The notes under the pieces: generated by a model
Seen by the model: the letters and a program-made list of their open reading frames with translations, nothing else
What the model was told of the DNA's origin: nothing
Databases searched by the model: none
Shown: in pieces, positions 1-64,000 of the stretch
Layout of the letters: each line of letters opens with the position of its first letter
Numbering within the stretch: position 1 is the stretch's first letter
NCBI GenBank assembly: GCA_026645935.1
Contig: JAPKMP010000009.1
Span: 1-64,000 of the forward strand
Length of the DNA: 64,000 bases
Origin: Candidatus Villigracilaceae bacterium
GTDB taxonomy: Bacteria > Chloroflexota > Anaerolineae > Anaerolineales > Villigracilaceae
Reading direction: 5' to 3'
Program-made: the position numbers and the translations under genes

Positions 1-444
1 CAATATGCGATCGTTAAGTGACGTGATGTTTTTCGCGTTTATTGTTTTTGCCGTTCGCACTCCCGCAATGGAGTTTTGAATCGCGGAGATTTCACGCTCG
101 ATTTGCTCCGCGTTTTCTTTTGATAGAACCGCCATCCCCTGTTCGAGTTGTTTATCTCTCAACTGTTTCGACAACGAGTCAAATTCATTGTCCAATTCGC
201 TGCGGCGCTTCTCAGCCTCTGCAAGTTGCCTTTGAAAATCATGAAGGGTGTTCATTCGTATAAAATTCTTGCCCTGCGATTCGTTGACCTGCGCGTCAAC
301 GGTTCGGATAAACCCGCGCTCGATCAATTCCAGGTGGATGATCTGGGCGGCTGTGCTTTCCGGTGAGAGATTCTGAATCTCCGCCATTGCCTTTAGTCCC
401 CTTGTTTCATCGTCGTTCAAAGTGATCGTGATCTGTGTTGCCAT
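1..444 (-). CDS. Partial coiled-coil protein, cut by the window edge
   Basis: The frame is open from an ATG at 444 to the window edge, so the C-terminus is missing. The first 148 residues start MATQITITLNDDE and look like a small N-terminal strand plus helix, as in ribbon-helix-helix or plasmid-type DNA-binding starts. From about residue 75 they become a long charged coiled coil rich in E, K, R and Q. The stop of the upstream metallopeptidase gene lies 4 bp before this ATG and the ribosome site (AAAGGAGAA) lies inside that gene's end, so the two are co-transcribed. Function unknown. Confidence 0.6.
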   Translation of the reverse strand, partial: MATQITITLNDDETRGLKAMAEIQNLSPESTAAQIIHLELIERGFIRTVDAQVNESQGKNFIRMNTLHDFQRQLAEAEKRRSELDNEFDSLSKQLRDKQLEQGMAVLSKENAEQIEREISAIQNSIAGVRTAKTINAKNITSLNDRIL

Positions 445-448
445 TTCA

Positions 449-925
449 TCATTCTCCTTTCAAGAAACGTATTTCTTTCAAAACGCGAATCCGCGTCATG
501 ATTGAATCGTTGCCAAATAAGCGGTGCGCGACCTCTTGGGCAATTCGGTCCACCCCCCGCATGAAGTTGTCCGCCTCAGACTCGCGCGGATCGTTTTCGC
601 GTTCTTTGACTTCATCGGGAGTAAGTTCATAAAATGCGCCTTCGGCTTTGTGCAGGTCTTCGATTTCAAGCGGGCGTTTACTTTCCTCTACGACGTGTTC
701 AGCGTGATGTCCACACTCGTGCAATGCGATTTCATAAAAATCCGCCAGCGTTTTGACCGAAGGCGAAATATCAATGACCCGCACACCCATCGAATCCCGA
801 TAAGCATGACCTAAAAATCCCTTTATTGCAGGATCGCGTAGATAGACCTTGACCGTCTCCCCGATCAAGTTCGTTGCCATGAATTCAAGTTCGCGCCGGA
901 TGTTCTCGAAATCTTTTATAAGCAT
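449..925 (-). CDS. ImmA/IrrE-like zinc metallopeptidase
   Basis: This is a 158-residue protein with a zinc-protease signature, HECGH at residues 69-73, followed by a downstream acidic ligand segment RESEADNF at 114-121. The spacing and the E-x-EADxF context match the M78 (ImmA/IrrE, DUF955) family. In mobile elements those enzymes usually cleave a repressor to switch on excision or stress genes. No cognate Xre-type repressor is visible in the window; it could lie beyond the left edge. The gene is in a minus-strand series with the coiled-coil gene downstream. The family call rests on the motif only; overall the sequence is divergent. Confidence 0.6.
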   Translation of the reverse strand: MLIKDFENIRRELEFMATNLIGETVKVYLRDPAIKGFLGHAYRDSMGVRVIDISPSVKTLADFYEIALHECGHHAEHVVEESKRPLEIEDLHKAEGAFYELTPDEVKERENDPRESEADNFMRGVDRIAQEVAHRLFGNDSIMTRIRVLKEIRFLKGE

Positions 926-964
926 GCCCCCATTTGTAAAAGCAAGAGCTCCAAAATAATAGGA

Positions 965-1447
965 TTATTTTCTACCTTTCTTCAGATTATTTTTGGAAGA
1001 TTTTCTTTTATCCACCCACTTCTGAAATTGTCCTGGTAACGCAAAATCGGACACTCTTAAATCAAAGGGGTTTTCACCCGCGTACGACTTCCCTTTTTTC
1101 TGGGTAAATATATCATCTTCTATTTGTGCTCGAAATACATCCGCGGCATAAGTAGGATCATCAGATAATCCGACCACAAAAGAAATTTTATGGTTGCAAA
1201 AATTCGCCAAAGATTCCCCGGTGGTTTCTCTGTTTTTTTCATAGGCATCCACAAGTATTTTCCTTACTTGGTCGCTTACAGTTTCTTTTTTGCCATAGGT
1301 TAACTCTGGTTTTTTTCGCTTTGCATAAAGTGGCATGAGTTGAGCAATCATTACTTGAAAAACCCTTGACATATTCTTGCCATCCCTTTCTTTTCTTCTC
1401 AATAACTCTTCAAACTCTTCATCGGAGAAATCCGCCAAATCTTTCAT
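965..1447 (-). CDS. Hypothetical protein of the integrated element
   Basis: 160 residues starting MKDLADFSDEEFEELLRRK. This start was preferred over one 21 codons upstream because GAGGAAA sits at the right distance before the ATG. The N-terminus is acidic and helical, the middle mentions no known motif, and the C-terminus ends in a very basic tail (KSSKNNLKKGRK) that could bind nucleic acid. It lies between the PLD-like gene and the metallopeptidase gene on the same strand. Codon use is AT-richer than the chromosome to the right. Family not recognised. Confidence 0.55.
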   Translation of the reverse strand: MKDLADFSDEEFEELLRRKERDGKNMSRVFQVMIAQLMPLYAKRKKPELTYGKKETVSDQVRKILVDAYEKNRETTGESLANFCNHKISFVVGLSDDPTYAADVFRAQIEDDIFTQKKGKSYAGENPFDLRVSDFALPGQFQKWVDKRKSSKNNLKKGRK

Positions 1448-1525
1448 CGTTTCCTCTTTTCCTAAACAGCGCCAAAACTGGCAGTTTGAAAATTTTACAC
1501 CATCTTGCACACTCAGAAGATTTTC

Positions 1526-2173
1526 CTATTCATATATCTCCAACTCTTTCTTGCCCTCTAAGAATATCTTTATATCCTCCATCCACGAACATGAAAAATC
1601 ATAGAGCTCCTTATCGTTATCGATGACGTATTGCTCTACCCGGCTGTTGAATGCTAGGTTGCCCGATCCTTCACAGGTGTAATAATTCCCTTCGGATGTG
1701 ACGCATGAAAACATCTTGGCATGAGAAGATGCAAAGAAAATTGATATCTTATTATGCCCGATAAACATCTTCTTGATGATCTCTTCTTTCTCCCTGTGAG
1801 CTTTATTCCTCAGGTTCGACATGAGGATCTCGACCCTTTCAATTCTCCCCTCATCGATCAACCTGACAAGAATTTTTGCGGCGTTATAGTTGATCGAATA
1901 GATTGCCATTTTCAGATCGATGATCTTTTCCCGGCTTGCAATGTATTCAAGGAATTGGATCGCGTTGAATGTCCTGCGGGTAATGAGCCTGAATTGCTGT
2001 CCTGGTTTGGGCAGACCCAACTCTTCGAGTTTGGCGATCAATGCGTAATGCCGTTCTGTATAACGGGCAAGCGCCCGATCGTCCATTTGCTCCAACCCGG
2101 ATCTTTCCGGGTCCTTTTCCACTGTGATTAATTCCTGTTCCCCAAAGAGATTTAACTGACTGTCGTTTTTCAT
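1526..2173 (-). CDS. PLD-like domain protein of the integrated element
   Basis: 215 residues. The second half carries a phospholipase-D-like half-site: HAKMF near residue 155, then a GSGNLAFNSR segment about 17 residues later, resembling the H-x-K ... G-S-x-N pattern of HKD enzymes. The Asp normally seen after H-x-K is not obvious, so catalysis is uncertain. Single-HKD proteins of this size dimerise to form one active site and act as nucleases or phosphodiesterases (family knowledge). The start at 2173 was chosen because AGAGGCAACC precedes it; a start nine codons upstream lacks a ribosome site. It probably belongs to the operon that continues to the left. Confidence 0.5.
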   Translation of the reverse strand: MKNDSQLNLFGEQELITVEKDPERSGLEQMDDRALARYTERHYALIAKLEELGLPKPGQQFRLITRRTFNAIQFLEYIASREKIIDLKMAIYSINYNAAKILVRLIDEGRIERVEILMSNLRNKAHREKEEIIKKMFIGHNKISIFFASSHAKMFSCVTSEGNYYTCEGSGNLAFNSRVEQYVIDNDKELYDFSCSWMEDIKIFLEGKKELEIYE

Positions 2174-2235
2174 TGGTTGCCTCTTGCCTTTTTGGGGCAT
2201 GTAGCCCTTGCCTCACAGAAGGGCTACATGCCCCT

Positions 2236-2454
2236 TTATATGACCTGGACGGCTTCCGGGTCGCTTTCGGGCGGTATTGCTCCTTGGGGAGTGACGGTCA
2301 ATGCGTCACGCGCTATGGATAATTCCGCGCGTTGCTCGCGTCTCAGTTCATAGGCGCGTTGTTTGTGACTGATCTTGCAGTATCGTTGACTGTAGTTTTC
2401 CGTCTCAAACTCGATCCCGCAGAACTGACAAACCCAGGTATAGACCCGCCTTAC
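2236..2454 (-). CDS. Small zinc-finger frame without a normal start codon
   Basis: An open frame of about 72 codons has coding character. Near its start it reads WVCQFCGIEFETENYSQRYC, followed by a KISHK segment, i.e. a C-x2-C ... C-x3-H zinc-finger pattern. It ends at TAA 2236-2238. No ATG, GTG or TTG precedes the first cysteine in this frame. The frame begins exactly where the membrane zinc-ribbon gene ends (stop at 2451-2453), in the -1 frame relative to it. Either it uses a rare start codon, is a frameshifted extension of the upstream gene, or has lost its start. The boundary at 2454 is nominal. Confidence 0.4.
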   Translation of the reverse strand, partial: VRRVYTWVCQFCGIEFETENYSQRYCKISHKQRAYELRREQRAELSIARDALTVTPQGAIPPESDPEAVQVI

Positions 2455-3290
2455 TTTTGAGCGTGATCCCCTCTGCCGTTCCCGCTGAAAGGGATTGACA
2501 AAGGGACGGGTTGCAATTCAGCCGCCTCCTTTTGTGGACCTTGCCCCATAGCGGGGATCTTATCGATGTATATTTCACACGTTGGACAAAAGCCATCCGC
2601 ATAGATTGACGATTTGCATTTCTGGCATCTTGTCACCGTAAGGGCTGGGGCGTTGATTCGGGCGGGTCTCTCCGACGCGGGTGAATCCTTTTGCTTTTCT
2701 CCCAAGCCCAAGGACTGCATATCTGCGAATCGATTCTCGAATTCATCTGCCCATTGACTTGCGAGCTGCGGGGCAAGCTTGCGGGCAAGCTCATCGCCGC
2801 GCTCTTCGATCTCCTTCAGCGTCTTGGCTTCGAGTTGATCCCGGACGGATGACTCCCTCATGCGCTTGATGTTCTCTGGATTCATGAGATGATACAGAAC
2901 CGTAGCCAGGATATTCACCGCGATCAACGCGCTCAGGGCAAGCACAACCAGCTTGATTTCGTCGGGCGTGAGTTTGTTGGTCATGCCGCTTTCGCCTGCC
3001 TGATAAAGCGTGTCCATTGTGAAAAGCCCGAATTCGCCGATCATGCAAAGGACGGTCATGATCCCGGATGTGACTCTCTGTCCAATGCCTTCCGCGCTAT
3101 ACAGGAAAAGCAAAAGCCATGCGATCATACCGCCAGATGTTGCCGCAAGCCCCAGGTAGCCGACAATGCGTTGATCGGGCGGAAGGGTTGCCGTGATGAA
3201 ATCCAGCGACCGGGAGGCGGCATAAATTAGCAGGGCGCCGCTGATTACATAAAACAGGACCTTAGCGATCCCACTCCAAAAGAGTTTCAT
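2451..3290 (-). CDS. Four-helix membrane protein with C-terminal zinc ribbon
   Basis: 279 residues. Hydrophobic stretches at roughly 8-25, 43-65, 77-97 and 112-133 predict four membrane helices. A charged helical region follows (residues about 140-200), and then a zinc ribbon of the form CQKC ... CPTC near residues 220-240. The tail is Pro-rich. It lies just downstream of the SH3 lipoprotein gene on the same strand (4-bp gap). A role in the envelope of the host during element transfer or maintenance is possible but only a guess. The -1 frame after its stop encodes another zinc finger. Confidence 0.6.
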   Translation of the reverse strand: MKLFWSGIAKVLFYVISGALLIYAASRSLDFITATLPPDQRIVGYLGLAATSGGMIAWLLLFLYSAEGIGQRVTSGIMTVLCMIGEFGLFTMDTLYQAGESGMTNKLTPDEIKLVVLALSALIAVNILATVLYHLMNPENIKRMRESSVRDQLEAKTLKEIEERGDELARKLAPQLASQWADEFENRFADMQSLGLGEKQKDSPASERPARINAPALTVTRCQKCKSSIYADGFCPTCEIYIDKIPAMGQGPQKEAAELQPVPLSIPFSGNGRGDHAQK

Positions 3291-3294
3291 GGGT

Positions 3295-3627
3295 TTACCT
3301 CATTTCTTTTTTACAATAGGTTTGATTTATCCATCCATCGACCCCCCGCGCGTTGACGTGAATCCAGTTGCCCTGCGCGGGATCTGAAAGGATGGTGACG
3401 ATCTCCCCGTAATCCAAAACAGCCAGGACCCGCGCGGTCGTACCATGAACTTCACGCAAGTTCAAATGCGTTGCGGTCACAGTGCATATTTGCGCCGCGG
3501 TCGTGCCTGTCGGTATGGGGGAGGGGAGAGGCGTCCCGGTTGCGAACCCCGAGACGCCTTCGAGGGAATCAAGCAAGCTGCAAGCCAGGGAAAGGACGGC
3601 TATAAAAGCCAGGGTGATTTTCTTCAT
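3295..3627 (-). CDS. SH3-domain lipoprotein
   Basis: 110 residues. The start MKKITLAFIAVLSLAC is a lipoprotein signal peptide with the lipobox LSLAC, so the mature protein should be anchored to the outer face of the membrane. After a Pro/Thr linker comes a bacterial SH3 (SH3b/SH3_3) domain with the usual LNLREVHG ... VLDYGEIVTI ... WIHVNARGVDGWI pattern. Such domains bind peptidoglycan or other surface ligands. The ATG overlaps the TGA of the upstream KGG-motif gene by 4 bp, which indicates translational coupling. Confidence 0.7.
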   Translation of the reverse strand: MKKITLAFIAVLSLACSLLDSLEGVSGFATGTPLPSPIPTGTTAAQICTVTATHLNLREVHGTTARVLAVLDYGEIVTILSDPAQGNWIHVNARGVDGWINQTYCKKEMR

Positions 3628-3866
3628 TCGCTGAAAGCCTTTCCGCTCAGAAAGCCGATCACGATCCGCGGGTCCTTGCGTTTCACAATCGCAAAATCGT
3701 TGAGCCCTACCGGTTGCAGGGTGTAAAGCTTGTGGAAGGTTGCCGCGCCGCGTTTGCCGATCTTGCGCATGTGCTCGATCCCGTGTTTCTTGACGGTTGC
3801 CTTTCCGCCGCGCCTGCCCCATTCCCTGCGCTTCATCCTGCCGAATGAGTCGTTATTGTTTTTCAT
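3624..3866 (-). CDS. Small basic protein with a RRGGKATVKKHG motif
   Basis: 80 residues, strongly basic. The segment REWGRRGGKATVKKHG, followed by EHMRKIGKRGAATFHKLY, resembles the repeated KGG motif of stress-type small proteins and of some DNA-binding phage proteins (weak similarity). The start at 3866 has AGGCAGGT before it. It is coupled by a 4-bp overlap to the lipoprotein gene. Function unknown; a nucleic-acid-binding role would fit the charge. Confidence 0.5.
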   Translation of the reverse strand: MKNNNDSFGRMKRREWGRRGGKATVKKHGIEHMRKIGKRGAATFHKLYTLQPVGLNDFAIVKRKDPRIVIGFLSGKAFSE

Positions 3867-3888
3867 ACCTGCCTCGTGTAGTAGAATC

Positions 3889-3912
3889 AAAAAGCAGACG
3901 CTATGCGCCTGC
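3889..3912 (-). terminator. Intrinsic terminator inside the element
   Basis: Read on the minus strand, GCAGGCGC and GCGTCTGC pair around a 3-base loop and are followed by TTTTT. It lies between the genes at 3954 and 3866, so the small genes to the right form a separate transcript from the operon that runs to the left edge. Confidence 0.55.
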
Positions 3913-3953
3913 CTCGTGACTACCGTTATCCGTGCCTTGGGTGACGGTAGTTT

Positions 3954-4136
3954 TTACTTTGGGGGATCGCTTTTGATTTCGGCTTCCTTGACCTCCTCAA
4001 CGGCTTCAACAGGAATGAGCCACCCGTCTACAAAGACAAGCCTTCCTGCGTTAACTTCATCAACGAGGAAGTTAACAAGACTTTCGACAAGCGCATCCAG
4101 CCCTACTTGAGAAGGAGTGCCTGTTGTGAAATCCAT
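3954..4136 (-). CDS. Small acidic hypothetical protein
   Basis: 60 residues, starting MDFTTGTPSQVGLDALVESL, with an acidic C-terminus (VEEVKEAEIKSD). The start at 4136 has AGGCGG upstream and overlaps the end of the gene at 4103-4288 by 34 bp. No motif recognised. It is typical of the small accessory genes of phages and satellites. Confidence 0.4.
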   Translation of the reverse strand: MDFTTGTPSQVGLDALVESLVNFLVDEVNAGRLVFVDGWLIPVEAVEEVKEAEIKSDPPK

Positions 4137-4288
4137 TGAACCGCCTTTCCTGTAAACACGCGCATCCTGCCGGGGAGGGAATACCACTCAATCATCAGCG
4201 CAAACTTGATTTGCGCATACCAGGGGAGCCGATCCCAAAGGCGTTTTATTGTTTCAAGATATTGATTAGATTTGTCTTGTTCGCGCAT
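4103..4288 (-). CDS. Small hypothetical protein
   Basis: 61 residues, rich in Trp, Lys and Gln (start MREQDKSNQYLETIKRLW). It may form an amphipathic helix pair. GCGAGGTAA precedes the ATG. It overlaps the next gene downstream. No family recognised; the coding call rests on position, strand and ribosome site only. Confidence 0.35.
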   Translation of the reverse strand: MREQDKSNQYLETIKRLWDRLPWYAQIKFALMIEWYSLPGRMRVFTGKAVQWISQQALLLK

Positions 4289-4355
4289 ACTGAATTTACC
4301 TCGCTTTCAATCCAAGTGGTTTTTGTCGGCTTTTTGAAGACGTTCCCATTCTTCA

Positions 4356-4718
4356 TCAAGCCATTTTGCAAAAACTAGTTATGGTGTTCATTATGTCCGA
4401 GTCTGGGCAGCGTTTTTTTCTCAATTTCATCAACTGGTTATTAGTAGTTTCCATCCAATGACCTATGATAGATTTTCTAAATTCCATAGGTGATTCTTCG
4501 TATGTCAAATGCCCATAGATGTAATTGATTGGCAAATCTTGAAAATCTGATTTTTCCAATTTGCGCCCTAACCGTATTTGAACACACTCCATGCAAAGAT
4601 GCTCATCCCCTGGCTTCGTGATGTGTTTCCAAAGGCGATCTTCCAGCATATAGAAGCTGATATTGATAATTTTTTGACATCCGTTGCAGGGTACTTCCCA
4701 TCGTCTCAATCGGTTCAA
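4356..4718 (-). CDS. Zinc-finger protein of phage type
   Basis: 120 residues. It starts MNRLRRWEVPCNGCQKIIN and has a second knuckle CMEC about 30 residues later, giving a C-x2-C ... C-x2-C zinc site. The following RLGRKLEKSDFQDLPIN segment resembles small phage and mobile-element proteins I have seen of the type 'W-x-V-P-C-x2-C-x-K ... C-x2-C-V-x-x-x-L-G-R-x-L'. Function unknown. It starts the small-gene group in the right part of the element. Confidence 0.5.
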   Translation of the reverse strand: MNRLRRWEVPCNGCQKIINISFYMLEDRLWKHITKPGDEHLCMECVQIRLGRKLEKSDFQDLPINYIYGHLTYEESPMEFRKSIIGHWMETTNNQLMKLRKKRCPDSDIMNTITSFCKMA

Positions 4719-4871
4719 AAGTTAATTACCTCTCTTTCGCTGTTCGTTTATTCACTCACTGCCTTTGCGCTTGCCCCCGCGCTTCCCTCATCCGCGCTAT
4801 CATCACCGCATTTTATATCACACGGTTACACGGTAGACGGTTATTCGGTTGGTAAGGTGCTAGTCTTTTTG

Positions 4872-4944
4872 TCACGAAATGAGTAAGAGGTCAAAAGAAA
4901 AGGCGATCTAGTTTCGCCTTACTATTTTCGTGACGAAATGAGTA
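4872..4944. promoter_or_regulatory. Direct-repeat pair, possible repressor operators
   Basis: Two copies of TCACGAAATGAGTA / TGACGAAATGAGTA (13 of 14 bases identical) lie at 4872-4885 and 4931-4944, in the 266-bp gap between the zinc-finger gene and the excisionase-like gene. The second copy is preceded by TTTCG, which makes the core TTTCGTGACGAAA an inverted repeat. This arrangement fits a DNA-binding site near the element's regulatory genes, but no binding protein can be assigned. Nothing else coding is visible in the gap. Confidence 0.35.
4893..4920 (-). terminator. Terminator of the excisionase-like gene
   Basis: AAGGCGA at 4900-4906 pairs with TCGCCTT at 4914-4920. On the minus strand the hairpin is followed by TTTCTTTT. 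It lies 65 bp downstream of the stop of the excisionase-like gene and sits between the two direct repeats. Confidence 0.55.
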
Positions 4945-4984
4945 TATCAAACAAAAAAACGCTCGTCAAGTGACTAAAGCGTTT

Positions 4985-5233
4985 TCAGTTCCTGCCGCGC
5001 CTGGGGTCGTTTTTGCTCATGTCCACAGTTTCGCGGCGATATTTTTCAACTGACTTCTTGGAAACAAGCCAGGTCTTCCCGCCGATCTTCACCCCTTCCA
5101 ATTTTTTGGTCCTAATCATATTTCGGATTGTGACAACATGAAGGTTTAACAACCTTGCTGCTTCATCCGTTTGCATAAACTCAGCGAGATCTGGCATCGT
5201 TTTTGTGGTTCTCAGACCTGAAAAAACATTCAT
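4985..5233 (-). CDS. Excisionase/MerR-type helix-turn-helix protein
   Basis: 82 residues. Residues about 20-70 form the winged HTH typical of excisionase-family DNA-binding domains (HTH_17): TDEAARLLNLHVVTIRNMIR, then KLEGVKIGGKTWLVSKKSVEKY. In integrated elements such proteins act as Xis or as regulators of the integrase (family knowledge). It is the gene nearest the tRNA-Val attachment site, 57 bp from the tRNA 3' end, which supports a role in excision. GGAG lies 9 bases before the ATG. The C-terminus is basic. Confidence 0.7.
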   Translation of the reverse strand: MNVFSGLRTTKTMPDLAEFMQTDEAARLLNLHVVTIRNMIRTKKLEGVKIGGKTWLVSKKSVEKYRRETVDMSKNDPRRGRN

Positions 5234-5278
5234 GGCGGATTACTCCATTTCTACAAGAATAGATCGCAGCAATCCGCC
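5234..5278. repeat. Inverted repeat between tRNA 3' end and excisionase gene
   Basis: GGCGGATT at 5234-5241 and AATCCGCC at 5271-5278 are perfect inverted copies with 29 bp between them. They lie between the tRNA-Val 3' end and the excisionase-like start, where integrase arm sites or an operator would be expected. No function proven. Confidence 0.35.
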
Positions 5279-5289
5279 GTAAAAGTAGG

Positions 5290-5363
5290 TGGGCGCTAAG
5301 GGACTCGAACCCCTGACCTTCTCGGTGTAAACGAGACGCTCTAACCAACTGAGCTAAGCGCCC
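5290..5363 (-). tRNA. tRNA-Val (anticodon UAC)
   Basis: The minus strand folds as a complete cloverleaf. The acceptor is GGGCGCT/AGCGCCC, the D arm GCTCAGTTGGTTAGAGC, the anticodon stem TCTCG/CGAGA with loop TTTACAC (anticodon TAC), and the T arm CAGGGGTTCGAACCCCTTAG. The discriminator base is A and the CCA end is not fully encoded (ACC then TA). It reads GUA and other valine codons. The integrated element begins directly at its 3' end, so the last bases are the likely attachment core. Confidence 0.95.
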
Positions 5364-5458
5364 AACAGGCGCATTATAGCATGTGATTTCAAAAACCCGG
5401 GAAATAAATCCGCCTTCGATTTTCAATACCCAAAGGCGCAATTTGCGCCCGCGCTGGG

Positions 5459-5483
5459 TATAATGCTTTAATAAAACAGGAGA
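5459..5483 (+). promoter_or_regulatory. Extended -10 promoter and ribosome site
   Basis: TGGGTATAAT (TATAAT at 5459-5464) is an extended -10 element with no good -35 partner. AGGAGA at 5478-5483 is the ribosome site for the ATG at 5490. The same GCGCTGGGTATAAT string precedes the ABC-F gene. Confidence 0.6.
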
Positions 5484-5489
5484 ATTTCC

Positions 5490-5912
5490 ATGAGCGACCC
5501 GAAACCTCTCAACTGGACGCCCACACCAGGCATTGGCTATTCTGTCATTCGGCGCGGCGACGGGGGCATGACCCTGACCTTCACCGATCTCTCCGACGCG
5601 ACGATTGCACACTGGCAAAAATTCGCGCTCGAACACCTCCTCGGCGCGGATCGCCGCACACGAAACCTCTACGACCTGCGCGCTGTGGCTGACATTCCCG
5701 AGAAAGCCATCCGCATGGCAGTGGAAGCCAACAGCGATCCCTCGGCGCGGAACATCCGCGTGGCGGTGGTGGTGGCAAGCGAAGCAGTTGCGGATGCCAT
5801 CCGCAAAGTGGCTGCGCTGGCAGAGACCGAATCTGCGGCGGCGATGAAGATATTCACCGACATCAACGAAGCTGAAGCCTGGCTGGCGCGCCCATTGGAC
5901 CAGATCGCGTAA
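5490..5912 (+). CDS. Hypothetical SpoIIAA/STAS-like protein
   Basis: 140 residues. The protein has alternating strands and helices (LTFTDLSDATIAHWQKFALE ... NIRVAVVVASEAVADAIRKV ... KIFTDINEAEAWL). The last segment, 'iFtdineAeaWL', is the usual end of SpoIIAA-like/STAS-related small proteins of unknown ligand. This is a fold-level resemblance only. It has its own promoter and a strong ribosome site. It is the first chromosomal gene after the tRNA on this side and is followed by a dispersed repeat and folP. Confidence 0.5.
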   Translation: MSDPKPLNWTPTPGIGYSVIRRGDGGMTLTFTDLSDATIAHWQKFALEHLLGADRRTRNLYDLRAVADIPEKAIRMAVEANSDPSARNIRVAVVVASEAVADAIRKVAALAETESAAAMKIFTDINEAEAWLARPLDQIA

Positions 5913-5953
5913 CCCTGTCATTGCGAGGGCGACAGCCCGAAGCAATCTCCGAG
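5913..5953 (+). repeat. Dispersed GTCATTGCGAGG-type repeat
   Basis: The string GTCATTGCGAGGGCGACAG, followed by CCCGAAGCAATCTCC, is a repeat type seen in many environmental bacterial genomes between genes (general knowledge). Here it lies between the SpoIIAA-like gene and folP, so the longer reading frame that starts inside it is not used as the folP start. Confidence 0.5.
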
Positions 5954-5956
5954 TTT

Positions 5957-6841
5957 ATGAAATCAAAAACGCTTCAAGTTGGGAGTTTTACATTCGATTG
6001 GGGTTCCCGCACCTATGTGATGGGAATCTTGAATGTGACTCCCGATTCCTTTTCAGGAGACGGCATCATCGCTAAAGGGGATGCCGTCAAGCTGGCAGTG
6101 GAGCAGGCGCGGGAATTTATTCTGTATGGCGCGGATATTCTCGATGTGGGCGGCGAATCGACGCGACCCGGCTCGGAGCCGGTCGATGCCGAGGAAGAAA
6201 TGGAACGCGTGATTCCCGTCATTGAGGGATTGCGAAAGAATTTCCCACAGGTTTTGATTTCAATTGATACTTATAAAGCCAAAGTAGCGGATGCGGCGAT
6301 TCTCGCGGGCGCGAACATCATCAACGATGTGTGGGGCTTCCGCGCGGATTTTGAAATTGCGTCGGTGGCAGCGAAACATAAAGTGCCGGTCATCCTCATG
6401 CACAATCGCAGCAACCCCGCCAGTGTGGAAGTCCGCGAGAAATTAGGGGGGACATATCTCGGCGCGGAATATGATGACCTGCTCGAAGATGTGAAACGGG
6501 AATTACTCGCCGGCGTTGAAATCGCGGTCAAAGCCGGGGTGGAGGAAAGGCTCATTATCCTCGACCCAGGCATCGGCTTTGGAAAGACGCGGGAGCATAA
6601 CCTCGAGCTGATCAACCGACTCGGAGAGCTCCGCTCGCTGGGGTATCCCATCCTGCTGGGCACATCTCGAAAATCCTTTATCGGCTTCACGCTGGACCTT
6701 CCGCCTGACCAGCGCGTGGAAGGAACGGCTGCAACTGTGGCAGTTGGAATCACACGCGGCGCGGACGTGCTCCGCGTGCATGATGTGAAAGAGATGGTGC
6801 GCGTGGCAAAGATGACAGACGCGATCGTGAGGGCGAGTTGA
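5957..6841 (+). CDS. folP: Dihydropteroate synthase
   Basis: 294 residues. The enzyme condenses p-aminobenzoate with hydroxymethyl-dihydropterin pyrophosphate in folate synthesis, in the cytosol. All family signatures are present: VMGILNVTPDSFSGDG near residue 20, DVGGESTRPGSEPV near 60, ANIINDVWGF, the ILMHN segment, ILDPGIGFGKT near 200, and LGTSRKSFIG near 235. The length is normal. The start at 5957 was chosen because 12 extra upstream codons derive from a dispersed repeat. The gene ends in a TTGA overlap with the next gene. No other folate genes lie nearby. Confidence 0.95.
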   Translation: MKSKTLQVGSFTFDWGSRTYVMGILNVTPDSFSGDGIIAKGDAVKLAVEQAREFILYGADILDVGGESTRPGSEPVDAEEEMERVIPVIEGLRKNFPQVLISIDTYKAKVADAAILAGANIINDVWGFRADFEIASVAAKHKVPVILMHNRSNPASVEVREKLGGTYLGAEYDDLLEDVKRELLAGVEIAVKAGVEERLIILDPGIGFGKTREHNLELINRLGELRSLGYPILLGTSRKSFIGFTLDLPPDQRVEGTAATVAVGITRGADVLRVHDVKEMVRVAKMTDAIVRAS

Positions 6842-8160
6842 GCTCTGCAGATTACGCACGAGACCTTCTCCGTTCGGGAATCATAGACGCAAAGACGGGT
6901 GACAAGGATTCTGCCCGGCGGTATTTGGACCGCGCCATTTATATGGCGGGCACGCACGACGTGCTTGCCGAAGCCTGGTTCTGGATGGGCGAAGTGATGG
7001 ACGACCCGGTCGAAAAACGCATGGCCTACGAAAACTGCCTTTCGCATGATTTGCATCATACCCGCGCGCGGCGTTCGTTGGCGGTCCTCGACGGCAGAAT
7101 AAAGAGCGATGAGATCATCGATCCAGACAGACTGCCCTCCGCGCCCGAGGGATTGCGCGCAGTGCAGGCAGATCGATTCATGTGCCCCAAATGCGGCGGG
7201 CGCATGTCTTTCTCGCCGGATGGCGCGACCCTCATCTGTGATTATTGCTCGAGTAAAAACCAACCCGGCGCGGGCAGGGGAACGGAAAACGAAAAAGATT
7301 TCATCGTGGCCATGGCGACCATGAAAGGGCACAACAAACCATTGCAGGAGCAGGTCTTCCACTGCAACGGTTGCGGAGCGGAGTTCATCCTGCCGCCAAA
7401 GCAGATATCCGCCAATTGTGCCTATTGCGATTCGCCCCACGTGGTCAGCTTGGAAAAAACGAAGGACTTGATCGCGCCGAATTCGATCCTGCCATTTGCA
7501 TTCGACCAGAAAAAAGCCGTGCGCCTTTTGGTCGATTGGGTGCAAGGCAATGACATCAAACCGGAAAAGAAGGTCGACCTGCCGCGTGGTATTTATCTTC
7601 CCATGTGGACGTTCAACATCGGCGGTTCCATCGATTATACGGCCGAGGTTGTCGAATACAAGGAGAACGGTTTCGACAACGAACGCGAACGCAGGGTGGT
7701 CCGGATCGACGATAAATTCCCCGTATTGGTGATCGACATCGCGCTTCCCGCCTCCCGGAAACTGTCTGCTGTCTTCATGAAACTGATTCCAGGTTTCGAC
7801 CTTTCGGCGCTCAAGCCGTACGACCCGCGTTATCTGGCCGGTTGGCTCGCCGAGGTTTACGACATCCCAATGGCAGATGCCTCGCTCGATGCGCGCAGCA
7901 TTGCCTTCAAAGACCGGAGGGAACGATTGCCATATTTGCTGAATAACATCAACATCGTCCGCGCCTCATCGGCGGGGATGCTGGTCGAGTCGTTCAAACT
8001 CGCGCTTCTGCCTGTGTGGATGACCGAACTTCCCTTCGAAGGGCGTGAGCATATCATTCTCATCAACGGTCAAAGCGGCGCGGTCAAAAGCGACCTGCCC
8101 GAAAAAGATGAAGAGCGCGGCGGCTTGTTCGATTTCCTGGCGGATCTGTTGAATGATTAA
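6838..8160 (+). CDS. TPR-like protein with two zinc ribbons
   Basis: 440 residues from a TTG start that overlaps the folP stop by 4 bp; GTGAGGGCG serves as ribosome site. Residues 1-85 look like a helical TPR-type repeat region (YLDRAIYMAGTHDVLAEAWF). A first zinc ribbon lies near residues 115-140 (CPKCGG ... CDYC) and a second near 180-200 (CNGCG ... CAYC). The rest, a beta-rich domain of about 230 residues, has no recognised motif. No signal peptide or membrane segment is visible. Similar zinc-ribbon proteins are common in Chloroflexota, but the function is unknown. Confidence 0.6.
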   Translation: MSSADYARDLLRSGIIDAKTGDKDSARRYLDRAIYMAGTHDVLAEAWFWMGEVMDDPVEKRMAYENCLSHDLHHTRARRSLAVLDGRIKSDEIIDPDRLPSAPEGLRAVQADRFMCPKCGGRMSFSPDGATLICDYCSSKNQPGAGRGTENEKDFIVAMATMKGHNKPLQEQVFHCNGCGAEFILPPKQISANCAYCDSPHVVSLEKTKDLIAPNSILPFAFDQKKAVRLLVDWVQGNDIKPEKKVDLPRGIYLPMWTFNIGGSIDYTAEVVEYKENGFDNERERRVVRIDDKFPVLVIDIALPASRKLSAVFMKLIPGFDLSALKPYDPRYLAGWLAEVYDIPMADASLDARSIAFKDRRERLPYLLNNINIVRASSAGMLVESFKLALLPVWMTELPFEGREHIILINGQSGAVKSDLPEKDEERGGLFDFLADLLND

Positions 8161-8163
8161 ATT

Positions 8164-8191
8164 GTAGGGGCGACGCATGCGTCGCCCCTAC
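8164..8191. repeat. 28-bp perfect palindrome (ACGCATGCGT family)
   Basis: The half-site GTAGGGGCGACGCA is followed by its exact reverse complement. The palindrome separates the convergent zinc-ribbon gene and pxpA, and the pxpA stop codon (8188-8190) lies inside it. A related copy with one mismatch lies at 24537-24562. It may act as a two-way terminator, but no T-run follows. Confidence 0.7.
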
Positions 8192-8892
8192 GTTAATCTC
8201 AAAACTTCAATACCGTTCATCTCCAAAACCTTCCTCAACAACTTTGCATTCTCCGCCGCATTCGGGTGGTCACCATGCAGGCACAGCGTATCCATTTTTC
8301 CTGTCTTCACCAACTCAATGGCATGTCTCGCCACTTCCTCCGGTGACTCAATGATCGCACCCGGAAGAAGGCGGGACATCAATGACCCGTCAGCGTTGTA
8401 GCCTCTATCTGGGAATCCCTCCGCCGCAACCCTCAGCCCCATCTCCCGCCCCGCCTCAATCGACCTTGAGCTTGCCAGCCCAACCAAAATTAAATCTGCG
8501 CTGGAAGCTTTTACCGCCCGGGCAATTGCATTTGCTAATTCAATATCTTTTGCTGATTGGTTATATAGCGCTCCATGCGGTTTGACGTGAGTCAACGTCA
8601 CGCCTTCTTCTTTGGCAATCGCCGCCAGAATTTGAATTTGTTCGGCAACTAATTTCTCCGCTTTACCGGGTGGAACGTTCATTTCTTTGCGCCCAAAATT
8701 CTCCCTATCCTCCCAACTTGGGTGAGCGCCCACATTCACGCCAAAGCGCTTCGCCAGCTGAAGAGTCTTGCGCATGGTGTGTTCGTCACCCGCATGAAAT
8801 CCGCAGGCGATGTTGGCAGAGGTGATGTTTGGCATGATTGCTTCATCATTGCCAACACCTTCGCCGAGGTCACAGTTTAGGTCGATGTTCAT
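8188..8892 (-). CDS. pxpA: 5-oxoprolinase subunit A (LamB/YcsF family)
   Basis: 234 residues. The protein begins MNIDLNCDLGEGVGNDEAIM and continues with NIACGFHAGD and VNVGAHPSWEDRENFGRK, the hallmark of the LamB/YcsF family. With PxpB and PxpC it forms the ATP-dependent prokaryotic 5-oxoprolinase that opens pyroglutamate to glutamate, a damage-clearing step (family knowledge). It is third in the order pxpB-pxpC-pxpA on the minus strand, after a 63-bp gap filled with hairpins. Its last codons and stop fall in a palindromic repeat. Confidence 0.92.
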   Translation of the reverse strand: MNIDLNCDLGEGVGNDEAIMPNITSANIACGFHAGDEHTMRKTLQLAKRFGVNVGAHPSWEDRENFGRKEMNVPPGKAEKLVAEQIQILAAIAKEEGVTLTHVKPHGALYNQSAKDIELANAIARAVKASSADLILVGLASSRSIEAGREMGLRVAAEGFPDRGYNADGSLMSRLLPGAIIESPEEVARHAIELVKTGKMDTLCLHGDHPNAAENAKLLRKVLEMNGIEVLRLT

Positions 8893-8904
8893 GATTTTAA
8901 TTCC

Positions 8905-8972
8905 TGTAGGTCAGGCTTTTAGCCTGACACTTTTTATTATCAAGTACATGGCGGGCTAGAAGCCCGCCCTAC
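8905..8972. repeat. Double-hairpin repeat overlapping the end of pxpC
   Basis: TGTAGG at 8905 and CCTACA near 8968 enclose two hairpins: GTCAGGCTTTTAGCCTGAC and GGCGGGCTAGAAGCCCGCC. The second hairpin encodes the last residues and TAG stop of pxpC (CRAGF-stop). Such paired 'TCAGGCTTTTAGCCTGA' hairpins are typical dispersed repeats. Confidence 0.6.
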
Positions 8973-9870
8973 AAAGCAACTTGTGTTTTTCGTGCGCTTC
9001 TTCCACTGTTGTTTCTCTAAACCGAATTCTACTCACGCCCGCTTCACATTGCGCCAACAGGGGCAGACTTGCGCGTGCCACATTGGCGATCTTGGGGTAA
9101 CCGCCAGCGGTCGGAGCATCCGCCATCATGACGATGGGTTGTCCATCGGCTGGGATTTGGATGCTGCCCACGGTCACGCCTTCGGAGATAAGTTCTTTGG
9201 TGATGGCTTTCTTGATGGGTGAACCTTGCAAGCGATAGCCCATGCGGTCGAAAGATGGGCTGAGGGTGTACTCACTTTCGTAAAACGTGCGGATGCCTTC
9301 GGGCGTGAACCAATCCGCTTGGGGGGCGGGGATGACTTCGAGGGTGGGATTCTGGCTGTAGGGCATGAATTTATCCACGGGGAAGTCGCGGGCGGCGAGT
9401 TTGAGCAGGTCGGTGGTGGGAGTGAAGGAATGCAGAACGTCACCGGCTTTGAGGGCAGAGCCGATGCCACCGCGCAGGTATGCCGAACGCGAATTCATGA
9501 TGACGGGGGAATCAAATCCGCCTGCAATGGCGATGTATGCCCAGTTGCCTCCGTTTATTTTTTTCACCCGCACCGTCCACCCGGCACGGACGTAGAAGGT
9601 CGTCCAGAGCGGGAAGGTCCAGATGTAGTTTTCCACTTCGTAGCCTGCGCCAGTGACTGAGAGAACTGTGTTGCGTAAAGAGCGAAACGTGAATTCGCCT
9701 AAGCCAAGTTCTACTGTTGCTGAGTTGGGTCGGTTGTTGAGTAATGAGTTAGCGGCTTGATAGGCGAACCAGTCCATTGCGCCGGAGGTGGGCACGCCGA
9801 ATTTATTCCATCCGTGCCTGCCGGAGTCTTGAAGGGTGGCGATGCCAGTGAGGTCAAGAATTTCGATCAT
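8956..9870 (-). CDS. pxpC: 5-oxoprolinase subunit C (biotin-dependent carboxyltransferase-like, KipA)
   Basis: 304 residues. The signature DSGRHGWNKFGVPTSGAMD at residues about 16-34, followed by AANSLLNN and VELGLGEF, marks the KipA/PxpC family, a relative of the urea amidolyase carboxyltransferase domain. It partners PxpB in 5-oxoproline hydrolysis. The gene lies 6 bp after pxpB on the minus strand. The extreme C-terminus is written by a dispersed hairpin repeat, so the last few residues are probably not conserved. Confidence 0.92.
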   Translation of the reverse strand: MIEILDLTGIATLQDSGRHGWNKFGVPTSGAMDWFAYQAANSLLNNRPNSATVELGLGEFTFRSLRNTVLSVTGAGYEVENYIWTFPLWTTFYVRAGWTVRVKKINGGNWAYIAIAGGFDSPVIMNSRSAYLRGGIGSALKAGDVLHSFTPTTDLLKLAARDFPVDKFMPYSQNPTLEVIPAPQADWFTPEGIRTFYESEYTLSPSFDRMGYRLQGSPIKKAITKELISEGVTVGSIQIPADGQPIVMMADAPTAGGYPKIANVARASLPLLAQCEAGVSRIRFRETTVEEAHEKHKLLCRAGF

Positions 9871-9876
9871 TCGCCC

Positions 9877-10530
9877 TCACCCCTGCCCCTCTCCCTCAGG
9901 GAGAGGGGTGAACTTAACTGTGTCCCCCGGCGCAAATAAAAATGGACTCTCACTCAGCGGGTCAAACAACTTGAGCGGGGTGTGACCGAGGATGTGCCAG
10001 CCGCCGGGAGAGTCGACGGGGTAGATTCCGGTTTGCGAACCGGCAATGGCGACAGAGCCAGCGGGCACACGAGTCCGCGGGGTGGATAGGCGGGGGAGGG
10101 TCAGGCGTTCGTCGAGGATTCCCATGTAAGGGAAGCCGGGGGTGAAGCCCATCATGTACACGGTGTATTCGCGCTCGCTGTGCAGGCGAATCAGTTCGGA
10201 GGGAGATAAGGCTAGGGTTGTGGCAGCAGGCTCAAGGTCAGGTCCCGAAGCGTTGCCATAGAGGACGGGAATCTCCAGGCGGCGGGATGGTCTGTGAGTC
10301 GACTCATCCAAATGGGAGATTTTTTCTTCAATAAGGTTTTTGATTTGGTTGTAGGTTGTCCCAAGCGGGTCGTAGTGGACGAGGATAGTGCAGTAGGCGG
10401 GGATGGTTTCGATGACGGCGGGGATGCTTTGCAGCAGCGCGCTCAGGGCGTGGACGCGTTGGTTGAGTGCGGGGTCGATCGCGTCGCCGAGTTGGATGAG
10501 GATCGCGGAGTCGCCGAGCGGCTTGAGCAT
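9877..10530 (-). CDS. pxpB: 5-oxoprolinase subunit B (KipI)
   Basis: 217 residues starting MLKPLGDSAILIQLGD. The family motif GFTPGFPYMGILDERLTLPR lies near residue 130, and PAGSVAIAGSQTGIYP with SPGGWHILG follows. It forms the catalytic complex with PxpC. The start at 10530 lies 2 bp after the rlmD stop; a longer frame inside rlmD is ignored because the family starts here. The C-terminal PLPEGEGQG is encoded by a dispersed hairpin repeat and adds an unusual tail. Confidence 0.92.
   Translation of the reverse strand: MLKPLGDSAILIQLGDAIDPALNQRVHALSALLQSIPAVIETIPAYCTILVHYDPLGTTYNQIKNLIEEKISHLDESTHRPSRRLEIPVLYGNASGPDLEPAATTLALSPSELIRLHSEREYTVYMMGFTPGFPYMGILDERLTLPRLSTPRTRVPAGSVAIAGSQTGIYPVDSPGGWHILGHTPLKLFDPLSESPFLFAPGDTVKFTPLPEGEGQG
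9878..9911. repeat. CTCTCCCT-hairpin repeat at the end of pxpB
   Basis: CCTCTCCCTCAGGGAGAGG forms a hairpin preceded by CCCTCACCCCTGCC. It encodes the final PLPEGEGQG of PxpB. A second member of the same family lies inside rlmD at 11550-11588 in the same orientation. Confidence 0.65.
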
Positions 10531-10531
10531 G

Positions 10532-11806
10532 TCAGCGGGTGAAGATGGAGATGGACTCGATGTGATAGGTCTGCGGGAAGAGGTCGAAGGGCGTGACGTG
10601 TTGAAGGATGTAGCCACCTTTGAGGAGTCGCGCCGCGTCACGTGCTAACGTGGATGGGTCGCAGGAGACGTAGGCGATGACTTGCGGACTGATCTGGAGA
10701 ATCGCGTCGAGGGCAAATTTGTCGATGCCAGCGCGGGGCGGGTCGGCAATCATGTAGGTCGGATTGCCAATCCGACCTACGAGCGCGGGAAGGATTTCTT
10801 CAGCGGCGCCTTCGTAGAGTTCGATGTTGTCGAATTCATCTAAGTTGATGGCGAAGTCTTCGCAAGCGGATAGCGACGATTCGATACCGATGACTTTGGC
10901 GTATTTGTCCGCGAAGAATTTGCTGAATAAGCCGACGCCGCAATAGAGGTCTAAAAGGGTAATTGGTTGATTGGTAATTGGTAATTGGGTTTGGAGGTGC
11001 TGAACCATTTTTTCTGCCATCTTGGTGTTGACTTGGAAGAAGGATGGCGCAGAGACATGAAAGTCTTTGCCAAGGACTTGAATGGTAAGTGAGTCGTTGC
11101 CTGCGATGACGACGGGATGGTCTTCGTAGATGTGAACGATGGAGATGTCCGCTTCGATCTCGAGCTCGGGGGTCTCTTCGGTTTCGGATTCGAGGATGAG
11201 CATGAGGTCGTCATCTGCGCCGGAGCGGAGGGAAACGCGCTCAAGGTTCATGCGCGATTCGAATTGCAGGTCGTTGCGGAAAGCGTCGATGGCGGATTCG
11301 GGCAGGTGGCATTCTTCGATGGGTAAAGTTGCGTTGCCCTTGGCGTTGATAAAACCAATCTTGCCATCATCGGTGAGATGGAATTGGACGTGGTTGCGGT
11401 AGTTCCATTGCTCGGGTGAGGCGACGGTGGGTTGAACGGACGGATTCTCGATCTTGCCAATACGTTGGAGTTGGTCACGCAGAATGTCTGCTTTGGCGAG
11501 GAGTTGTTTTTCGTAAGGGAGATTTTGGTAGTGGCATCCGCCGCAAGCAGCCCTCATCTCCAACCCTTCTCCCGAGGGGAGAAGGGAGTAGAAGTGTTTG
11601 CACTTGGCTTCGATGCGATCTGGGGAAGATTTGAGGATTTCAAGAATCTCGCCGCGGGCGAAGTTTTGCTTTTCTTGGGTGAGTTGTATCCGGACCGTCT
11701 CGCCGGGTAAGCCGAAGGGAACGAATACAGCGCGACCGTCTTGCAAGCGTCCCATCGCTTCGCCGCCGTAAGTAAGTTTTTCAAGAGTGACTTGGTAAGT
11801 TGGCAT
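10532..11806 (-). CDS. rlmD: 23S rRNA (uracil-5-)-methyltransferase, RumA/RlmD type
   Basis: 424 residues starting MPTYQVTLEKLTYGG. It has an N-terminal TRAM domain, an Fe-S binding region with C69, C88, C91 and C166, and a SAM-dependent methyltransferase domain with LDLYCGVGLFS, ADPPRAG and the nucleophile segment YVSCDPSTLARD. In E. coli RumA the first two cysteines are five residues apart; here 18 residues separate them because a palindromic repeat has been inserted. A second repeat encodes VGRIGNPTY just before the DPPRAG motif. A bacterial uracil-5 rRNA or tRNA target is certain at family level; exact site U1939 is inferred. It heads the pxp gene group. Confidence 0.85.
   Translation of the reverse strand: MPTYQVTLEKLTYGGEAMGRLQDGRAVFVPFGLPGETVRIQLTQEKQNFARGEILEILKSSPDRIEAKCKHFYSLLPSGEGLEMRAACGGCHYQNLPYEKQLLAKADILRDQLQRIGKIENPSVQPTVASPEQWNYRNHVQFHLTDDGKIGFINAKGNATLPIEECHLPESAIDAFRNDLQFESRMNLERVSLRSGADDDLMLILESETEETPELEIEADISIVHIYEDHPVVIAGNDSLTIQVLGKDFHVSAPSFFQVNTKMAEKMVQHLQTQLPITNQPITLLDLYCGVGLFSKFFADKYAKVIGIESSLSACEDFAINLDEFDNIELYEGAAEEILPALVGRIGNPTYMIADPPRAGIDKFALDAILQISPQVIAYVSCDPSTLARDAARLLKGGYILQHVTPFDLFPQTYHIESISIFTR
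10754..10780. repeat. 27-bp palindrome inside rlmD
   Basis: GTAGGTCGGATTG and CAATCCGACCTAC are perfect inverted copies with one base between. The repeat lies in frame inside rlmD and encodes residues just before the DPPRAG motif. Confidence 0.8.
11550..11588. repeat. Hairpin repeat inside the rlmD Fe-S region
   Basis: CCCTTCTCCCGAGGGGAGAAGGG forms a strong hairpin preceded by GCCCTCATCTCCAA. It is in frame in rlmD and encodes LLPSGEGLEMR between two cluster cysteines. It is related to the repeat at 9878-9911. Confidence 0.8.
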
Positions 11807-11862
11807 GTTGCTTTTGTACCACAAAGGGACACGAAGGAAGAGCAATGGGATTATACGCCAAC

Positions 11863-11899
11863 AAAAAAGGCGAAAGACTTTTCAAAGTCTTTCGCCTTT
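11863..11899 (-). terminator. Strong intrinsic terminator
   Basis: A perfect 16-bp stem, AAAGGCGAAAGACTTT at 11866-11881 and its complement at 11884-11899, has a 2-base loop and a T-run on the minus strand. It ends the sortase/small membrane protein transcript and separates it from rlmD. Confidence 0.85.
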
Positions 11900-11939
11900 C
11901 ATCCCTTCGATAAACTCAAAGCAGACTTTCTTCAATCTA

Positions 11940-12113
11940 CTATTTCAAAATGAATGAAAGCGCCACCAGGATCGTAATGAAGACCCCGGCGAGGATGCCA
12001 ATGCGGGTGAGATCCTTCTTGACCATGCTGTAATCGGGGTTGAACTCGAACTTCTGGGGAGGCTGGTTGGATATCGCAACAGTCGGGACGGGTCGTTTGT
12101 TTTTCTTAGCCAT
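11940..12113 (-). CDS. Small single-pass membrane protein
   Basis: 57 residues. The N-terminus is basic (MAKKNKRPVP), and residues about 36-56 form one membrane helix (IGILAGVFITILVALSFIL). AGGAGAG lies at an ideal distance before the ATG. It is 10 bp downstream of the sortase gene and ends before a strong terminator, so it shares that transcript. Function unknown; a helper of the sortase or of another envelope complex is possible. Confidence 0.65.
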   Translation of the reverse strand: MAKKNKRPVPTVAISNQPPQKFEFNPDYSMVKKDLTRIGILAGVFITILVALSFILK

Positions 12114-12123
12114 TTTTTCTCTC

Positions 12124-13035
12124 CTAATTTTGTAATCGCGCAAAGACCACAATGCGCTGATCGTTGACAAGATATGGGTAACACGAAATGAGCGTTACCG
12201 TGGGCGAGGCGGTCGGCGCCATCACTTCCACGGCGGTTGGTTCGACGAGTACGGTGCGGTCGACAACGTAAGTAAACTGCCTCTGTTGGGTGTAGATGAT
12301 GACCTGATCGCCGGGAACGAGTCTATCTAGATAACGGAAGAGCTCGCCGTATACATCATTGTGTGCCGAAAGCACGAGGTTGCCATCGCGCCCCGGCGCG
12401 GATGAGCCGACATATTGCCCAACACCCTTCTTCAATTGCTCCCAGCCGTCGCCCTGCACAACCGGCGCGTCCACATTGATGGATGGGATCTGAATCCGCA
12501 CAGCCTGGTCAGGCGCGGCGGTCGGCACAGGAATATTCGCCAACGACTGCACCATCGGGAGCAAATGCTCGGGGATCTCCGCTTCGTTCGGTCGCGTGTT
12601 TCCCTGCGCGTCGGGTGGCGTGTGACCGGATGGAAGCACAACAGCCATTACAAGCGGAGTCGGCACGGCGGTTTCGGGGTTGAGCGCCTGGACGACTTCG
12701 GTGTTGAGCGTTTGAAGCAGTCCGACTCCATTGATGATGACCGCGGCGAGTCCGATCACCGCAAGGACTTCGACTCCGAGCAGGATTCTATCGAGCAATT
12801 TCCGCCTCGGGTTGACGGGAACCGGCTCAGGCGCAGGGACGGCTGATTCGGCCGTATCGATCTCAGGCGTGGAAGGAAGCGGGTTCACATCCGCAAGATC
12901 GGGCGCGAGCGAAACGACCCGTCCCGTGCGGCGGAAGTGTTCCAGCCGTTCCTTGCGGGCGCCGCGCCGCTTTTCGACGAGCAATCGGCGCAGTTCTTCG
13001 ACGGATAATTCTTCGGGCGCTTTCCTGCGTGCCAT
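12124..13035 (-). CDS. Sortase family transpeptidase
   Basis: 303 residues. A cytoplasmic basic N-terminus (about 80 residues) is followed by a membrane helix near residues 82-105, a Pro/Thr linker and a C-terminal sortase domain. The catalytic triad is visible: His225 in LSAHND, Cys285 in TLISCYPY, and Arg294 in NDQRIVV. Sortases anchor surface proteins or crosslink pilin-like subunits; an anchoring target with a sorting signal is not visible nearby. The start at 13035 follows a TATAATCG box by only 9 bases, so the transcript is probably almost leaderless. Confidence 0.85.
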   Translation of the reverse strand: MARRKAPEELSVEELRRLLVEKRRGARKERLEHFRRTGRVVSLAPDLADVNPLPSTPEIDTAESAVPAPEPVPVNPRRKLLDRILLGVEVLAVIGLAAVIINGVGLLQTLNTEVVQALNPETAVPTPLVMAVVLPSGHTPPDAQGNTRPNEAEIPEHLLPMVQSLANIPVPTAAPDQAVRIQIPSINVDAPVVQGDGWEQLKKGVGQYVGSSAPGRDGNLVLSAHNDVYGELFRYLDRLVPGDQVIIYTQQRQFTYVVDRTVLVEPTAVEVMAPTASPTVTLISCYPYLVNDQRIVVFARLQN

Positions 13036-13181
13036 GGCTGGGCGATTATACCGCATGGAGAAAAACGGAATGTAAGGGGTGTGTGGCATGAATTGTCTGA
13101 TCCATGCCGGGTGTTGGATCGGTTTTTCTTTGTGATACAATATAGAACATTAGTTCTTGTCAGCAGATCGAAAGGTAATCC

Positions 13182-14201
13182 ATGAAAAATCAACTTTACG
13201 ATGAAGCGAATATTCGTCTCAAGCAGGCACAGGTCAACCTGACCCAATGGCTCGAGACCGCGCCTGAAGAAAAACGGAAGTCGTGTCTGGGTCCCGAGGA
13301 TCCCGCCTGCGTGGAAGAGCATTTGCATGTGATCGACAGCACTCTGGAAAGTATCCAGGAAGGCACGTTCGGGGTTTGCAAGATCTGCCATGAAGCCATC
13401 GAAACCCAGTTGTTGCAAATGGATTACACCTCCGCAGTCTGCCTCGGTCACTTCACAGACCAGGAACTCCGCCAGTTGGAAAGCGAACTTCAGATGTCGC
13501 AGGTCATTCAACGCGGCCTGCTGCCGAAGAGAATCCCGGATATTTCCGGGTTGAACATTTCCGCGTTCAGCCGCCCGGCGCAGATCGTCGGCGGCGATTA
13601 TTTCGACTTCGTCGATTTCAAGGACGGCACGCATGGGATCGCGATCGCGGACGTGAGCGGGCACGGCGTTTCCGCGGGAATGTTCATGAGCAGCCTGCAA
13701 ACGGCGTTCCATACGCTGATCCCCGAATCCGATTCGCCCCTGACGGCGCTCGAACGCATCAACCGCCTCTACATCCACAACATCAACTTCACGACCTTCG
13801 TCACGATCTTCCTCGGGAAATACGACCCAAAATCCCAGGTGCTGACCTATGCAAACGCGGGTCACAGTTCGGCGTATCTGTATCGCAGTAAAACTCAAGA
13901 GGAAATCTGGCTGAAACCAACCGGTCCCGCCATTGGCTTGGTGGAGCGATTCTCTGTACACAAAGAAGAGATAAAGCTACAGCCGGGCGATGTCTTCATT
14001 CTATACACGGATGGAATCACCGAAGCGGCAAGCCCGGACGGCATGTTATGGGGCGAAGAACAACTGGCGAATATCATCCGTCAAAACGCAGATGCCTCGG
14101 CGGAGCTGATGATCCAAGCGGTCTTGAAAGAGTTGGGTGTGTACACCCAGGGTGCCTCTCAGGCAGATGATGTGACGCTCCTAATCGCCAAGGTGAGTTA
14201 G
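13182..14201 (+). CDS. SpoIIE-type (PP2C) phosphatase with DksA-like zinc finger
   Basis: 339 residues. Residues about 60-90 carry a DksA/TraR-type finger (GTFGVCKICHEAIETQL ... VCLGH, i.e. C-x2-C-x17-C-x2-H). A short coiled coil (QELRQLESELQMSQVIQRGLL) follows. The rest is an RsbU/SpoIIE PP2C domain with GGDYFDFVDF, IADVSGHGVSAGMFMSSLQ, ANAGHSSAYL, ILYTDGITEA and DDVTLL motifs including the metal-binding aspartates. It should dephosphorylate an anti-sigma-factor antagonist in a partner-switching system; no such partner lies nearby. The finger takes the place of the usual sensor domain, which is unusual. Confidence 0.85.
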   Translation: MKNQLYDEANIRLKQAQVNLTQWLETAPEEKRKSCLGPEDPACVEEHLHVIDSTLESIQEGTFGVCKICHEAIETQLLQMDYTSAVCLGHFTDQELRQLESELQMSQVIQRGLLPKRIPDISGLNISAFSRPAQIVGGDYFDFVDFKDGTHGIAIADVSGHGVSAGMFMSSLQTAFHTLIPESDSPLTALERINRLYIHNINFTTFVTIFLGKYDPKSQVLTYANAGHSSAYLYRSKTQEEIWLKPTGPAIGLVERFSVHKEEIKLQPGDVFILYTDGITEAASPDGMLWGEEQLANIIRQNADASAELMIQAVLKELGVYTQGASQADDVTLLIAKVS

Positions 14202-14332
14202 ACAGGTTCGAGATTCTTCGCTCCCTACATTTCGCTCACCTCTGCCTGCGGCACTGGCGGCGGAACCCTATGAAGGCAGCAGGCGATCCGCCGCCCGCTT
14301 TTCAAAACGGTGCATTTTGTGAGTGCGCTGGG

Positions 14333-14338
14333 TATAAT
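14333..14338 (+). promoter_or_regulatory. TATAAT box of the ABC-F gene
   Basis: GCGCTGGGTATAAT, an extended -10 identical to that at 5459, lies 29 bp before the ATG at 14368. The 166-bp gap upstream holds no gene; it contains GC-rich inverted segments only. Confidence 0.55.
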
Positions 14339-14367
14339 TCGGGGGCATTTTCACGGCGGCTTTCACC

Positions 14368-16395
14368 ATGTCACTCATCACCACCTCCAATCTCACCAAA
14401 TCCTACGGCGCGACCGACATCTTCACCAATCTGACCCTTTCGATTGCAAAGGGGTCGCGTTTGGGCATTGTCGGTCCGAACGGCGTCGGGAAAACGACGC
14501 TGCTGCGAATCCTTGCGGGTGAAGACGAAGCCTCGACGGGAACAGTAACCCGCTCACGGGGAGTCCGAAGCGGATATCTTCCGCAAGAGGCGGATTTCAA
14601 AATGGAAGGCACGCTTTGGGAGGCGTGTCATTCCGTCTTCGGGGATTTGATCAAAGGACAAAATGAACTGCACCGCCTCGAAGAGTTGATGGCAACGAAT
14701 TCGGATGTGATCGAACAATACGGCAAGCTGCAGGAGGATTTCGAACGGCGCGGCGGATACACGTTCGAGACGCGCATCAAGCAGGTGTTGACCGGGCTGG
14801 GATTCGACGCTTCAGACTACGACCTGTCTTTGGATCACCTTTCGGGCGGACAGCGCACCCGAGCCTTTCTCGCGCGCCTCCTGCTCTCGGACCCAGATGT
14901 TCTACTGCTCGACGAACCGACCAACCACCTCGATATCCGCGCTGTCGAATGGCTCGAAGGATATTTGAACCAGTGGGAAGGCGCGGCGGTAATCGTCTCG
15001 CATGACCGTTATTTTCTCGATAAGGTCAGCAATGTGATTCTGGAAATGCTGCCCGGCGCTTACGAAACCTATCACGGAAATTACACAGCTTATTTGAAAC
15101 AGCGCGAAGAACGGATTGCCCGCAGGCAGGAAATTTTCGAAGGCGAGAAGGAAAAACTTCTCAAGGAAGTCGAATACATCAAGAAAAATATTTCTGGTCA
15201 AAACACCCTGCAAGCCAAGGGAAAATTGAAGCGGCTCTCGCGCATCGTGCAGGCGGTGGAGCAGATCGGTTTCGAAGCGGCGTTGAATCAAAAATGGAGC
15301 GAAACCGCCGAAGAAGTCAGCGTGACCACTTCATATTTCGGTGTGGAGGAAGCCGAGCGGCGCGTGCGGGCGTTGAGATCCCCTGTGCGGACTCTGCCGC
15401 ATTTACACCTGCGGCTTGGTTCCGAAAAACGTTCCGGCGATCTGGTGATTCGCACGAAAGATCTGCAGGTCGGTTTTCCGGATAAATTCCTATTCAAGTC
15501 ACCTGATATCGAATTGCGCCGCCAGGATTGTGCCGCGTTGATCGGTCCGAACGGAGCAGGCAAATCCACGTTTCTAAAGACAATTCTTGGTCAATTGGAG
15601 CCGTTGTCGGGCGAAGTGATCCTTGGCGCGAGTCTGCACATTGGGTACTTCGCGCAGGCGCATGAAGGACTCGATCCGCAGAAGACCCTTTTGCAGGAGA
15701 TCGACTCGGTCATGCCGAACTGGCTACCGGGTCAAATCCGCGATTATCTCGGCAAGTATCTTTTCAGCGGCGATGACGTGTATAAGAAAATCTCCATGCT
15801 CTCCGGCGGCGAGCGCGGACGCCTGGCATTGGCAAAACTTGCCTTGCAGGACACGAACCTCTTGCTATTGGACGAACCGACGAATCATCTTGATATTCCA
15901 TCGCAGGAGGTTTTGGAATCGGTGCTGGAGGATTACACCGGCACAATCCTGCTCATCTCGCACGACCGTTATCTCGTCGATGCGCTGGCGACCCAGGTCT
16001 GGGAGATCGACCCGGACGAAAGGGAATTGACCGCCTTCAAAGGTACGTATTCGCAACTGCGAGCCGAGCGCGAACAGAGGGAGTATGAGGCGTTTATGGC
16101 GGCAAACCGGTCGAAGGTAGCAGGCGCTGCCCTGAGCGTGTCGAAGGGTCAAAGGTCGAAAGTTGAGAATCAAAAAATAAAGGCTGATATCAAGGAAGAA
16201 AGAAGAAAGATTGCGCGGTTGCAGGAGTTGGAAAATAAAATCGCCGAGTTGGAATCCACCCTGGCAAATTTAGGCGCGCAGTTGGAAAGTCCCATGGTCA
16301 AGCCGGATGAGGTGGCAAAGATCGGCAGGGAATACGAGCGTGTCCAGAAGGATATGGACGCGAAACTGGCGGAATGGGAACGGATGCAGGGATAG
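14368..16395 (+). CDS. ABC-F family ATPase (EttA/Uup-like)
   Basis: 675 residues, soluble, with two ABC cassettes. The first has GPNGVGKTT near residue 38, LSGGQRTRAFLARLLL, and DEPTNHLDI. The second has GPNGAGKST near residue 400, LSGGERGRLALAKLAL and DEPTNHLDI. The interdomain linker (QAKGKLKRLSR region) and C-terminal coiled coil are typical of the translation-factor or Uup branch, which acts on the ribosome E site or branched DNA. Residues about 585-595 (ALSVSKG) derive from a small dispersed repeat inserted before the coiled coil. Its last 113 bp are duplicated beyond the adjacent nucleotidyltransferase cassette. Confidence 0.85.
   Translation: MSLITTSNLTKSYGATDIFTNLTLSIAKGSRLGIVGPNGVGKTTLLRILAGEDEASTGTVTRSRGVRSGYLPQEADFKMEGTLWEACHSVFGDLIKGQNELHRLEELMATNSDVIEQYGKLQEDFERRGGYTFETRIKQVLTGLGFDASDYDLSLDHLSGGQRTRAFLARLLLSDPDVLLLDEPTNHLDIRAVEWLEGYLNQWEGAAVIVSHDRYFLDKVSNVILEMLPGAYETYHGNYTAYLKQREERIARRQEIFEGEKEKLLKEVEYIKKNISGQNTLQAKGKLKRLSRIVQAVEQIGFEAALNQKWSETAEEVSVTTSYFGVEEAERRVRALRSPVRTLPHLHLRLGSEKRSGDLVIRTKDLQVGFPDKFLFKSPDIELRRQDCAALIGPNGAGKSTFLKTILGQLEPLSGEVILGASLHIGYFAQAHEGLDPQKTLLQEIDSVMPNWLPGQIRDYLGKYLFSGDDVYKKISMLSGGERGRLALAKLALQDTNLLLLDEPTNHLDIPSQEVLESVLEDYTGTILLISHDRYLVDALATQVWEIDPDERELTAFKGTYSQLRAEREQREYEAFMAANRSKVAGAALSVSKGQRSKVENQKIKADIKEERRKIARLQELENKIAELESTLANLGAQLESPMVKPDEVAKIGREYERVQKDMDAKLAEWERMQG
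16117..16150. repeat. CCTGAGCGTGTCGAAGGG-type repeat inside the ABC-F gene
   Basis: GCCCTGAGCGTGTCGAAGGG is a dispersed repeat type common in many environmental genomes. Here it is in frame and encodes ALSVSKG between the second ATPase cassette and the coiled coil. Confidence 0.5.
16276..16388 (+). repeat. Copy 1 of a 113-bp duplicated gene end
   Basis: This is the 3' end of the ABC-F gene, in frame. Copy 2 at 17057-17169 matches it except for six transitions. The two copies bracket the nucleotidyltransferase cassette. Confidence 0.9.
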
Positions 16396-16402
16396 AAGAA
16401 TG

Positions 16403-16408
16403 TATAAT
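16403..16408 (+). promoter_or_regulatory. TATAAT box of the nucleotidyltransferase cassette
   Basis: TATAAT lies 8 bp after the ABC-F stop and 18 bp before the first cassette ATG, so the cassette carries its own promoter. A -35 element is not clear. Confidence 0.45.
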
Positions 16409-16426
16409 TGCCTCAAGAGGTGAGCA

Positions 16427-16633
16427 ATGAAAAGGAATTTTATCGAGCGAAGAGGCAAATTACAGGATATGGACAGGTCGTTCGACCTGAAGTTCTGGCA
16501 GTCCCAGCCGCCCAAGGCGCGCTTTGACGCCGTTTGGGAAATGATCGTCCACGCGATGAAAGTGAAGGGACACGATGTTCGTCAACTCCGACTTCAGCGA
16601 TCTGTTACGAATTTTCAACGAGCATGGCGTTAA
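16427..16633 (+). CDS. Small partner protein of the nucleotidyltransferase
   Basis: 68 residues. The protein is basic and helical, with RSFDLKFWQSQPPKARFDAVW and a VRQLRLQRSVTNFQRAW tail. Short proteins of this type, ending in 'LR.QRtV..fqR', are regularly found just upstream of and overlapping a nucleotidyltransferase gene (my family-level recollection), suggesting an antitoxin-like or accessory role. AGGTGAGC precedes the ATG; an internal ATG at 16469 is an alternative. The 3' end overlaps the next gene by 59 bp in another frame. Confidence 0.6.
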   Translation: MKRNFIERRGKLQDMDRSFDLKFWQSQPPKARFDAVWEMIVHAMKVKGHDVRQLRLQRSVTNFQRAWR

Positions 16634-17021
16634 GTACCTGGTCGTGGGCGGTTATGCTGTCGTGCAATACGCCGAGCCGCGATACACCAAAGACCTTGAT
16701 GTGCTGATCGCCACCGATAAAAAAAACGCGGAAGCGGTTTATAGTGCTTTACGCGAATTCGGTGCGCCATTGGCAGGATTGACTTCCAAGGATTTTGCCG
16801 AAGATGGTTTTTTCTTTCAAATGGGCGTGCCACCCATACGAGTGGATGTTATCATGGGTATTCCGGGGGTGAATTTTGAGGAATGCTGGAACAGACGTGT
16901 AGAGGTGGATTTTGAAGGATTGAGTGTTACATTTATTTCCAAACAGGATTTGATCGTTTCCAAACGAGCAGCGGGAAGGCCGCAGGATTTGATGGACGCG
17001 GATTTGCTTTCCAAAAGTTGA
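16575..17021 (+). CDS. Nucleotidyltransferase fold protein (AbiEii/MNT-like)
   Basis: 148 residues. The nucleotidyltransferase core is plain: LVVGGYAVVQYAEPRYTKDLDVLI, where GG and the D-x-D pair are the nucleotide and metal site, and a third Asp in IRVDVIMG. KQDLIVSKRAAGRPQDLMD at the end is typical of DUF6036/AbiEii-related proteins. Such enzymes act as toxins or antitoxins that add nucleotides to tRNA or protein in two-gene modules (family knowledge). The start overlaps the partner gene by 59 bp. Both genes lie in a 660-bp insert flanked by copies of the ABC-F gene end. Confidence 0.75.
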   Translation: MFVNSDFSDLLRIFNEHGVKYLVVGGYAVVQYAEPRYTKDLDVLIATDKKNAEAVYSALREFGAPLAGLTSKDFAEDGFFFQMGVPPIRVDVIMGIPGVNFEECWNRRVEVDFEGLSVTFISKQDLIVSKRAAGRPQDLMDADLLSKS

Positions 17022-17056
17022 ACTCCCTTATTACGAGAATACAAAAGAACAAGATT

Positions 17057-17169
17057 GCGCAGTTGAAAAATCCCATGGTCAAGCCGGATGAGGTGGCGAA
17101 GATCAGCAGGGAATACGAGCGTGTCCAGAAGGATATGGACACGAAACTGGCAGAATGGGAACGGATGCA
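17057..17169 (+). repeat. Copy 2 of the duplicated ABC-F gene end
   Basis: A second copy of the last 113 bp of the ABC-F gene, with six differences, all G/A transitions, four of which change the encoded residue. It is not attached to a gene and drifts; it reads into TGA after ATGCAAAAT. Confidence 0.9.
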
Positions 17170-17212
17170 AAATTGATATTACACAACTAGCATAAGTGCT
17201 CCCGCCGCAGTC

Positions 17213-17236
17213 CTCGGCGGCGGGGACGCCGCCTTG
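17213..17236. repeat. GC-rich hairpin pair
   Basis: CCTCGGCGGCGGGGACGCCGCC contains GGCGGCG/CGCCGCC with a 4-base loop. It lies in the gap between the duplicated gene end and the next gene, and may terminate or stabilise the cassette RNA. Confidence 0.35.
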
Positions 17237-17297
17237 AGCAAGATAAAATTGTAATTTTTACAGGAAGCCATTTGAATAAATTAAAAAGGAGTCTGGG

Positions 17298-17489
17298 ATG
17301 AGCAGTGAAAACGCATGTCCAAAATGCAATACCGTCATGGAAAAAGGGACTTTGCAATTATCCGGTAAATTTGGAGAGTCCCCATTTACATGGGAAGATG
17401 CCGGCGAAAACCGAATCAAATTGGTTGCCTATCATTGTCCCAAATGCGGTCATATTGAACTGAACGCGCCACCGAAGAAGGTCCAATGA
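17298..17489 (+). CDS. Small zinc-ribbon protein
   Basis: 63 residues with CPKC near the N-terminus and CPKCGH near residue 50, i.e. a single zinc ribbon (similar to DUF6487-type proteins). AAAAGGAG precedes the ATG. The gene overlaps the next one by 4 bp (ATGA), so the two are translated together. Its role may be to assist the hydrolase or to bind nucleic acid; nothing in the sequence decides this. Confidence 0.7.
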   Translation: MSSENACPKCNTVMEKGTLQLSGKFGESPFTWEDAGENRIKLVAYHCPKCGHIELNAPPKKVQ

Positions 17490-18148
17490 AGACGCCCTAC
17501 ATCGACCTTAGCCATTCCATCCACGACGGACTGGTCACCTACAAGGGACTGCCCGCCGCCATCGTTTGCGACTTTCTCAGCCGCGAGGAGTCGCGCTCGC
17601 GCTATGCGCCCGGCACCGAATTCCAAATCGGCAAGATCGAAATGGTGACAAACACCGGCACGTACGTGGATTGCCCCTTTCATCGTTACGCGGATGGGAA
17701 GGATCTATCCGAAGTGAAGTTGGAACGCTTTGTCGATATCGAAGGAATCGTCATCCGTGCGGATTATCGCAAGGGGCTGGCGGTCACAGCCGAGGCGTTC
17801 AAAGGAAAGGATGTACACAGAAGGGCGGTTTTAGTCCATACAGGCTGGGCGGAACATTGGGCATCGGATGCGTATTTCGAGAATCACCCTTTTCTGACGG
17901 AAGACGCGGCGGTTTATCTGCGCGATCAAGGAGCGAGGCTTGTGGGAATCGATTCTCACAACATCGACAACACAAGCGGCAATACCAGACCCGTCCACTC
18001 GACGCTGCTGCGCGAGGAAATTCTCATTGCCGAGCATTTGTGTAACCTGGAAAATGTTCCAGATGAAGGTTTTACTTTTACAGCCGTCCCGCCAAAGTTC
18101 AAAGGCGCGGGGACGTTTCCCGTCCGCGCGTTCGCGAAGTTGAAATAG
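17486..18148 (+). CDS. Cyclase-family (kynurenine formamidase-like) hydrolase
   Basis: 220 residues. The protein starts with YIDLSHSIHDGLVTYKGLP and carries TNTGTYVDCPFHRYADG, the metal-site region of the cyclase/arylformamidase family (HGTHxDxPxH, here with Tyr in the second His position), then LVHTGWAEHW and GIDSHNID. Members hydrolyse amides or cyclic esters using Mn or Zn. The 'TGTYVDxPFHRY' variant suggests a subfamily other than KynB, so the substrate is open. No tryptophan catabolism genes lie nearby. It is translationally coupled to the small zinc-ribbon gene. Confidence 0.75.
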   Translation: MKTPYIDLSHSIHDGLVTYKGLPAAIVCDFLSREESRSRYAPGTEFQIGKIEMVTNTGTYVDCPFHRYADGKDLSEVKLERFVDIEGIVIRADYRKGLAVTAEAFKGKDVHRRAVLVHTGWAEHWASDAYFENHPFLTEDAAVYLRDQGARLVGIDSHNIDNTSGNTRPVHSTLLREEILIAEHLCNLENVPDEGFTFTAVPPKFKGAGTFPVRAFAKLK

Positions 18149-18153
18149 ACGAT

Positions 18154-18187
18154 AACTTCCAACGTTCATCTCGTTGGAAGTTTTTTT
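18154..18187 (+). terminator. Terminator after the hydrolase gene
   Basis: AACTTCCAACG and CGTTGGAAGTT pair around a 7-base loop and are followed by a run of T. Confidence 0.9.
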
Positions 18188-18264
18188 ATCCATCGGGTAG
18201 CAATCTCTCTTTCGGCGTGCTATAGTGATGTTGCCAAGGAGATTCACCCTGGCAGGAGGAAAAA

Positions 18265-19287
18265 ATGTCCTGGCAAAGTCAATTGCGCGGCGACCCGGTT
18301 CCATGGCTGTTGGAAACGGACGATCCGGGAACCCGGTACCTGGCGCTTCGGGATGTGGTTGGGCTGTCGGACCAAGACTCAGAACTGAGGTCCGCGCGGA
18401 GGCGGGCGCATCGGGAAGGTCCGATCGCGGCGGTTTTGTCCCACATGCGGGAGGAGGGGTATTGGGTCAAGGCGGGTCCGGGGTATGGTCCGAAGTACAA
18501 GGGTACGGTTTGGGCGATCGTCCTGCTCGCGCAGCTGGGGGCAACGGCGGCGGAGGATAAACGGATCGAAAAGGCATGCAGGTATTTGATCGATCACGCC
18601 CTGGCGGAGGGCGGTCAATTCACTGCGATGAGTTCCGGCGCTCCCTCGGGGACGGTGGATTGCCTGCAAGGGAATTTGTGCTGGTCGCTGATGGAGCTGG
18701 GGTATGACCATCCGCGTTTGAAATCCGCTTATGAATGGATGGCGCGGACGGTGACAGGCGAGGGTATTGCGCCAATGAAAGATAAAGACGCTCCCATCCG
18801 TTATTATGCGGGCAAGTGCGGAACGGACTTCGCCTGCGGGGCGAATAACAAACTCCCCTGCGCCTGGGGCGGTTGCAAGGTGATGATGGCGTTCGGGAAT
18901 CTCCCGGCAAAGGAAAGGACGCCTCTCGTCAAACGAGCCATCCAACAGGGCGCGGACTTCTTTTTTGCGGTCGATCCGGCCACAGCGAATTACCCGAACG
19001 GCTGGGCGGCAAAGCCGAGCGGAAACTGGTGGAAGTTCGGCTTTCCCGTGTTTTATGTCACCGATTTACTGCAGATCGCGGAGGCATTGTGCAGCCTGGG
19101 GTTTGCCAAAGACAAGCGGCTGCTCAACACGATTCAACTCATCCGTAACAAGCAGGATGAATCGGGACGCTGGCTGCTCGAATACGATTACACCGGCAAG
19201 ACCTGGCTGAAATTCGGCAAGCCAAAAACTCCCAACAAATGGGTTACTCTGCGGGTCTTGCGCGTCCTGAAGGCTGCTGCGAAATGA
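18265..19287 (+). CDS. Alpha/alpha-toroid (terpene cyclase-like) protein
   Basis: 340 residues, soluble, no signal peptide. Repeated helix pairs with segments such as GTVDCLQGNLCWSLMELGYD, AYEWMARTVTGEGIAPM and WWKFGFPVFYVTDLLQIAEAL resemble the (alpha/alpha)6 barrel of prenyltransferase/squalene-cyclase-like proteins. The DxDD catalytic motif of squalene-hopene cyclase is absent, so it is probably not a cyclase. A CGTDFACGANNKLPCAWGGC segment near residues 185-205 supplies four cysteines that could bind a metal. GCAGGAGGAAAAA gives a strong ribosome site. Monocistronic, with terminators on both sides. Confidence 0.6.
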   Translation: MSWQSQLRGDPVPWLLETDDPGTRYLALRDVVGLSDQDSELRSARRRAHREGPIAAVLSHMREEGYWVKAGPGYGPKYKGTVWAIVLLAQLGATAAEDKRIEKACRYLIDHALAEGGQFTAMSSGAPSGTVDCLQGNLCWSLMELGYDHPRLKSAYEWMARTVTGEGIAPMKDKDAPIRYYAGKCGTDFACGANNKLPCAWGGCKVMMAFGNLPAKERTPLVKRAIQQGADFFFAVDPATANYPNGWAAKPSGNWWKFGFPVFYVTDLLQIAEALCSLGFAKDKRLLNTIQLIRNKQDESGRWLLEYDYTGKTWLKFGKPKTPNKWVTLRVLRVLKAAAK

Positions 19288-19294
19288 TAAACAG

Positions 19295-19325
19295 ACTTCC
19301 GATGTTCATTGCATCGGAAGTTTTC
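19295..19325. terminator. Bidirectional terminator
   Basis: ACTTCCGATG and CATCGGAAGT form a stem with a 7-base loop, flanked by TTTTC on the plus strand. It lies between two convergent genes (stop at 19287 and stop at 19329). Confidence 0.8.
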
Positions 19326-19328
19326 ATT

Positions 19329-19733
19329 TTAATACTCGACTACCCGTTTGAGCGATTTTGCGTTCTTGACCCAGGCTTTGACGTTGCTCAACGCGGGCAT
19401 CTGGTTGACCTTGTTGAGTTTCAGGTTTGCTTTGGTCATCGCTTCGAGCAGGGACTCGGGTTTGCGGTTGGCGAGCTCCACCGCCGTATCCACCCCGGCG
19501 GCTTCGAGAAGATCCGAGTATTGCGTGCCAACGCCCTTCACGCGGAAGAGGTCGGCCCGGTTGACCCATTCGAGGATCGTTTTTGCATCAAAGCCGGTGG
19601 CTGCGGCGAGTTCCTGGCGGCCCTTGCGTGTGGCGCCTTTTTTCAAGAGTCCATTCGTGCCGCGTACACCCGCCTTTTGAAGTTTTGCAGCGCGGACGGG
19701 ACCGATCCCCTCGATTTCGATTAGTGTAGGCAT
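19329..19733 (-). CDS. DUF4332 helix-hairpin-helix protein
   Basis: 134 residues. Two HhH-type segments, IEIEGIGPVRAAKLQKAGVRG at the start and RVKGVGTQYSDLLEAAGVDTA in the middle, mark the DUF4332 family. Such proteins have the fold that binds DNA backbones in other HhH proteins, but their own role is unknown. The start at 19733 was chosen because AAAGGAG precedes it; a longer frame starting 54 bp upstream lacks a ribosome site. Monocistronic. Confidence 0.75.
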   Translation of the reverse strand: MPTLIEIEGIGPVRAAKLQKAGVRGTNGLLKKGATRKGRQELAAATGFDAKTILEWVNRADLFRVKGVGTQYSDLLEAAGVDTAVELANRKPESLLEAMTKANLKLNKVNQMPALSNVKAWVKNAKSLKRVVEY

Positions 19734-19939
19734 TTTTTCTCCTTTATGGATACAGTATAGCGATTTGCCTACTAATATCAATATCATTTACAAAAATAAT
19801 TACCTTCCTCATCTTCCAAACATTACTTCAAGCACGGAGAGAAGGCCATTTCGCCGAACGGATCCGTTGACGGGCGGCGGGGAAACAACGCAAATGCATG
19901 AATCCCATCGGCTATAATCGGGCCATCGGAAACCGTTCC

Positions 19940-21046
19940 ATGGACCTGCCCCTCAACAAAATCCTGCAAGGCGACTGTGTCGAGAGCCTCGACGCGCTTC
20001 CCGAAAAGTCCATCGACCTGGTCTTTGCCGACCCTCCCTATAACCTGCAATTACAAAACGACCTGCACCGCCCGAACATGACCAAGGTGGACGCGGTGGA
20101 TGACCATTGGGATCAATTCGATTCGTTCGAAGCCTATGACAAATTCACCCGCGCCTGGCTGACCGCCTGCAAGCGCATCCTGAAACCGACCGGTTCGATC
20201 TGGGTCATCGGCTCGTATCACAACATCTTCCGCGTCGGGACGATCATGCAGGACCTGGGGTATTGGATATTGAACGACGTCATCTGGGTGAAGACCAACC
20301 CGATGCCCAATTTCCGCGGGGTGAGATTTACCAACGCGCATGAGACCCTTATCTGGGCGAGCACGGGCAGGGGCGCAAGGTACACCTTCAACCATCACGC
20401 CATGAAGGGACTCAACGAGGAAAAGCAGATGCGCTCGGACTGGTGGCTCGTCCCCCTGGCAAGGGGAGCGGAACGGGTGAAGGATAACAACGGTAACAAG
20501 GCTCATTCCACGCAAAAACCGGAATCGCTTATCTATCGCGTCATCCTTTCTTCGACCGAGCCTGGCGACGTGGTTCTCGATCCCTTCTTTGGGAGCGGCA
20601 CGACCGGTGTGGTGGCGAAGCGCCTGCACCGCAATTGGATCGGCCTGGAGCGCGAGGAAAAATATATCAAGGCGGCCCGGAAGCGGATCAACTCCATTCA
20701 AGCCGAACCCTTCGAGCCCGGGACGTTCAACGTCAAGGGCAGGAACAAATCCGCGCCGCGGGTGAGTTTTTCCACCCTGCTCGAGAACGGACTTGTGAAA
20801 GCCGGGCAAAAATTGTTCTTCGCAAAAGATAAAAAACGGACCGCGATCGTCAAGCCGGATGCCCGCCTGCGCACCGCGGACGGATTCACCGGCAGCATCC
20901 ACAAAGCCGGGAGCCATTACATGAAAAACGCTCCCTGCAATGGCTGGGAGCATTGGTATCTCATAATACGGGGCAGGCTGGTCAGTTTGGATGAGTTAAG
21001 AGAGAAGTACAGGGTGAAGATGGGGCTGTATGAAGAGACAGGTTAG
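19940..21046 (+). CDS. CcrM-type adenine-specific DNA methyltransferase
   Basis: 368 residues. The order is that of beta-class N6-adenine methyltransferases: DLVFADPPYNLQL (motif IV) near residue 27, then the target-recognition region, and LDPFFGSGTTG (motif I) near residue 215. The stretch VDAVDDHWDQFDSFEAYDKF, and the following IGSYHNIFRVG and RFTNAHETLIWAS, are almost those of Caulobacter CcrM. The C-terminal domain of CcrM (PRVSFSTLLENGLVKAG, SIHKAGSHYMKNAP, CNGWEHWY) is present too. GANTC specificity is therefore likely. No restriction partner is adjacent. A start 42 bp upstream would lie before the TATAAT box at 19913 and was not used. Confidence 0.9.
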   Translation: MDLPLNKILQGDCVESLDALPEKSIDLVFADPPYNLQLQNDLHRPNMTKVDAVDDHWDQFDSFEAYDKFTRAWLTACKRILKPTGSIWVIGSYHNIFRVGTIMQDLGYWILNDVIWVKTNPMPNFRGVRFTNAHETLIWASTGRGARYTFNHHAMKGLNEEKQMRSDWWLVPLARGAERVKDNNGNKAHSTQKPESLIYRVILSSTEPGDVVLDPFFGSGTTGVVAKRLHRNWIGLEREEKYIKAARKRINSIQAEPFEPGTFNVKGRNKSAPRVSFSTLLENGLVKAGQKLFFAKDKKRTAIVKPDARLRTADGFTGSIHKAGSHYMKNAPCNGWEHWYLIIRGRLVSLDELREKYRVKMGLYEETG

Positions 21047-21336
21047 CCATGCAGCAACTCAGGGTGTTTCTCAGGAATCCATTTGACGACAAAATCAAAG
21101 CCGCGCACCCGGCTTTGCGAGCGGATGCGCCCGCGCCAGCGTGACCAGTTCTCAACCAGCCTGCGAAAACCGATCAACCGAATGATTTCTTCGTAAGAGG
21201 CGTATTCGAGCAAACGACAAGCCGCCCAATCCTGATTCAACCGTCCTTTGCTTTCGTGCCCTTCCAGGATGGCTAGAAATTGGGTTTGGTCGATGTCATA
21301 ATCCCAAACGTAGGGAAGTTTGTGTGCTGCTTGCAT
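21043..21336 (-). CDS. Small conserved hypothetical protein
   Basis: 97 residues. It starts MQAAHKLPYVWDYDIDQTQF; proteins with 'YvWDYDid..qf' starts are usually paired with nucleotidyltransferase-like or unknown genes, so a regulatory role is possible. The ATG follows TATAATCAAAGC directly, giving a leaderless transcript. It converges with the methyltransferase gene: the two stop codons overlap by 3 bp (21043-21046). Confidence 0.55.
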   Translation of the reverse strand: MQAAHKLPYVWDYDIDQTQFLAILEGHESKGRLNQDWAACRLLEYASYEEIIRLIGFRRLVENWSRWRGRIRSQSRVRGFDFVVKWIPEKHPELLHG

Positions 21337-21457
21337 GCTTTGATTATACCCACTACGCGCCTTTCCACACGAAGGCGACGCGATTCCCATCGATGACGGG
21401 GTATCCGTTCGCGAGGGCATGGGGATCATGGGGAGATTGGGTTATGAATAAGAATGT

Positions 21458-22738
21458 CTATGCCTTGATGTGCGTGATCAAATATTCCATATAGCGCGAT
21501 TTGACCTGTTGGCTTGCCATGAATTGCTTGATGGGTGGAAGGCGCAGGATGACCCCGAACACGGCTGCCAGCGCGCGGTGGTTCCACAACACGCGGTTGT
21601 CGAAGAGCAGGTTCTGCAGGTCGCCGCGTTCGATCGCCATCATCACCGTGCGGTGGACGGAGTTGAGCGGCGTGATGACCCGTTCCGCCCGCGGGTGAAG
21701 CGAGAGTCCCTCATGTGAACAGGTCCGCACGCAGACGCCGCATCCGAGGCACAGGTCTTCATCCACCTTGGCTTTTTTCATTTTGGGGTGATGCGCATCG
21801 TTGCTGGAGACCAGCGTCATGGCTTCCACCGGGCAGGCGCTGACGCATTTTCCGCAGCCGTTGCATTTGGCTTGGTCCACGCCCGGCAAAAAATTGGAGG
21901 TATGCACCGGGTTGAGGATGCCGAATTTACGGGCGGCGATCATCGCTTCACAGCAGCAGCCGCAGCAATTGCAGATGAAGTTCACCCGTTCGCGGACGTT
22001 CTCGCCGAACTGCACCAGGTTGCGCTCGTAGGCTTGCTGGAGCAGGTCCATGCCTTCGTGGACGTCCACCAGCCGGGCGTATCCGTGACGCGTGAGCGAT
22101 TGCGCCGTGCCGTTGAAGGTCATGCAGATGTCCATCGGCGCATCGCAATTCCGCCCGACGTGCATCATCTTGTGGCGGCAGTAGCAGACGCCGATGCCGC
22201 GATGGGACGCGGTGTGAATGACCTCCGAGGCGCGTTCATAATCCAAAACGTGCAGGGCATTTTCCTCTGAAAGCACCGGCTCATGCACGAAGACCCGCCC
22301 CAATTGGGTCTCGCCTTGCACGAACAGGCTGTGGATGAATTCCTCCTCCACGTTCAAATATTGATAAAAGAGTTCGCCGAGCACCTTCTGGTCGACATCC
22401 CTCCGCAGGCGCATCATCGAGAATTCGAAGAAGCCCGCCATGGGCGGCGGCAGGGTGTAGGTGGTTTTCCCCTCCCATTCCACATCCACCAGGATCGCGC
22501 GGCTGGCAAGTTCATCGAGCACCTTGCGAGTCTCGGTCAGACTCATGCCCCAGACCCGGCTGGCTTTCTCGGCGGTGAAGGGCTTGATCGGCAGGAGCGC
22601 CACCAGCCCGGCTTCCCGCTCGCTGAACAGGATGCTCAAAATTTTGTACAGCGTTTCCGAGGGCGGCGCGCCCTGGGGAAAACGGTTCAAGCGCTCGACC
22701 AGCTCCGTATACCCCGATTTCAAGGTGATGTGCGACAT
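21458..22738 (-). CDS. Winged-helix 2x[4Fe-4S] ferredoxin-domain protein
   Basis: 426 residues. The N-terminal ~120 residues look like a winged-helix domain (ASRVWGMSLTETRKVLDELA). A cysteine-rich middle follows (GVCYCRHKMMHVGRNCD ... ICMTF, then FICNCCGCCCEAM), and then two classical ferredoxin clusters: CNGCGKCVSACPVEAM and CLGCGVCVRTCSHEGL. The combination suggests a cytosolic redox or metal-sensing protein of anaerobes; a regulator or electron-transfer role cannot be separated from sequence alone. AAAGGAGATAC precedes the chosen start; a start seven codons upstream lacks it. A promoter-size gap separates it from the next gene. Confidence 0.75.
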   Translation of the reverse strand: MSHITLKSGYTELVERLNRFPQGAPPSETLYKILSILFSEREAGLVALLPIKPFTAEKASRVWGMSLTETRKVLDELASRAILVDVEWEGKTTYTLPPPMAGFFEFSMMRLRRDVDQKVLGELFYQYLNVEEEFIHSLFVQGETQLGRVFVHEPVLSEENALHVLDYERASEVIHTASHRGIGVCYCRHKMMHVGRNCDAPMDICMTFNGTAQSLTRHGYARLVDVHEGMDLLQQAYERNLVQFGENVRERVNFICNCCGCCCEAMIAARKFGILNPVHTSNFLPGVDQAKCNGCGKCVSACPVEAMTLVSSNDAHHPKMKKAKVDEDLCLGCGVCVRTCSHEGLSLHPRAERVITPLNSVHRTVMMAIERGDLQNLLFDNRVLWNHRALAAVFGVILRLPPIKQFMASQQVKSRYMEYLITHIKA

Positions 22739-22936
22739 GTCCGTATCTCCTTTGTGCATACTATACGGAGATTCTCACCCTGATTCATCTGTCATTTGTC
22801 ACGGAAGAAGGGCATGGAATTTTGCAGCGCGGGCGGGTTGGAGGAGGGGATGGTGTATACAGGGAGATTGCAATCATTGAACAGATTGAGCAAAAGACGG
22901 TAAAATGTTTTTGTCGTTTATTGTAAGGAGCAGAAT

Positions 22937-23143
22937 ATGAGCGTTGAAGAAATCAAGCAGGCGATTTCAGAATTATCACCGGCAGAATTGGCAAATTTCC
23001 GCAAATGGTTCGAGGAATTCGAGAAAAAATGCGCAAATGTGCTATCAGTCGAAGAACAACTTACAAGACTACGAGGTTCCTTGAAAGGAAAGGGGATATT
23101 GAAGGCGTTTTTGGAAGAGAAGAAGCGGGAGAGGGGATTGTAG
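22937..23143 (+). CDS. Orphan antitoxin-like small protein
   Basis: 68 residues. The start MSVEEIKQAISELSPAELANF with FRKWFEEFE is the usual N-terminus of small type II antitoxins that precede RelE/VapC toxins, and the C-terminal LRGSLKGKGILKAFLEEKKRE resembles the end of VapB-type antitoxins. No toxin gene follows; the gene ends at a terminator 19 bp later. It may be the surviving half of a decayed module or may act in trans. TAAGGAG is the ribosome site. Confidence 0.6.
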   Translation: MSVEEIKQAISELSPAELANFRKWFEEFEKKCANVLSVEEQLTRLRGSLKGKGILKAFLEEKKRERGL

Positions 23144-23161
23144 TCGCCGAAGGTTGTAAAG

Positions 23162-23195
23162 AACTCCGAGTAAATGGCTCGGAGTTTATGTTTTA
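23162..23195 (+). terminator. Terminator after the antitoxin-like gene
   Basis: AACTCCGAG and CTCGGAGTT pair around a 7-base loop and are followed by TATGTTTT. Confidence 0.7.
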
Positions 23196-23292
23196 AGGAG
23201 ATGTTATTCATAGTGTGTAGACCTATTGTCTTTTTGGAATTATCTTTGATATATGCATGGTGTAAAATTACTTACATATAAAGCGAGGAGCT

Positions 23293-24060
23293 ATGCCTTC
23301 AACAAAATGGACACGCGAAGAGCTGATACTTGCATTTAATCTTTACTGCAAAATCCCCTTTGGAACAATCCATATTTATAACCCTCAAGTCATTTCGCTT
23401 GCCAAGATTTTAGGGCGAACTGCTTCGGCTGTTTCATGGAAATTGGCAAACCTTGCGAGTCTTGACCCGATCCTAAAGAAAAGAAATATTGCTGGTGCAT
23501 CTCACGGAAGCAAATTAGACGCTGAAGTTTGGAATGAATTTGTTGGCGATTGGGACAGATTAGCTTATGAAAGTGAAAAACTATTAGCACAGAAGACTGG
23601 CAAACGAATTGAAGATATATCTGATCTTGAAACTTTTGACCTGCCGAAATCAGGTAAAGAACGTGAAGCAATCGTCAAAATTCGAGTTAATCAGAGTTTC
23701 TTTCGGCGAGCTGTACTTGCGGCGTACGATTTCAAATGTTGTGTAACTAGACTAGAAATCCCTGAACTTTTGAATGCAAGTCATATTATTCCTTGGTCGA
23801 AAGACAAAGCCAATCAAGTAAATCCGAGAAATGGGCTATGCTTAAATGCTATCCATGACAGGGCTTTTGACAGAGGTTTGATAACTATTACACCTGAGTT
23901 GACAATAAAAGTTTCGAAAGCGATTAAGACCAAGAAGGCAAGCGATGCGGTTCAGGAGTTTCTTTTGAAATATGACGGTATAGAGATCAACAAGCCAACA
24001 AGATTCTTGCCCAATGCCGAATTTCTAAAATATCACAACAGGAATGTTTTCCAAACATAA
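23293..24060 (+). CDS. HNH endonuclease, restriction-like
   Basis: 255 residues. The C-terminal half has a classical HNH site: CCVTRLEIPELLNASHIIPWS, then NPRNGLCLNAIHDRAFDRG, with His, Asn and His in the right order. The N-terminal half (WTREELILAFNLYC ... LGRTASAVSWKLANL) looks like a DNA-recognition helical domain; this organisation is common in HNH restriction-type nucleases. The region is AT-rich compared with its surroundings, which suggests transfer. The next gene starts 3 bp after its stop. No methyltransferase gene is adjacent. Confidence 0.75.
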   Translation: MPSTKWTREELILAFNLYCKIPFGTIHIYNPQVISLAKILGRTASAVSWKLANLASLDPILKKRNIAGASHGSKLDAEVWNEFVGDWDRLAYESEKLLAQKTGKRIEDISDLETFDLPKSGKEREAIVKIRVNQSFFRRAVLAAYDFKCCVTRLEIPELLNASHIIPWSKDKANQVNPRNGLCLNAIHDRAFDRGLITITPELTIKVSKAIKTKKASDAVQEFLLKYDGIEINKPTRFLPNAEFLKYHNRNVFQT

Positions 24061-24063
24061 TTT

Positions 24064-24435
24064 ATGAGTAATGTAAAATTTGTTTACCTATATCGCGATG
24101 GCGCAAACTACAAAGTTTGGAACGATGTGGTTTTTGAAAATCCATACAATACATCGTTAGATGAAATTGAGAGAATCTTAAGTTCCAGTTTTTCACCTGA
24201 TAAGCTATTTATTGCCAACCAGATTTCTATTCCAGAACAATTTTTGTTCTTGAATGGGAGTTTTACGAAATACGATCATTGCTATCACGAGTTCGACTAT
24301 GTAGAAATTTGCGAAGAATTGCCTACAGATATTCTACATCGTTCAATCGTAAATTTTTTGAAGGACGTCAAGTTGGCTTCTGAACAGGGCTGGAATACTT
24401 TTGATATTCTTGAATATTCAAAAAATAATTTGTGA
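24064..24435 (+). CDS. Hypothetical partner of the HNH nuclease
   Basis: 123 residues. It begins NVKFVYLYRDGANYKVWNDVVF and has an aromatic, mixed alpha/beta pattern (FIANQISIPEQFLFLNGSF ... HCYHEFDYVEI). Proteins of this type occur next to various mobile genes (weak recollection). Its stop overlaps the next frame by GTGA and it starts 3 bp after the HNH gene stop, so it belongs to that unit. An immunity or regulatory role for the nuclease is a guess. Confidence 0.5.
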   Translation: MSNVKFVYLYRDGANYKVWNDVVFENPYNTSLDEIERILSSSFSPDKLFIANQISIPEQFLFLNGSFTKYDHCYHEFDYVEICEELPTDILHRSIVNFLKDVKLASEQGWNTFDILEYSKNNL

Positions 24436-24539
24436 ACAAAGAACTGCGGAAACTTGGGTGGAAAGTCCTCCGCGTATGGGAGCGTGAGGAAAAAGACCCC
24501 GTCAAAGTGGCGCGGAAGATAAGAAGATATTTTCAATAG
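24432..24539 (+). pseudogene. C-terminal remnant of a Vsr-type mismatch endonuclease
   Basis: 35 codons from a GTG give VNKELRKLGWKVLRVWERE, then EKDPVKVARKIRRYF. This is the normal last part of Vsr (very-short-patch repair) or related DUF559-type nucleases ('LrrlGWrVlrvWE.El...p..v...I'). The catalytic parts are missing and the frame is closed just upstream by a TAA, so the gene is truncated. Its stop codon lies in a palindromic repeat. It suggests that a C5-methyltransferase/Vsr pair once stood here. Confidence 0.7.
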
Positions 24540-24562
24540 AGGCGACGCATGCGTCGTCTCTA
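24537..24562. repeat. Second copy of the ACGCATGCGT palindrome
   Basis: TAGAGGCGACGCA and TGCGTCGTCTCTA are inverted copies with one mismatch pair. It sits between the convergent Vsr remnant and dnaE. Related to the palindrome at 8164-8191. Confidence 0.65.
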
Positions 24563-24567
24563 CGATT

Positions 24568-27500
24568 TCATTGAAACGTGATCTCTTCCACGCGCCAGTT
24601 CTCTTCGCCCATCAGCTTCTTCAGGCGTTCGAGCAGTTCGGGGCAGATGCGCGTGGTGTCGTTGGGGAAGTCGATCAGGTGTCCCTTGCCGTTCTCGAAG
24701 ATCTGGAAGGTGAACTTGTCGCGCCCGTGATACGAGATCAACGTGCCGTAGAGAGTCTTGATGCGGCGTTTGTCGCGTTCCCTGTCGCCGGTGGGGCGCA
24801 GGAGGACGGTGATCTGCCGGGGCGGATGGTCCTTGTCCTTGTTCTCTTTGGCGAGCGGGATGTACAAAGATGGAATCACCGGCTCGTCGCGGTCTTCGGC
24901 CGGATTCAGCGCTTCGAGTTGACTCAAGGCTGTCGCTTCGCGAGTCACCAGCGGCGGAGTCACCTCTTCGTCTTTCTTGAACTTCGGCGCGGGCTTCGAG
25001 GCAATCGCTGCGTCCTCGAACGAAGGCTGCCATTCCAGATCCCAGCCGTCGGGGAAGTTCTCTGGCGGCGGGGGCATATCGCCCCCCTCTGTCCCCCCAA
25101 ATTCCCCCGGAATTTGGGGGGATGAAAGGGGGGTATAAGAAGGAGCAGGCTCGGCAACTTGAGGAACCGTTTTCGGCGTTTGATTTTGTTTGGGTTGTGT
25201 GACAGGCTTCGGCTGAGTCTGTTGAGCCGGGCGGCGGGGAGATTGCGATTCGCTGCGGGGGAGAGCAGGCTTGGGAGTCGAATCCGATTTGAGGGTTGGA
25301 TCATCCGCTGCTTCGATAACTTTGATCTCTGTTTTGATCGTGTCGACGAGGATCTTGGGCGGGGTGTTGGTCTGGTCCACTTTGCCTTCGACGATGATGA
25401 TCTGCCCGGAGGAAAGTTGCGCGTGGTATTGTTCCCAGGTGCGGGTGAAGAGCAGGAGTTCGATGCTGCCCTGGATGTCTTCGATGGTGACGAAGCCCAT
25501 GGGTTTGCCCGCTTTCGTTGTGTACGGGCGGATGTTGGTGATGAGCCCTGCGACGCGGACTTTTTCCTCGTGACGCGCCTCGGAGAGCTGACCGGAGAAG
25601 TAGCTGACGATCTGCGCGAGCGCTGCCTGGTATTCGTTGAGCGGGTGGTCGGAGATGTACAGCCCGATGAGTTCGCGTTCCCAGTTGAGCATTTCGCGCT
25701 TGTCCACGTCCCTGACTTCGGGCAGGCGGATCTCGTCGATGACGCCGGTGGTCGAGCCGAAGAGACTCATCTGCCCGGCGTCGGCGGCGCGGAAGTGATT
25801 GCCCGAGATGGCGATGATGCGGTCGAGCGAGGCAAGCAGGGAGGCGCGGTTGCCGAAGGAATCCATTGCGCCGACTTTGATGAGACATTCGAGCGCGCGC
25901 TTGCCCACGGAGCGCAGGTCCACGCGGCGGGCGAAGTCGTTCAGGTCGCTGAACCTTCCGTTCCTGGCGCGTTCATCGATGATGGGCTGGATGGCGTTCT
26001 GCCCGACGTTCTTGATGGCGCCCAAACCGAAACGGATGTTGGGTTGCGCCTGCCCTGACTGCCCGTTAGGGCCTGTCGAAGGGTCGATATCTTCGATGTC
26101 GAAGTCCCACATCGAGGAGTTGATATCGGGACGCAGGACCGGCACGCCCAAGGTGCGCGCATCCGCGACGTAATAGGCGACCTTCTCCACCTGCCCTGCC
26201 GAGGCGGACATGAGCGCGGTCATGTATTCGGCGGGGTAATGCGATTTGAGGAACGCGGTCTGGACGGCGATCACACCATAATCGGCGGCGTGGCTATTGT
26301 GGACGAGAATATCGTTGGCGACGAAGTTGTGAGTCTCTTCGATCTCAAGGTCGTAGGTTTGTTTTTCACCCACATACTCGATATAAGCAATACGATCCCA
26401 GTAGACGTCGCTTTCAGCAAAACGCTTGATGGTGGGGTCGTCGAAGTAATTGCCTAGCCGCAGCAGGGTAGCGCGCCCAAAGCCCACTTTGCCTGCGGAG
26501 TTGGTCGGAGAGAATTCACGCGGGGCAATGCCGGTGGCGGCGGTTATCTCCTTCCAAGTCAACCCGGATGAATCTTTTGCGGCGCGGATATGTTCCTTAA
26601 CCGCAGCAGGGACAATGTCTTTCGTGCCCACAGCAACGGGTGGAATGGAAGCGGTCAGTTCTCCGAGGGCTTGAGTCTTTTTAGCACTAATCAAGAAGCA
26701 ACCAATGCGTTCCTTGAACGCGTTGATGTTCTCATACCCGGTGATGAAAACTTGATAACCGACCCGCCCTTCTTTGTATGGGAATTCCACAGTGCGCAAA
26801 CGGCTGATAATGCCAAAGCGCAAAAGCAGGTGTTGAAGTTGCTGCGCAAGCTGTTGTGAAGCGGTGGCGTAGTACAGGCTGCGTCCGCGTGCATCGATGT
26901 GACCGTCACCCTCCCACATGCGGCTGATGACCAGACCGATCTGGCGGTTGTTCAGTTCAAAGATGGCAGAGGGGAATTCCTTATTGCGGGCATTCCTGCC
27001 AAGCAAGCCCAACTCACCAGCCCAGGTAAAGATGCCGGGTTCATAATGCTTGTCGGGGCGGGCGGCATAGATGGAATAAGTACCTTTGTGCATGGCAACC
27101 GTGCATTTGACGTTCTCAAATGACTCAGCGGCTTTCACAAAGTCATTCACCTGCTCTATGTCTTGATTGTAGTAATAGACCGAGTGTGGATGGCAGAGAT
27201 TGCCTTCCGCCAGTAAATGACCAAGTGCAATCGCTTCGTGGTCTGCCCATTCCTGCTTGCCTTCCACCGGAATGATGCGCGGGACGGCAATGAACTCATC
27301 GGGTTGGAGTTCTTCAAGATTGCGCCAGCCGTTGTAAGTATAAAAAGGATGATTGCCTGTCGCTTCGATGGTGCGACCCAGCGCTGTGGTCAGGCGGAAG
27401 ACGGGTTTCACTCCGTTGTCCATAACGTTGAGCACGGGCTGGTTCTTTAGTTTAAGTGTGGAAACATCGCAGGAGAGAGTTTGCCGAATCTCTGCGGTGC

Positions 27501-29817
27501 CACGGTACAGGTCTTCCACTTTGACAAGCCGTCCGGTGGCAGAGTCCAACAGTTCCACATCACCGGGCAAACATTTGTTGAATCCGTATCGCGCGAATTC
27601 CTCCCAATCCGTGTAGATGGCATTGGCAGTGGATTGGTCCATGCCTTTTTCGATCGCGCCTTTCACGAACTTGGCGCGGTGCTTGTCGATGTCTTCCTTT
27701 TTCTTTTTCGAAATGGCTTTGCGCAGTTCATCCGACTCGGAAGGCGTGTACCCGGCGAGTTCGACGGCGGCGCGCATCAGCTGTTCCTGATAGACGGGGA
27801 TGCCGTACGTGTCGCTGAAGATCGGCTCCATGGCAGGATGGCGATACTTCACTTCAGCCTGCCCATGCATGCGCGCGATGTAATCGGGGATGAAGGCCAT
27901 CGGTCCCGGGCGGTAGAGCGCGACCATGGCGATGATGTTTTCGAGCGTCTTCGGCTTCATCTGCACGAGGTAGCGCGTCATGCCGCCGCCTTCGATCTGG
28001 AACAAGCCCGCGGTCTGCCCGCTGCCCATCAATTCAAATGACTTTGGATCGTCGAGCGGGATGTTGTTCAGGTCGTATTTGATGTCGTGACGTTTGAAGA
28101 TCAAATCGCAGGCGCGCGCCATCACGGTCAACGTGATGAGGCCGAGGAAATCCACCTTCAACATGCCGAGCGAATCGAGCACGCCCATTTCGAACTGCGT
28201 GACCGATTTGATCGGCGTCTCTTCCGAATTGGATGTCGGGCGGTGAAGCGGCAGGTACTCCAGGATCGGCTTGTCGGAGATGACCACGCCCGCGGCGTGC
28301 GTTCCGGCGTTGCGCACCGTCCCCTCCATTTTTGCGGCGATGTCGATCACTTCGCGCATCTGCGGATCGGTGTCGTAGATCTGTTTGAATTCGCGGACTT
28401 CGAACGCATCGTCCATGGTCGAGCCGCCCGCCGCGAACGGGACAAGTTTGGCAACGCGGTCCACTTCGGGCAGGGGAATCTCCATCACGCGCGCCACATC
28501 GCGGATGGCGGCTTTCGCTCCCATCGTGCCGAAGGTGATGATCTGCGCCACTTTATCGTCGCCGTATTTGCGCGCGCAGTATTCCAGCACTTCGTGACGC
28601 CGGTCGTCGCGGAAGTCGAGGTCGATGTCGGGCATCGAGATACGCCCGGGATTCAAGAATCGTTCGAAGATCAGGGCATGCTGCAATGGATCCACCATGG
28701 TGATCTCGAGCGTATACGCGATGATCGACCCGGCTGCCGAGCCGCGCGCGTTGTACCAGATCCCGTTTTCGCGGGCGAAGCGGCACAAATCCCAGACGAT
28801 CAGGAAGTAGGCGTTGAATCCCATGCTGTTGACGACGCTTAACTCGTAATCCAGCCTCGCACGGACGTTTGAGCTGCCCGCGTCATCCCCGTAGCGTTTC
28901 TTTGCCCCAGCCTCGCACAACGAACGCAGATACGTTTCCGGCGTGTATCCTTCCGGGACGGGGAAATCGGGCAGGTGATAGCCCTTGAAGCCGAGGTCCA
29001 CGTTACAGCGTTCGGCGATGAGCAGGGTATTGGTTAACGATTCGGGAACTTCGGCGAAGAGTCGGCTCATCTCGGCGGGCGAGCGCAGAAAATAAGAATC
29101 GTCGGTCATGCGCATGCGTTCCGGGTCGCTGAGCACCGTCTGCGTTTGCATGGCGAGCAAAATGTCCTGGAGTCTCGAGTCGCTTTGGTTGATGTAATGC
29201 ACGTCGTTGGTGGCGACATAACGGGCGGAATAGCGCGCGCCGAGTTCGAGCAGTCTCTTGTTCAGGTCGAGAATTTCCGGGATGTTGTGCTGTTGCAGTT
29301 CGACGAAGAAGCGGTCGGGACCGAAGACGTCGTAATACCAATTCCATTTTCTAACGGCTTCCTCGGGCCTTTCGTTCAGCAACGCACGGGGAATCTCCGC
29401 GGACATGCATCCCGATGTGCAGATCAAGCCTTCGGAGTGCGCGGCGAGGAAGTCGTGGTCGATGCGCGGATAATAATAGAAGCCGTCCAACTGGGAGGCG
29501 GAGGCGATCTTCAATAGGTTGCGATAACCGGTTTCGTTCTCGGCAAGCAGGAGCAAATGAAAGGATTGGCGGTCGAGTTTGGAATCTTTATCCTTCATGC
29601 CGCGCGCCGCCATGTAGGCTTCCAACCCGATGATGGGCTTGACCCCCGTTTCGTTCGCTGCCTTGTAAAAATCGATCACCCCGAACATCGTGCCGTGGTC
29701 CGTGATGGCGACGGCGGGCATGTCCATTTCCTTCACGCGCTGGACCAGCTTCTCGATGTTCGAGAAGCCGTCGAGCAGGGAATATTCGGTATGGACGTGG
29801 AGGTGGGCAAAGGACAT
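24568..29817 (-). CDS. dnaE: DNA polymerase III alpha subunit, interrupted by an intein
   Basis: 1749 residues as encoded, about 1323 after removal of the intein. An N-terminal PHP domain (HLHVHTEYSLLDG, ITDHGTMFG) is followed by the catalytic domain with PDIDLDFRDDRR (metal-binding aspartates near 397-401), the thumb and fingers, helix-hairpin-helix, and an OB fold near the end. It is the replicative polymerase. The intein covers residues 749-1174 and must splice for activity. Two stretches derive from inserted palindromic repeats: DPSTGPNGQSGQAQ just after the intein-side domain, and SSPQIPGEFGGTEGGDMPPP in the low-complexity C-terminal linker. The promoter has TATAAT 39 bp before the ATG. 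Confidence 0.97.
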   Translation of the reverse strand: MSFAHLHVHTEYSLLDGFSNIEKLVQRVKEMDMPAVAITDHGTMFGVIDFYKAANETGVKPIIGLEAYMAARGMKDKDSKLDRQSFHLLLLAENETGYRNLLKIASASQLDGFYYYPRIDHDFLAAHSEGLICTSGCMSAEIPRALLNERPEEAVRKWNWYYDVFGPDRFFVELQQHNIPEILDLNKRLLELGARYSARYVATNDVHYINQSDSRLQDILLAMQTQTVLSDPERMRMTDDSYFLRSPAEMSRLFAEVPESLTNTLLIAERCNVDLGFKGYHLPDFPVPEGYTPETYLRSLCEAGAKKRYGDDAGSSNVRARLDYELSVVNSMGFNAYFLIVWDLCRFARENGIWYNARGSAAGSIIAYTLEITMVDPLQHALIFERFLNPGRISMPDIDLDFRDDRRHEVLEYCARKYGDDKVAQIITFGTMGAKAAIRDVARVMEIPLPEVDRVAKLVPFAAGGSTMDDAFEVREFKQIYDTDPQMREVIDIAAKMEGTVRNAGTHAAGVVISDKPILEYLPLHRPTSNSEETPIKSVTQFEMGVLDSLGMLKVDFLGLITLTVMARACDLIFKRHDIKYDLNNIPLDDPKSFELMGSGQTAGLFQIEGGGMTRYLVQMKPKTLENIIAMVALYRPGPMAFIPDYIARMHGQAEVKYRHPAMEPIFSDTYGIPVYQEQLMRAAVELAGYTPSESDELRKAISKKKKEDIDKHRAKFVKGAIEKGMDQSTANAIYTDWEEFARYGFNKCLPGDVELLDSATGRLVKVEDLYRGTAEIRQTLSCDVSTLKLKNQPVLNVMDNGVKPVFRLTTALGRTIEATGNHPFYTYNGWRNLEELQPDEFIAVPRIIPVEGKQEWADHEAIALGHLLAEGNLCHPHSVYYYNQDIEQVNDFVKAAESFENVKCTVAMHKGTYSIYAARPDKHYEPGIFTWAGELGLLGRNARNKEFPSAIFELNNRQIGLVISRMWEGDGHIDARGRSLYYATASQQLAQQLQHLLLRFGIISRLRTVEFPYKEGRVGYQVFITGYENINAFKERIGCFLISAKKTQALGELTASIPPVAVGTKDIVPAAVKEHIRAAKDSSGLTWKEITAATGIAPREFSPTNSAGKVGFGRATLLRLGNYFDDPTIKRFAESDVYWDRIAYIEYVGEKQTYDLEIEETHNFVANDILVHNSHAADYGVIAVQTAFLKSHYPAEYMTALMSASAGQVEKVAYYVADARTLGVPVLRPDINSSMWDFDIEDIDPSTGPNGQSGQAQPNIRFGLGAIKNVGQNAIQPIIDERARNGRFSDLNDFARRVDLRSVGKRALECLIKVGAMDSFGNRASLLASLDRIIAISGNHFRAADAGQMSLFGSTTGVIDEIRLPEVRDVDKREMLNWERELIGLYISDHPLNEYQAALAQIVSYFSGQLSEARHEEKVRVAGLITNIRPYTTKAGKPMGFVTIEDIQGSIELLLFTRTWEQYHAQLSSGQIIIVEGKVDQTNTPPKILVDTIKTEIKVIEAADDPTLKSDSTPKPALPRSESQSPRRPAQQTQPKPVTQPKQNQTPKTVPQVAEPAPSYTPLSSPQIPGEFGGTEGGDMPPPPENFPDGWDLEWQPSFEDAAIASKPAPKFKKDEEVTPPLVTREATALSQLEALNPAEDRDEPVIPSLYIPLAKENKDKDHPPRQITVLLRPTGDRERDKRRIKTLYGTLISYHGRDKFTFQIFENGKGHLIDFPNDTTRICPELLERLKKLMGEENWRVEEITFQ
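25080..25137. repeat. CCCCCCAAATTCC hairpin repeat inside dnaE
   Basis: A 13-bp stem, CCCCCCAAATTCC with GGAATTTGGGGGG, is nested inside a second set of CCCCCCT/AGGGGGG arms. It is in frame in dnaE, in the poorly conserved linker before the C-terminal domain. Confidence 0.8.
26044..26092. repeat. Repeat-derived segment inside dnaE
   Basis: GCCCTGACTGCCCGTTAGGGC followed by CCTGTCGAAGGG encodes DPSTGPNGQSGQAQ at a place where DnaE normally has a short conserved turn (WDFDIE ... IRFGLGAIKNVG). It resembles the GCCTGTCGAAGGG repeat type seen elsewhere. Confidence 0.6.
26296..27573 (-). other. Intein with LAGLIDADG homing endonuclease inside dnaE
   Basis: 426 residues within the DnaE frame, from Cys749 (CLPGDVELLD, block A) to His-Asn1174 (DILVHN) followed by Ser (+1). 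Block B is present as GRTIEATGNHPF, and block F/G as YDLEIEETHNFVANDILVHN. Between them lies a two-motif homing endonuclease: LGHLLAEGNL near residue 866 and GLVISRMWEGDGHID near 962; both acidic residues are kept, so the nuclease may be active. The insertion point, after GFNK and before SHAADYG, is four residues downstream of the well-known cyanobacterial split-intein site in DnaE. Confidence 0.93.
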
Positions 29818-29929
29818 TTCAATTACCAGTGATCAATTTTCAGCGGCGGGGTCATTATAGCACGCATGTTCAGGTTATGACCCGGAATGCGTCTTAAAGA
29901 ATCAGGAGATGCAGATGGTAAATTGAATT

Positions 29930-31522
29930 TCAGGGTCCCGCTGTGCCGTGCAAACGATAGACCGGCTTGTCCTTGATGATCGCCTCAAGGTAATAGTACT
30001 CTTCGATGAACTGCAGCACTTCGTCCAGGTTATGGGGCGGGTTGACCGGGTAGATGCCGCCAATCTTTTGTTCCTCGCGCCGGACCGGGTCAAGGGAGGG
30101 GATCGTAAGCCGCTGCATATCCACGACGAGGACGGGCGTATTGTTCTTTAAGTCTTCGAGGAAATCGTCATTGAGGCGGTCTGAGATCTCCGAATCCACG
30201 AGGATGGGGTAGAACAGGTTGGACATAGGCGCATCCCTGCGTGCCATGAAGTTTTCTCCGGGGTGGGTCGCCCAAAATAAAACGGTCTCGCCGGGATTGG
30301 TGTGGTTTTCCACGTAAATGGAAATGGGGGAACGCACCTCCCTATCGGGTGAGTTGAAAAAGCGGTCGAGGGCTTTGGCGTATTTGGAGGCGCTTCCGGA
30401 AAGCGCAAAGAGGGCGAGAGCAACAAAAATAGAAGAAAGAAGAGGGAAGAAGGATGGCTGGGCAGGCTGGTTTTTTTTGTGGGGAAGGAATTTTTCCTGG
30501 ACGGTGAGGAAGGCAAATGCGCTTAGCAGGGCGATGAACGGCAGCCAATTGATGAAGTAATGACCATAGCTGCGCCTCGCGAGGTCGCTGACAAGGATGG
30601 CAATGGGCATCCCGATGATCATGAAAATAAAAAGAAGTAAGTGCGGACTTTTGAAGACTTCCTTGACTCGCAACAGGAGGAAGAGATAACCGACAAGCCC
30701 GATCCAGGCGGCGAGGTTGAGGTAATCGAACCCGACTTGCAAGGGAGAGTAGGAGGAGAATTTCGTCGTACCGTAGGTCAGGTTGTAGATGAAGGACGCT
30801 TCGATCATCTCCTGGAGGACTCCCAGGTAAGCAAAATATGCGAAGGAGATGGCAAGCGGGAGAAGAATCCCCAGGGTGACCCACAAGACAGCAGTTGAAA
30901 GGGCTTTCAAATCGCGCTTCACCAATAATGAAACGCCAAGGAAGAGAATGACCAACGCCTCGACGACGGCGTTGTTCGGGCGGAAGAGAAGGCTGATGGA
31001 AAAGAACAAACCCAGGGCGAGGTAAAAGAGGCGGCGCCCGGGATTTTGAATCAATTGAACGAAGAGGATCAGCGCGAGGAAGTGGAGCACCATTGGGTAT
31101 TCTTCCGTGAAATTGCCTCCTTCCAGGACAAAATTCAAACCCCAGAGCCAGGTGAAGATGCCGAAGATCGCGGGTCCAATTCCCCAAAGGTTCTTCAACA
31201 AATGATAAGAGGCGGCGATGGCGGAGAAAAGAAACCCGAACTCGACAAGCCAGACACCCCAGCGCATCCCGCGGCCGAGACGCAGGGCGAGGGCGTTAAG
31301 ATAGAAAATGCCCGGTGGTTTGCTGTCCCAAAGGTCGTGGTAGGGCAGGTAGCCTTTTACGATCTGTTTGCCGATGTAGATGAAGGCGCCGCTGTCGCGG
31401 CCCGGATATTCGGTGCCGGGGTTGGCTTGCGAGAGGACGGTCAGGGCAAGCACGGTGAAAAGGGCGGTCAGCAGGATAAAATTCCACGGCTGCCCGGTTT
31501 TCCGGGGGGGAAACGGGTTCAT
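29930..31522 (-). CDS. ArnT/PMT-like membrane glycosyltransferase (GT39 type)
   Basis: 530 residues. After a basic start the first membrane helix follows, then a large loop with NPGTEYPGRDSGAFIYIG, where the D-S pair in 'GRDSG' fits the catalytic Asp of the GT39/GT83 family, and DLWDSKPPGIFYLNA. About ten more membrane helices follow, and then a soluble C-terminal domain of about 130 residues ending YRLHGTAGP. It should move a sugar from a polyprenyl-phosphate donor to a cell-surface target. The start at 31522 was chosen because a TATAAT box lies 10 bp upstream; a much longer frame in the divergent gene is ignored. Confidence 0.75.
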   Translation of the reverse strand: MNPFPPRKTGQPWNFILLTALFTVLALTVLSQANPGTEYPGRDSGAFIYIGKQIVKGYLPYHDLWDSKPPGIFYLNALALRLGRGMRWGVWLVEFGFLFSAIAASYHLLKNLWGIGPAIFGIFTWLWGLNFVLEGGNFTEEYPMVLHFLALILFVQLIQNPGRRLFYLALGLFFSISLLFRPNNAVVEALVILFLGVSLLVKRDLKALSTAVLWVTLGILLPLAISFAYFAYLGVLQEMIEASFIYNLTYGTTKFSSYSPLQVGFDYLNLAAWIGLVGYLFLLLRVKEVFKSPHLLLFIFMIIGMPIAILVSDLARRSYGHYFINWLPFIALLSAFAFLTVQEKFLPHKKNQPAQPSFFPLLSSIFVALALFALSGSASKYAKALDRFFNSPDREVRSPISIYVENHTNPGETVLFWATHPGENFMARRDAPMSNLFYPILVDSEISDRLNDDFLEDLKNNTPVLVVDMQRLTIPSLDPVRREEQKIGGIYPVNPPHNLDEVLQFIEEYYYLEAIIKDKPVYRLHGTAGP

Positions 31523-31637
31523 GAGTTCGGAGATTATAACATTCGGGTTTAATGCGACCGCAATCTTGAATTGGACATTTACGCGATAAAATAATTTACG
31601 AAAAGGTTCCGCCCTCGTAGGATAGGAATTGCTCGAC

Positions 31638-34600
31638 ATGTCTTCCATCCCTATCAGCAAGACCAAGATCATCCTCCCGCGCCGGCGCGCTGAACTGCTC
31701 AGCCGCAAGAGGCTTCTGGACTTATTGTTCGACGCGCTGGATAAGAAACTGACCCTTTTATCCGCGCCTGCCGGATATGGGAAAACATCGCTGCTGGTGG
31801 ACTTCGCCCACCAGAGCGACCTGCCCTGCTGCTGGCTGGCTTTGGATGACCTGGACCGCGATCCGCAGCAGTTCGTGTCGTATTTCATCGCCGCCCTGTC
31901 GGAGCGTTTCCCCGCATTTGGCAGCCAGTCGAAAAGCGTGCTGGAGGCCATGAACTCCTTCGAGCAGGAAATGGAACGCCTGCTCGTCACCCTGGTCAAC
32001 GAACTTTACGAACAGGTCAAGGAACATTTTGTTTTCATCCTTGACGATTTCCATCTTTTGGACGACGTCTCCCCCATCAATGAGTTCGTCAATCGTTTCA
32101 TCCAGCTGGTGGATGATAACTGTCATCTCGTGATTTCGTCGCGCAGGCTGGCGACGCTTGAAGACATGCCTCATTTCGTTGCGCGCGAGCAGGTGAGCGG
32201 TTTGAGTTTCTCAGACCTTGTTTTCAAGCCGGAGGAACTTCAGGCATTGGCGCTTCAGAACAGCGGCGCGCAAATGACCGACGAGGAAGCCACACGGCTG
32301 ATCGAAGAATCAGAGGGCTGGATCACGGGTCTTCAATTCTCCGATTCGAATGTTCTGCGCAGCAGTTCGAAGCCCTCTCCATTCGGGAGCAAGGCAAACC
32401 TGTTTGAATATTTTGGACATCAAGTCCTGGACCGTCAGACTCCCGAACTGCGGCTATTTGTCCTGCGCACTTCATTGTTGGAGGAATTCGACGCCGCCCT
32501 TTGCGACAGCGTTCTTTCACCGCTCTATCCTGAACCGCAGGATTGGCAGTTTTGGATCAAGACCGTATCACAGAATAACCTGTTCGTCCTGCCCGTCGGT
32601 GAAGATGGACGATGGCTGCGCTACCATCATTTATTCCGCGATTTCATCTGCGAACAATTCGAACGCGAACGCCCGGAGGAAGTCCCTGCGATCTTATCGC
32701 ATCTTCAGCTGGCGTATGAAGCCATGGGCGAGTGGAGCAGGGCGCATCAAATCTGCCGCCGGAAAAATGACCTCGATGCCCTGGCTGGGATGATCGAACG
32801 GGCGAGTCTGTCCATGCTGCAAAGCGCGCACCTGACATTGGAATCCTGGCTGAGCGAACTGCCGCCCTCCCTGCTGCGGAAAAGACCGGGCTTGCTTTCC
32901 ATTCGTGGGGCGATCGCATACACAAAGGGAGATTTGCAGGAAGGCTTGGACCTGCTTTTACAATCGGAGCGGCTATTCCGCGAACAGGGGGAATCGCATG
33001 GGTTGATCGTGGCGTTGATTCGGCTCGGCTCGGCGTATCGCTTCCTGGGGGATTACGAAGCGTCCCTGCGCGATGCGGAGGAAGTGATCACCCTGACCGA
33101 AGCGAAGGACGAATGGCAGATGCTCCATGCCGATGCGCTGCGGCTGAAGGGATTGGCTTTGTATCGCCTGGGCAAGGCTGATCAGGCCGTTTCCTTCCTT
33201 GAGCGCGCTCTGGAATTGTGCCGCTTATACGATAAAGCCAATGTGCCGCTCTTATGCCTGGATACCGGCATGGCGTATCGAGCGATTGGAAATTTTTCCG
33301 AGGCTCTGAACGCTTACGAAGAAGCCCTGCAAATCTGGCGGCGTGAAGGCAATTTGTATTTGCAAGCCAGTTTGTTGAATAATCTTGGGGTCTTCCACCA
33401 TTCGCAGGGAAATTATGAAAAATCGGCACTGGCGTTTGAGGAAGGATTGCTTTGCGCTCAGCGAATTCGGGATGACCGCCTAAATGCCTTGATTTCCATT
33501 GGGTTTGGAGACCTCTACGCTGAACTGGAAGATTTCGAGATGGCCAATCTGAATTATGAGAATGCGGCTGTGATCCTTAATGGCATGGACAACCGGTTCT
33601 TGATTCACTTTTTGGGGCTATCACGCGCCAATCTGGCTCTATTGCAAAGGGACTCTTTTCTTGCCCAAAGCGCCATTGAAGAGGTTGCAGACTCGATTCG
33701 CTCGGGTAATTCGAACTTTGAGAATGGGTTGCTTGACTTAAGTTATGGACGTTTGCATTTGATGAATGGCGATACTGCCCAATCAGTGCATGCATTTATG
33801 GAAGCCCAAAAACGATTTGAATCTGAGCAGAGGGTTTCGGAAAACATCGTAACCCTTGTCTGGCTTGCGGCTGCCCGCCATCTGCAGGAAGAATACAAGG
33901 CTACATTTCAATCCCTGAGTGAAACTGTCGCGAACCGCAGGAAGATACCCCATCCTGCCCTGGTTGCCGCCCACCAGGCGAAGGATTGGCTCAAGGATCT
34001 GCAAGCTAACTCAAACAGCGGGCGTTACCTGCGTGACCTTTTTGTCCAGGCGGAGCGTCTTGGGAAATCCATCCCATCCACTCGCCGCCAACTGCGCCGT
34101 CAGGTGCGGGCAATCTCAGCCCCGACCTCCCGCCTCGTTATCGAAGCGTTTGGCAAGGTCTCTGTCAGCATAAACGGCAAACCCCTGACCTTGTCTGACT
34201 GGCAAACCCAATCCGTCCGGGATCTGTTCTTTTACTTCCTATCGGAGACCAAACCACTAACCAAGGAACAGGTCATCGAAGTGCTTTGGCGGGATGAAGA
34301 CGAGCCCGCCAAATTGAAACTCCGCTTCAAGAACGATCTCTACCGTCTGCGCCGCGCGGTTGGGCAGGATGTGATTCAATTCGTGGATAATCACTATGTA
34401 TTCAATCGCGGACTTGATTATGAATACGATGTCGAGGCGTTCGAATCCTTTGTTGCGCGCGCAAAATCATCAAGCGACCCTGTCGAAAAAATGAGTTTTT
34501 ACCGCAGGGCGGTTGGGTTGGTGCAGGGACCTTATCTAAATGAAAATTATGCAGAATGGGTGGCTCCAGATCGCGAACGCCTGCGACAGGCGTATATCGA

Positions 34601-34856
34601 AGCGCTTGTAAATCTGGCGGGCCTGCAGATCGCCCAGGCTCAGGCTCAAGTTGCGGTCATGACCTGTCAGCGTGTCATCGAAGCAGACCCCGGCAATGAG
34701 ACCGCGTATCAGCTATGGATACAGGCTTGCAGCCGTCTGGGCGATCGGGCCGGGATGACGCGGGTCTATCAGGATTACAGCGCGGCAATGAAGCGGCTTT
34801 TTCAGTTATCCCCATCCAAAGAGACGGAAGAAATCTATCGGCGATCCATGCGGTGA
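31638..34856 (+). CDS. STAND ATPase-TPR regulator with BTAD (SARP-type) domain
   Basis: 1072 residues. The N-terminal ~300 residues are a MalT-like STAND ATPase: SAPAGYGKTSLLVDF (Walker A), then FVFILDDFHLLDD (Walker B). A long superhelix of TPR repeats fills residues about 400-850. The C-terminal ~220 residues form an OmpR-like winged helix (GKPLTLSDWQTQSVRDLFFYF ... LKLRFKNDLYRLRRAV) joined to a BTAD domain. This is the layout of SARP/AfsR-like activators, with the DNA-binding part at the C-terminus. Such proteins bind tandem direct repeats just upstream of the -35/-10; such repeats lie downstream of this gene. The start at 31638 was preferred to a TTG nine bases earlier. Confidence 0.85.
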   Translation: MSSIPISKTKIILPRRRAELLSRKRLLDLLFDALDKKLTLLSAPAGYGKTSLLVDFAHQSDLPCCWLALDDLDRDPQQFVSYFIAALSERFPAFGSQSKSVLEAMNSFEQEMERLLVTLVNELYEQVKEHFVFILDDFHLLDDVSPINEFVNRFIQLVDDNCHLVISSRRLATLEDMPHFVAREQVSGLSFSDLVFKPEELQALALQNSGAQMTDEEATRLIEESEGWITGLQFSDSNVLRSSSKPSPFGSKANLFEYFGHQVLDRQTPELRLFVLRTSLLEEFDAALCDSVLSPLYPEPQDWQFWIKTVSQNNLFVLPVGEDGRWLRYHHLFRDFICEQFERERPEEVPAILSHLQLAYEAMGEWSRAHQICRRKNDLDALAGMIERASLSMLQSAHLTLESWLSELPPSLLRKRPGLLSIRGAIAYTKGDLQEGLDLLLQSERLFREQGESHGLIVALIRLGSAYRFLGDYEASLRDAEEVITLTEAKDEWQMLHADALRLKGLALYRLGKADQAVSFLERALELCRLYDKANVPLLCLDTGMAYRAIGNFSEALNAYEEALQIWRREGNLYLQASLLNNLGVFHHSQGNYEKSALAFEEGLLCAQRIRDDRLNALISIGFGDLYAELEDFEMANLNYENAAVILNGMDNRFLIHFLGLSRANLALLQRDSFLAQSAIEEVADSIRSGNSNFENGLLDLSYGRLHLMNGDTAQSVHAFMEAQKRFESEQRVSENIVTLVWLAAARHLQEEYKATFQSLSETVANRRKIPHPALVAAHQAKDWLKDLQANSNSGRYLRDLFVQAERLGKSIPSTRRQLRRQVRAISAPTSRLVIEAFGKVSVSINGKPLTLSDWQTQSVRDLFFYFLSETKPLTKEQVIEVLWRDEDEPAKLKLRFKNDLYRLRRAVGQDVIQFVDNHYVFNRGLDYEYDVEAFESFVARAKSSSDPVEKMSFYRRAVGLVQGPYLNENYAEWVAPDRERLRQAYIEALVNLAGLQIAQAQAQVAVMTCQRVIEADPGNETAYQLWIQACSRLGDRAGMTRVYQDYSAAMKRLFQLSPSKETEEIYRRSMR

Positions 34857-34892
34857 GAGCACAATCACGCCCCACAACCCAATCCTTTAGTA

Positions 34893-34918
34893 ACAGCCCG
34901 ACCGGGCTGTTTTTATTT
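34893..34918 (+). terminator. Terminator of the BTAD regulator gene
   Basis: ACAGCCC and GGGCTGT pair around a 4-base loop, followed by TTTTTATTTTC. Confidence 0.85.
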
Positions 34919-34929
34919 TCTTTCTGAAA

Positions 34930-34973
34930 CCTGTTTTGAAGCCTGTTTTGAAGCCTGGCAGGGGATATATTCA
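34930..34973 (+). promoter_or_regulatory. Three 12-bp tandem repeats with a -10-like box
   Basis: CCTGTTTTGAAG occurs twice head-to-tail, followed by a third partial copy CCTGGCAGGGG and then ATATATT. The 12-bp period is close to one helical turn. SARP/BTAD activators bind tandem direct repeats of 11-12 bp period that overlap the -35 region (family knowledge), and the BTAD gene is immediately upstream. The likely target is the peptide gene at 35007. Confidence 0.6.
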
Positions 34974-35006
34974 CCACAATCAAATTCAAAAAAAAAGGAA
35001 AATATC

Positions 35007-35150
35007 ATGAAAAACACACTTAACCACCTCGTTTTGTCCGCTTCCAAGATCAACCGCCAGCACATTCAGATGGTCTTCGTCCTCGTATCCCTCGCCATGC
35101 TCGTTCTCGGCTTGGGCGCCCCGGATGACAGCATCGGAACCAGCCGATAG
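35007..35150 (+). CDS. 47-residue membrane peptide
   Basis: M-K-N-T-L start, basic N-terminal half (SASKINRQH), one hydrophobic segment at residues about 20-38 (MVFVLVSLAMLVLGLG) and a short polar tail ending GAPDDSIGTSR. AAGGAAA lies before the ATG. The stop (TAG, 35148-35150) overlaps the GTG start of the next gene. The layout, a charged leader, a hydrophobic core and a small tail, could serve as a membrane subunit or as the precursor of an exported or processed peptide signal. Nothing in the sequence decides which. Confidence 0.65.
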   Translation: MKNTLNHLVLSASKINRQHIQMVFVLVSLAMLVLGLGAPDDSIGTSR

Positions 35151-35734
35151 TGATCCTGCTCATTGCCGTTCTGGCTGGCTTTACAACCGGAATGGTCGTG
35201 ATGTGGGCACGCCGCCAGTCCTATCGTCCTCCCGATCTTCAATACATCTGGCTGGTATTCCTCGCCTACCTGCCGCAATTCGCCATCTTATATATCCCGG
35301 GAATCCGCCAGCAGGTTTCGGACCTGTGGGCTGCTGTCCTTCTGACGGCATCGCAGCTCCTCCTGCTGGGGTTCGCCTGGCTCAACCGGAAATTGCCCGG
35401 GATGTTGATCCTGCTCCTTGGGGCGGCGCTCAACTTCGCGGTCATGACGGCGAATGGCGGTTTCATGCCAATAAGCCCACAGACAGCCAGCCGTTTTCTT
35501 ACCCGGGAAGAATTGAACGAGATTTCACTTGGGGAGCGGATCGGGATAAAAGACATCCTCCTCGAACCGCAGGATACCCGCTTCGAGATTCTAGCGGATC
35601 GTTTCCTGCCCCCAGCCTGGTCCACATATCAGGTGGCTTTCAGTCTGGGTGACGTATTTCTGGCAGCCGGCGTGTTCTGGCTGCTTGCCCGTGTGCCGGG
35701 AAAAGACACTTTACCGGAAAGGATTTTGATATGA
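35150..35734 (+). CDS. DUF5317 membrane protein
   Basis: 194 residues from a GTG that overlaps the previous stop. Four or five membrane helices are visible, the first at residues 1-20 and the last near 165-185. A conserved-looking loop NFAVMTANGGFMPISPQTA lies in the middle; this is typical of DUF5317. The role of the family is unknown. It lies between the small peptide and the NHLP-like protein, which makes a transport or processing function plausible. Ends in a 4-bp ATGA overlap with the next gene. Confidence 0.7.
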   Translation: MILLIAVLAGFTTGMVVMWARRQSYRPPDLQYIWLVFLAYLPQFAILYIPGIRQQVSDLWAAVLLTASQLLLLGFAWLNRKLPGMLILLLGAALNFAVMTANGGFMPISPQTASRFLTREELNEISLGERIGIKDILLEPQDTRFEILADRFLPPAWSTYQVAFSLGDVFLAAGVFWLLARVPGKDTLPERILI

Positions 35735-36006
35735 TCACTTCGTTTGCATATAAACCTCAATTACAAATTAAAGTCGCGCCCATGACAGCTTCAAAGGGAC
35801 TCAGTCGTGTATTCGCAGCCGCCGTGGTTAACAACCAATTCCGCGACCTGCTCCTTGAAAATCCGCGAGAGGCGTTGGTAAAAGGTTATCTCGGCGAGAC
35901 CTTTTCCCTCACCCCTGAAGAAAGCGACCTGATCGCCTCGATCCGGGCGGATTCCCTCTCCGACCTCGCAAAACAGGTGTGTGGTTCGATGTCCATCGGC
36001 GATTGA
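35731..36006 (+). CDS. NHLP-leader-like small protein (Os1348-type)
   Basis: 91 residues. The segment LSRVFAAAVVNNQFRDLLLENPREALVKGY, then FSLTPEESDLIASIRADSLSDLA, is the pattern of NHLP/Nif11-like leader domains ('Fr.lLl.dP..AL.gy.LtpeE...l..i...sl..la'). These leaders precede a core peptide in RiPP precursors, and also occur as stand-alone small proteins. The tail here is short (KQVCGSMSIGD) with one cysteine, so a core peptide is not evident. No RiPP-modifying enzyme lies in the window. Overlaps the DUF5317 gene by 4 bp. Confidence 0.55.
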   Translation: MITSFAYKPQLQIKVAPMTASKGLSRVFAAAVVNNQFRDLLLENPREALVKGYLGETFSLTPEESDLIASIRADSLSDLAKQVCGSMSIGD

Positions 36007-36010
36007 ATTG

Positions 36011-37042
36011 ATGCAGGCTGGCATTAATTCGCTCCCGCACATGACCGATTTTGAAAATTTGGAAACCACCATGAAGGCGGGTTTCCATGTCTCGGTTCTG
36101 CCCGTCCATTTGACCGCACCCGAGGAGGGATTAAAAGACCTGCTCCAAATGGCTGACGATCTCCTGTTCGTCCTCGACGAAACCGGGCGGATCGTCAATT
36201 GCAAGGCGCGCGCGGGTTCGATCTTGCACAACTTCCATGTTCGGAAGGGGTTATTCATTCGCGATATCCTTCCCGATATCATCAAGCGAAAACTTGAAAT
36301 CGCCATAGAGCAATTCAATCAATCGAAGCGGTTTACGCTTTTCGAAAGCATGCTCACCCTTCCGCCCAGCGGGATTAATTGGTATGAATTCCGTCTCATT
36401 CCAGCCCTCGAAAATCAGGTCGTGTTGTTCGTCTGGAACGTAAAAGGCTACCGAGATGCATCCCGGACGGTTCCGAATCTGCCGGTCTCCACAGAAAAAA
36501 CGCTCGAAGGCTGGTCGCGTTCACTCTACCTGCGCGACTTTGAAACCGAGGATCACACCAAGCGCGTAACCGAAATGACCCTGAAGCTTGCCAGGCGGCT
36601 CGGTCTGCCGGAAACGGAAATGGCGAACATCCGGCGCGGCGCGCAAGTCCATGACATCGGGAAGATCGCCATTCCGGACGCGATCTTATTGAAAACCGGG
36701 GAACTCACGAAAGGGGAATGGGATTTGATGCGGCGTCATCCCATGCTCGCCGTGGAATTTCTCAGGTCGATTCCGGATATCGAACCGGCGCTCTTCATCC
36801 CGCGTTATCATCATGAGAAATGGGATGGTTCCGGCTACCCCGATCATCTTGCCGGAGAGGAAATTCCGCTTGCCGCGCGCATCTTCGCTTTTGCGGATGT
36901 GTTCGATGCCCTGACCTCGGATCGTCCCTACCGCCGCGCCTGGTCGAAGGAATTTGCTCTGGAATTCATTCAGAAGGAATCGGGCAGGCATTTCGACCCG
37001 CGCCTGGCGCCCGATTTTATTCAAATGCTGCACGGCTCATAA
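36011..37042 (+). CDS. PAS and HD-GYP domain protein
   Basis: About 343 residues. The N-terminal half is a PAS-like sensor (LFVLDETGRIVNCKARAGSIL). The C-terminal half is HD-GYP: HTKRVTEMTLKLARRLG, then QVHDIGKIAIPD (HD), then YHHEKWDGSGYPDHLAGEEI (HD-GYP signature) and FADVFDALTSDRPYR. Members hydrolyse cyclic di-GMP. The start is uncertain: ATG at 36011 follows the previous stop by 4 bp, but an ATG at 36041 is equally possible. It closes the BTAD-peptide cluster and points to cyclic di-nucleotide output. Confidence 0.8.
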   Translation: MQAGINSLPHMTDFENLETTMKAGFHVSVLPVHLTAPEEGLKDLLQMADDLLFVLDETGRIVNCKARAGSILHNFHVRKGLFIRDILPDIIKRKLEIAIEQFNQSKRFTLFESMLTLPPSGINWYEFRLIPALENQVVLFVWNVKGYRDASRTVPNLPVSTEKTLEGWSRSLYLRDFETEDHTKRVTEMTLKLARRLGLPETEMANIRRGAQVHDIGKIAIPDAILLKTGELTKGEWDLMRRHPMLAVEFLRSIPDIEPALFIPRYHHEKWDGSGYPDHLAGEEIPLAARIFAFADVFDALTSDRPYRRAWSKEFALEFIQKESGRHFDPRLAPDFIQMLHGS

Positions 37043-37181
37043 CGTTGTCTTTCAACGCGCCGAGATGGAGGGGAACCCGGCGCTTTTGTCATTATGGATC
37101 CCTTTTTCAGGCTGTCGATACATCGTGGATTTGTTGTCTGGTTCCAGGCTGGGGAATCAAACGGCATCCCGCCTGTGGGGG

Positions 37182-37236
37182 CAGTACAAATGCCTATGCC
37201 GAAATCATTGATAAGCACGAACGGAGTGTTTACAAT
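37182..37236 (+). promoter_or_regulatory. Twin promoter 1: 19-bp box plus sigma70 core
   Basis: The box CAGTACAAATGCCTATGCC (37182-37200) is followed after 7 bp by TTGATA (37208-37213), a 17-bp spacer and TACAAT (37231-37236). The same box, the same 7-bp gap and a matching TTGACG-16-TACAAT core occur at 40696-40749. Confidence 0.8.
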
Positions 37237-37242
37237 CTGAAT

Positions 37243-37344
37243 ACAACTTTATCTGAAGACCAGCGCATCCGCTGCTCGAGGGGAACCAGATGCGGCCTGG
37301 GGATTATTGGGGTGCGCGCCGGTGAATCCACCGGCGCGCTTTTT
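37243..37344 (+). ncRNA. Candidate small RNA, about 100 nt
   Basis: Runs from the predicted start 7 bp after TACAAT to a terminator (GCGCGCCGGTG/CACCGGCGCGC, then TTTTT). Inside, CCAGCGCATC pairs with GATGCGGCCTGG around a loop containing GAGGGGAACC; GGGGA-type motifs occur in the loop. No open frame with a ribosome site is present. Part of the terminator may also serve the upstream HD-GYP gene. Confidence 0.5.
37314..37344 (+). terminator. Strong plus-strand terminator
   Basis: An 11-bp stem GCGCGCCGGTG/CACCGGCGCGC with a 4-base loop, followed by TTTTT on the plus strand only. It is 13 bp from the stop of the minus-strand kinase gene, for which it has no T-run. Confidence 0.9.
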
Positions 37345-37356
37345 GGGGCGGAAATC

Positions 37357-39603
37357 TTATTTGGGTAAATTTCGTAAAAGGTTTTTGAGTTTTGGCTTCC
37401 ATGTGATGTGAATCGCAGCCCCATGCCCGGGACGGGAGCGGATCTCCAACTCCGCGCCAAGGACATGAGCGCGATCCTTCATATTTGCCAGACCGAAATG
37501 ACGCTTCGCGATCAGGTCGTTGAGATTGGTGTTTGAATCGAAACCCCTGCCGTCGTCCTGAATGGACAGGTCCACCCGTTCGGGGGAAACGGAGCCGGAG
37601 ATCGTCAGCGCCCGGCACTCGGAGTGTTTGAGGGCGTTCTCGCAGGCTTCATGCACAATGTGGAAAAGATGCTCTTCCATCTTTTCGGGAAGCCGTTCTT
37701 CGCTGGAGCGGAGGTCGAGGGCGATGTTCACATCCGCGTGTTTCTCTTTGAGGTTTTCCACCATTTCTTCGACAGCGTATGTGAATCCATGATCGAGCAT
37801 GGGCGGGCGCAGGTTGTTGATGATCTCGCGAAGGCGTTTTTTGAGGTCTTCGTAGTCGGACTGAAATGAAGGGGGAAGGTTCTTTGGGTCGAGCTTGTTA
37901 TGAATGTTGGCGAGTTTGCCCAGCACTTTGTCGTGCAGGTCGCGAGAGATGCGTGTGCGCTCGCTCTCGATGCTTTCGAATTCGGACTGGTAGAAATTTC
38001 GGAGCAGGTCGGATTGAAGGATGTTGCTCAGGGCGATGGCGGTCTGATTCGCAAGGGATTGCAGGATGGGAATCTCGACCTGGGGGTAGAGATCGTCGGG
38101 GTCTCGCCTTCCGAGTAACCAGAAGCCGAGGATTTTGTCACCCACTTTGAGCGGGAGGATGAGGCGCAGCCAGCCCTCATCCGGCGGAAGGTTTGGGATG
38201 TAACGCCCGGCTTTTTGAGTCAGAACGTCGAAGTCGAACGGTTCATTCGGGACCTCTTTGGCGAGGAGGACACCCAGGGTTTTTTCCCGCGCCTGGAGGA
38301 ATGCGTATTGACGGACGAGCAGGCTGGGAAAGACTTCGTTTTCGAGCATGGCAAGCAGGCTGGGGAGGCTGTCGCTGACAGAAATGCGGCTGGAGAAAGT
38401 TTCAAGGAGATGCCGGTGGGGAAGTTTGATGCCGAAGATGTTCTTTTCGATGAAAGCTTCGAAGCGAGGGAACCTGCTGATGGAAAACGCGGACGCGACC
38501 AGCGGGAGGATGATCGCCAGAAGAGCGGAAATTTCTCTGGGGAGGAAAACCTCCACATGGGCGAAAATGACCAGGATCGTTCCCAAAAGGATCAGGAAGG
38601 CGAATATCGAAATGAAGCGGTTTGCCCGCGCCTCCATCCCTCCCAATTGGGCGCGAAATATCAGGTAAAGATATGCGGCGGGCATTAAGATAAAGGCAAT
38701 TAAAGCCAACGGCGCCGAGGCGGGCACCAAGTCGAACAACCCTGTCACGCCAACGAAAATCAATGGAAGAACGGCAAGAAAGGTGGAAAGCGCCAGCAAG
38801 CCGATCTGGCGTCTTTGCGCGGGGCGAAGGATGAAGTGCAATAGCAGCAGGGTGAAACTCCCGCCCAGCGCGAGAATGATTGCCAGATAAAACAAATTTC
38901 TTGGGAGGAGTTGAATCAATTCTCCAACGGTCATCAAACCGGCGAATGAATAAAGAATGATGCTAGAGATCCTTGGCAGCCGGAAAAGAGGCTGGGGGAA
39001 GTTCCAATGCAGGTGAAGATAAACCGGCAGAATGAGCCATGCAAAAGCGTGAAAGAGAAGAGAACTGCCAAGCACCCGCCACGTGGAGATCGCGCCGACC
39101 ATGAGCCAGAGTCCGGTGAGGTGGTTGGAAGCGATCAATAATCGCCAGAGAACATTGCGCGGCCGGATGAACATCTCGACGAACGCGCCGAAGAACCAGT
39201 AGATATAAGAGAACCAGAAAATGTTGAACAGCCGCCCGCGGAACCCAACAAGGTCGAAACCTGGGATTTCCCAATCAACAGGGATTTTTTCTCCGTTCCT
39301 TTCGACGAGGATGGGAAGGACATCCCCCTTCCGCAAATCCGGCGTGAAAAGAGGCAATGTTGCGCTCTTTTTATAATCTTCGAAAGTGACATCCCCTACT
39401 TTTATAAGGACATCCCCCGGTTGGAGGGTGATGCCGCCCGGGCTGTAAACATCCAGGATAACGCCGCTGTTCGGGTCGAAATACAAACCTGTGTATGGGA
39501 CGCGCGCGAATATTCCCACGGTGAACCCCAGGAGGATAACGAGCACCACCATGGAAATGGGAATCTCCGAAATTTTCCAGCGGTAGGTGGAGTGAAGGTT
39601 CAT
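37357..39603 (-). CDS. Histidine kinase with N-terminal PDZ domain and seven membrane helices
   Basis: 748 residues. A first membrane helix at about 15-35 is followed by a PDZ-like domain (GVILDVYSPGG, QPGDVLIKVGDVTFEDY) at about 45-110 that should face the outside, then about eight membrane helices to residue 370, a GAF-like region (about 395-530), a HisKA_3 dimerisation segment with the phosphorylated His557 in ERTRISRDLHDKVLGKLANI, and a HATPase_c domain (EACENALKH, DDGRGFD, GLANMKDRA). This is the NarL/DesK type of kinase. Its partner regulator lies upstream. AGGAAAA is the ribosome site; TATAAT lies about 45 bp before the ATG on the minus strand. Confidence 0.88.
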   Translation of the reverse strand: MNLHSTYRWKISEIPISMVVLVILLGFTVGIFARVPYTGLYFDPNSGVILDVYSPGGITLQPGDVLIKVGDVTFEDYKKSATLPLFTPDLRKGDVLPILVERNGEKIPVDWEIPGFDLVGFRGRLFNIFWFSYIYWFFGAFVEMFIRPRNVLWRLLIASNHLTGLWLMVGAISTWRVLGSSLLFHAFAWLILPVYLHLHWNFPQPLFRLPRISSIILYSFAGLMTVGELIQLLPRNLFYLAIILALGGSFTLLLLHFILRPAQRRQIGLLALSTFLAVLPLIFVGVTGLFDLVPASAPLALIAFILMPAAYLYLIFRAQLGGMEARANRFISIFAFLILLGTILVIFAHVEVFLPREISALLAIILPLVASAFSISRFPRFEAFIEKNIFGIKLPHRHLLETFSSRISVSDSLPSLLAMLENEVFPSLLVRQYAFLQAREKTLGVLLAKEVPNEPFDFDVLTQKAGRYIPNLPPDEGWLRLILPLKVGDKILGFWLLGRRDPDDLYPQVEIPILQSLANQTAIALSNILQSDLLRNFYQSEFESIESERTRISRDLHDKVLGKLANIHNKLDPKNLPPSFQSDYEDLKKRLREIINNLRPPMLDHGFTYAVEEMVENLKEKHADVNIALDLRSSEERLPEKMEEHLFHIVHEACENALKHSECRALTISGSVSPERVDLSIQDDGRGFDSNTNLNDLIAKRHFGLANMKDRAHVLGAELEIRSRPGHGAAIHITWKPKLKNLLRNLPK

Positions 39604-39959
39604 GCCGGTTTTCCTGCGGATATTCGATAAAGTGAAAAGAGGTGATCTTATTATAGCTGAGGATAAACAAAATATGACTCACCCCGAAACTATTCATTGT
39701 ATCCTTAATTTTCAAACACTTAACATGCCATGCTGAGCAAAACGAAACATCTCTACGAACGTACCAGAAACCCTGCGCGGCGCTGATGACGCCGCGCAGG
39801 GTGACAATTTGTAAGGTGACTTGTTTTACTCTGAATAATATAGGAAAGGAGGTGGATCGATTATAGCGAGGTTAAGAAAGGGAACGGGTCGAATCATCTT
39901 CAACCCGCTATGATTTATTCGTTATCCGAGATCGAGCACAGAATTTAATTGTCCTAATC
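39604..39959. other. 356-bp gap: kinase promoter and a dispersed hairpin repeat
   Basis: On the minus strand TTTATCC, then TATAAT near 39650, serves the kinase. The rest holds a repeat with GCTGAGCAAAACGAAACATC, and a perfect 12-bp-stem hairpin CCCTGCGCGGCG (39771-39782) with its complement (39790-39801). No credible gene is visible. Confidence 0.5.
39729..39808. repeat. Dispersed repeat with 12-bp hairpin
   Basis: GCTGAGCAAAACGAAACATC followed by CCCTGCGCGGCG ... CGCCGCGCAGGG. The first part is a repeat type ('gagcgaagcgaaacatctc') common between genes of environmental bacteria. Confidence 0.5.
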
Positions 39960-40631
39960 TTACGGAAACGGCGTGATCAGCCCCTTTTGCCTTGCCTTCG
40001 CGATGGCGTCTGCCCGCGTCCTTGCCCCGAGTTTGATGTATGCTCCGGATAGCAGTGTGCGAAACGCTGAGTGTGTAATGTGCATTTTTTTGGCGAGCAG
40101 CATGCTTTTATCCCCGGGAAATGCGGCACTTAACGACAATGCCTCCAACTGGCGCGGACTCAACTGCTTTCCGTTTTCCTTCTCCAGTTGTTTGCCATAT
40201 ATGACGCCTGCCTCCTCGCTGAGGTAAACCCCGCCTTCCGCCACAGCCTTGATGATGGCGGGCAGGTTGGCGTAGGCATTCTGGTCGTCTTTAAGGATGT
40301 AACCATTCGCGCCAGCCGCCATTACCTCGCGGATTAAACCTCGCTCCGCATGCATGCTGATGACCAGAATGTTGAGGTTTGAATGTTCTTCCAATAATTT
40401 CGGTATGACATGCAGGATCGGATAGGAATTGCGGTTCTCCGCCGAGGTTGGCACGCTGACGTCCAATATCAGCACGTTCACTTCGCCCTTTTGTAAGACC
40501 GGCTCCAACAGGTCTGCAACCCCCATGGTCGCGGCGATCTCGATTTCAGGGTCGCTGCCCAGTTTGGATAAATATCCTTCAACAGTGCTTGGGTGATCGT
40601 CCAGGATTGCGACGCGTATCTTCGATTCCAT
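39960..40631 (-). CDS. LuxR/NarL-type response regulator
   Basis: 223 residues. The receiver domain has DDHPS (acidic pair) near residue 10, LILDVSVP with the phospho-acceptor Asp near 57, and SMHAERG / ILKDDQ for the switch residues. The C-terminal LuxR-type HTH is divergent (LSPRQLEALSLSAAFPGDKSMLLAKKMHITHSAFRTLLSGAYIKLGARTRADAI region). It pairs with the PDZ kinase. It is transcribed away from the twin promoter 2, and the 19-bp box lies directly upstream of its own -35 (TTGAAA) on the minus strand, which suggests autoregulation. Confidence 0.85.
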   Translation of the reverse strand: MESKIRVAILDDHPSTVEGYLSKLGSDPEIEIAATMGVADLLEPVLQKGEVNVLILDVSVPTSAENRNSYPILHVIPKLLEEHSNLNILVISMHAERGLIREVMAAGANGYILKDDQNAYANLPAIIKAVAEGGVYLSEEAGVIYGKQLEKENGKQLSPRQLEALSLSAAFPGDKSMLLAKKMHITHSAFRTLLSGAYIKLGARTRADAIAKARQKGLITPFP

Positions 40632-40695
40632 AAAACATGCTCCCTCATTGACTCACCATCAGGGTAACAGAAAGTATGGTCCGTTTCAATAGGTA

Positions 40696-40749
40696 CAGTA
40701 CAAATGCCTATGCCCTGTCCATTGACGATGCAAATGGACTCCATACAAT
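40696..40749 (+). promoter_or_regulatory. Twin promoter 2: 19-bp box plus sigma70 core
   Basis: Box CAGTACAAATGCCTATGCC (40696-40714), 7 bp, TTGACG (40722-40727), 16-bp spacer, TACAAT (40744-40749). Identical box and identical spacing to promoter 1. Read on the minus strand, the box sits a few bases upstream of the TTGAAA -35 of the response-regulator gene. Confidence 0.8.
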
Positions 40750-40755
40750 AGATAC

Positions 40756-40935
40756 CATAACCGATAACCGGTTATGGCGGAAATGGGTTATTCGTCTCAT
40801 ATCCGTGAGAACAGACAGGGGGCGGCGAACAGGGCGCGTCCCAACCTCTGGGCGGCTCGAACGCCAGGGGACTGGCGGAGGAGGCTGGGCGCGCTGAAGG
40901 GGAGAGGTTAAATCCTGGTAAATCGTTTTACTTAC
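40756..40935 (+). ncRNA. Candidate structured RNA from twin promoter 2
   Basis: The transcript would start near 40756. It begins with a hairpin (CCATAACCG/CGGTTATGG) and later has AACCTCT (about 40840) pairing with AGAGGTT (about 40908), with inner GC-rich stems and several GGA motifs. No ribosome site plus start codon gives a plausible protein. The 3' end is not defined; there is only a weak GTAAA/TTTAC stem near 40930. Low-confidence call. Confidence 0.4.
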
Positions 40936-40936
40936 A

Positions 40937-41704
40937 TTACGCCCCCGGAACGTACTTCTGCTCCCATTCTGCGATCGCGGCGCGGATGGCGGATTTGATA
41001 TTCGCGTCGGGCACGTCGTCTATGGTGTCGTATTTCTTTTCGCCGATGAGGACTTCGAGCCCGCCGGTGGGTGCGTCTTGCAGGTGAATGCCGAACGGTT
41101 CGAGTTGAGTCCCCGCGATGCGTTTTTGCAGGACAACGTCGATCTGTTTGACCATGCTCAGCAGTTTGAACTCGGTCTCGGGATCGGTTTTGGGTTTTTG
41201 CTGTGTCATGGGGAATGTGACTGAAACCGGCTTGACCGAAGGCTCGGCCGGAATCGAAATCTGCGGCGCGAGCGAAGCGGGGTCGGGCTGGGAGCTGGGG
41301 ATCTGCGCTCCGCCTTCGATCCAGGGTCGAAAGTGGCTGACCAGTTCCAGCAATCGCTTTTTACGTTCAGGGGTGAGAGGCGCAGAGAGGGGTTTGCCGT
41401 CCATCTCGATCCGCATGCGGAAATTTTCCCCTTCCATGACTCTCAAGAGTGCCTTGTCATCCCCTGACTGAGGGACCTTCGCACCCAGGGCTTTCGCTTC
41501 TTTTAATAGTTGCTCGGCTTCCGCGAATTTTTTACGGGCTTCCTCCCGCGCATTTTCCACTTTCAAGTCCGCCGACTCCGCTTTCTTCCGCGCATCGATC
41601 GCCATGTTGAAATAGCCGAGCAGTCCGCCGACGAGAAACACAAGCAGGCCCAGGCCCCAAAGCAGAAGGGTGGGCATGGTGACGGTGGCAAAATTAAGCG
41701 ACAT
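40937..41704 (-). CDS. Single-pass membrane protein with coiled coil
   Basis: 255 residues. One membrane helix at about residues 10-32 (LLLWGLGLLVFLVGGLLGYF) is followed by a coiled coil (ARKKAESADLKVENAREEARKKFAEAEQLL), a mixed middle and a C-terminal domain ending TIDDVPDANIKSAIRAAIAEWEQKYV. The ORF overlaps the end of mutM by 11 bp, so the two are co-translated. No family recognised; the shape recalls proteins that scaffold at the membrane. Confidence 0.6.
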   Translation of the reverse strand: MSLNFATVTMPTLLLWGLGLLVFLVGGLLGYFNMAIDARKKAESADLKVENAREEARKKFAEAEQLLKEAKALGAKVPQSGDDKALLRVMEGENFRMRIEMDGKPLSAPLTPERKKRLLELVSHFRPWIEGGAQIPSSQPDPASLAPQISIPAEPSVKPVSVTFPMTQQKPKTDPETEFKLLSMVKQIDVVLQKRIAGTQLEPFGIHLQDAPTGGLEVLIGEKKYDTIDDVPDANIKSAIRAAIAEWEQKYVPGA

Positions 41705-42527
41705 GTCGTTTCCTTTCGAGCGGCTGGCATTTCGGGCAAATGTGCGTGCCGCGCTGACCGACCGTAAATTTCACGATCTTCGTTCCGCAGTCGAAGCAGG
41801 GTTCGCCTTCGCGGTCGTACACACGGAAGTGGTTCTGGTATTCGCCGCCGCGATAGACCCAGTCGATGCTCGCGCCATTCCTGCGGATGCCTTCCTTTAA
41901 AACGGATCGGATCGCTTCATTCAACGCCTTTGCCTGTTTCAGCGTCACGGCATTCGACGACGTTAGAGGATGCAACATCGCCAAATGCAGGGACTCGTCC
42001 GCGTAAATGTTGCCGACCCCGGCGAGAAAGGTCTGGTCGAGCAGGAGCGGTTTCAACTGGCGGTTCCGTTTGCGAAGGTTTTCGTACAACCATTCCGGCG
42101 TGAACTCTTTGCCGAGCGGCTCGGGCCCGAGCCTGCCGAGGACCGATTCGGGCTTGTCCGTAAGCCAGACGCGCCCGAACTTGCGCGTATCGTTGAAGGC
42201 GAGGAGACTCTCCTCTCCACGTTTGCCGCTCAGGGCGAGGATGAGACGGTCGTGCTTCTCAGCCCGCATTTTACCTTTTCTTATCACAATGACGCCGCTC
42301 ATGCGCAAATGTATCAGGATACTGTAAGTTTCCAGCCTCAGGATGAGGTATTTTGCCCGGCGCGTGACCCCCAAAATTCGCCGATTTTTCACCTGTTCTT
42401 TGAATTTTTTCGCGGAAGGGAAGGCGATCGTCCGCGCCCAGCGCACGTCGGCAGAAACGATGGTCCGCCCGGCGACGAGCGGTTCGATGGAACGGGCAAT
42501 GGTTTCGACTTCGGGGAGTTCGGGCAT
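41694..42527 (-). CDS. mutM: Formamidopyrimidine-DNA glycosylase
   Basis: 277 residues. The start MPELPEVETIARSIEPL gives the catalytic N-terminal Pro2 and Glu3. The C-terminal zinc finger reads CFDCGTKIVKFTVGQRGTHICPKC. The enzyme removes 8-oxoguanine and formamidopyrimidines from DNA and nicks the strand. Internal Lys57-type residue (KYLIL), NIYADESLHLA and the H2TH region are present. Length is normal. It is followed by the coiled-coil membrane gene in an overlap and preceded by a hairpin repeat and prs. Confidence 0.95.
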   Translation of the reverse strand: MPELPEVETIARSIEPLVAGRTIVSADVRWARTIAFPSAKKFKEQVKNRRILGVTRRAKYLILRLETYSILIHLRMSGVIVIRKGKMRAEKHDRLILALSGKRGEESLLAFNDTRKFGRVWLTDKPESVLGRLGPEPLGKEFTPEWLYENLRKRNRQLKPLLLDQTFLAGVGNIYADESLHLAMLHPLTSSNAVTLKQAKALNEAIRSVLKEGIRRNGASIDWVYRGGEYQNHFRVYDREGEPCFDCGTKIVKFTVGQRGTHICPKCQPLERKRHVA

Positions 42528-42529
42528 GG

Positions 42530-42600
42530 CTAGGTTTCAAGTTTCAGGTTTAAAGTTGAAGGTTCAACCTGAAACCTTTCAACCTTCAACCTGCCAACCG
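42530..42600. repeat. Repeat of GTTTCAGGTTTAAAG type
   Basis: The gap between mutM and prs is filled by near-palindromic units (AGGTTGAAAGGTT-like on one side and AACCTTCAACC on the other). A similar string fills 49349-49422. Such imperfect hairpin repeats are common between genes of these genomes. Confidence 0.45.
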
Positions 42601-42603
42601 GAT

Positions 42604-43593
42604 TTATTCGTTGAACATCTCCCCCACCGAGCGCCCTTCATGCGCGCGCTTGATGACCTCGCCCAACAACGAAGCCACCGAGAGGACGGTCAGTTTGCCT
42701 TCGAGCATTTTTGTTTTCTCGGGGGAGATCGGAGCCGTGTCGGTGGTGATGATGCGCTTGATGGGCAGGGAGGCGAGGCGTTCCGCGCCGTTCGCGGAAA
42801 GGATGGCATGCACGAAGATCAGATATACATCCCGCGCGCCGTTCTTTTTCACCACATCCACCGCCTGCGCAATGGAACCGCCGGTATCCACTTCGTCGTC
42901 CACGATGATGACGTCGCGGTCTTTCACGTCGCCGATCAGGGTCAGCGCTTCGGCTTTTGCTTCGTTGCCCTGCCTGCGCTTTTCGATGAAGGCGATCGGC
43001 ATGTCCATGTCGGCCGCATAATTGCGCCCCTTTTTGGCGAAACCGAGATCGACGGAAACGACAACGGGATCTTTCATGCTGGCGCGCAGGTTCTGGTTGA
43101 TGTGATGAATCAACATGTGCGAAGCGGTCAACACATCGCCGGGGATCGAGAAGAATCCCTGGATCTGCCCGGCGTGCGGGTCGAGGGTCATGTAACGATC
43201 CGCGCCAGCGACTTCGATCATGTCCGCCACAAGGCGCGCGGTGATGGGAACGCGCGGCTGGTCTTTCTTATCGGAGCGGCCGTAACACAGATAGGGCACC
43301 ACCGCCGTGATGCGCGCCGCCGAATCCAGTTTCAACGTCTGGATCATGATGAGCAATTCCATCAGGTTGCGGTGCACCGGCGAGGACGTGGTCTGGATGA
43401 CGTATACATCCTGTCCGCGCACGCTCCCGCTCAGTTTGATGAAAAGATTTTCGTTCGGGAACTCGATCACCTCGCGCCCGCTCAGCGGCATGTCGAGGTA
43501 CTCTGCGATCTTTTGCCCCAGCTCCGGCGACCCTGTGCCACCGAACAGTTTTATGCCGCCGTACACCTTCAGATCGTGATGAACGTGATGCAT
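42604..43593 (-). CDS. prs: Ribose-phosphate pyrophosphokinase
   Basis: 329 residues. It makes PRPP from ribose-5-phosphate and ATP. Features seen: YGGIKLFGGTGSPELGQKIA, then REVIEFPNENLFIKLSGSVRG, YLCYGRSDKKDQPRVPITARL, DPHAGQIQGFF, and the PRPP-binding loop VIIVDDEVDTGGSI. The family is certain. The start at 43593 has AAGGG before it and lies 5 bp after the GNAT gene stop; a longer frame is not used. It is cotranscribed with meaB and the GNAT gene. Confidence 0.95.
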   Translation of the reverse strand: MHHVHHDLKVYGGIKLFGGTGSPELGQKIAEYLDMPLSGREVIEFPNENLFIKLSGSVRGQDVYVIQTTSSPVHRNLMELLIMIQTLKLDSAARITAVVPYLCYGRSDKKDQPRVPITARLVADMIEVAGADRYMTLDPHAGQIQGFFSIPGDVLTASHMLIHHINQNLRASMKDPVVVSVDLGFAKKGRNYAADMDMPIAFIEKRRQGNEAKAEALTLIGDVKDRDVIIVDDEVDTGGSIAQAVDVVKKNGARDVYLIFVHAILSANGAERLASLPIKRIITTDTAPISPEKTKMLEGKLTVLSVASLLGEVIKRAHEGRSVGEMFNE

Positions 43594-43598
43594 GACCC

Positions 43599-44153
43599 TT
43601 ACTTCTCCTTCTTGCGAGTGTCCCATTCCGAACGCAGGACGCTCATGAACAGGACATCCTCGTATTTTCCGTGCTTGTAGACCGCCTGACGCTGCCGTCC
43701 CTCCAGAACGAACCCGGCTTTTTCGTAGGAACGCACCGCGCGCACATTATCTTCATAGACCCGCAAAAAGATGCGGTTCAGGTTCAACGTCTCGAAACCG
43801 TGTTGAAGCAGCAGGGTCATCGCTTCCGCCCCGTAGCCTTTGTCCCATTCGCTTTTCTCGCCGATAATAATCCCCAACTCGGCGCTGCGATTTGCAAGCG
43901 AAATGCCGAACACGCCGCAGTTGCCGATCAATTTCCAGTTCCTTCCCTTTCGGACCTCGATGGCGAGCGGTTTTTCATCCGGGTCGCTCTTCGACATCCT
44001 GTCGAACCAATTTTCTTCATCCTGCATCGAAAGCGGCAGATACATCGCCAGTCCGCGCGTTACTTCGGGGTCGTTCACCCACTTGTGAAATTTCGCCACG
44101 TCTTCACGCTCGATCGCGCGCAGGCGGATTCGTTTCCCATAAATGATGCTCAT
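43599..44153 (-). CDS. GNAT acetyltransferase (RimJ/RimL type)
   Basis: 184 residues. RIRLRAIEREDVAKFHKWVNDP at the start and GIIIGEKSEWDKGYGAEAMTLLLQHGF with ENVRAVRSYEKAGF later are the usual RimJ/RimL pattern. The segment EKSEWDKGYGAEA is the acetyl-CoA loop. It may acetylate a ribosomal protein N-terminus, an antibiotic or a metabolite; the substrate is not indicated. The start overlaps the meaB stop (ATGA), and the stop lies 5 bp before prs, so the three are one unit. Confidence 0.8.
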   Translation of the reverse strand: MSIIYGKRIRLRAIEREDVAKFHKWVNDPEVTRGLAMYLPLSMQDEENWFDRMSKSDPDEKPLAIEVRKGRNWKLIGNCGVFGISLANRSAELGIIIGEKSEWDKGYGAEAMTLLLQHGFETLNLNRIFLRVYEDNVRAVRSYEKAGFVLEGRQRQAVYKHGKYEDVLFMSVLRSEWDTRKKEK

Positions 44154-45154
44154 GGCTGCCTTCCATTCATCAAGGAAGCCGCCGCTTCCCACGGCGACAT
44201 TTTTCTTTGGATGACCGACTCAAGCGCCTTTTCATACGCCGGTGCAGGGACATCCTCTTTGAAGCGGCTCATCAGCCCGTCGCGGACCAGCGCCTCCAAC
44301 TCGACCTCGAACCGGATCCGCTCGCGGGAATCCCATTCCCCGCTGGTCCTTAAGTGACTCACATGCCGCGCAACCGCGTCCGCCAGTTCAGGGATACCCG
44401 TGCCTTCGGTCGAGATCGTCCGCAGGATCGGCGGGATCCACATCTTTGTGTTTTCGTTCTTTTTCGGCGCAGTGACTCGCATAGTCGCGCCATGATGCTT
44501 GAAAACCCTTTCGGTCGGATGTGCCAGTTCAAGCATGGTCTTCAGCGCCTTCTCCGTATTCTCGACGCCGGGACGGTCCGCTTTGTTGACGACCAGGATG
44601 TCGGCGATCTCCAATATACCAGCCTTGATGGCTTGTATGTCGTCGCCGAGTCCGGGCGCTTCCACGACGAGGGTCGTGTGAGCGAGACCGGCGATATCCA
44701 CTTCGCTTTGACCCGCGCCGACGGTTTCGACAATGATGATGTCGAACCCGGCCGCATCGAAGACCTGGACAAGGTTCGCGGTCGCCTGCGCCAGTCCGCC
44801 CAGCGAGCCGCGCGAAGCCATCGAACGGATGAAAACATTCGGGTCGCCGGAAAGGTCGCGCATCCGGACTCGATCCCCAAGCACCGCTCCGCCCGTGAAT
44901 GGGCTGGACGGATCGACGGCAATGATCGCGATGCGCTTCTCCTCCGTCCTGCGGTAGTGCAATGCCAGTTGATTCACCAGCGATGATTTGCCCGTGCCCG
45001 GCGCGCCGGTCACACCAATGAGATGCGCTTTGCCGGTGTGCGGAAATAATTCCTTCAAGGCTGCGCGCCCGTCGGGCGTGTCGTTTTCAACCCGGGTCAA
45101 TAGACGCGCAAGCGCAAGGCGGTCACCGTTAAGAATGGCTTGGGCAAAATTCAT
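44150..45154 (-). CDS. meaB: Methylmalonyl-CoA mutase-associated GTPase
   Basis: 334 residues. GAPGTGKSSLV (Walker A) near residue 52, DPSSPFTGGAVLGDRVRM and the VETVGAGQSEVDIAGLAHTT region, then VNKADRPG. MeaB guards the B12-dependent mutase and helps load and reactivate the cofactor. The B12-binding protein gene lies directly upstream and is the likely partner. No large mutase subunit is in the window. The start at 45154 has AAGGAAACGA upstream. Confidence 0.92.
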   Translation of the reverse strand: MNFAQAILNGDRLALARLLTRVENDTPDGRAALKELFPHTGKAHLIGVTGAPGTGKSSLVNQLALHYRRTEEKRIAIIAVDPSSPFTGGAVLGDRVRMRDLSGDPNVFIRSMASRGSLGGLAQATANLVQVFDAAGFDIIIVETVGAGQSEVDIAGLAHTTLVVEAPGLGDDIQAIKAGILEIADILVVNKADRPGVENTEKALKTMLELAHPTERVFKHHGATMRVTAPKKNENTKMWIPPILRTISTEGTGIPELADAVARHVSHLRTSGEWDSRERIRFEVELEALVRDGLMSRFKEDVPAPAYEKALESVIQRKMSPWEAAASLMNGRQP

Positions 45155-45208
45155 TCGTTTCCTTAAGAACAAAACACAGAGCAGGGGCTCTGTGTGGAAG
45201 TATTCAGG

Positions 45209-45622
45209 CTAACCCGTCACAGCCTGTTTTATATCGCGGATGATGTCTTCGGTGGATGCGCCGGGTCCGTATACGCCCGCAACGCCCAATTCTTTCAGGC
45301 GGTGCAGGTCTTCATCGGGAATGATTCCGCCCAAAAAGACTTTGACGTGAGATTGCCCATTGGAACGCAGGAGTTCCATCACGCGCGGGGTCAATGCCAT
45401 GTGCGCGCCAGAAAGCACCGAGAGTCCCACCACATCCACATCCTCCTGCAGAGCCGCCTCGGCGATCATTTCTGGAGTCTGCCGCAGCCCGGTGTAGATG
45501 ACCTCCATCCCTGCATCGCGCAGGGCGCGCGCGATCACCTTTGCGCCGCGGTCATGCCCATCGAGGCCGGGTTTGGCCACCAACACGCGAACCTTTCGTT
45601 CGCCGGTTTTCTTTTCTGTCAT
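45209..45622 (-). CDS. B12-binding domain protein (methylmalonyl-CoA mutase C-terminal type)
   Basis: 137 residues. Contains [23 protein letters not shown], with the D-x-H-x-x-G cobalamin-binding motif, and [19 protein letters not shown] and [10 protein letters not shown] of the stand-alone small-subunit domain of the mutase. It binds the cobalamin cofactor. It is 54 bp upstream of meaB on the same strand. GGAGGATGA is the ribosome site. Possibly part of a split mutase whose catalytic subunit is encoded elsewhere. Confidence 0.9.
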
Positions 45623-45700
45623 TCATCCTCCGATTCAAGATGCCTTACGGCGATTATACTATGCATCACAAACGATAAATCACGCGCAGTGTCTTAAAGA

Positions 45701-45727
45701 AAAAGACGCGCCTCCTTCGCGTCTTTT
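45701..45727. terminator. Bidirectional terminator
   Basis: AAAAGACGCG and CGCGTCTTTT form a 10-bp stem with a 7-base loop. T-runs lie on both sides. Ends the WD40-like lipoprotein transcript on the minus strand. Confidence 0.85.
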
Positions 45728-45746
45728 GTTGTTTATAAAATCCGTT

Positions 45747-47540
45747 TCAATCGCACAGGCGGTCTCCAATCACGGCAGTCTTTGCATCGTTCACACGGCG
45801 GGATAGGAAGACCAGCCGTGAATCCGCGGTGATGCCGGGGATGTTGGCGGAAATCGTCAGGGTCTTCGCGCCGGAGTCGAAGGATGGTGTGAATTTTTCG
45901 CCTTTGGCGAACGTTTGCGCGGCTGAGTCGAATTTGCCCACCACGCCTTCGGATGTTGGAGCGGCGCCGGGAAGGATTCCGACTGACAATGCGTACTCCA
46001 TGCCGAATTTATCTCCGCTCAAGGCGTTGTTGTCCACATCCACGAGGACATCGAATCCGTTGACGAAATTGGTCACATCGGAGGTCAGGTAGGCGGTCAG
46101 GTCCGGGCTCACTGATTTCATGGTCATGATTATCGTGAGGGTCTCACCGTTCAGCGATGCGGATGCTTCGATAAAATCGAACAGTTCAGGGACGGGAGTT
46201 TCATCCTCGCTGTCGGGAAACGTTCCGTCGGGTCGGCAGGCGTTCGGAACCGAAAGCCCCACTGGAACATTGAATGCCAGTTCCTCTTCCAGCCATTGGA
46301 CCGGGCAATGTTTGACTGTCGATTGAAGCCCCGGAGGCAGTTCCATCGGTTGGGAACTCGACGGGTCGATCACTTCGATGCCGCCTTCGTTCCCGGCGAT
46401 ACCCTGGAGTTCCAAGATCAGTTTATTATCCGGGGTCCAGCCGCAGACGCGCGCGCCGCCGCGGATATCGGTGAGAGTGGAAGTTTCCACATTGACCAGC
46501 CTGTCCGGTTTGGTTACTTTTTCCCCGGGGTCGGTTCCCGCCTCGGCGCGGGGATCGGGAATATATTTTATATCGATGAAGCGTCCATCGGGCGACCAGC
46601 CCACATTGCATAGATACTTCGAGTCCATGTCGTATTCGGTCAATTGGGTGATATCTGTAAAGTTGGAGCGGGCGACATAAACCAGGTCGTGATCCTTTTG
46701 CACATCGCGCCGGGCGACGAACGCGGCCCTGTTACCATCCGGCGAAAATGCCAGGCATTCCACCTTGTCGTTGAATTCCATGCCTGAAATTGGAATATCC
46801 TCATTTCCCGTATCATCCGCAAAGATTGAGCGGAAATTGGTCACGAAGGTCAGCGGGTGGAAGGCTTTGCTTCCGGGATTCCAGGCGATCTGCCAATGCT
46901 CATTGGCGATGGGATCCAGCGGGATGAGCACATCGCCGTCCGCTCCGACCGCGTAGAAATTCGTCAGCTTGTAGAATGCCTTGTCGTAGCCCCAGGCTGC
47001 TCCGGCGAGTTTCGAGCCATCTGGAGACCATTTCCAGTACACTCCGTACGTGTCTGACGGGATTGGCAGGCGGATGGCTGTCTTGCTATCCAAAAAATAA
47101 ATGTAATGCTCGAAGGCGCAGCGGAAGCGGCTGTCGAGACCGGCGCAGATGGTGACGAGCGCCTTCGTAAAATCGGATGTGAATTCGATGGGAATCGGCC
47201 TGGCGTATCCGTAGGTATAAGACTCGGCGGATCTGTCTTCCGTGAGCAGGAGCTGCACCTCCTTTCTGCTGACCAACACTTTCGCATCGCCCGTGTCGGG
47301 ATTGATGGAGACGATATTCTCCCCGTCGTCGTAGATCACCGCGCCGTTGGGGCTGTTGGCGGGAGTGAATTGCACGGCGGGCGGTTCGACGACGATAATG
47401 GTCGCGGCGGGAGCGGGCGCAGCTTCAGCAGGTGCCTCGGTGGCGATCGGCGCGGCTGCGGGTTGACCGCCAAGGTTGCATGAAGCAAGAACAAATGCAA
47501 AGAGAACGATGATGGAGATCATGAATTGTTTTGAAACCAT
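45747..47540 (-). CDS. WD40-like beta-propeller lipoprotein
   Basis: 597 residues. The start MVSKQFMISIIVLFAFVLASCN carries a lipobox (LASC). The linker AAAPIATEAPAEAAPAPAA follows, and then several propeller-type blades (WSPDGSKLAG, FSPDGNRAAF, WSPDGRFIDI). The C-terminal ~120 residues (LNGETLTIIMTMKSVSPDL) form an additional beta domain. It should bind sugar or protein outside the cell. GGAGAG is the ribosome site. Monocistronic, with a terminator after it. Confidence 0.75.
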   Translation of the reverse strand: MVSKQFMISIIVLFAFVLASCNLGGQPAAAPIATEAPAEAAPAPAATIIVVEPPAVQFTPANSPNGAVIYDDGENIVSINPDTGDAKVLVSRKEVQLLLTEDRSAESYTYGYARPIPIEFTSDFTKALVTICAGLDSRFRCAFEHYIYFLDSKTAIRLPIPSDTYGVYWKWSPDGSKLAGAAWGYDKAFYKLTNFYAVGADGDVLIPLDPIANEHWQIAWNPGSKAFHPLTFVTNFRSIFADDTGNEDIPISGMEFNDKVECLAFSPDGNRAAFVARRDVQKDHDLVYVARSNFTDITQLTEYDMDSKYLCNVGWSPDGRFIDIKYIPDPRAEAGTDPGEKVTKPDRLVNVETSTLTDIRGGARVCGWTPDNKLILELQGIAGNEGGIEVIDPSSSQPMELPPGLQSTVKHCPVQWLEEELAFNVPVGLSVPNACRPDGTFPDSEDETPVPELFDFIEASASLNGETLTIIMTMKSVSPDLTAYLTSDVTNFVNGFDVLVDVDNNALSGDKFGMEYALSVGILPGAAPTSEGVVGKFDSAAQTFAKGEKFTPSFDSGAKTLTISANIPGITADSRLVFLSRRVNDAKTAVIGDRLCD

Positions 47541-47731
47541 GCGGTCTCTCCAAATGGTGCTGGATGAAATATGAAAAATTATACTACCGGGGAAACTTTC
47601 GACGATGACAGAAATGAAATGTCGCCATCCTGCCAATTGATCGTCCTTGATATCTAGAAGTTATTACAAAATCAGATAATGCCTACCATATATAAATATT
47701 TTCAATATCATTACAATGTCTTTCACCATCA

Positions 47732-47759
47732 TTGACACATTACTTGTATGTCTTATACT
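47732..47759 (+). promoter_or_regulatory. Promoter of the secreted protein gene
   Basis: TTGACA (47732-47737), a 16-bp spacer and TATACT (47754-47759). The region upstream (47541-47731) is AT-rich and otherwise empty. The ATG lies about 49 bp after the -10. Confidence 0.8.
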
Positions 47760-47807
47760 GAAAATTGTTGTAAAAAGAATTCATAACAAAAATAAAAGGA
47801 GTGTTAT

Positions 47808-48377
47808 ATGAAACGGTTATTTTGGACAGCTGTTGTTTTGACCGCCCTGCTGGCAGTGACCGCCGGGACGGCCTTCGCCGGTTCCGCCCTGGAACTGCGG
47901 TCGGTCGGAAATAATCAAGGCGGACCGACCTTCGTCTTCCGCGTGACGGGCGAGTTCTCGGATAGCGAGCTCACCGGCTTCGTCCAGGTGCAGGGCGGGG
48001 ACGACTTCCCGCTGTTTTGCTCGCAGACCTCGCCAACTGAAGTTGTTTGTCACGCCTCCAAGAAGGTCGGCGGGCATGACGTGGTGGTCGGCTTCGGCGG
48101 CGCGCGCTTCTGGACCTATGTGAAGGAACCAGGGCCGGGAAGATCGTTCTGTTACCCGGCGTACGATTATCCCGGACCATTCTCTCCTCCTGGAACAACC
48201 GAATGGTCTCATTTTGGTGACGTCTGCCAGGAAGAACCTGCCTACGAAGCTCAATCGATTTACATGTACAACCCAGAGTACGCCAGTTCCTATTTTTACG
48301 AATATTGGGGTGCCGGTGTTGACGCTTTCGGCTGGGCGAACCCTGGCGAAGGCTATTACTACTATTTCCATCCGTAA
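47808..48377 (+). CDS. Secreted protein of unknown function
   Basis: 189 residues. MKRLFWTAVVLTALLAVTAG is a signal peptide with cleavage after TAFA. The mature part holds two or three beta-rich stretches and three cysteine pairs (FPLFCSQ ... VVCHASKK ... SFCYPAYD ... DVCQEE), and it ends in an aromatic tail rich in Tyr and Gly (EYWGAGVDAFGWANPGEGYYYYF). No family recognised. Its own strong promoter and AAAGGAG site are seen; a terminator follows. Probably a surface or extracellular protein. Confidence 0.65.
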   Translation: MKRLFWTAVVLTALLAVTAGTAFAGSALELRSVGNNQGGPTFVFRVTGEFSDSELTGFVQVQGGDDFPLFCSQTSPTEVVCHASKKVGGHDVVVGFGGARFWTYVKEPGPGRSFCYPAYDYPGPFSPPGTTEWSHFGDVCQEEPAYEAQSIYMYNPEYASSYFYEYWGAGVDAFGWANPGEGYYYYFHP

Positions 48378-48396
48378 TTCGTATGGAATGTGGAAA

Positions 48397-48430
48397 AAAA
48401 ACGGACACTCAGTGAATGAGTGTCCGTTTT
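48397..48430 (+). terminator. Terminator of the secreted protein gene
   Basis: AAAACGGACACTCA and TGAGTGTCCGTTTT pair perfectly around a 5-base loop. Confidence 0.9.
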
Positions 48431-48488
48431 CATTTCATGTGCCATTATTGCCAAGAAAGATACATTAAAGAGAGCGGCGGATGTCCAT

Positions 48489-49343
48489 CTAATAATTCGT
48501 CGTCCTATCGATCAACCCCTTTTCGCGGGCGATGAAGTCGCACCAGCGGAAGATAAAGATGCTGACCGCGCCGAAGAAAATGCTCAATCCCACCAGCATG
48601 CCAAGGATCTGCAGGTTGCTGAAATTCGCCAGTGTCGGAAAGGCTTGCGCGACATTACCCACCAATGAGCGGCGCAGGAGTTCCAGCCAGTAGGTAGTGG
48701 GCATGAAGTAACCGATGGGACGCATCCACTCGGGGAGGATATCCAACGGGAAGACTGCGCCGCTGAAGATGTACAAGGCTCCCGCCGTTGCCTCGCCGAT
48801 GAAGCCTTCATGCCGGGCAAGGGTGAGCGTAACTCCTGCCAGGAGCAAGCCAAGCATGGCGAGCATCACCACGCCGACGATCAAGGTTGTGAAGAACAAG
48901 AGCCAGTCCACTTCTGCAAAGTTGATTCTCACGTTCAGGAATAAAATCCCTGCCAGGAGCGTGATCAGCACCGCGATCGAGCCGGTGATGAAGCGCGCCA
49001 CGCCGCGTCCGAGCAGGTAAATGGGGATGTGGATCGGGGCGATATACATGTATTTCAACGTGCGATAATGTTCGCGGTCATCCACCACCGCCCACGATAC
49101 TCCCGTCATCACCGCGCCGACGTAGATGTAAAAGGCATTGCCAAGGTAGATGTAGGGGAACAACGCGCTCTCGTAATTTCCCTGCGAGATGATCCCGTAC
49201 ATGATGACCAGGATCGCCGCGCCCGAGATCGGTTTGACAATGGAATACACGGCGAACAAAAAGGGATCGGTCCAATTTGATTCGATCAACCATCCCAGCC
49301 AGGCCGCCATGCGGAACGAACGCCATGAAGTTGAGGTTTGCAT
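48489..49343 (-). CDS. ABC-2 type permease
   Basis: 284 residues, about six membrane helices. The region LFPYIYLGNAFYIYVGAVMTGVSWAVVDDREHYRTLKYM is the usual EcfT/ABC-2 N-terminal part, and YIFSGAVFPLDILPEWMRPIGYFMPTTYW the last-helix part of ABC-2 exporters. It belongs to a DrrB-type drug or lipid exporter together with the second permease and the ATPase. GGAGAATTT precedes the ATG. A hairpin repeat separates it from the other permease. Confidence 0.85.
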   Translation of the reverse strand: MQTSTSWRSFRMAAWLGWLIESNWTDPFLFAVYSIVKPISGAAILVIMYGIISQGNYESALFPYIYLGNAFYIYVGAVMTGVSWAVVDDREHYRTLKYMYIAPIHIPIYLLGRGVARFITGSIAVLITLLAGILFLNVRINFAEVDWLLFFTTLIVGVVMLAMLGLLLAGVTLTLARHEGFIGEATAGALYIFSGAVFPLDILPEWMRPIGYFMPTTYWLELLRRSLVGNVAQAFPTLANFSNLQILGMLVGLSIFFGAVSIFIFRWCDFIAREKGLIDRTTNY

Positions 49344-49348
49344 AAATT

Positions 49349-49420
49349 CTCCGTGTCAGGTTTCAGGTATCAGGTGTCAGGTTCTTAACCTGGTACTTGA
49401 CACCTCGCACCTGACACCCT
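49349..49420. repeat. Repeat of GTGTCAGG / CCTGACAC type
   Basis: GTGTCAGGTTTCAGGTATCAG ... CTTGACACC ... CACCTGACACC. Near-palindromic units that fill the gap between the two permease genes; similar to 42530-42600. Confidence 0.45.
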
Positions 49421-49421
49421 C

Positions 49422-50270
49422 CTATCTCCGACTCTCCGTCAGCCTGCCTTCGCGCACCGCGATCCTCTCGATATGCGCCAAAAGGACCTTTGCCGTCACA
49501 AGGAAAACCACCGAAAGAACTGCAAGGATCAATATCTCCAATTGCACGGTCATGAAGCCGAATTTGAATCCGGTGGGGAAGACCAGTTGACGCATCGCAT
49601 CCATGCCGAGGGTGAGCGGGATGATCGAAGCTCCCGCCGCCACCCAAAACGGCAGGGATTTGATCGGGAAGTAAAACCCCGAAGCGAGAAAGATCGGTTC
49701 CTGCGCCAGGTTCGCCACATGCCAGGCTTCGCGCCCAAAGAGCAAAAACGCCGACGCCATCATCATGCCCATGCCGTACAACGCCACCATCGCCAGCATG
49801 AAAACAAGGAACAACTGGAGATAACTCACCACGCTGAACGTGATATCGAACATCCAGATGCCCAGCAGGGTCACCGCCACGGCGCGCAAACAGGTCGCCA
49901 GCATCCCGCCCAGCGCCATCCCCAGCAGGATCGCCATCATCGAATTCGGCGCGATGATGTACAGTGCCAGGTTGCCCTGCTCCTTCTCCCAATACAACTG
50001 GCTGGACATGCTCCACAGCACATTCATCCAGAACGCGGTCATCGCGCCGCCCATGACCACGAAACCGATATATTCCTCCGGCGCGTTCATGGCGCGATAG
50101 ACGAATACGTACGCGATCACCGCCAGCATCGGCATGACCACCTCGAACAGCATCCACGAGACCTCGCGCTGTTGACCGATGAGCCGCGGATATGCCCGCG
50201 CGATGATCGTCTTAAGGAACAACCTCCAGCCCGTGTCCTTGTGCGAGTATTTGCTACTCACTGCGTTCAT
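49422..50270 (-). CDS. ABC-2 type permease
   Basis: 282 residues with six membrane helices (for example MLAVIAYVFVYRAMNAPEEYIGFVVMGGA and FLVFMLAMVALYGMGMMMASAFLLFG). The partner of the permease at 48489. The start at 50270 was chosen for GGAGGAATCGA upstream; it overlaps the ATPase gene by 17 bp, so the two are co-translated. Cargo not indicated. Confidence 0.82.
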   Translation of the reverse strand: MNAVSSKYSHKDTGWRLFLKTIIARAYPRLIGQQREVSWMLFEVVMPMLAVIAYVFVYRAMNAPEEYIGFVVMGGAMTAFWMNVLWSMSSQLYWEKEQGNLALYIIAPNSMMAILLGMALGGMLATCLRAVAVTLLGIWMFDITFSVVSYLQLFLVFMLAMVALYGMGMMMASAFLLFGREAWHVANLAQEPIFLASGFYFPIKSLPFWVAAGASIIPLTLGMDAMRQLVFPTGFKFGFMTVQLEILILAVLSVVFLVTAKVLLAHIERIAVREGRLTESRR

Positions 50271-51270
50271 TCGATTCCTCCTCTGCCATGCTGCGGCCCA
50301 CGAGATCCACGAAGACATCTTCAAGGGTGGGCTCGCGCTTGCTCAGGCTCATCACTTTCACATCCTTTTGCGTAAAGAGATTGATGACCCGCGCCAGGGC
50401 GGATTCTTCGACCAGACTCAGACTCAGCTTCGCGCCTGTCTCTATCTCCTGCACCGCCGCTTTCGTGACCTCGGGCTGGTCGAGCAGCATTTGCTGGGTC
50501 AACCCGTTGAGCGGACTCACTTCGATCTCGAACAGCGCGTCTTTCTGCAGCCTTTGCTTCAACACGGACGGTTTGTCGCAAGCCAGCACCTTTCCCTTGT
50601 TGATGATGGCGACGCGGTCGCATAACTCTTCGGCTTCCGCCATGTAGTGCGTTGTTAAAAGGAGGGTGCGTTCCTGATCCGCTTTCAACCAGTCGAGAAT
50701 GAACCTGCGGACATCGCGCATCGCGCCCACGTCCAAGCCCAGGGTGGGTTCGTCGAGGAAGAGCACTTCGGGGTCGGTCAGGAACCCGCGCACGATGTTC
50801 ATCTTCTGGCGCAGGCCGGTCGAGAGCTCCGCCGATTTTGTGTTCATCCTGTCTTTCAGCCCGACCATTTCAAGCAGAGCCACGATCCGTTCGTTGGCTT
50901 CCTTCGAAGGCACGCCGTAGAACTGCGAAAACATCCACAGATTTTCGCGCACGGTCAAGAGTCCGTAACCCGAAGACTCGCCGCCGGAGACCATGTTGAT
51001 CTTCGGCCGCACCGCATCGGGATCGGTGGAGACGTCGGCTCCTGCAACGCGCGCCCAGCCCGAGGTCGGGGAGAGAAGCGTGGTGAGGACTTTGATCAGG
51101 GTCGTCTTGCCTGCGCCGTTCGGTCCGAGGAGTCCGAACAGTTCGCCGCGTTCCACCGTTAAATTCACATCCTGCAAGGCGACGAGTTCCTTGCGCGGTT
51201 CCTTCTTGTTGCCGCGCAGTTTGTAGATGCGGCCGAGGTCTTTTGTTTCGATGGCAAGTAAAGAGGACAT
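50254..51270 (-). CDS. ABC transporter ATPase (DrrA-like)
   Basis: 338 residues. GLLGPNGAGKTTLIKVLTTLL (Walker A), ELSTGLRQKMNIVRG (signature, here LSTGLRQ), FLDEPTLGLDVGAMRDVR (Walker B) and LTTHYMAEAEELCDR (H-loop). This is the DrrA/NodI-type ATPase that works with two ABC-2 permeases. It heads the exporter operon. AAGGAGAAC precedes the ATG. The C-terminal ~100 residues are a typical helper domain of the subfamily. Confidence 0.92.
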   Translation of the reverse strand: MSSLLAIETKDLGRIYKLRGNKKEPRKELVALQDVNLTVERGELFGLLGPNGAGKTTLIKVLTTLLSPTSGWARVAGADVSTDPDAVRPKINMVSGGESSGYGLLTVRENLWMFSQFYGVPSKEANERIVALLEMVGLKDRMNTKSAELSTGLRQKMNIVRGFLTDPEVLFLDEPTLGLDVGAMRDVRRFILDWLKADQERTLLLTTHYMAEAEELCDRVAIINKGKVLACDKPSVLKQRLQKDALFEIEVSPLNGLTQQMLLDQPEVTKAAVQEIETGAKLSLSLVEESALARVINLFTQKDVKVMSLSKREPTLEDVFVDLVGRSMAEEESNERSE

Positions 51271-51600
51271 GGTTCTCCTTAAAAATCTGTAATCTGGTTC
51301 GTTGTGTTTGCGTGGGCTGTGCGTAGGGCACCCGTCAAGCGCCCATGGACGATGCGTGTTACATTTGCGGGCGTAACAAATCTCTTCTCCTCCTTTGTAA
51401 GAGAGCCAGGGTAAGGCGACCCTGGCTCTCGCACTTTAATGGGTTACCTCGTTCATGTCATTCTGCCTGCACCGCCGTTCGCTGCGCGAAGACGCAGTGC
51501 AGCAGGCAGGCGTGAGCGACACACAAAATGTTCGGGGGGAGAAAACTAGAAAATCAGTTCTATTTTACTACGATTCGGGTTGTGATGTAAAATCCAGCCC
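51271..51600. other. 330-bp gap with hairpin repeats and the GNAT promoter
   Basis: No gene seen. Contains GAGAGCCAGGGT (51401-51412) with its complement at 51419-51430, a further long-arm hairpin with CTGCCTGC and GCAGGCAG near 51465-51512, and the -10 TAAAAT near 51585. Confidence 0.5.
51401..51430. repeat. 12-bp-stem hairpin
   Basis: GAGAGCCAGGGT and ACCCTGGCTCTC with a 6-base loop. No T-run on either side, so a repeat or an RNA structure rather than a terminator. Confidence 0.6.
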
Positions 51601-52209
51601 ATGACCGAACACAAACTGCTCACCCTTTCAGACGTGGAGCCCGCGGCACAAGTCATCGCCCGCTCGTTCATGGACGATCCTTTGACCTCGTTCATGCTGC
51701 CTTTCAAAAGAACACGGTTAAGTTCCCTGCTTAAATTCTTCCGGGTTTACGCCGAGATCAATATCAAAGCCGGGCGCGGGTTTGGCGCGGGCGGTCCGCT
51801 TCAAGGTGTTGCGTTTTGGAAATCTCCCGGACAGGATTCGCTCTCGATCAGCGTGAAATCGATTGGAAAACTATTGCCGTTGTTGTTCACCATGTATCCA
51901 ATCGGATATTTCCGCGCGCGCAGGGTCATTGCGCAGATCGATGAATTCCACGCGCAGCACGCTCCCGATCCGCATTATTATCTCGATAACCTGGGCGTGC
52001 TCCCCGGGTCGCGTGGAAAGGGGCTTTCATCGCAGTTGATCCGCCCGTTCTTGAAGATGGCTGAGGAGCAAAAGGTCGCCGCTTATACCGACACGGTGAC
52101 AAAATCCAACGTGCCGTATTACGAGCATTTCGGATTCCAGTTGGTGGATGAAAAATTCATCGCAGGCACGGGAATCACCGTCTATGCATTGAAGAAGGCT
52201 TTACCATAA
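51601..52209 (+). CDS. GNAT acetyltransferase
   Basis: 202 residues. The C-terminal half has LDNLGVLPGSRGKGLSSQLI (acetyl-CoA loop with G-x-G-x-x-S) and TDTVTKSNVPYYEHFGFQL. The N-terminus (LLTLSDVEPAAQVIARSFMDDPL) is typical of GNATs with a substrate-binding lid. Transcription starts very close to the ATG (TAAAAT 10 bp upstream). Substrate unknown. Confidence 0.8.
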   Translation: MTEHKLLTLSDVEPAAQVIARSFMDDPLTSFMLPFKRTRLSSLLKFFRVYAEINIKAGRGFGAGGPLQGVAFWKSPGQDSLSISVKSIGKLLPLLFTMYPIGYFRARRVIAQIDEFHAQHAPDPHYYLDNLGVLPGSRGKGLSSQLIRPFLKMAEEQKVAAYTDTVTKSNVPYYEHFGFQLVDEKFIAGTGITVYALKKALP

Positions 52210-52216
52210 CCTAACG

Positions 52217-52242
52217 GCTGTCACTTTCAAAGTGACAGTCAC
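52217..52242. repeat. Palindrome GACTGTCACTTTC-type
   Basis: GCTGTCACTTTCAAAGTGACAG contains CTGTCACTTT and AAAGTGACAG with a 1-base centre. Lies between the GNAT and PIG-L genes. Confidence 0.6.
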
Positions 52243-52268
52243 CTCATTTCCAAGGAGCAAACGACTTT

Positions 52269-53003
52269 ATGAGTGAAGAGTACATTCCAAAAAGCGCCAT
52301 GAGCATCCATGCCCACCCCGACGACCAGGAATTTTCCATCGGCGGGACGCTTGCCAAATGGGCGAAGGCGGGCTGTGAGATCATCTCCGTTGTCATCACC
52401 AGCGGGGATTCGGGATCGAATGACCCGACCAAGGGCGGCGAATACAAACAGGAATTGGCGCGCCTGCGCGAAGAGGAGCAACTCGAGGCAAACAAGGTCC
52501 TCGGCGTGAAGGAAACAGTTTTTTTACGATATCCCGACGGCGAACTCGAGCCGACGATTCAACTGCGCAGGGACCTCACGCGCCTGATCCGCAAATACAA
52601 ACCGGATGTGGCGTTGATCGGCAATCCCGAAGCCTGGTTCTACGGCAATGAATACGTCAACCATCCCGACCATCGCGCCGCGGCGCAGGCGGCTTGCGAG
52701 GCGGTCTTCCCTTCGGCGGGGACGAGGCTGATCTTCACCGACCTGCTCGCGGCGGGGTATGAGCCGCATAACGTCAGGAAGTTATATGTACACGGGACGG
52801 AGAAGCCCGATACCTGGGTGGACATCTCCGAGACCATCGAGACCAAAGTGGCGGCTCTGCAAAAACACGCCAGCCAGGTGCCCATGGACGAAGTGGATAA
52901 ATGGATGCGCGACTGGGCGAAGGAGGACGCGAAGGACAAGGACTTCGCGTATGCCGAGTCGTACCGGGTGATGAAGTTTTCGGAGGAGGAAGCGGAGCAG
53001 TAG
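52269..53003 (+). CDS. PIG-L family deacetylase
   Basis: 244 residues. The motif AHPDDQEFSIGGTLAKW near residue 14 and YVNHPDHRAA near 135 carry the zinc ligands (H-P-D-D, H-x-x-H) of the LmbE/PIG-L family. The enzymes deacetylate N-acetylglucosaminyl or diacyl-chitobiose-like sugars or mycothiol-type compounds. In this context, close to GNAT and aminotransferase genes, it may work on a sugar-conjugated thiol or antibiotic-like substrate, but no direct evidence is seen. AAGGAGC is the ribosome site. Confidence 0.85.
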   Translation: MSEEYIPKSAMSIHAHPDDQEFSIGGTLAKWAKAGCEIISVVITSGDSGSNDPTKGGEYKQELARLREEEQLEANKVLGVKETVFLRYPDGELEPTIQLRRDLTRLIRKYKPDVALIGNPEAWFYGNEYVNHPDHRAAAQAACEAVFPSAGTRLIFTDLLAAGYEPHNVRKLYVHGTEKPDTWVDISETIETKVAALQKHASQVPMDEVDKWMRDWAKEDAKDKDFAYAESYRVMKFSEEEAEQ

Positions 53004-53029
53004 GTTTTTGATTTGAAAGCCAAAACACG

Positions 53030-53068
53030 ACTCACCTCGAAATTAAGGTTTCGCAGGTGAGTTTGTTT
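53030..53068 (+). terminator. Terminator after the PIG-L gene
   Basis: ACTCACCT and AGGTGAGT form the outer stem, CGAAA and TTTCG the inner one, followed by TTGTTTT. Confidence 0.65.
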
Positions 53069-53196
53069 TCAAGAGAAATTGGGAGGCAGATCGAGGCTGA
53101 AAACGCGGATTTTCAAAGTCTTTTCCGCGTTATCCCGCGCCCGTCGGCGTCCGATATGAAATTCGGGATTCAGACGGTTTTTCTTTTGTTATTGGC

Positions 53197-54432
53197 TTAA
53201 TGGTAGCCGTTCTTCTTCAACACTTCCTTCAAGGTTGCGCCCAATCTGGTAATTCCTTCGCGGATCAACTCCGGCGAAGAGTAGGAGAAGTTGATGCGCA
53301 TCGTGTTGTTACCGCCGCCGTTCGGGTGAAATGCCGCGCCCGGCACGAATGCCACTTTGCGTTCGATGGCGATCTTCAAAACCTCCGCCGCGTCCACGCC
53401 TTCGGGCATCATGCCCCACAGGAACATGCCGCCTTGCGGCCTTGTCCAGCGCATTTCAGCGGGGAACATCTCATCCATCATTTCGAGCATCACATCGCGG
53501 CGTTCCTTGTATGTGGAGCGGATGACCTTGACATGTTCGTCCAAGAATCCGCCCTTGCCGACTTCATAAGCGACCTGCTGGTTGAAACTGGAAGTGTGCA
53601 GGTCGGCAGCCTGCTTGGTCATCACCAGTTTCTGGATCACCTTTTGCGGAGCCACCACCCACGCGAGCCTCAAGCCCGGCGCAAGCAGTTTCGAGAAGGT
53701 GCTCAGGTAGATAACGTTGCCTGTGTATTCATGGTCGCCGTCGTTGCGGTACTGCGCATCCAGGTAAACGACGGAGGGAAGGTGTTCGCCGTCGTATCTT
53801 AATTGGCCGTACGGGTCGTCTTCGATGATGGGCACGCCGTATTGGTCTGCCAGCGCGACCAGGCGCCTGCGGCGTTCGAGGTTGAGAGTCGAACCGGAGG
53901 GATTCTGAAAGTTTGGGAGCACGTAGATGAATTTCGGTCCGACCCGAAGCGCGGCCTCCAATTCGTCCACGATCATGCCGTCCTTATCCGCCGGGACGGA
54001 GATATATTGCGCCCCGTACGCGTTCCATGCCTGCAAGGCTCCCAGATATGTCGGCGATTCCACCACGATGAAATCGCCGCGGTTGATGAATAACCTGCCG
54101 AGAAAATCGAGCGCCTGCTGGGAACCGGAAGTGATCAGGATGTTATCCGGGTTCACCGAAACCTTGTAGCGTTCGGTATGCCGGGCGATCATCTCTCGCA
54201 GCGGACGATAGCCCTCGGTGGTGCTGTATTGCAAAGCCTGCGCTCCGTGTTCCGTCAGCACTCGGTTGCACGCTTCCTGAAATTCCTTCACCGGGAAAAC
54301 CTCGGGCGCGGGCAGTCCGCCTCCAAAGGAAATGATATCGGGCTGTTCGGTCAATTTCAACAATTCGCGGATGACCGAACTTCCCATTTTTTGCATGCGG
54401 TGGGCGAAGCGATATTCCCAGGGTGTCTGCAT
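53197..54432 (-). CDS. PLP-dependent aminotransferase (2-aminoadipate/LysN-like)
   Basis: 411 residues, fold type I. Typical features: YSTTEGYRPLREMIARHTERY, ITSGSQQALDFLGRLF, PNFQNPSGSTLN, EDDPYGQLRYDG and STFSKLLAPGLRLAWV (the Schiff-base Lys in TFSK) and NFSYSSPELIREG. The closest recognised group is the 2-aminoadipate/MocR-related aminotransferases. The gene is preceded by a 5' leader with a terminator, so transcription may be attenuated. CTCAAGGAGAA precedes the ATG. Confidence 0.85.
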   Translation of the reverse strand: MQTPWEYRFAHRMQKMGSSVIRELLKLTEQPDIISFGGGLPAPEVFPVKEFQEACNRVLTEHGAQALQYSTTEGYRPLREMIARHTERYKVSVNPDNILITSGSQQALDFLGRLFINRGDFIVVESPTYLGALQAWNAYGAQYISVPADKDGMIVDELEAALRVGPKFIYVLPNFQNPSGSTLNLERRRRLVALADQYGVPIIEDDPYGQLRYDGEHLPSVVYLDAQYRNDGDHEYTGNVIYLSTFSKLLAPGLRLAWVVAPQKVIQKLVMTKQAADLHTSSFNQQVAYEVGKGGFLDEHVKVIRSTYKERRDVMLEMMDEMFPAEMRWTRPQGGMFLWGMMPEGVDAAEVLKIAIERKVAFVPGAAFHPNGGGNNTMRINFSYSSPELIREGITRLGATLKEVLKKNGYH

Positions 54433-54460
54433 TCTTTCTCCTTGAATTTATTTGTGTAAG

Positions 54461-54533
54461 GCGCATACTCCCTGGACTATCCGTCCAGGACAGGCTTATG
54501 CGCCCATTGGCGTATGGGGACGCCGATTGCGCT
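54461..54533. repeat. Dispersed structured element, copy A
   Basis: GCGCATA pairs with TATGCGC, enclosing the hairpin CCTGGAC/GTCCAGG; then GGCGT/ACGCC forms a second hairpin. Shares the string TCCGTC-AGGACAGGCT and the GGCGTATG-ACGCCGA hairpin with copy B at 61536-61634. Lies just upstream of the aminotransferase ATG. Confidence 0.55.
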
Positions 54534-54548
54534 TTTTGGTGAAGAGAT

Positions 54549-54644
54549 AAAAAAAACCTGATAGGTACGCGGGTACCCATCAGGCCGGCTGATTCGGGGC
54601 ATAAGCATGCCGATGCGTCGTATTGCCAGGAATCCATTCATGGC
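54549..54644 (-). ncRNA. Candidate leader RNA ending in a terminator
   Basis: The transcript should begin about 7 bp after TAAGAT and run about 95 nt to a terminator whose hairpin is CCTGATGGGTAC/GTACCTATCAGG (with a G-T pair), followed by eight T. Two more hairpins precede it: TGCCATGAA/TTCCTGGCA and GGCAT/ATGCC. It lies 5' of the aminotransferase gene, so it may be an attenuator or a stand-alone small RNA. No known riboswitch class was recognised. Confidence 0.5.
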
Positions 54645-54650
54645 ATACCT

Positions 54651-54679
54651 ATCTTACCCACTTTTCGCGAAGGATGCAA
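54651..54679 (-). promoter_or_regulatory. Promoter of the leader RNA
   Basis: On the minus strand TTGCAT (54679-54674), a 17-bp spacer and TAAGAT (54656-54651). Confidence 0.7.
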
Positions 54680-54768
54680 CTGACTTTCGTCCGTTGTAAT
54701 TGGATTGATAACCCGAAGATCGACGCCCGCCTCCTCCCCGGACCCGGCGCTGATTCAGCGCTTCAGGC

Positions 54769-55623
54769 TTATCCCAACACTGCAATGACCATCACCCCCG
54801 CAAACACGATCACCGAGCCGATCACTCTCATTTCGCCCATTTGTTCCTTCAATAACTGCCAGCCGAGGAACGCCCCGATCACCGCGCTGACCTCGCGAAT
54901 CGCGCCCGAGTACCCGAGCGGGGCGAAGGTATAAGCGAACAATGCCAGCATGTAAGCGACCAGCCCGAGCACGCCGCCCATGAGCAGATAATTTCTGTTC
55001 CGTTTCCAGACGCGCGTGAATGAGTCCCAGCCGTAGTGATAGGCGATGTAGGGAGTGGTCACGAACGGGACCATGACGAACATCGAGAGCCCATACGGCA
55101 GAGCCGGTCCGCTTTTGACGGCTTTTCCGTCGATGAAGGTATAAAGCGAAATGACCAGCGCCACCGTCAGCGCCGTGAGGACTCCTTTCAGGTGGATCTT
55201 CTCGCCTTTGCTTTGCAGTAACGCCGTCGCGCCGATGACCATCATGCCTATGGTGATCATCGCCAGCCCGATGTATCCGGCGACGGTCAATCTTTCCTGT
55301 AAAAAGACCGCTGTCCACACCACCAACAGGGCGGGAGCCGCCCCGCGCGCGATGGGATACACCAAAGAGAAATCATGATCGCTGTATGCGATGCACAACA
55401 AAATGAAGTAGACCGCCTCCAGCAGCATGCTGATGACGGCAAAGAGCCACATCTCGCGCGGAGGCAGACCGGAGTAGAACATCACCCCCAATGCGAGGAT
55501 CCCGCTCAGGATGGTCTGCCATCCCATCGCGGCGTATTTCTCATCCGCGCTCTTGAGCAGGAAATTCCAGACCGCATGCATGGTCGCGGATAAAAATAAA
55601 AGAAGCAGTGCAAGAATGGGCAT
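54769..55623 (-). CDS. EamA/DMT-family transporter
   Basis: 284 residues with ten predicted membrane helices and two EamA repeats (LLKSADEKYAAMGWQTILSG in the first half and AIREVSAVIGAFLGWQLLKEQ near the end). The family exports amino acids or other metabolites, or imports nucleotide sugars. It precedes the leader RNA and the aminotransferase gene on the same strand, hence an amino-acid-related substrate is a reasonable guess. Ends at 54769. Confidence 0.8.
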   Translation of the reverse strand: MPILALLLLFLSATMHAVWNFLLKSADEKYAAMGWQTILSGILALGVMFYSGLPPREMWLFAVISMLLEAVYFILLCIAYSDHDFSLVYPIARGAAPALLVVWTAVFLQERLTVAGYIGLAMITIGMMVIGATALLQSKGEKIHLKGVLTALTVALVISLYTFIDGKAVKSGPALPYGLSMFVMVPFVTTPYIAYHYGWDSFTRVWKRNRNYLLMGGVLGLVAYMLALFAYTFAPLGYSGAIREVSAVIGAFLGWQLLKEQMGEMRVIGSVIVFAGVMVIAVLG

Positions 55624-55635
55624 TTATCACCTTTG

Positions 55636-55712
55636 CCGCTGGTCTCGATATGTCGGCGATGGTCAAGTAGCCCAAAGGGCGTATCGAGACCCGCCGCCTA
55701 CTCGACCAGCAT
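55636..55712. repeat. Repeat of CTGGTCTCGATA type
   Basis: GGTCTCGATA and TATCGAGACC enclose about 32 bp with AGCCCAAAGGGCG; the right side continues with GCCGCCTACTCGACCAGCA. This is a widespread intergenic repeat type. It fills the gap between the EamA gene start and the hydrolase gene end. Confidence 0.6.
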
Positions 55713-55714
55713 GT

Positions 55715-56581
55715 TTACTGCAAAAACCCGATCAATTTTTTATTCACGTCATCCGCCTCATCGAGATGGACCCAATGCGTGGCTTTCTCGTACAGCACTG
55801 CGGAGCCGTGATCGCATAACTCCAACGACGACTGGACAAGTTCATGGCTGAGCGCGGCGTCGTTCTTGCCCCACAGAATAAGGACGGGGATCTTCACCCG
55901 CCGCGCTGGTTCCCTTTTGAAGCGAAAAACGGACTTGAAACTTGCGCGCACGATGGCGCGGTACCAGTTCAGCATCGCCGTCAGCGCGCCGGGCTGGGAC
56001 CAGGCTTTTTTGTATTCTTCGATGTCCTGGCGGGAAAAGGTGCTCTTGCGTCCCGAGCCGACGATGGTCCGCACAAGGTCGCGATAGTTGTCCTTTCGCA
56101 GAATCCATTCGGGGAGCAGGGGAATCTGAAAGAAGAACACATACCACGATTTCTTCCTCTGCTCTGGGTGTTCGAGGATGAAGCGGGTCATCACGTCGGG
56201 ATGCGGCGCGTTGAGAATGGCGAGTTTTTCCAAACGGTCCGGGTAATGAAGCGCGATGTCCCACGCCGCCACCGCGCCCCAGTCATGCCCGACGAGCCGC
56301 GCTTTTCGAATCCCAAAATGATCGAAGAGACCGAGGATATCCCACGCCAGCGTTTCCACCCTGTAGGCGGAGACGCGCCGCGGCTTGTCCGAGAGGTTGT
56401 ATCCGCGCTGGTCGGGCGCAATGACGCGGAAGCCTGCCTGCGCAAGGACGGGAATCTGCTTGCGCCAGCCGTAGTGGAACTCGGGGAAACCGTGCAATAA
56501 AATGACCGGCGTCCCGTCCCCGGGTCCGTCGGTCACCACGTGGAGTTTGATGTTGTTCGTCTCGATGAACCAGCCGGGCAT
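55715..56581 (-). CDS. Alpha/beta hydrolase (epoxide-hydrolase-like)
   Basis: 288 residues. VILLHGFPEFHYGWRKQIP (oxyanion hole), APDQRGYNLSD, LVGHDWGAVAAW (nucleophile Asp in the G-H-D-W-G elbow, typical of epoxide hydrolases and dehalogenases), LILWGKNDAAL and THWVHLDEADDV (catalytic His). The D-W-G elbow makes soluble epoxide hydrolase the best guess. The start at 56581 follows TATACTCCCGCCC, so the transcript is probably leaderless; a 135-residue N-terminal extension in frame is unlikely. Confidence 0.8.
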   Translation of the reverse strand: MPGWFIETNNIKLHVVTDGPGDGTPVILLHGFPEFHYGWRKQIPVLAQAGFRVIAPDQRGYNLSDKPRRVSAYRVETLAWDILGLFDHFGIRKARLVGHDWGAVAAWDIALHYPDRLEKLAILNAPHPDVMTRFILEHPEQRKKSWYVFFFQIPLLPEWILRKDNYRDLVRTIVGSGRKSTFSRQDIEEYKKAWSQPGALTAMLNWYRAIVRASFKSVFRFKREPARRVKIPVLILWGKNDAALSHELVQSSLELCDHGSAVLYEKATHWVHLDEADDVNKKLIGFLQ

Positions 56582-56635
56582 GGGCGGGAGTATAACGGAA
56601 AAACCAAAAGTTGCTGATATACTTTGAAAACCACC

Positions 56636-57523
56636 ATGACTGCTTATAAAATCCTGACAGGAAACTGCCTCGATCATCTGAGAGGGGGAAGGAAACTGGG
56701 GAAGGTCGATTTGACCTTTCTCGATCCGCCGTTTAACCAGAACAAGGATTACAAATTCCACGACGATAACCTGACCACGGAAGAATACTGGCAGATGATG
56801 GTAGAAGTGTGCAGGGGAATCAATAATGTCACTTCTGATGGCGGCGCGATCTATTTCATGCAGCGAGAAAAGAACACGGAGGAAGTACTGCGCTGTTTGC
56901 GCAAAACTGACTGGACGCTGCAAAACCTCATCATTTGGAAGAAGAAAACATCCGCAGTTCCTGTGGCAGGGAAATATGGCAAGCACTACCAGATCTTGGC
57001 GTATGCGACAAAGGGTGAGAAGGCACGAGTGTTCAATCGGCTAAGAATTTCGCCACCCCTGCCGGCAAATTACAAATACGAGCGCGAAAACGGGGTTTAC
57101 GTCACCGATATTTGGGATGACATCCGTGAATTGACCTCTGGTTATTTTGCCGGGGATGAAGCCATCCGCGATGGGAACGGGGAAAGATTCCACAAACAGC
57201 AATCGCCGATTGCTTTGCTTCTTAGAATCATTTTGTCATCGACAAAAGTCGGCGATACGGTCTTTGATCCCTTCGCAGGGACGGGGACAACATTGGTCGC
57301 CGCGCATCAGATCGGCAGGAATAGCCTTGGCGTCGAGATCGACCCCAAAAATGCGAAATTGATCCGCGAGCGGCTGGAAAATATCCGTGACTCTGATAAA
57401 GTGAGTAAATATTTCGACGAGTACAAATACACCGAAGGCTTGTCGACGATATGGGGAGCCGGGACTCCCAAAACCGTTATAAAGACGAGATCCAAACAGC
57501 CGTCTTTATTCAAGCAGGGATAA
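56636..57523 (+). CDS. DNA methyltransferase of a type II system (beta class)
   Basis: 295 residues. LTFLDPPFNQNKDY (motif IV) near residue 30 and VFDPFAGTGTTLVAAHQIGR (motif I) near 205, the order of beta-class N4-cytosine or N6-adenine methyltransferases. TATACT lies 20 bp before the ATG. The gene is AT-richer than its neighbours. Its stop overlaps the start of the restriction gene (TAATG). It should protect the host DNA from the adjacent nuclease. Confidence 0.88.
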   Translation: MTAYKILTGNCLDHLRGGRKLGKVDLTFLDPPFNQNKDYKFHDDNLTTEEYWQMMVEVCRGINNVTSDGGAIYFMQREKNTEEVLRCLRKTDWTLQNLIIWKKKTSAVPVAGKYGKHYQILAYATKGEKARVFNRLRISPPLPANYKYERENGVYVTDIWDDIRELTSGYFAGDEAIRDGNGERFHKQQSPIALLLRIILSSTKVGDTVFDPFAGTGTTLVAAHQIGRNSLGVEIDPKNAKLIRERLENIRDSDKVSKYFDEYKYTEGLSTIWGAGTPKTVIKTRSKQPSLFKQG

Positions 57524-58344
57524 TGTATTCCATTTATCACTTTTGGCAAAGTCTATTAGAAAACAAATCAAAGTTCAAAGAAATTAACAAGCTGGATAGG
57601 TTCCCCTTCCCAAAGGAATTATTGTCCTGCGCCAATCAGGGCATTTTCCCTGATCTGGCTATTAAGATCAATACGCAAGGATATCTGACCGGTGGTGAAT
57701 TTGTCGAATTGAAGGATAGCAATGTTTACAACGTTTCCTCGTTTAACTCCACCATCCCGACAGGGAAAAAGAATATTCGGAATATCGTCACATCCGAGAA
57801 CGGCATTGTCTTTAAACAGATGCAAAACGCTGGCGATGATGTGTTTTCGCTTGAAATAAGGGAAGTTTATTATTTGGTTCGCGGACGGAAGAATGAACAC
57901 CAGAAAATCTGCCTGATCCATGGCAGTTTCTTCGAGACCATCCCTGCTGAAGACCTGGTTGGGGAGACCTTCTCGTTGGTGGTTGAAGAGGAATTGGATG
58001 ATCCTGAAATCAGCGACAACGTCAAGAAGAAGTTAAGAGGAGCATTATCCCGGCAGGATATTTTCAGCCGAGTGCGCAGTGTGGACAAGGCGTCAGTTAG
58101 CATGCGTTTTCGAGTATTGGTTGAAGTCAAACCCGAGGCGAATATCCTCAATCCAAAACAATTTCCTGAAATTCCGGACGATACGCTTAATTTTATTTGC
58201 CCGTTCCATACTGAAGAAGAAAAGATGGAATTGATCGCGATGATGGAATCCGTCCTGGGAGTGGATGTATTAAGAGGGATCAATATCTTTCAGATCAAGC
58301 ATCCGTTCAATGGACTGTTTCTTGCGTTCCAAAGCAATTTATGA
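57523..58344 (+). CDS. Type II restriction endonuclease
   Basis: 273 residues. The region FPDLAIKINTQGYLTGGEFVELKDS near residues 45-70 fits a PD-(D/E)xK active site (PD ... ELK). The rest is mixed alpha/beta with no other family motif. Translational coupling to the methyltransferase by the TAATG overlap makes the pairing secure. Cleavage site unknown. Followed by a 136-bp empty gap. Confidence 0.78.
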   Translation: MYSIYHFWQSLLENKSKFKEINKLDRFPFPKELLSCANQGIFPDLAIKINTQGYLTGGEFVELKDSNVYNVSSFNSTIPTGKKNIRNIVTSENGIVFKQMQNAGDDVFSLEIREVYYLVRGRKNEHQKICLIHGSFFETIPAEDLVGETFSLVVEEELDDPEISDNVKKKLRGALSRQDIFSRVRSVDKASVSMRFRVLVEVKPEANILNPKQFPEIPDDTLNFICPFHTEEEKMELIAMMESVLGVDVLRGINIFQIKHPFNGLFLAFQSNL

Positions 58345-58480
58345 CAATTGAACAACCTCGGGGGATATTCATCTTCCCACAAAACCGGTGACATTTATCC
58401 ATAATAGAAGGTGACTTCATTTCTGTCCCCTTAAAATGGCGCATGGTAAGATGTAAACAACTTATTGTTAGGAGGCGTTC

Positions 58481-59377
58481 ATGCGCAAACTGATTCCGCT
58501 GCTTTTGATGGGAGCGTTATTGGCGCTCCCAATTTCCGCGTCCGCGCAGGGTGAGGCGGCGCTCTCCGTCGTCAACGTGCAATTCTGGCCCGAATACGAC
58601 CAGCCCAGCATGCTTGTGATCGTGGACTTCCAACCCTCGGCCGAGACGTCCCTGCCCGTCACGCTCGACTTCCGCATCCCCGCCGACGCGAACCTGATCG
58701 CAGTCGCTTCCGACGCGGGGGGCGGGCGCTTCATGGACTTTCCCTTTACCGGTCCGGCCGCGGAGGGCGAGTATCAAACCTTCAGCATGCTGGTCGAACA
58801 GAACATGCCCTACCGCTTCGAGTATTACCAGCCCCTTTCCTTTAATGGGGACGAGCGCCTCTTTTCCTACCTGTGGGATAACGGCTACGCAGTGGAATCA
58901 TTCCAGTATTTCCTCCTCGAGCCGCTGGATGCGACCAGGGTCGAGCTCGACCCCAAACATGCCTCCGTGATCACAAGCCAGGGAATGAATTACTATGAAG
59001 GCGCTCCAATTCAACTTGCCTCGGGCGGGCAATTCGTCCTGACCGTGAAATACCAAAAGACGACCGAAACCCTGGTCTCGCAGGCACAAAGCGTGCAGAT
59101 CGCCGAGCCCGTCAATGAAAATACGCCCGGGCGCATCTCGCTGACGAACATCCTGCCTTACATCATCGGCGGGCTGGGAGTCATCATGATCGTGGGCGGG
59201 CTGATGTATTACTTCCAATGGGGGCGCAGTTCAAAATCGAAACCGCGCCGCCGCCATTCGCAAACCGAAGCGGGCGAAGACACCACCGGTGTGTACTGTC
59301 CGCAATGCGGGACGCGCGCCAAACCCAACGACCGTTTCTGCCGCACCTGCGGGACCCGGCTCCGCCGCGAGGAATGA
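58481..59377 (+). CDS. Secreted-domain membrane protein with C-terminal zinc ribbon
   Basis: 298 residues. MRKLIPLLLMGALLALPISA is a signal peptide, followed by a beta-rich domain of about 200 residues outside the cell, a membrane helix near 228-250 (ILPYIIGGLGVIMIVGGLMYYF), a basic cytoplasmic segment and a zinc ribbon (VYCPQCGTRAKPNDRFCRTCGT). The layout recalls Chloroflexota membrane proteins that link an outer domain to a cytosolic zinc ribbon. It precedes a two-component pair and may be linked to it. TTAGGAGGC is the ribosome site. Confidence 0.7.
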   Translation: MRKLIPLLLMGALLALPISASAQGEAALSVVNVQFWPEYDQPSMLVIVDFQPSAETSLPVTLDFRIPADANLIAVASDAGGGRFMDFPFTGPAAEGEYQTFSMLVEQNMPYRFEYYQPLSFNGDERLFSYLWDNGYAVESFQYFLLEPLDATRVELDPKHASVITSQGMNYYEGAPIQLASGGQFVLTVKYQKTTETLVSQAQSVQIAEPVNENTPGRISLTNILPYIIGGLGVIMIVGGLMYYFQWGRSSKSKPRRRHSQTEAGEDTTGVYCPQCGTRAKPNDRFCRTCGTRLRREE

Positions 59378-59380
59378 ACC

Positions 59381-59414
59381 AAGACCCTAAAGGTTTATAA
59401 GACCTTTAGGGTCT
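59381..59414 (+). terminator. Hairpin between the zinc-ribbon gene and the kinase gene
   Basis: AGACCCTAAAGG and CCTTTAGGGTCT pair perfectly around an 8-base loop; TTTCT follows. Confidence 0.6.
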
Positions 59415-59426
59415 GTTTCTGGAATC

Positions 59427-60881
59427 ATGAACACCACACCGCTTGTCGTCATCTACTTCTTCTACGGGCTTGCCTTTTTCAGCATGGGCCTGCTCGTGGC
59501 AATGGAAGGCGGGCGTTCCACCGATGCGCGCCTGCGCATGGCTCTGCGTCCCCTGGCGGGATTCGGACTCGTCCACGCGGCGCACGAATGGCTCGAGATG
59601 TTCAACCTCATGGGGCATTTCAGCCCGCTCGTCGCTGACATTTATCCGCTGTTCGCGCTTTCCATCCTGGCATTCTCCTTCCTGTCGCTGGCGGCCTTCG
59701 GCGCCTATCTCGTCCTCGGCAGTGAATCCACCTGGCGGGTCAGTCTCATCATCCCTTTGGGGTTGGAGGCGGTCTGGGTCTATGGTTTGCTGGTCTTCAA
59801 AAGCCGGTACGGCTCGGATGTGATCTACACCGTCGCCGATGTCTGGACGCGTTACGCGATCGCCATCCCGGCGGGTTTGCTTGCGGCGGCGGGGTTGATC
59901 GTCCAACAGCGCGCGTTTCGGCGCGCCGGTCTGGTCAGCTTCGGGCGCGACAGTCTGTGGGCTTCGGTGGCGTTCGTATGGTACAGCCTTGGGGGCCAGC
60001 TTTTCACTGCGCCAAGCCCGCTCCCTCCATCCAATTTTCTAAACTCGGAACTCTTCGGAGCGGTCTTCGGCTTCTCCATTCAACTGCTCCGCGCGGTGGC
60101 GGCGGTCTTCGCTTCCATTTTTGTCATTCGCTTTCTGCGCGCCTTCCAGGTCGAGAGCGACAGCAAGATCGCCGAACTGCAGGCGGCCCGGTTGCACGAA
60201 TCCCAACAGCGCGAACAACTCCGCGCCGAACTTTTCCGCCGCGTTGTCGGCGCGCAGGAGGCGGAACGTCAGCGCATCGCGCGCGACCTTCACGACGAGA
60301 CCGGGCAATCGCTCACCGCCATCGGCATGGGACTAAAAAGTCTTTCAGTGGAGACTGACTCGATCAGACGCAACTCCACCCTGACCAAGCTCCAATCCCT
60401 GACCTCGGACTCCATCCGCGAATTGCAGCGCATCATCTCGGACCTCAGGCCCGCGCACCTCGACGACCTGGGCTTGTCTGCCACGTTGAGGTGGTACGCT
60501 TCGCGCATCCACGAGTTGACTTCCATCCAGGTGCGGGTGGATATCGAAGGCGACGAACCCGCGCTCGATGACGCCGTCAAGATCACCATCTTCCGCATCG
60601 TGCAGGAGGCGTTGAACAATGTCATCAAACACGCCGGGGCGACCGTCATCAACGTCAAGATCCATTATCTGCCCGGCGAGGTGCGCATCCACATCTTCGA
60701 TAACGGCGCCGGCTTCGATATGAAAGCCGTGCAAAGCCGCATCGGCCGCGTCTCGCTGGGGCTGGCTGGCATGGAGGAACGCGCCGCATTGCTCGGCGGC
60801 GGCGTCACTGTCTCATCGCGCCCCGGTTACGGGACAGAGGTCGAGGCGGTGGTTCCCGTTATAAAAAGTGAGGCTGTATGA
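59427..60881 (+). CDS. Histidine kinase, NarL type, with seven membrane helices
   Basis: 484 residues. Seven membrane helices at about residues 5-235 are followed by a coiled coil, then HisKA_3 with the phosphorylated His289 in RQRIARDLHDETGQSLTAIG and a HATPase_c domain (EALNNVIKHAGA, DNGAGFD, GLAGMEERA). It overlaps the response regulator gene by 4 bp. The signal is unknown but should be sensed at or in the membrane. No terminator separates it from the regulator. Confidence 0.9.
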   Translation: MNTTPLVVIYFFYGLAFFSMGLLVAMEGGRSTDARLRMALRPLAGFGLVHAAHEWLEMFNLMGHFSPLVADIYPLFALSILAFSFLSLAAFGAYLVLGSESTWRVSLIIPLGLEAVWVYGLLVFKSRYGSDVIYTVADVWTRYAIAIPAGLLAAAGLIVQQRAFRRAGLVSFGRDSLWASVAFVWYSLGGQLFTAPSPLPPSNFLNSELFGAVFGFSIQLLRAVAAVFASIFVIRFLRAFQVESDSKIAELQAARLHESQQREQLRAELFRRVVGAQEAERQRIARDLHDETGQSLTAIGMGLKSLSVETDSIRRNSTLTKLQSLTSDSIRELQRIISDLRPAHLDDLGLSATLRWYASRIHELTSIQVRVDIEGDEPALDDAVKITIFRIVQEALNNVIKHAGATVINVKIHYLPGEVRIHIFDNGAGFDMKAVQSRIGRVSLGLAGMEERAALLGGGVTVSSRPGYGTEVEAVVPVIKSEAV

Positions 60882-61528
60882 CGATCCGTATATTGCTGGT
60901 GGACGATCACGCTGTGGTGCGCACCGGATTGAAAATGTTATTGAGCGGGCAGGAGGATGTGGATATCGTCGGCGAGGCGGGCTCCGCGGCAGAAGCCTTG
61001 GCGGAAACTGAACGCGTCCAGCCCGGCGTCATCCTCATGGATATCGGCCTGCCCGACAAGACCGGCATCGAAGCCACGCGCGAGATCAAAGCCAAATTCC
61101 CAAATGTGAACATCGTGGCGTTGACCATCCACGAAGACGAGGAATATTTCTTCCAGATGTTGAATGCCGGGGCTTCAGGGTATGTGCCGAAACGCGCCGC
61201 GCCCGAAGAGTTGATCACAGCCATCCGCGCGGCGGCAAATGGGGAAGTGTATTTATATCCTTCGATGGCGAAACTGCTGGTGCGCGATTACCTCAATGCC
61301 GACCGCCCCTCGGAAGAAAAGATCGATCTCGGCGGCTTGACCGAGCGCGAACACGAAGTTTTCACGATGCTGGCGGAAGGCGCCAGCAACCAGGAGATCG
61401 CCGAGTCCCTCGTCATCAGCCCCAAGACGGTGGAACGCCACCGCGAGAACATCATGCGCAAGTTGAACCTGCACTCGCGCTCCGAACTCGTCCGTTATGC
61501 CATTCGCAAGGGAATCATCAAGGCGTAA
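60878..61528 (+). CDS. NarL/FixJ-type response regulator
   Basis: 216 residues. The receiver domain starts MTIRILLVDDHAVVRTGLKML, with the phospho-acceptor Asp in VILMDIGLPDKTG and KRAAPEEL. The LuxR HTH is standard (LTEREHEVFTMLAEGASNQE, then SPKTVERHRENIMRKLNLHSR). It is coupled to the kinase by a 4-bp overlap. A dispersed structured element follows. Confidence 0.95.
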   Translation: MTIRILLVDDHAVVRTGLKMLLSGQEDVDIVGEAGSAAEALAETERVQPGVILMDIGLPDKTGIEATREIKAKFPNVNIVALTIHEDEEYFFQMLNAGASGYVPKRAAPEELITAIRAAANGEVYLYPSMAKLLVRDYLNADRPSEEKIDLGGLTEREHEVFTMLAEGASNQEIAESLVISPKTVERHRENIMRKLNLHSRSELVRYAIRKGIIKA

Positions 61529-61535
61529 ATTTTCT

Positions 61536-61634
61536 GCGCGTAGGACACAATCTCCGTGGACTGTCCGTCAAGGACAGGCTAATGTATCCGCTGGTATAGG
61601 GGAATGTTTCGTCGGCGTATGAGAACGCCGACTA
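61536..61634. repeat. Dispersed structured element, copy B
   Basis: CTGTCCGTCAAGGACAG hairpin and GTCGGCGT/ACGCCGAC hairpin. Shares blocks with copy A (54461-54533). Lies between the convergent regulator and rhomboid genes. Confidence 0.55.
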
Positions 61635-61639
61635 TGCTG

Positions 61640-62428
61640 TTACAACATTCTCCACAGCGCAAGACCCCCAAAGATGATCAGGACCAACGCAACCCCCGTC
61701 ATCACTTCGCGGGATTCGCGTTCGTCGTGCAGGGAAAATTCAGGCGGGATTCCCATCAGGATCCATTTCGGCCCGGCAAACCAGGCGAAGATCGCGCCGC
61801 CGAACAGGCCGCCGATATGCCCCCATGTGTCGATGTTGGGCGCCAGCCCCAGGAATAGATTTATGGCGATGATGAAGACGGCATTGCTGATCGCCGCGCG
61901 CGCATGCGAGCCGAACAACTCCCGGTTCTGGTAAAAGAAGATGGCTTCGGCGCCGATGAGTCCGAAAACGGCTGTGGATGCGCCCACGGACCATCCCTGC
62001 GTGAATAGATAGGAAAGCACGTTGCCCGAAAACGCCCCCAGAAAATACAACAGAAGAAACCGTCCGTGCCCGAATTGCCGCTCAAGAAGATTGCCAATGG
62101 AGAACAGGGCATACATGTTGAAGAAGATATGCATGAGCGAGCCGTGCAAAAAGACGGGTGTGATCAGGCGCCAAACCTGCCCTGAGTCTACGGCTTCGCT
62201 GATGCGCGCGCCCAGTAGGGTGACGATGTCGGTGCCGTAACTTGTGTCGCCGATCAACGCTGCGCTGAGCATTTGCAGGACGTAAACGAAAACCGTGAAC
62301 CCGATCAGGATGTATGTGATCGTCGGCGGCAGGGACGGCATGCGCACGTATGCAGGTCCCCGAGTTGGAGTCGGCTCGGGAACGGGATCGGGTTCCGGGT
62401 CCGGAAAAGAGGCGGGCAGGCGGGTCAC
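61640..62428 (-). CDS. Rhomboid family intramembrane serine protease
   Basis: 262 residues. GTG start, Pro-rich basic N-terminus, then six or seven membrane helices. The catalytic Ser lies in GASTAVFGLIGA near residue 150 and the catalytic His in HIGGLFGGAIFAW near 200; HIFFNMYALFSIG has the HxxxN region. The protease cleaves membrane proteins within or next to their helices. Overlaps gmk by 4 bp (GTGA), so it is translated with gmk. Confidence 0.88.
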   Translation of the reverse strand: MTRLPASFPDPEPDPVPEPTPTRGPAYVRMPSLPPTITYILIGFTVFVYVLQMLSAALIGDTSYGTDIVTLLGARISEAVDSGQVWRLITPVFLHGSLMHIFFNMYALFSIGNLLERQFGHGRFLLLYFLGAFSGNVLSYLFTQGWSVGASTAVFGLIGAEAIFFYQNRELFGSHARAAISNAVFIIAINLFLGLAPNIDTWGHIGGLFGGAIFAWFAGPKWILMGIPPEFSLHDERESREVMTGVALVLIIFGGLALWRML

Positions 62429-63039
62429 AAGGTCACCTTGCGATGATGCACCTTCAAATGTTCGGCTGCGATCACAGCGCGGACTTTTTCCACCGTGTCG
62501 TCGAGGTGAAAATCGTGGTTGATGATCACGTAATCGAAGGCGTCGAGCCGCAGAAGTTCCTTGCGGGCGGTGGCGATGCGCAGGGCGAGCGCGTCGGCCG
62601 ATTCGGTCTTGCGTTCGCGCAGGCGGCGTTCGAGTTCCTCCTCACTTTCGCAGGTGATGAAGATCAACAGCGCTTCGGGCGCGAGTTTGCGGACGGTTTC
62701 GGCGCCCTGCACATCGACGCGCATGACGACATCCTTGCCGCTCGCAAAGGCGCTTCGCACCTGGTCCTTTGGAATGCCTTTGTAATCGCCGTAGACGATG
62801 GCGTATTCGATCAATTCGTTCGCTTCGATCATCCGGGCGAATTCCTCCTTGGTGACGAAGAAATAATCCAGGCCGTTGACCTCGTTCTCGCGCCGTTCGC
62901 GCGTGGTGGCGGTGACAACGAAGTGGAATGGAAATTCGCGTTCCTTCATGCGCTGGACGATCGAATCCTTCCCGACCCCGGAGGGACCGGAAATGACGAT
63001 GAGCAATGGATTGGGCTTGCGGAGATCGAATTCGGACAT
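62425..63039 (-). CDS. gmk: Guanylate kinase
   Basis: 204 residues. VISGPSGVGKDSI is the P-loop; ATTRERRENEVNGLDYFFV is the GMP-binding segment, RVDVQGAETVRK the next motif and TARKELLRLDAFDYVIIN a later one. It phosphorylates GMP to GDP. Length and motifs are normal. The gene begins 208 bp before the next plus-strand gene; the rhomboid gene follows directly. Confidence 0.96.
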   Translation of the reverse strand: MSEFDLRKPNPLLIVISGPSGVGKDSIVQRMKEREFPFHFVVTATTRERRENEVNGLDYFFVTKEEFARMIEANELIEYAIVYGDYKGIPKDQVRSAFASGKDVVMRVDVQGAETVRKLAPEALLIFITCESEEELERRLRERKTESADALALRIATARKELLRLDAFDYVIINHDFHLDDTVEKVRAVIAAEHLKVHHRKVTL

Positions 63040-63082
63040 GAAGGAATTGTACCAAACGCGGCGTAGGGCGCAAAACTGTCAG

Positions 63083-63151
63083 AGATTTCAACGCAAAGGA
63101 GCAAAGCCGCAAAGGCTTAATCTCCTGGCGATATGGCGTCTTTGCGTTAAG
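63083..63151. repeat. Repeat of GCAAAGGAGCAAAG type
   Basis: AACGCAAAGGAGCAAAGCCGC and CGTCTTTGCGTTAAG are near-inverted arms. It is another intergenic repeat type. It lies in the gap between gmk and the zinc ribbon gene. Confidence 0.5.
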
Positions 63152-63247
63152 TACGTTACGCGGAACCTGACAAACGTCGTTTTTTTGCGCTGCACTCCCA
63201 AACGCGCCTTCTTCTCAACTTGCACCCGATTCAGTTAAAATACCGAC

Positions 63248-63628
63248 ATGCCAACCTATGATTTTGTCTGTAACTCCTGCCAGAAACGTTTTGATGTTTT
63301 CCTTACCTTTGCCGAGTACGGCAAGACGCCCGTCCATTGCGCCCATTGCAACAGCGCGGATGTGCGCCGCCGCATGACGAAGGTGCGCATCGCCAAAACG
63401 GAGGAGGGGCGGCTCGAATCGATGGCGGATGATTTTTCCGGCATCGAAGGTTTGGAGGATGACCCCCGAGCTTTGGGGCGCATGATGAAGAAAATGGGAA
63501 GGGAAATGGGCGAAGACCTGCCGGCCGAGTTCGACGAGGTGGTGAACCGGCTCGAATCCGGGCAAAGCCCCGAGGAGATCGAATCAGCCATGCCGGACCT
63601 CGGCTCAGGGGAGAATTCCAAGGAATAA
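63248..63628 (+). CDS. FmdB-type zinc-ribbon protein
   Basis: 126 residues. MPTYDFVCNSCQKRFDVFLTF has the first C-x2-C and VHCAHCNSADVRRRM the second. The acidic C-terminal part is Met/Glu-rich. FmdB-like ribbons are presumed regulators. The start follows TAAAATACCGAC, so the mRNA is probably leaderless. No further homologous domain is recognised. Confidence 0.85.
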   Translation: MPTYDFVCNSCQKRFDVFLTFAEYGKTPVHCAHCNSADVRRRMTKVRIAKTEEGRLESMADDFSGIEGLEDDPRALGRMMKKMGREMGEDLPAEFDEVVNRLESGQSPEEIESAMPDLGSGENSKE

Positions 63629-63673
63629 GACCTTTCGCTGTTATATAATTCAACTAAATTCATCCAAATTGTA

Positions 63674-63687
63674 GTGACATTTGTCAC
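63674..63687. promoter_or_regulatory. GTGACATTTGTCAC operator-like inverted repeat
   Basis: GTGACA and TGTCAC with a 2-bp centre resemble a CRP/FNR-type half-site pair in shape. It lies 166 bp before the collagen-like lipoprotein ATG in an otherwise empty 224-bp gap. No binding protein known. Confidence 0.4.
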
Positions 63688-63852
63688 ATAAGGGTTGGCG
63701 CAAATTAACTAGGCATTAATCCTGTGCTTAATTAGAATTCCCCATATCTGCTGAAAAATGTCTAAGCAGTCATTTTCTCCAAAGGAGGCGCTGGATCATA
63801 AATATCAATTTTCGATAATGGACTTTCAAAAAAACAAAAGGAGAATACTGCA

Positions 63853-64000
63853 ATGAACTTCAAGAAAATGCTGGTATTAATAGGCGTTTTAGTCGTTGCC
63901 TCGGCCGTATTTGCAGCTTGTGGTACCGGTCCTCAAGGTCCTGAAGGTCCCGCTGGCCCCGCGGGTCCGCAAGGCGAACCCGGTCCGGCTGCTGTTTCTG
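63853..64000 (+). CDS. Collagen-like lipoprotein, cut by the window end
   Basis: 49 residues visible. NFKKMLVLIGVLVVASAVFAAC is a lipoprotein signal peptide with lipobox FAAC, followed by GPQGPEGPAGPAGPQGEPGP, i.e. six Gly-x-y triplets. The rest, which lies beyond the window, decides the function; in related bacteria such starts occur before substrate-binding proteins (recollection). AAGGAG is the ribosome site. Confidence 0.7.
   Translation, partial: MNFKKMLVLIGVLVVASAVFAACGTGPQGPEGPAGPAGPQGEPGPAAVS

Follow-up and report, generated by a model that had tools for sequence, protein, structure and literature searches.

In the 64,000-nucleotide stretch of Villigracilaceae DNA analysed here (the window), the same 19-bp box, CAGTACAAATGCCTATGCC, stands at either end of a gene pair for a histidine kinase and a response regulator (RR). 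The initial annotation proposed that each copy precedes the promoter of a small regulatory RNA under control of the RR, in a design resembling GacS/GacA. So what does the box control, and which known system does the locus resemble? The elements at issue are the following.

37182..37200, + strand: box 1, CAGTACAAATGCCTATGCC, before the type B RNA; exact-core counterpart in genome G100 only
37208..37236, + strand: promoter of the type B RNA, TTGATA-17-TACAAT, with a weak proximal half-site (hexamer scan)
37242..37345, + strand: predicted type B structured RNA; hairpin with a GAGGGGAA loop, terminator hairpin at 37314-37339, T tract
37357..39603, - strand: histidine kinase, ComP-like; TM1, PDZ-like region, nine further TM-like peaks, GAF-like, HisKA_3, HATPase_c
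39960..40631, - strand: RR of the NarL/LuxR type, ComA-like (Response_reg)
40696..40714, + strand: box 2, distal candidate RR site, CAGTACAAATGCCTATGCC (exact repeat, conservation in relatives)
40716..40723, + strand: proximal half-site TGTCCATT, overlapping the -35 hexamer, 11 bp past the distal TGCCTAT
40722..40749, + strand: promoter of the type A RNA, TTGACG-16-TACAAT, directed away from the RR gene (hexamer scan, conservation)
40756..40905, + strand: predicted type A structured RNA, with presumed start and 3' end (fold, covariation)

The box in the genome and in relatives

The two copies of the box, found where the annotation had placed them, are the only exact ones in the whole 4.33-Mb genome. 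Allowing up to 3 mismatches, the window contains no third match (0 in 100 shuffles), and the genome outside the window adds a single site, at 3 mismatches. In Anaerolineales relatives, the conserved core of the box upstream of the RR gene is CAGTACAAATGYCTA. The exact 15-mer core has 32 matches, spread over 24 of the 152 family genomes, where the reversed pattern has 2; 22 of the 32 are directly upstream of the RR gene. All 24 genomes fall among the 57 that are RR-positive (Fisher 1e-12, for related genomes whose counts are not independent), while the exact 15-mer is missing from 33 of the 57. With a scoring model, a box reaching at least 25 of 31.5 is present in the RR upstream region of named relatives in 54 of 63 loci, 17 distant loci (L230-L246) out of 80 having been left aside, and shuffled controls gave a mean of 0.16 and a maximum of 2 of the 63 (100 shuffles). 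The expected conservation in relatives was thus confirmed. The twin arrangement, by contrast, did not hold up as a general layout, with exact-core boxes at both ends of the kinase/RR pair in the window's genome (G000) and G100 only, among the 152; what relatives keep is one box promoter running divergently from the RR gene.

Some observations stand beside these counts. The co-occurrence of box and RR would fit other genes of the same cassette equally, not the RR alone. By eye, boxes were also seen before genes for secreted-looking proteins (G058, G063) and before a spoVS-like gene (G017, G050), and in L099, L101 and L118 the box promoter apparently leads into coding sequence. No exact box was found at the second type A copy of G105.

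Spacing between box and promoter

In both copies, the -35 hexamer begins 7 bp past the box and the promoter faces a gene-free stretch, as the annotation had stated. The promoter scan by itself performs at chance level (3 found, 2.7 expected); the sites are credible because they are conserved in relatives, not because of the scan. For 22 of the 56 promoters, box and -10 are exactly 50 bp apart (the highest pile-up in 2000 shuffles was 7), and a TGYCTATT half-site (at least 6 of 8 positions) lies exactly 29 bp upstream of the -10 in 34 of the 56. Furthermore, the distal TGCCTAT and the proximal half-site are 21 bp apart in 32 of 57 promoters. The distance between box and RR start, on the other hand, varies from 30 to 216 bp. 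Since the half-site and the -10 stand at fixed distances and the RR start does not, the box belongs to the divergent promoter. Helical phasing among the 19 of 56 promoters outside the main spacing class is weak, as 153 of 5000 uniform draws were equally good.

Two predicted RNA families

Past the second promoter, the annotation had pointed to a strongly folding region, and the strand from 40755 to 40904 indeed folds at -65 kcal/mol (z -3.5), with none of 200 shuffles as good. The type A core model matches at 40817-40898, and additional 5' hairpins occupy 40755-40805; in the whole 150-nt window RNA the lowest-energy outer stem differs from the consensus, while the core alone folds consensus-like. 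Covariation over 20 sequences (95% of cells paired, double changes at 18 of 23 pairs) was matched in 0 of 500 shuffles, 'further pair types' being the sole measure that shuffles reached (15 of 500). Of the alignments, A1 includes L080 and A2 omits it, L089 is in neither owing to a misplaced start, and L069 and L083 were retained despite a missing inner hairpin. The terminator scan gave none for type A in the window. Its model matches upstream of the RR in 19 of 63 loci, mostly its own training loci, and in loci lacking a match the product of the box promoter was judged by eye. Type A is present in 27 genomes; two have no RR match, and in G122 and G093 the RR match is distant or unlinked only.

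The type B RNA lies behind an operon on the + strand:

35150..35734, + strand: DUF5317 protein gene, adjoining the peptide gene
35731..36006, + strand: 91-aa peptide, Os1348-family NHLP-clan-like (below cut-off)
35981..37042, + strand: HD-GYP gene, at whose stop codon the type B RNA of relatives normally starts

The fold of 37243-37345 has a z of -2.3, with 5 of 200 shuffles as good. That the predicted transcript ends at a strong terminator was supported in so far as a hairpin and T run are in place; as a class, terminator-like sites in the region are at chance (5 found, 4.9 expected). In the alignment used, A3, which is fitted to the model, 35 rows are 96.1% paired with double changes at 15 of 18 pairs (0 of 500 shuffles); the MAFFT alignment of trimmed sequences, A6, was dropped for it because one stem was misplaced. 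GGGGA motifs occur in most copies of both RNAs. A box-driven type B RNA is predicted for the window's genome and G100, the only two with an exact-core box before it; in most other genomes it follows immediately on the HD-GYP or peptide gene, at its 3' end, and no box of this kind precedes it. Twelve genomes with type B have no RR match, two of which, G116 and G117, have the kinase.

A known family for either RNA was considered and rejected. At gathering scores, Rfam 15 returned only tRNA in the window and matched neither RNA, and in 12 relatives' loci at E<=1 its single entry was a miRNA family (E 0.89) lying outside the RNA. The two predicted families are new to Rfam 15.

Kinase, response regulator and candidate signal genes

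The annotation's PDZ histidine kinase and RR do lie between the boxes, both on the minus strand, the PDZ assignment coming from a structural model. The kinase has 10 hydropathy peaks above 1.4, including one of 1.42 and one of 1.50; the first peak is followed by a gap, and this gap region was modelled at a mean pLDDT of 75. The Foldseek matches listed for it are mostly PDZ proteins of the HtrA/Deg type, the best E among those listed being 0.0047, with none at 0.001. Pfam matches no PDZ domain in the kinase of the window itself, and PDZ_2 at E 0.0018, below cut-off, in a homologue; HisKA_3 and HATPase_c are both matched. As modelled, the layout is that of ComP, with PDZ, ten helices and HisKA_3. 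The RR matches Response_reg at 2.2e-9 and GerE at 0.068 (below cut-off); its NCBIfam matches are all below cut-off, with NarL-family regulators on top, and Pfam at E<=1 gives no LytTR match.

Between kinase and RR, many relatives have genes resembling comX (with W-x-x-W) and comQ. The ComX-like ORFs encode 48-68 aa with a Trp near the C-terminus. ORFs had been preselected for a Trp within their final 16 residues, and 22 of 26 examined loci yielded one from a common W-x-x-W family (alignment A5, into which L207 was not put and in which L168, identical to L167, is not repeated). No model in Pfam (6 peptides, E<=10) or NCBIfam matched the peptides that were searched. The relatives' ComQ-like gene matches PF00348 at 1.4e-16 and has two Asp-rich motifs. 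In the window's genome, the only comX match has E 0.22 and 3 stops, and comQ is absent at the locus with only a 29% identical match elsewhere; as such, comX or comQ elsewhere in this genome was rejected, nothing reaching a convincing level.

Two further elements lie upstream of the kinase gene:

39638..39655, - strand: -10 of the kinase promoter with the presumed start of the mRNA, TATAATAAGATCACCTCT, and an anti-Shine-Dalgarno-like leader
39845..39865, - strand: TATAATCGATCCACCTCCTTT, kinase leader element in its second copy, 262 bp upstream of the start of the kinase gene

TATAATCGATCCACCTCCTTT has 18 exact matches in 18 of the 152 genomes, each upstream of the kinase gene and on its strand. 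Predicted pairing of the sRNA with the leader was computed for 20 loci (L223, without a leader, was not included) and ranges from -10.5 to -25.9 kcal/mol. These duplexes are no stronger than those with dinucleotide-type shuffled sRNAs (best 11 of 200, L208), because both strands are skewed in composition. In L173, 9 bp can form between the leader, diverged to CCTATCTTC, and GGGGATAGG of the sRNA (pair GGGGAUAGG/CCUAUCUUC); this case is suggestive, and we offer pairing with the kinase leader as a hypothesis.

Proposed mechanism and alternatives

Because the box is conserved with the RR, keeps a fixed spacing and belongs to promoters that in many relatives lead into structured RNA, activation of small RNAs by the RR is the best reading, and this part of the Gac-like proposal stands. 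We consider it probable that a ComP/ComA-like (ComQXPA-like) two-component system of the Anaerolineales controls non-coding effector RNAs divergently through the box, much as agr drives RNAIII. The kinase architecture and the comX/comQ-like neighbours in relatives point towards ComQXPA, the divergent layout towards agr/RNAIII. Box, conserved spacing, RNA structures and neighbours can be read off the genomes directly; from these we infer RR binding, activation, transcription, the signal and all RNA action. The kinase, with its PDZ region and ten helices, would phosphorylate the NarL-type RR, which would then bind a direct repeat of the distal CAGTACAAATGYCTA and the proximal TGYCTATT overlapping the -35, and turn on the promoter facing away from its own gene. 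The product would be a structured stand-alone RNA: type A, type A followed by B in some relatives, and shorter G-rich RNAs in others (by eye). In the window's genome and G100, the second box copy would have put type B under the same control. RNAs with GGGGA-type motifs may act post-transcriptionally, either by titrating an RNA-binding protein or by base-pairing with leaders rich in pyrimidines, for example the kinase mRNA leader.

Could the box chiefly serve the RR gene, as an autoregulatory or repressor site, with the divergent RNA as a by-product? It does lie on the stretch that separates the RR start from the RNA promoter, and the RR's own -35 that the annotation placed beside box 2 can be seen as TTGAAA on the minus strand about 6 bp away, kept as TTTCAA beside the box in some close relatives; however, no good -10 accompanies it (all by eye). 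The spacing to the outward -10, the boxes directed downstream before unlinked genes and type B RNA, and the independently conserved structure of the divergent RNA make this improbable. Somewhat more weight, though it too is unlikely, goes to the RNAs being cis elements of neighbouring genes (3' UTR, terminator or leader) rather than trans-acting. Of 30 type B matches examined outside the training set, 28 begin where an HD-GYP or peptide gene ends or no more than about 40 bp from there (partly by eye), type A comes after an HD-GYP gene in G126, G122 and, by eye, G105, and in some genomes a gene that we name secA-like lies downstream of the RNA. That gene, however, has a TATAAT of its own (by eye), a convergent gene comes after type A in both the window and G100, where type B has its own promoter-like site, and a loop motif kept in 31 of 35 type B rows exceeds what a terminator needs.

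Some short ORFs overlap the predicted transcripts, which might then be mRNAs of small peptides. This we regard as very improbable and do not favour: core lengths run from 62 to 97 nt with differences that are not multiples of three, the stems covary, and no shared ORF was seen by eye. A Gac/Rsm-type system, in which the RNAs sequester a CsrA-family protein, would account for the combination of two-component system, RNA and upstream box, and for GGA-containing motifs in RNA loops and single strands. CsrA, however, is missing from the 98.7% complete own genome and occurs in 14 of the 152 family genomes, with no link to whether the RR is present (Fisher p 1.0). Nor is GGA conserved in the hairpin loop of type A, and the RR scores 31.1 bits on the GacA/UvrY model NF007018, with a cut-off of 280. 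With CsrA absent and an RR that is not GacA, Gac/Rsm membership was rejected, and the kinship part of the Gac-like proposal falls; even granting that an unrelated protein may fill the role of CsrA, we hold such a system to be very improbable.

Divergent control of RNAs by the RR can be extended to a bolder account, which is tentative and on balance doubtful. It would have isoprenyl-peptide (ComX-like) quorum sensing in Chloroflexota, outside Firmicutes, with divergent structured RNA as main output and feedback by a G-rich motif pairing with the kinase mRNA 5' end AYCACCUCCUUUC; the window's species would have lost the genes for the signal and retained the receiver, and its second RNA would have been taken over from the 3' terminus of the adjacent peptide/HD-GYP operon. 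Should the probable mechanism given first hold, a rare mode of gene control would extend to another phylum, one of largely uncultured bacteria, by placing there the architecture of peptide quorum sensing with an RNA as effector; no described Chloroflexota example was among the papers that our literature searches listed. The candidate binding box would provide a search key for the regulon and the ComX-like ORFs a candidate pheromone family, and the locus suggests a route by which an operon 3'-end RNA joins a second regulon by promoter gain.

Comparison with known systems

GacS/GacA-Rsm systems combine a response regulator, an upstream box and stand-alone RNAs with GGA-containing motifs, and the present locus resembles them in its RR, upstream box and predicted stand-alone RNAs with such motifs; the Gac box differs from the present one. 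In the VirR/VR-RNA system of Clostridium, the two-component regulator is of the LytTR type, and paired boxes about two helical turns apart precede the regulatory RNA; the present locus is similar in its paired candidate sites before a predicted RNA and differs in the type of regulator.

The agr system of Staphylococcus is a peptide-sensing two-component system whose regulator is described as binding direct repeats and activating a divergent regulatory-RNA promoter, that of RNAIII (PMC4227749). Its likeness to the present locus, a predicted divergent RNA promoter beside a two-component system, is one of anatomy only, as deduced from sequence. Where agr has a LytTR regulator and a thiolactone peptide, a NarL-type RR is found here, and the proximal site overlaps the -35.

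ComP of Bacillus is described with ten TM segments and, between TM1 and TM2, an extracellular PDZ domain (PMC9620489), ComX as a prepeptide with a Trp near the C-terminus, and ComQ as its isoprenyl transferase (PMC4008528). A 2014 census, which defines ComQXPA as four adjacent genes on one strand, reports no such loci outside Firmicutes (PMC4008528). The present system shares the ComP-type kinase and NarL-type RR, and relatives have a short Trp-containing ORF and a polyprenyl-synthetase gene as candidate counterparts of comX and comQ. It differs in that the relatives' comX-comQ genes lie opposite in strand to kinase and RR, and in that the conserved direct output is a predicted RNA.

The box and the response regulator

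The window features concerned, together with a tRNA gene, are as follows.

5290-5363, minus strand: tRNA gene (Rfam)
37182-37200, plus strand: box 1, preceding the type B RNA promoter
37242-37345, plus strand: type B structured RNA
37357-39603, minus strand: ComP-like histidine kinase
39638-39655 and 39845-39865, minus strand: kinase leader, anti-Shine-Dalgarno-like AYCACCTCCTTTC right after TATAAT; conserved, and also upstream of the kinase across L167-L229 (loci from relatives)
39960-40631, minus strand: NarL/LuxR-type response regulator (RR)
40696-40714, plus strand: box 2, preceding the type A RNA promoter
40756-40905 (approximate), plus strand: type A structured RNA, divergent from the RR

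Both copies of the 19-bp box described in the initial annotation were found, and the genome as a whole holds exactly these two; the 7-bp gap claimed between box and promoter-like site is the same at both copies, and the two sites are similar. A promoter scan of the window did no better than chance (3 found versus 2.7 expected), and the case therefore depends on comparison with relatives. Homologues of the RR (E<=1e-15) occur in 57 of the 152 family genomes, while the exact box core CAGTACAAATGYCTA gave 32 matches in 24 of the 152, against 2 for the reversed pattern; such counts come from relatives that are not independent, with some neighbours hidden by MAG contig ends. All 24 genomes with the exact core are RR-positive (Fisher 1e-12, which among related genomes is not a clean probability). 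By reading of coordinates, 22 of the 32 matches sit just ahead of the RR gene, on the other strand; another two follow RR-like genes (G002, partial, and G063:C22), the window's own genome (G000) and G100 contribute one extra box each, and six are at other places in G058, G063 and G150. An independent protein-alignment scan gave 80 loci, 63 of which, of Chloroflexota type, were kept (L167-L229, one labelled Woesearchaeota). Here, 54 of the 63 RR upstream regions contain a box that reaches a score of 25 or more out of 31.5, compared to a mean of 0.16 and a maximum of 2 in shuffled upstreams (100 rounds) and 0 in reversed ones. The search of this genome and its relatives that had been proposed as a check thus finds the core kept with the RR, and on sequence comparison the box travels together with it. 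The Woesearchaeota-labelled contig, which carries a Chloroflexota-type RR/kinase locus (L215, JACQXV010000156.1), is probably mis-binned.

Conservation of box and spacing in relatives, on which the initial annotation had made its reading depend, is seen within the promoter. The -10 lies exactly 50 bp after the first TGYCTAT in 22 of 56 promoters (the largest pile-up in 2000 shuffles was 7), and 34 of 56 have TGYCTATT, matched at 6 or more of 8 positions, exactly 29 bp ahead of the -10. This second half-site (at least 6 of 8) follows the first TGYCTAT by 21 bp in 32 of 57 promoters, with another 8 of 57 having it at 20 or 22 bp, and the proximal half-site overlaps the -35. Since these distances are fixed and that from box to RR start ranges from 30 to 216 bp, we infer that the box serves the outward promoter as an activator site. 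At the window's type A promoter these spacings are 11 and 40 bp, one helical turn or so less than in relatives, and at the other window promoter (37208) the proximal site is weak.

Two structured RNAs

In many relatives the outward promoter is followed by a structured RNA, type A. Twenty sequences were aligned: the paired fraction of cells is 95%, and both partners have changed in 18 of 23 pairs, neither value being reached in 500 shuffles, and the pairing is destroyed when the partner is slid. A G-rich stretch precedes the stem (GGGGAAAGGGGATAGGG in many), and GGGGA is present in 17 of the 20 core sequences. Folded alone, the window's core gives exactly the consensus fold; in the 150-nt window stretch, the lowest-energy outer stem is unlike the consensus. 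A perfect 9-bp inverted repeat (CCATAACCG/CGGTTATGG) occupies 40755-40777, at the expected type A start. The model built from this alignment matches in 27 of the 152 genomes, and at the RR in 19 of the 63 named loci, most of them from genomes already represented in the alignment; matches outside the model-building set include G075, G113, G119, G122, G126 and a second copy in G105. An RR match is present in 25 of the 27, that of G122 being distant (31%) and on another contig, and in G093 the type A match is weak and unlinked.

Type B consists of a hairpin whose stem covaries and whose loop, GAGGGGAA, is conserved, followed by a terminator. Its alignment, which was fitted to the model and hence leans towards it, has 96.1% of cells paired and both-side changes in 15 of 18 pairs (0 of 500 shuffles); two of its 35 rows are poor (L283 and an antisense L255 row), and 31 carry [AG]GGGGA in the loop. 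Rfam 15 matched neither RNA in the stretches searched. There are 38 type B matches in 32 of the 152 genomes, 12 of which are without an RR match, G116 and G117 among them having the kinase. Of 32 non-training matches, 30 were examined for position, some genes being identified by eye: in 28 the start coincides with the end of an HD-GYP gene, or of an NHLP-like peptide gene where HD-GYP is missing, or lies no more than about 40 bp from it, and the exceptions are G123 and a weak second match in G112. Type A is directly followed by type B in G099, G026, G124, G102 and G135, and an exact-core box before type B alone is found, among type B genomes, only in G000 and G100. In the window, 31629-37042 holds a cluster of a BTAD/TPR regulator and DUF5317, NHLP-like peptide and HD-GYP genes, the last three recurring in relatives with a type B RNA at the 3' end; this is possibly a peptide signalling operon.

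Distant relatives have seemingly shorter RNAs, by eye, with G tracts plus a terminator, and in L088 (G017) and L109 (G050) the RR-box promoter stands, with no RNA, ahead of a spoVS-like gene (named by eye from its translation). Boxes upstream of large secreted-looking proteins in L104 and L105 (G058), L103 (G063) and L122 (G028, with 3 mismatches) suggest that the regulon is wider in some genomes. A small protein family (GEYGEVHIIVQRGELRYINKVES and similar) follows a box-like site or RNA in L108 (G114), L107 (G047) and L068 (6826-7038; G106).

The kinase, its neighbours and its leader

The kinase has 10 hydropathy peaks, the first two of which enclose an extracytoplasmic PDZ-like region, a layout reported for Bacillus ComP (PMC9620489). 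The predicted structure of this region (pLDDT 75) matched mostly PDZ-containing HtrA/Deg proteins among the best 50 of 398 matches, with a best E of 0.0047 and none at 0.001. In many relatives, a polyprenyl-synthetase gene (PF00348 in L064) lies between kinase and RR, and the 12 proteins aligned carry DDMLD-like and HDD motifs. Before it, 22 of the 26 loci examined have an ORF of 48-68 aa that carries W-x-x-W at its C-terminus and is preceded by a Shine-Dalgarno-like site (matching at 4 to 6 positions of 6). The ORFs had been preselected for a Trp among their final 16 residues, 2 loci of 28 were passed over because of their layout, and L167 and L168 are identical; M, F, W and W are invariant in the 20 aligned. 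No Pfam model matched the six ORFs tested and no NCBIfam model was convincing for the three tested; the basis for the names comX-like and comQ-like is position, size, Trp and enzyme family. In the window's genome, a search for comX and comQ found neither at a convincing level.

Among 59 upstream regions of the kinase, 23 keep no fewer than 13 of the 15 positions of its promoter-leader, TATAATnnnAYCACCTCC(TTTC), a striking degree of conservation. Its exact pattern TATAATNNNNNCACCTCCTTT has 18 matches in 18 of the 152 genomes (reversed, 0), all on the kinase strand and upstream of the kinase start by 48-262 bp. At its putative start, the kinase mRNA would repeat the sequence of the 16S 3' end. 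Base pairing of this leader with GGGG runs in the RNAs is conceivable; duplex energies were no better than those of shuffled RNAs, so that such pairing is only hypothetical.

Comparison with known systems

Neither CsrA nor the family of the RR fits an assignment to Gac/Rsm, the kind of system with which the initial annotation had compared the design. Kinase and RR agree with ComQXPA, the gene order does not, and counterparts of comX and comQ are seen in relatives only; we therefore file the system as ComQXPA-like, not as a member. The available text of a 2014 census gives no comQXPA-like loci outside Firmicutes (PMC4008528), and that of a 2022 survey reports the kinase-regulator pair in chloroflexi (PMC8895600). 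Among the matches listed for literature on ComQXPA, ComX, isoprenylated quorum sensing and two-component small RNAs in Chloroflexota/Anaerolineae, the system is undescribed by title or abstract. An agr-like logic with ComP/ComA-like parts, in which a signal would act through the kinase and the RR on the divergent effector RNA, is the most economical account.
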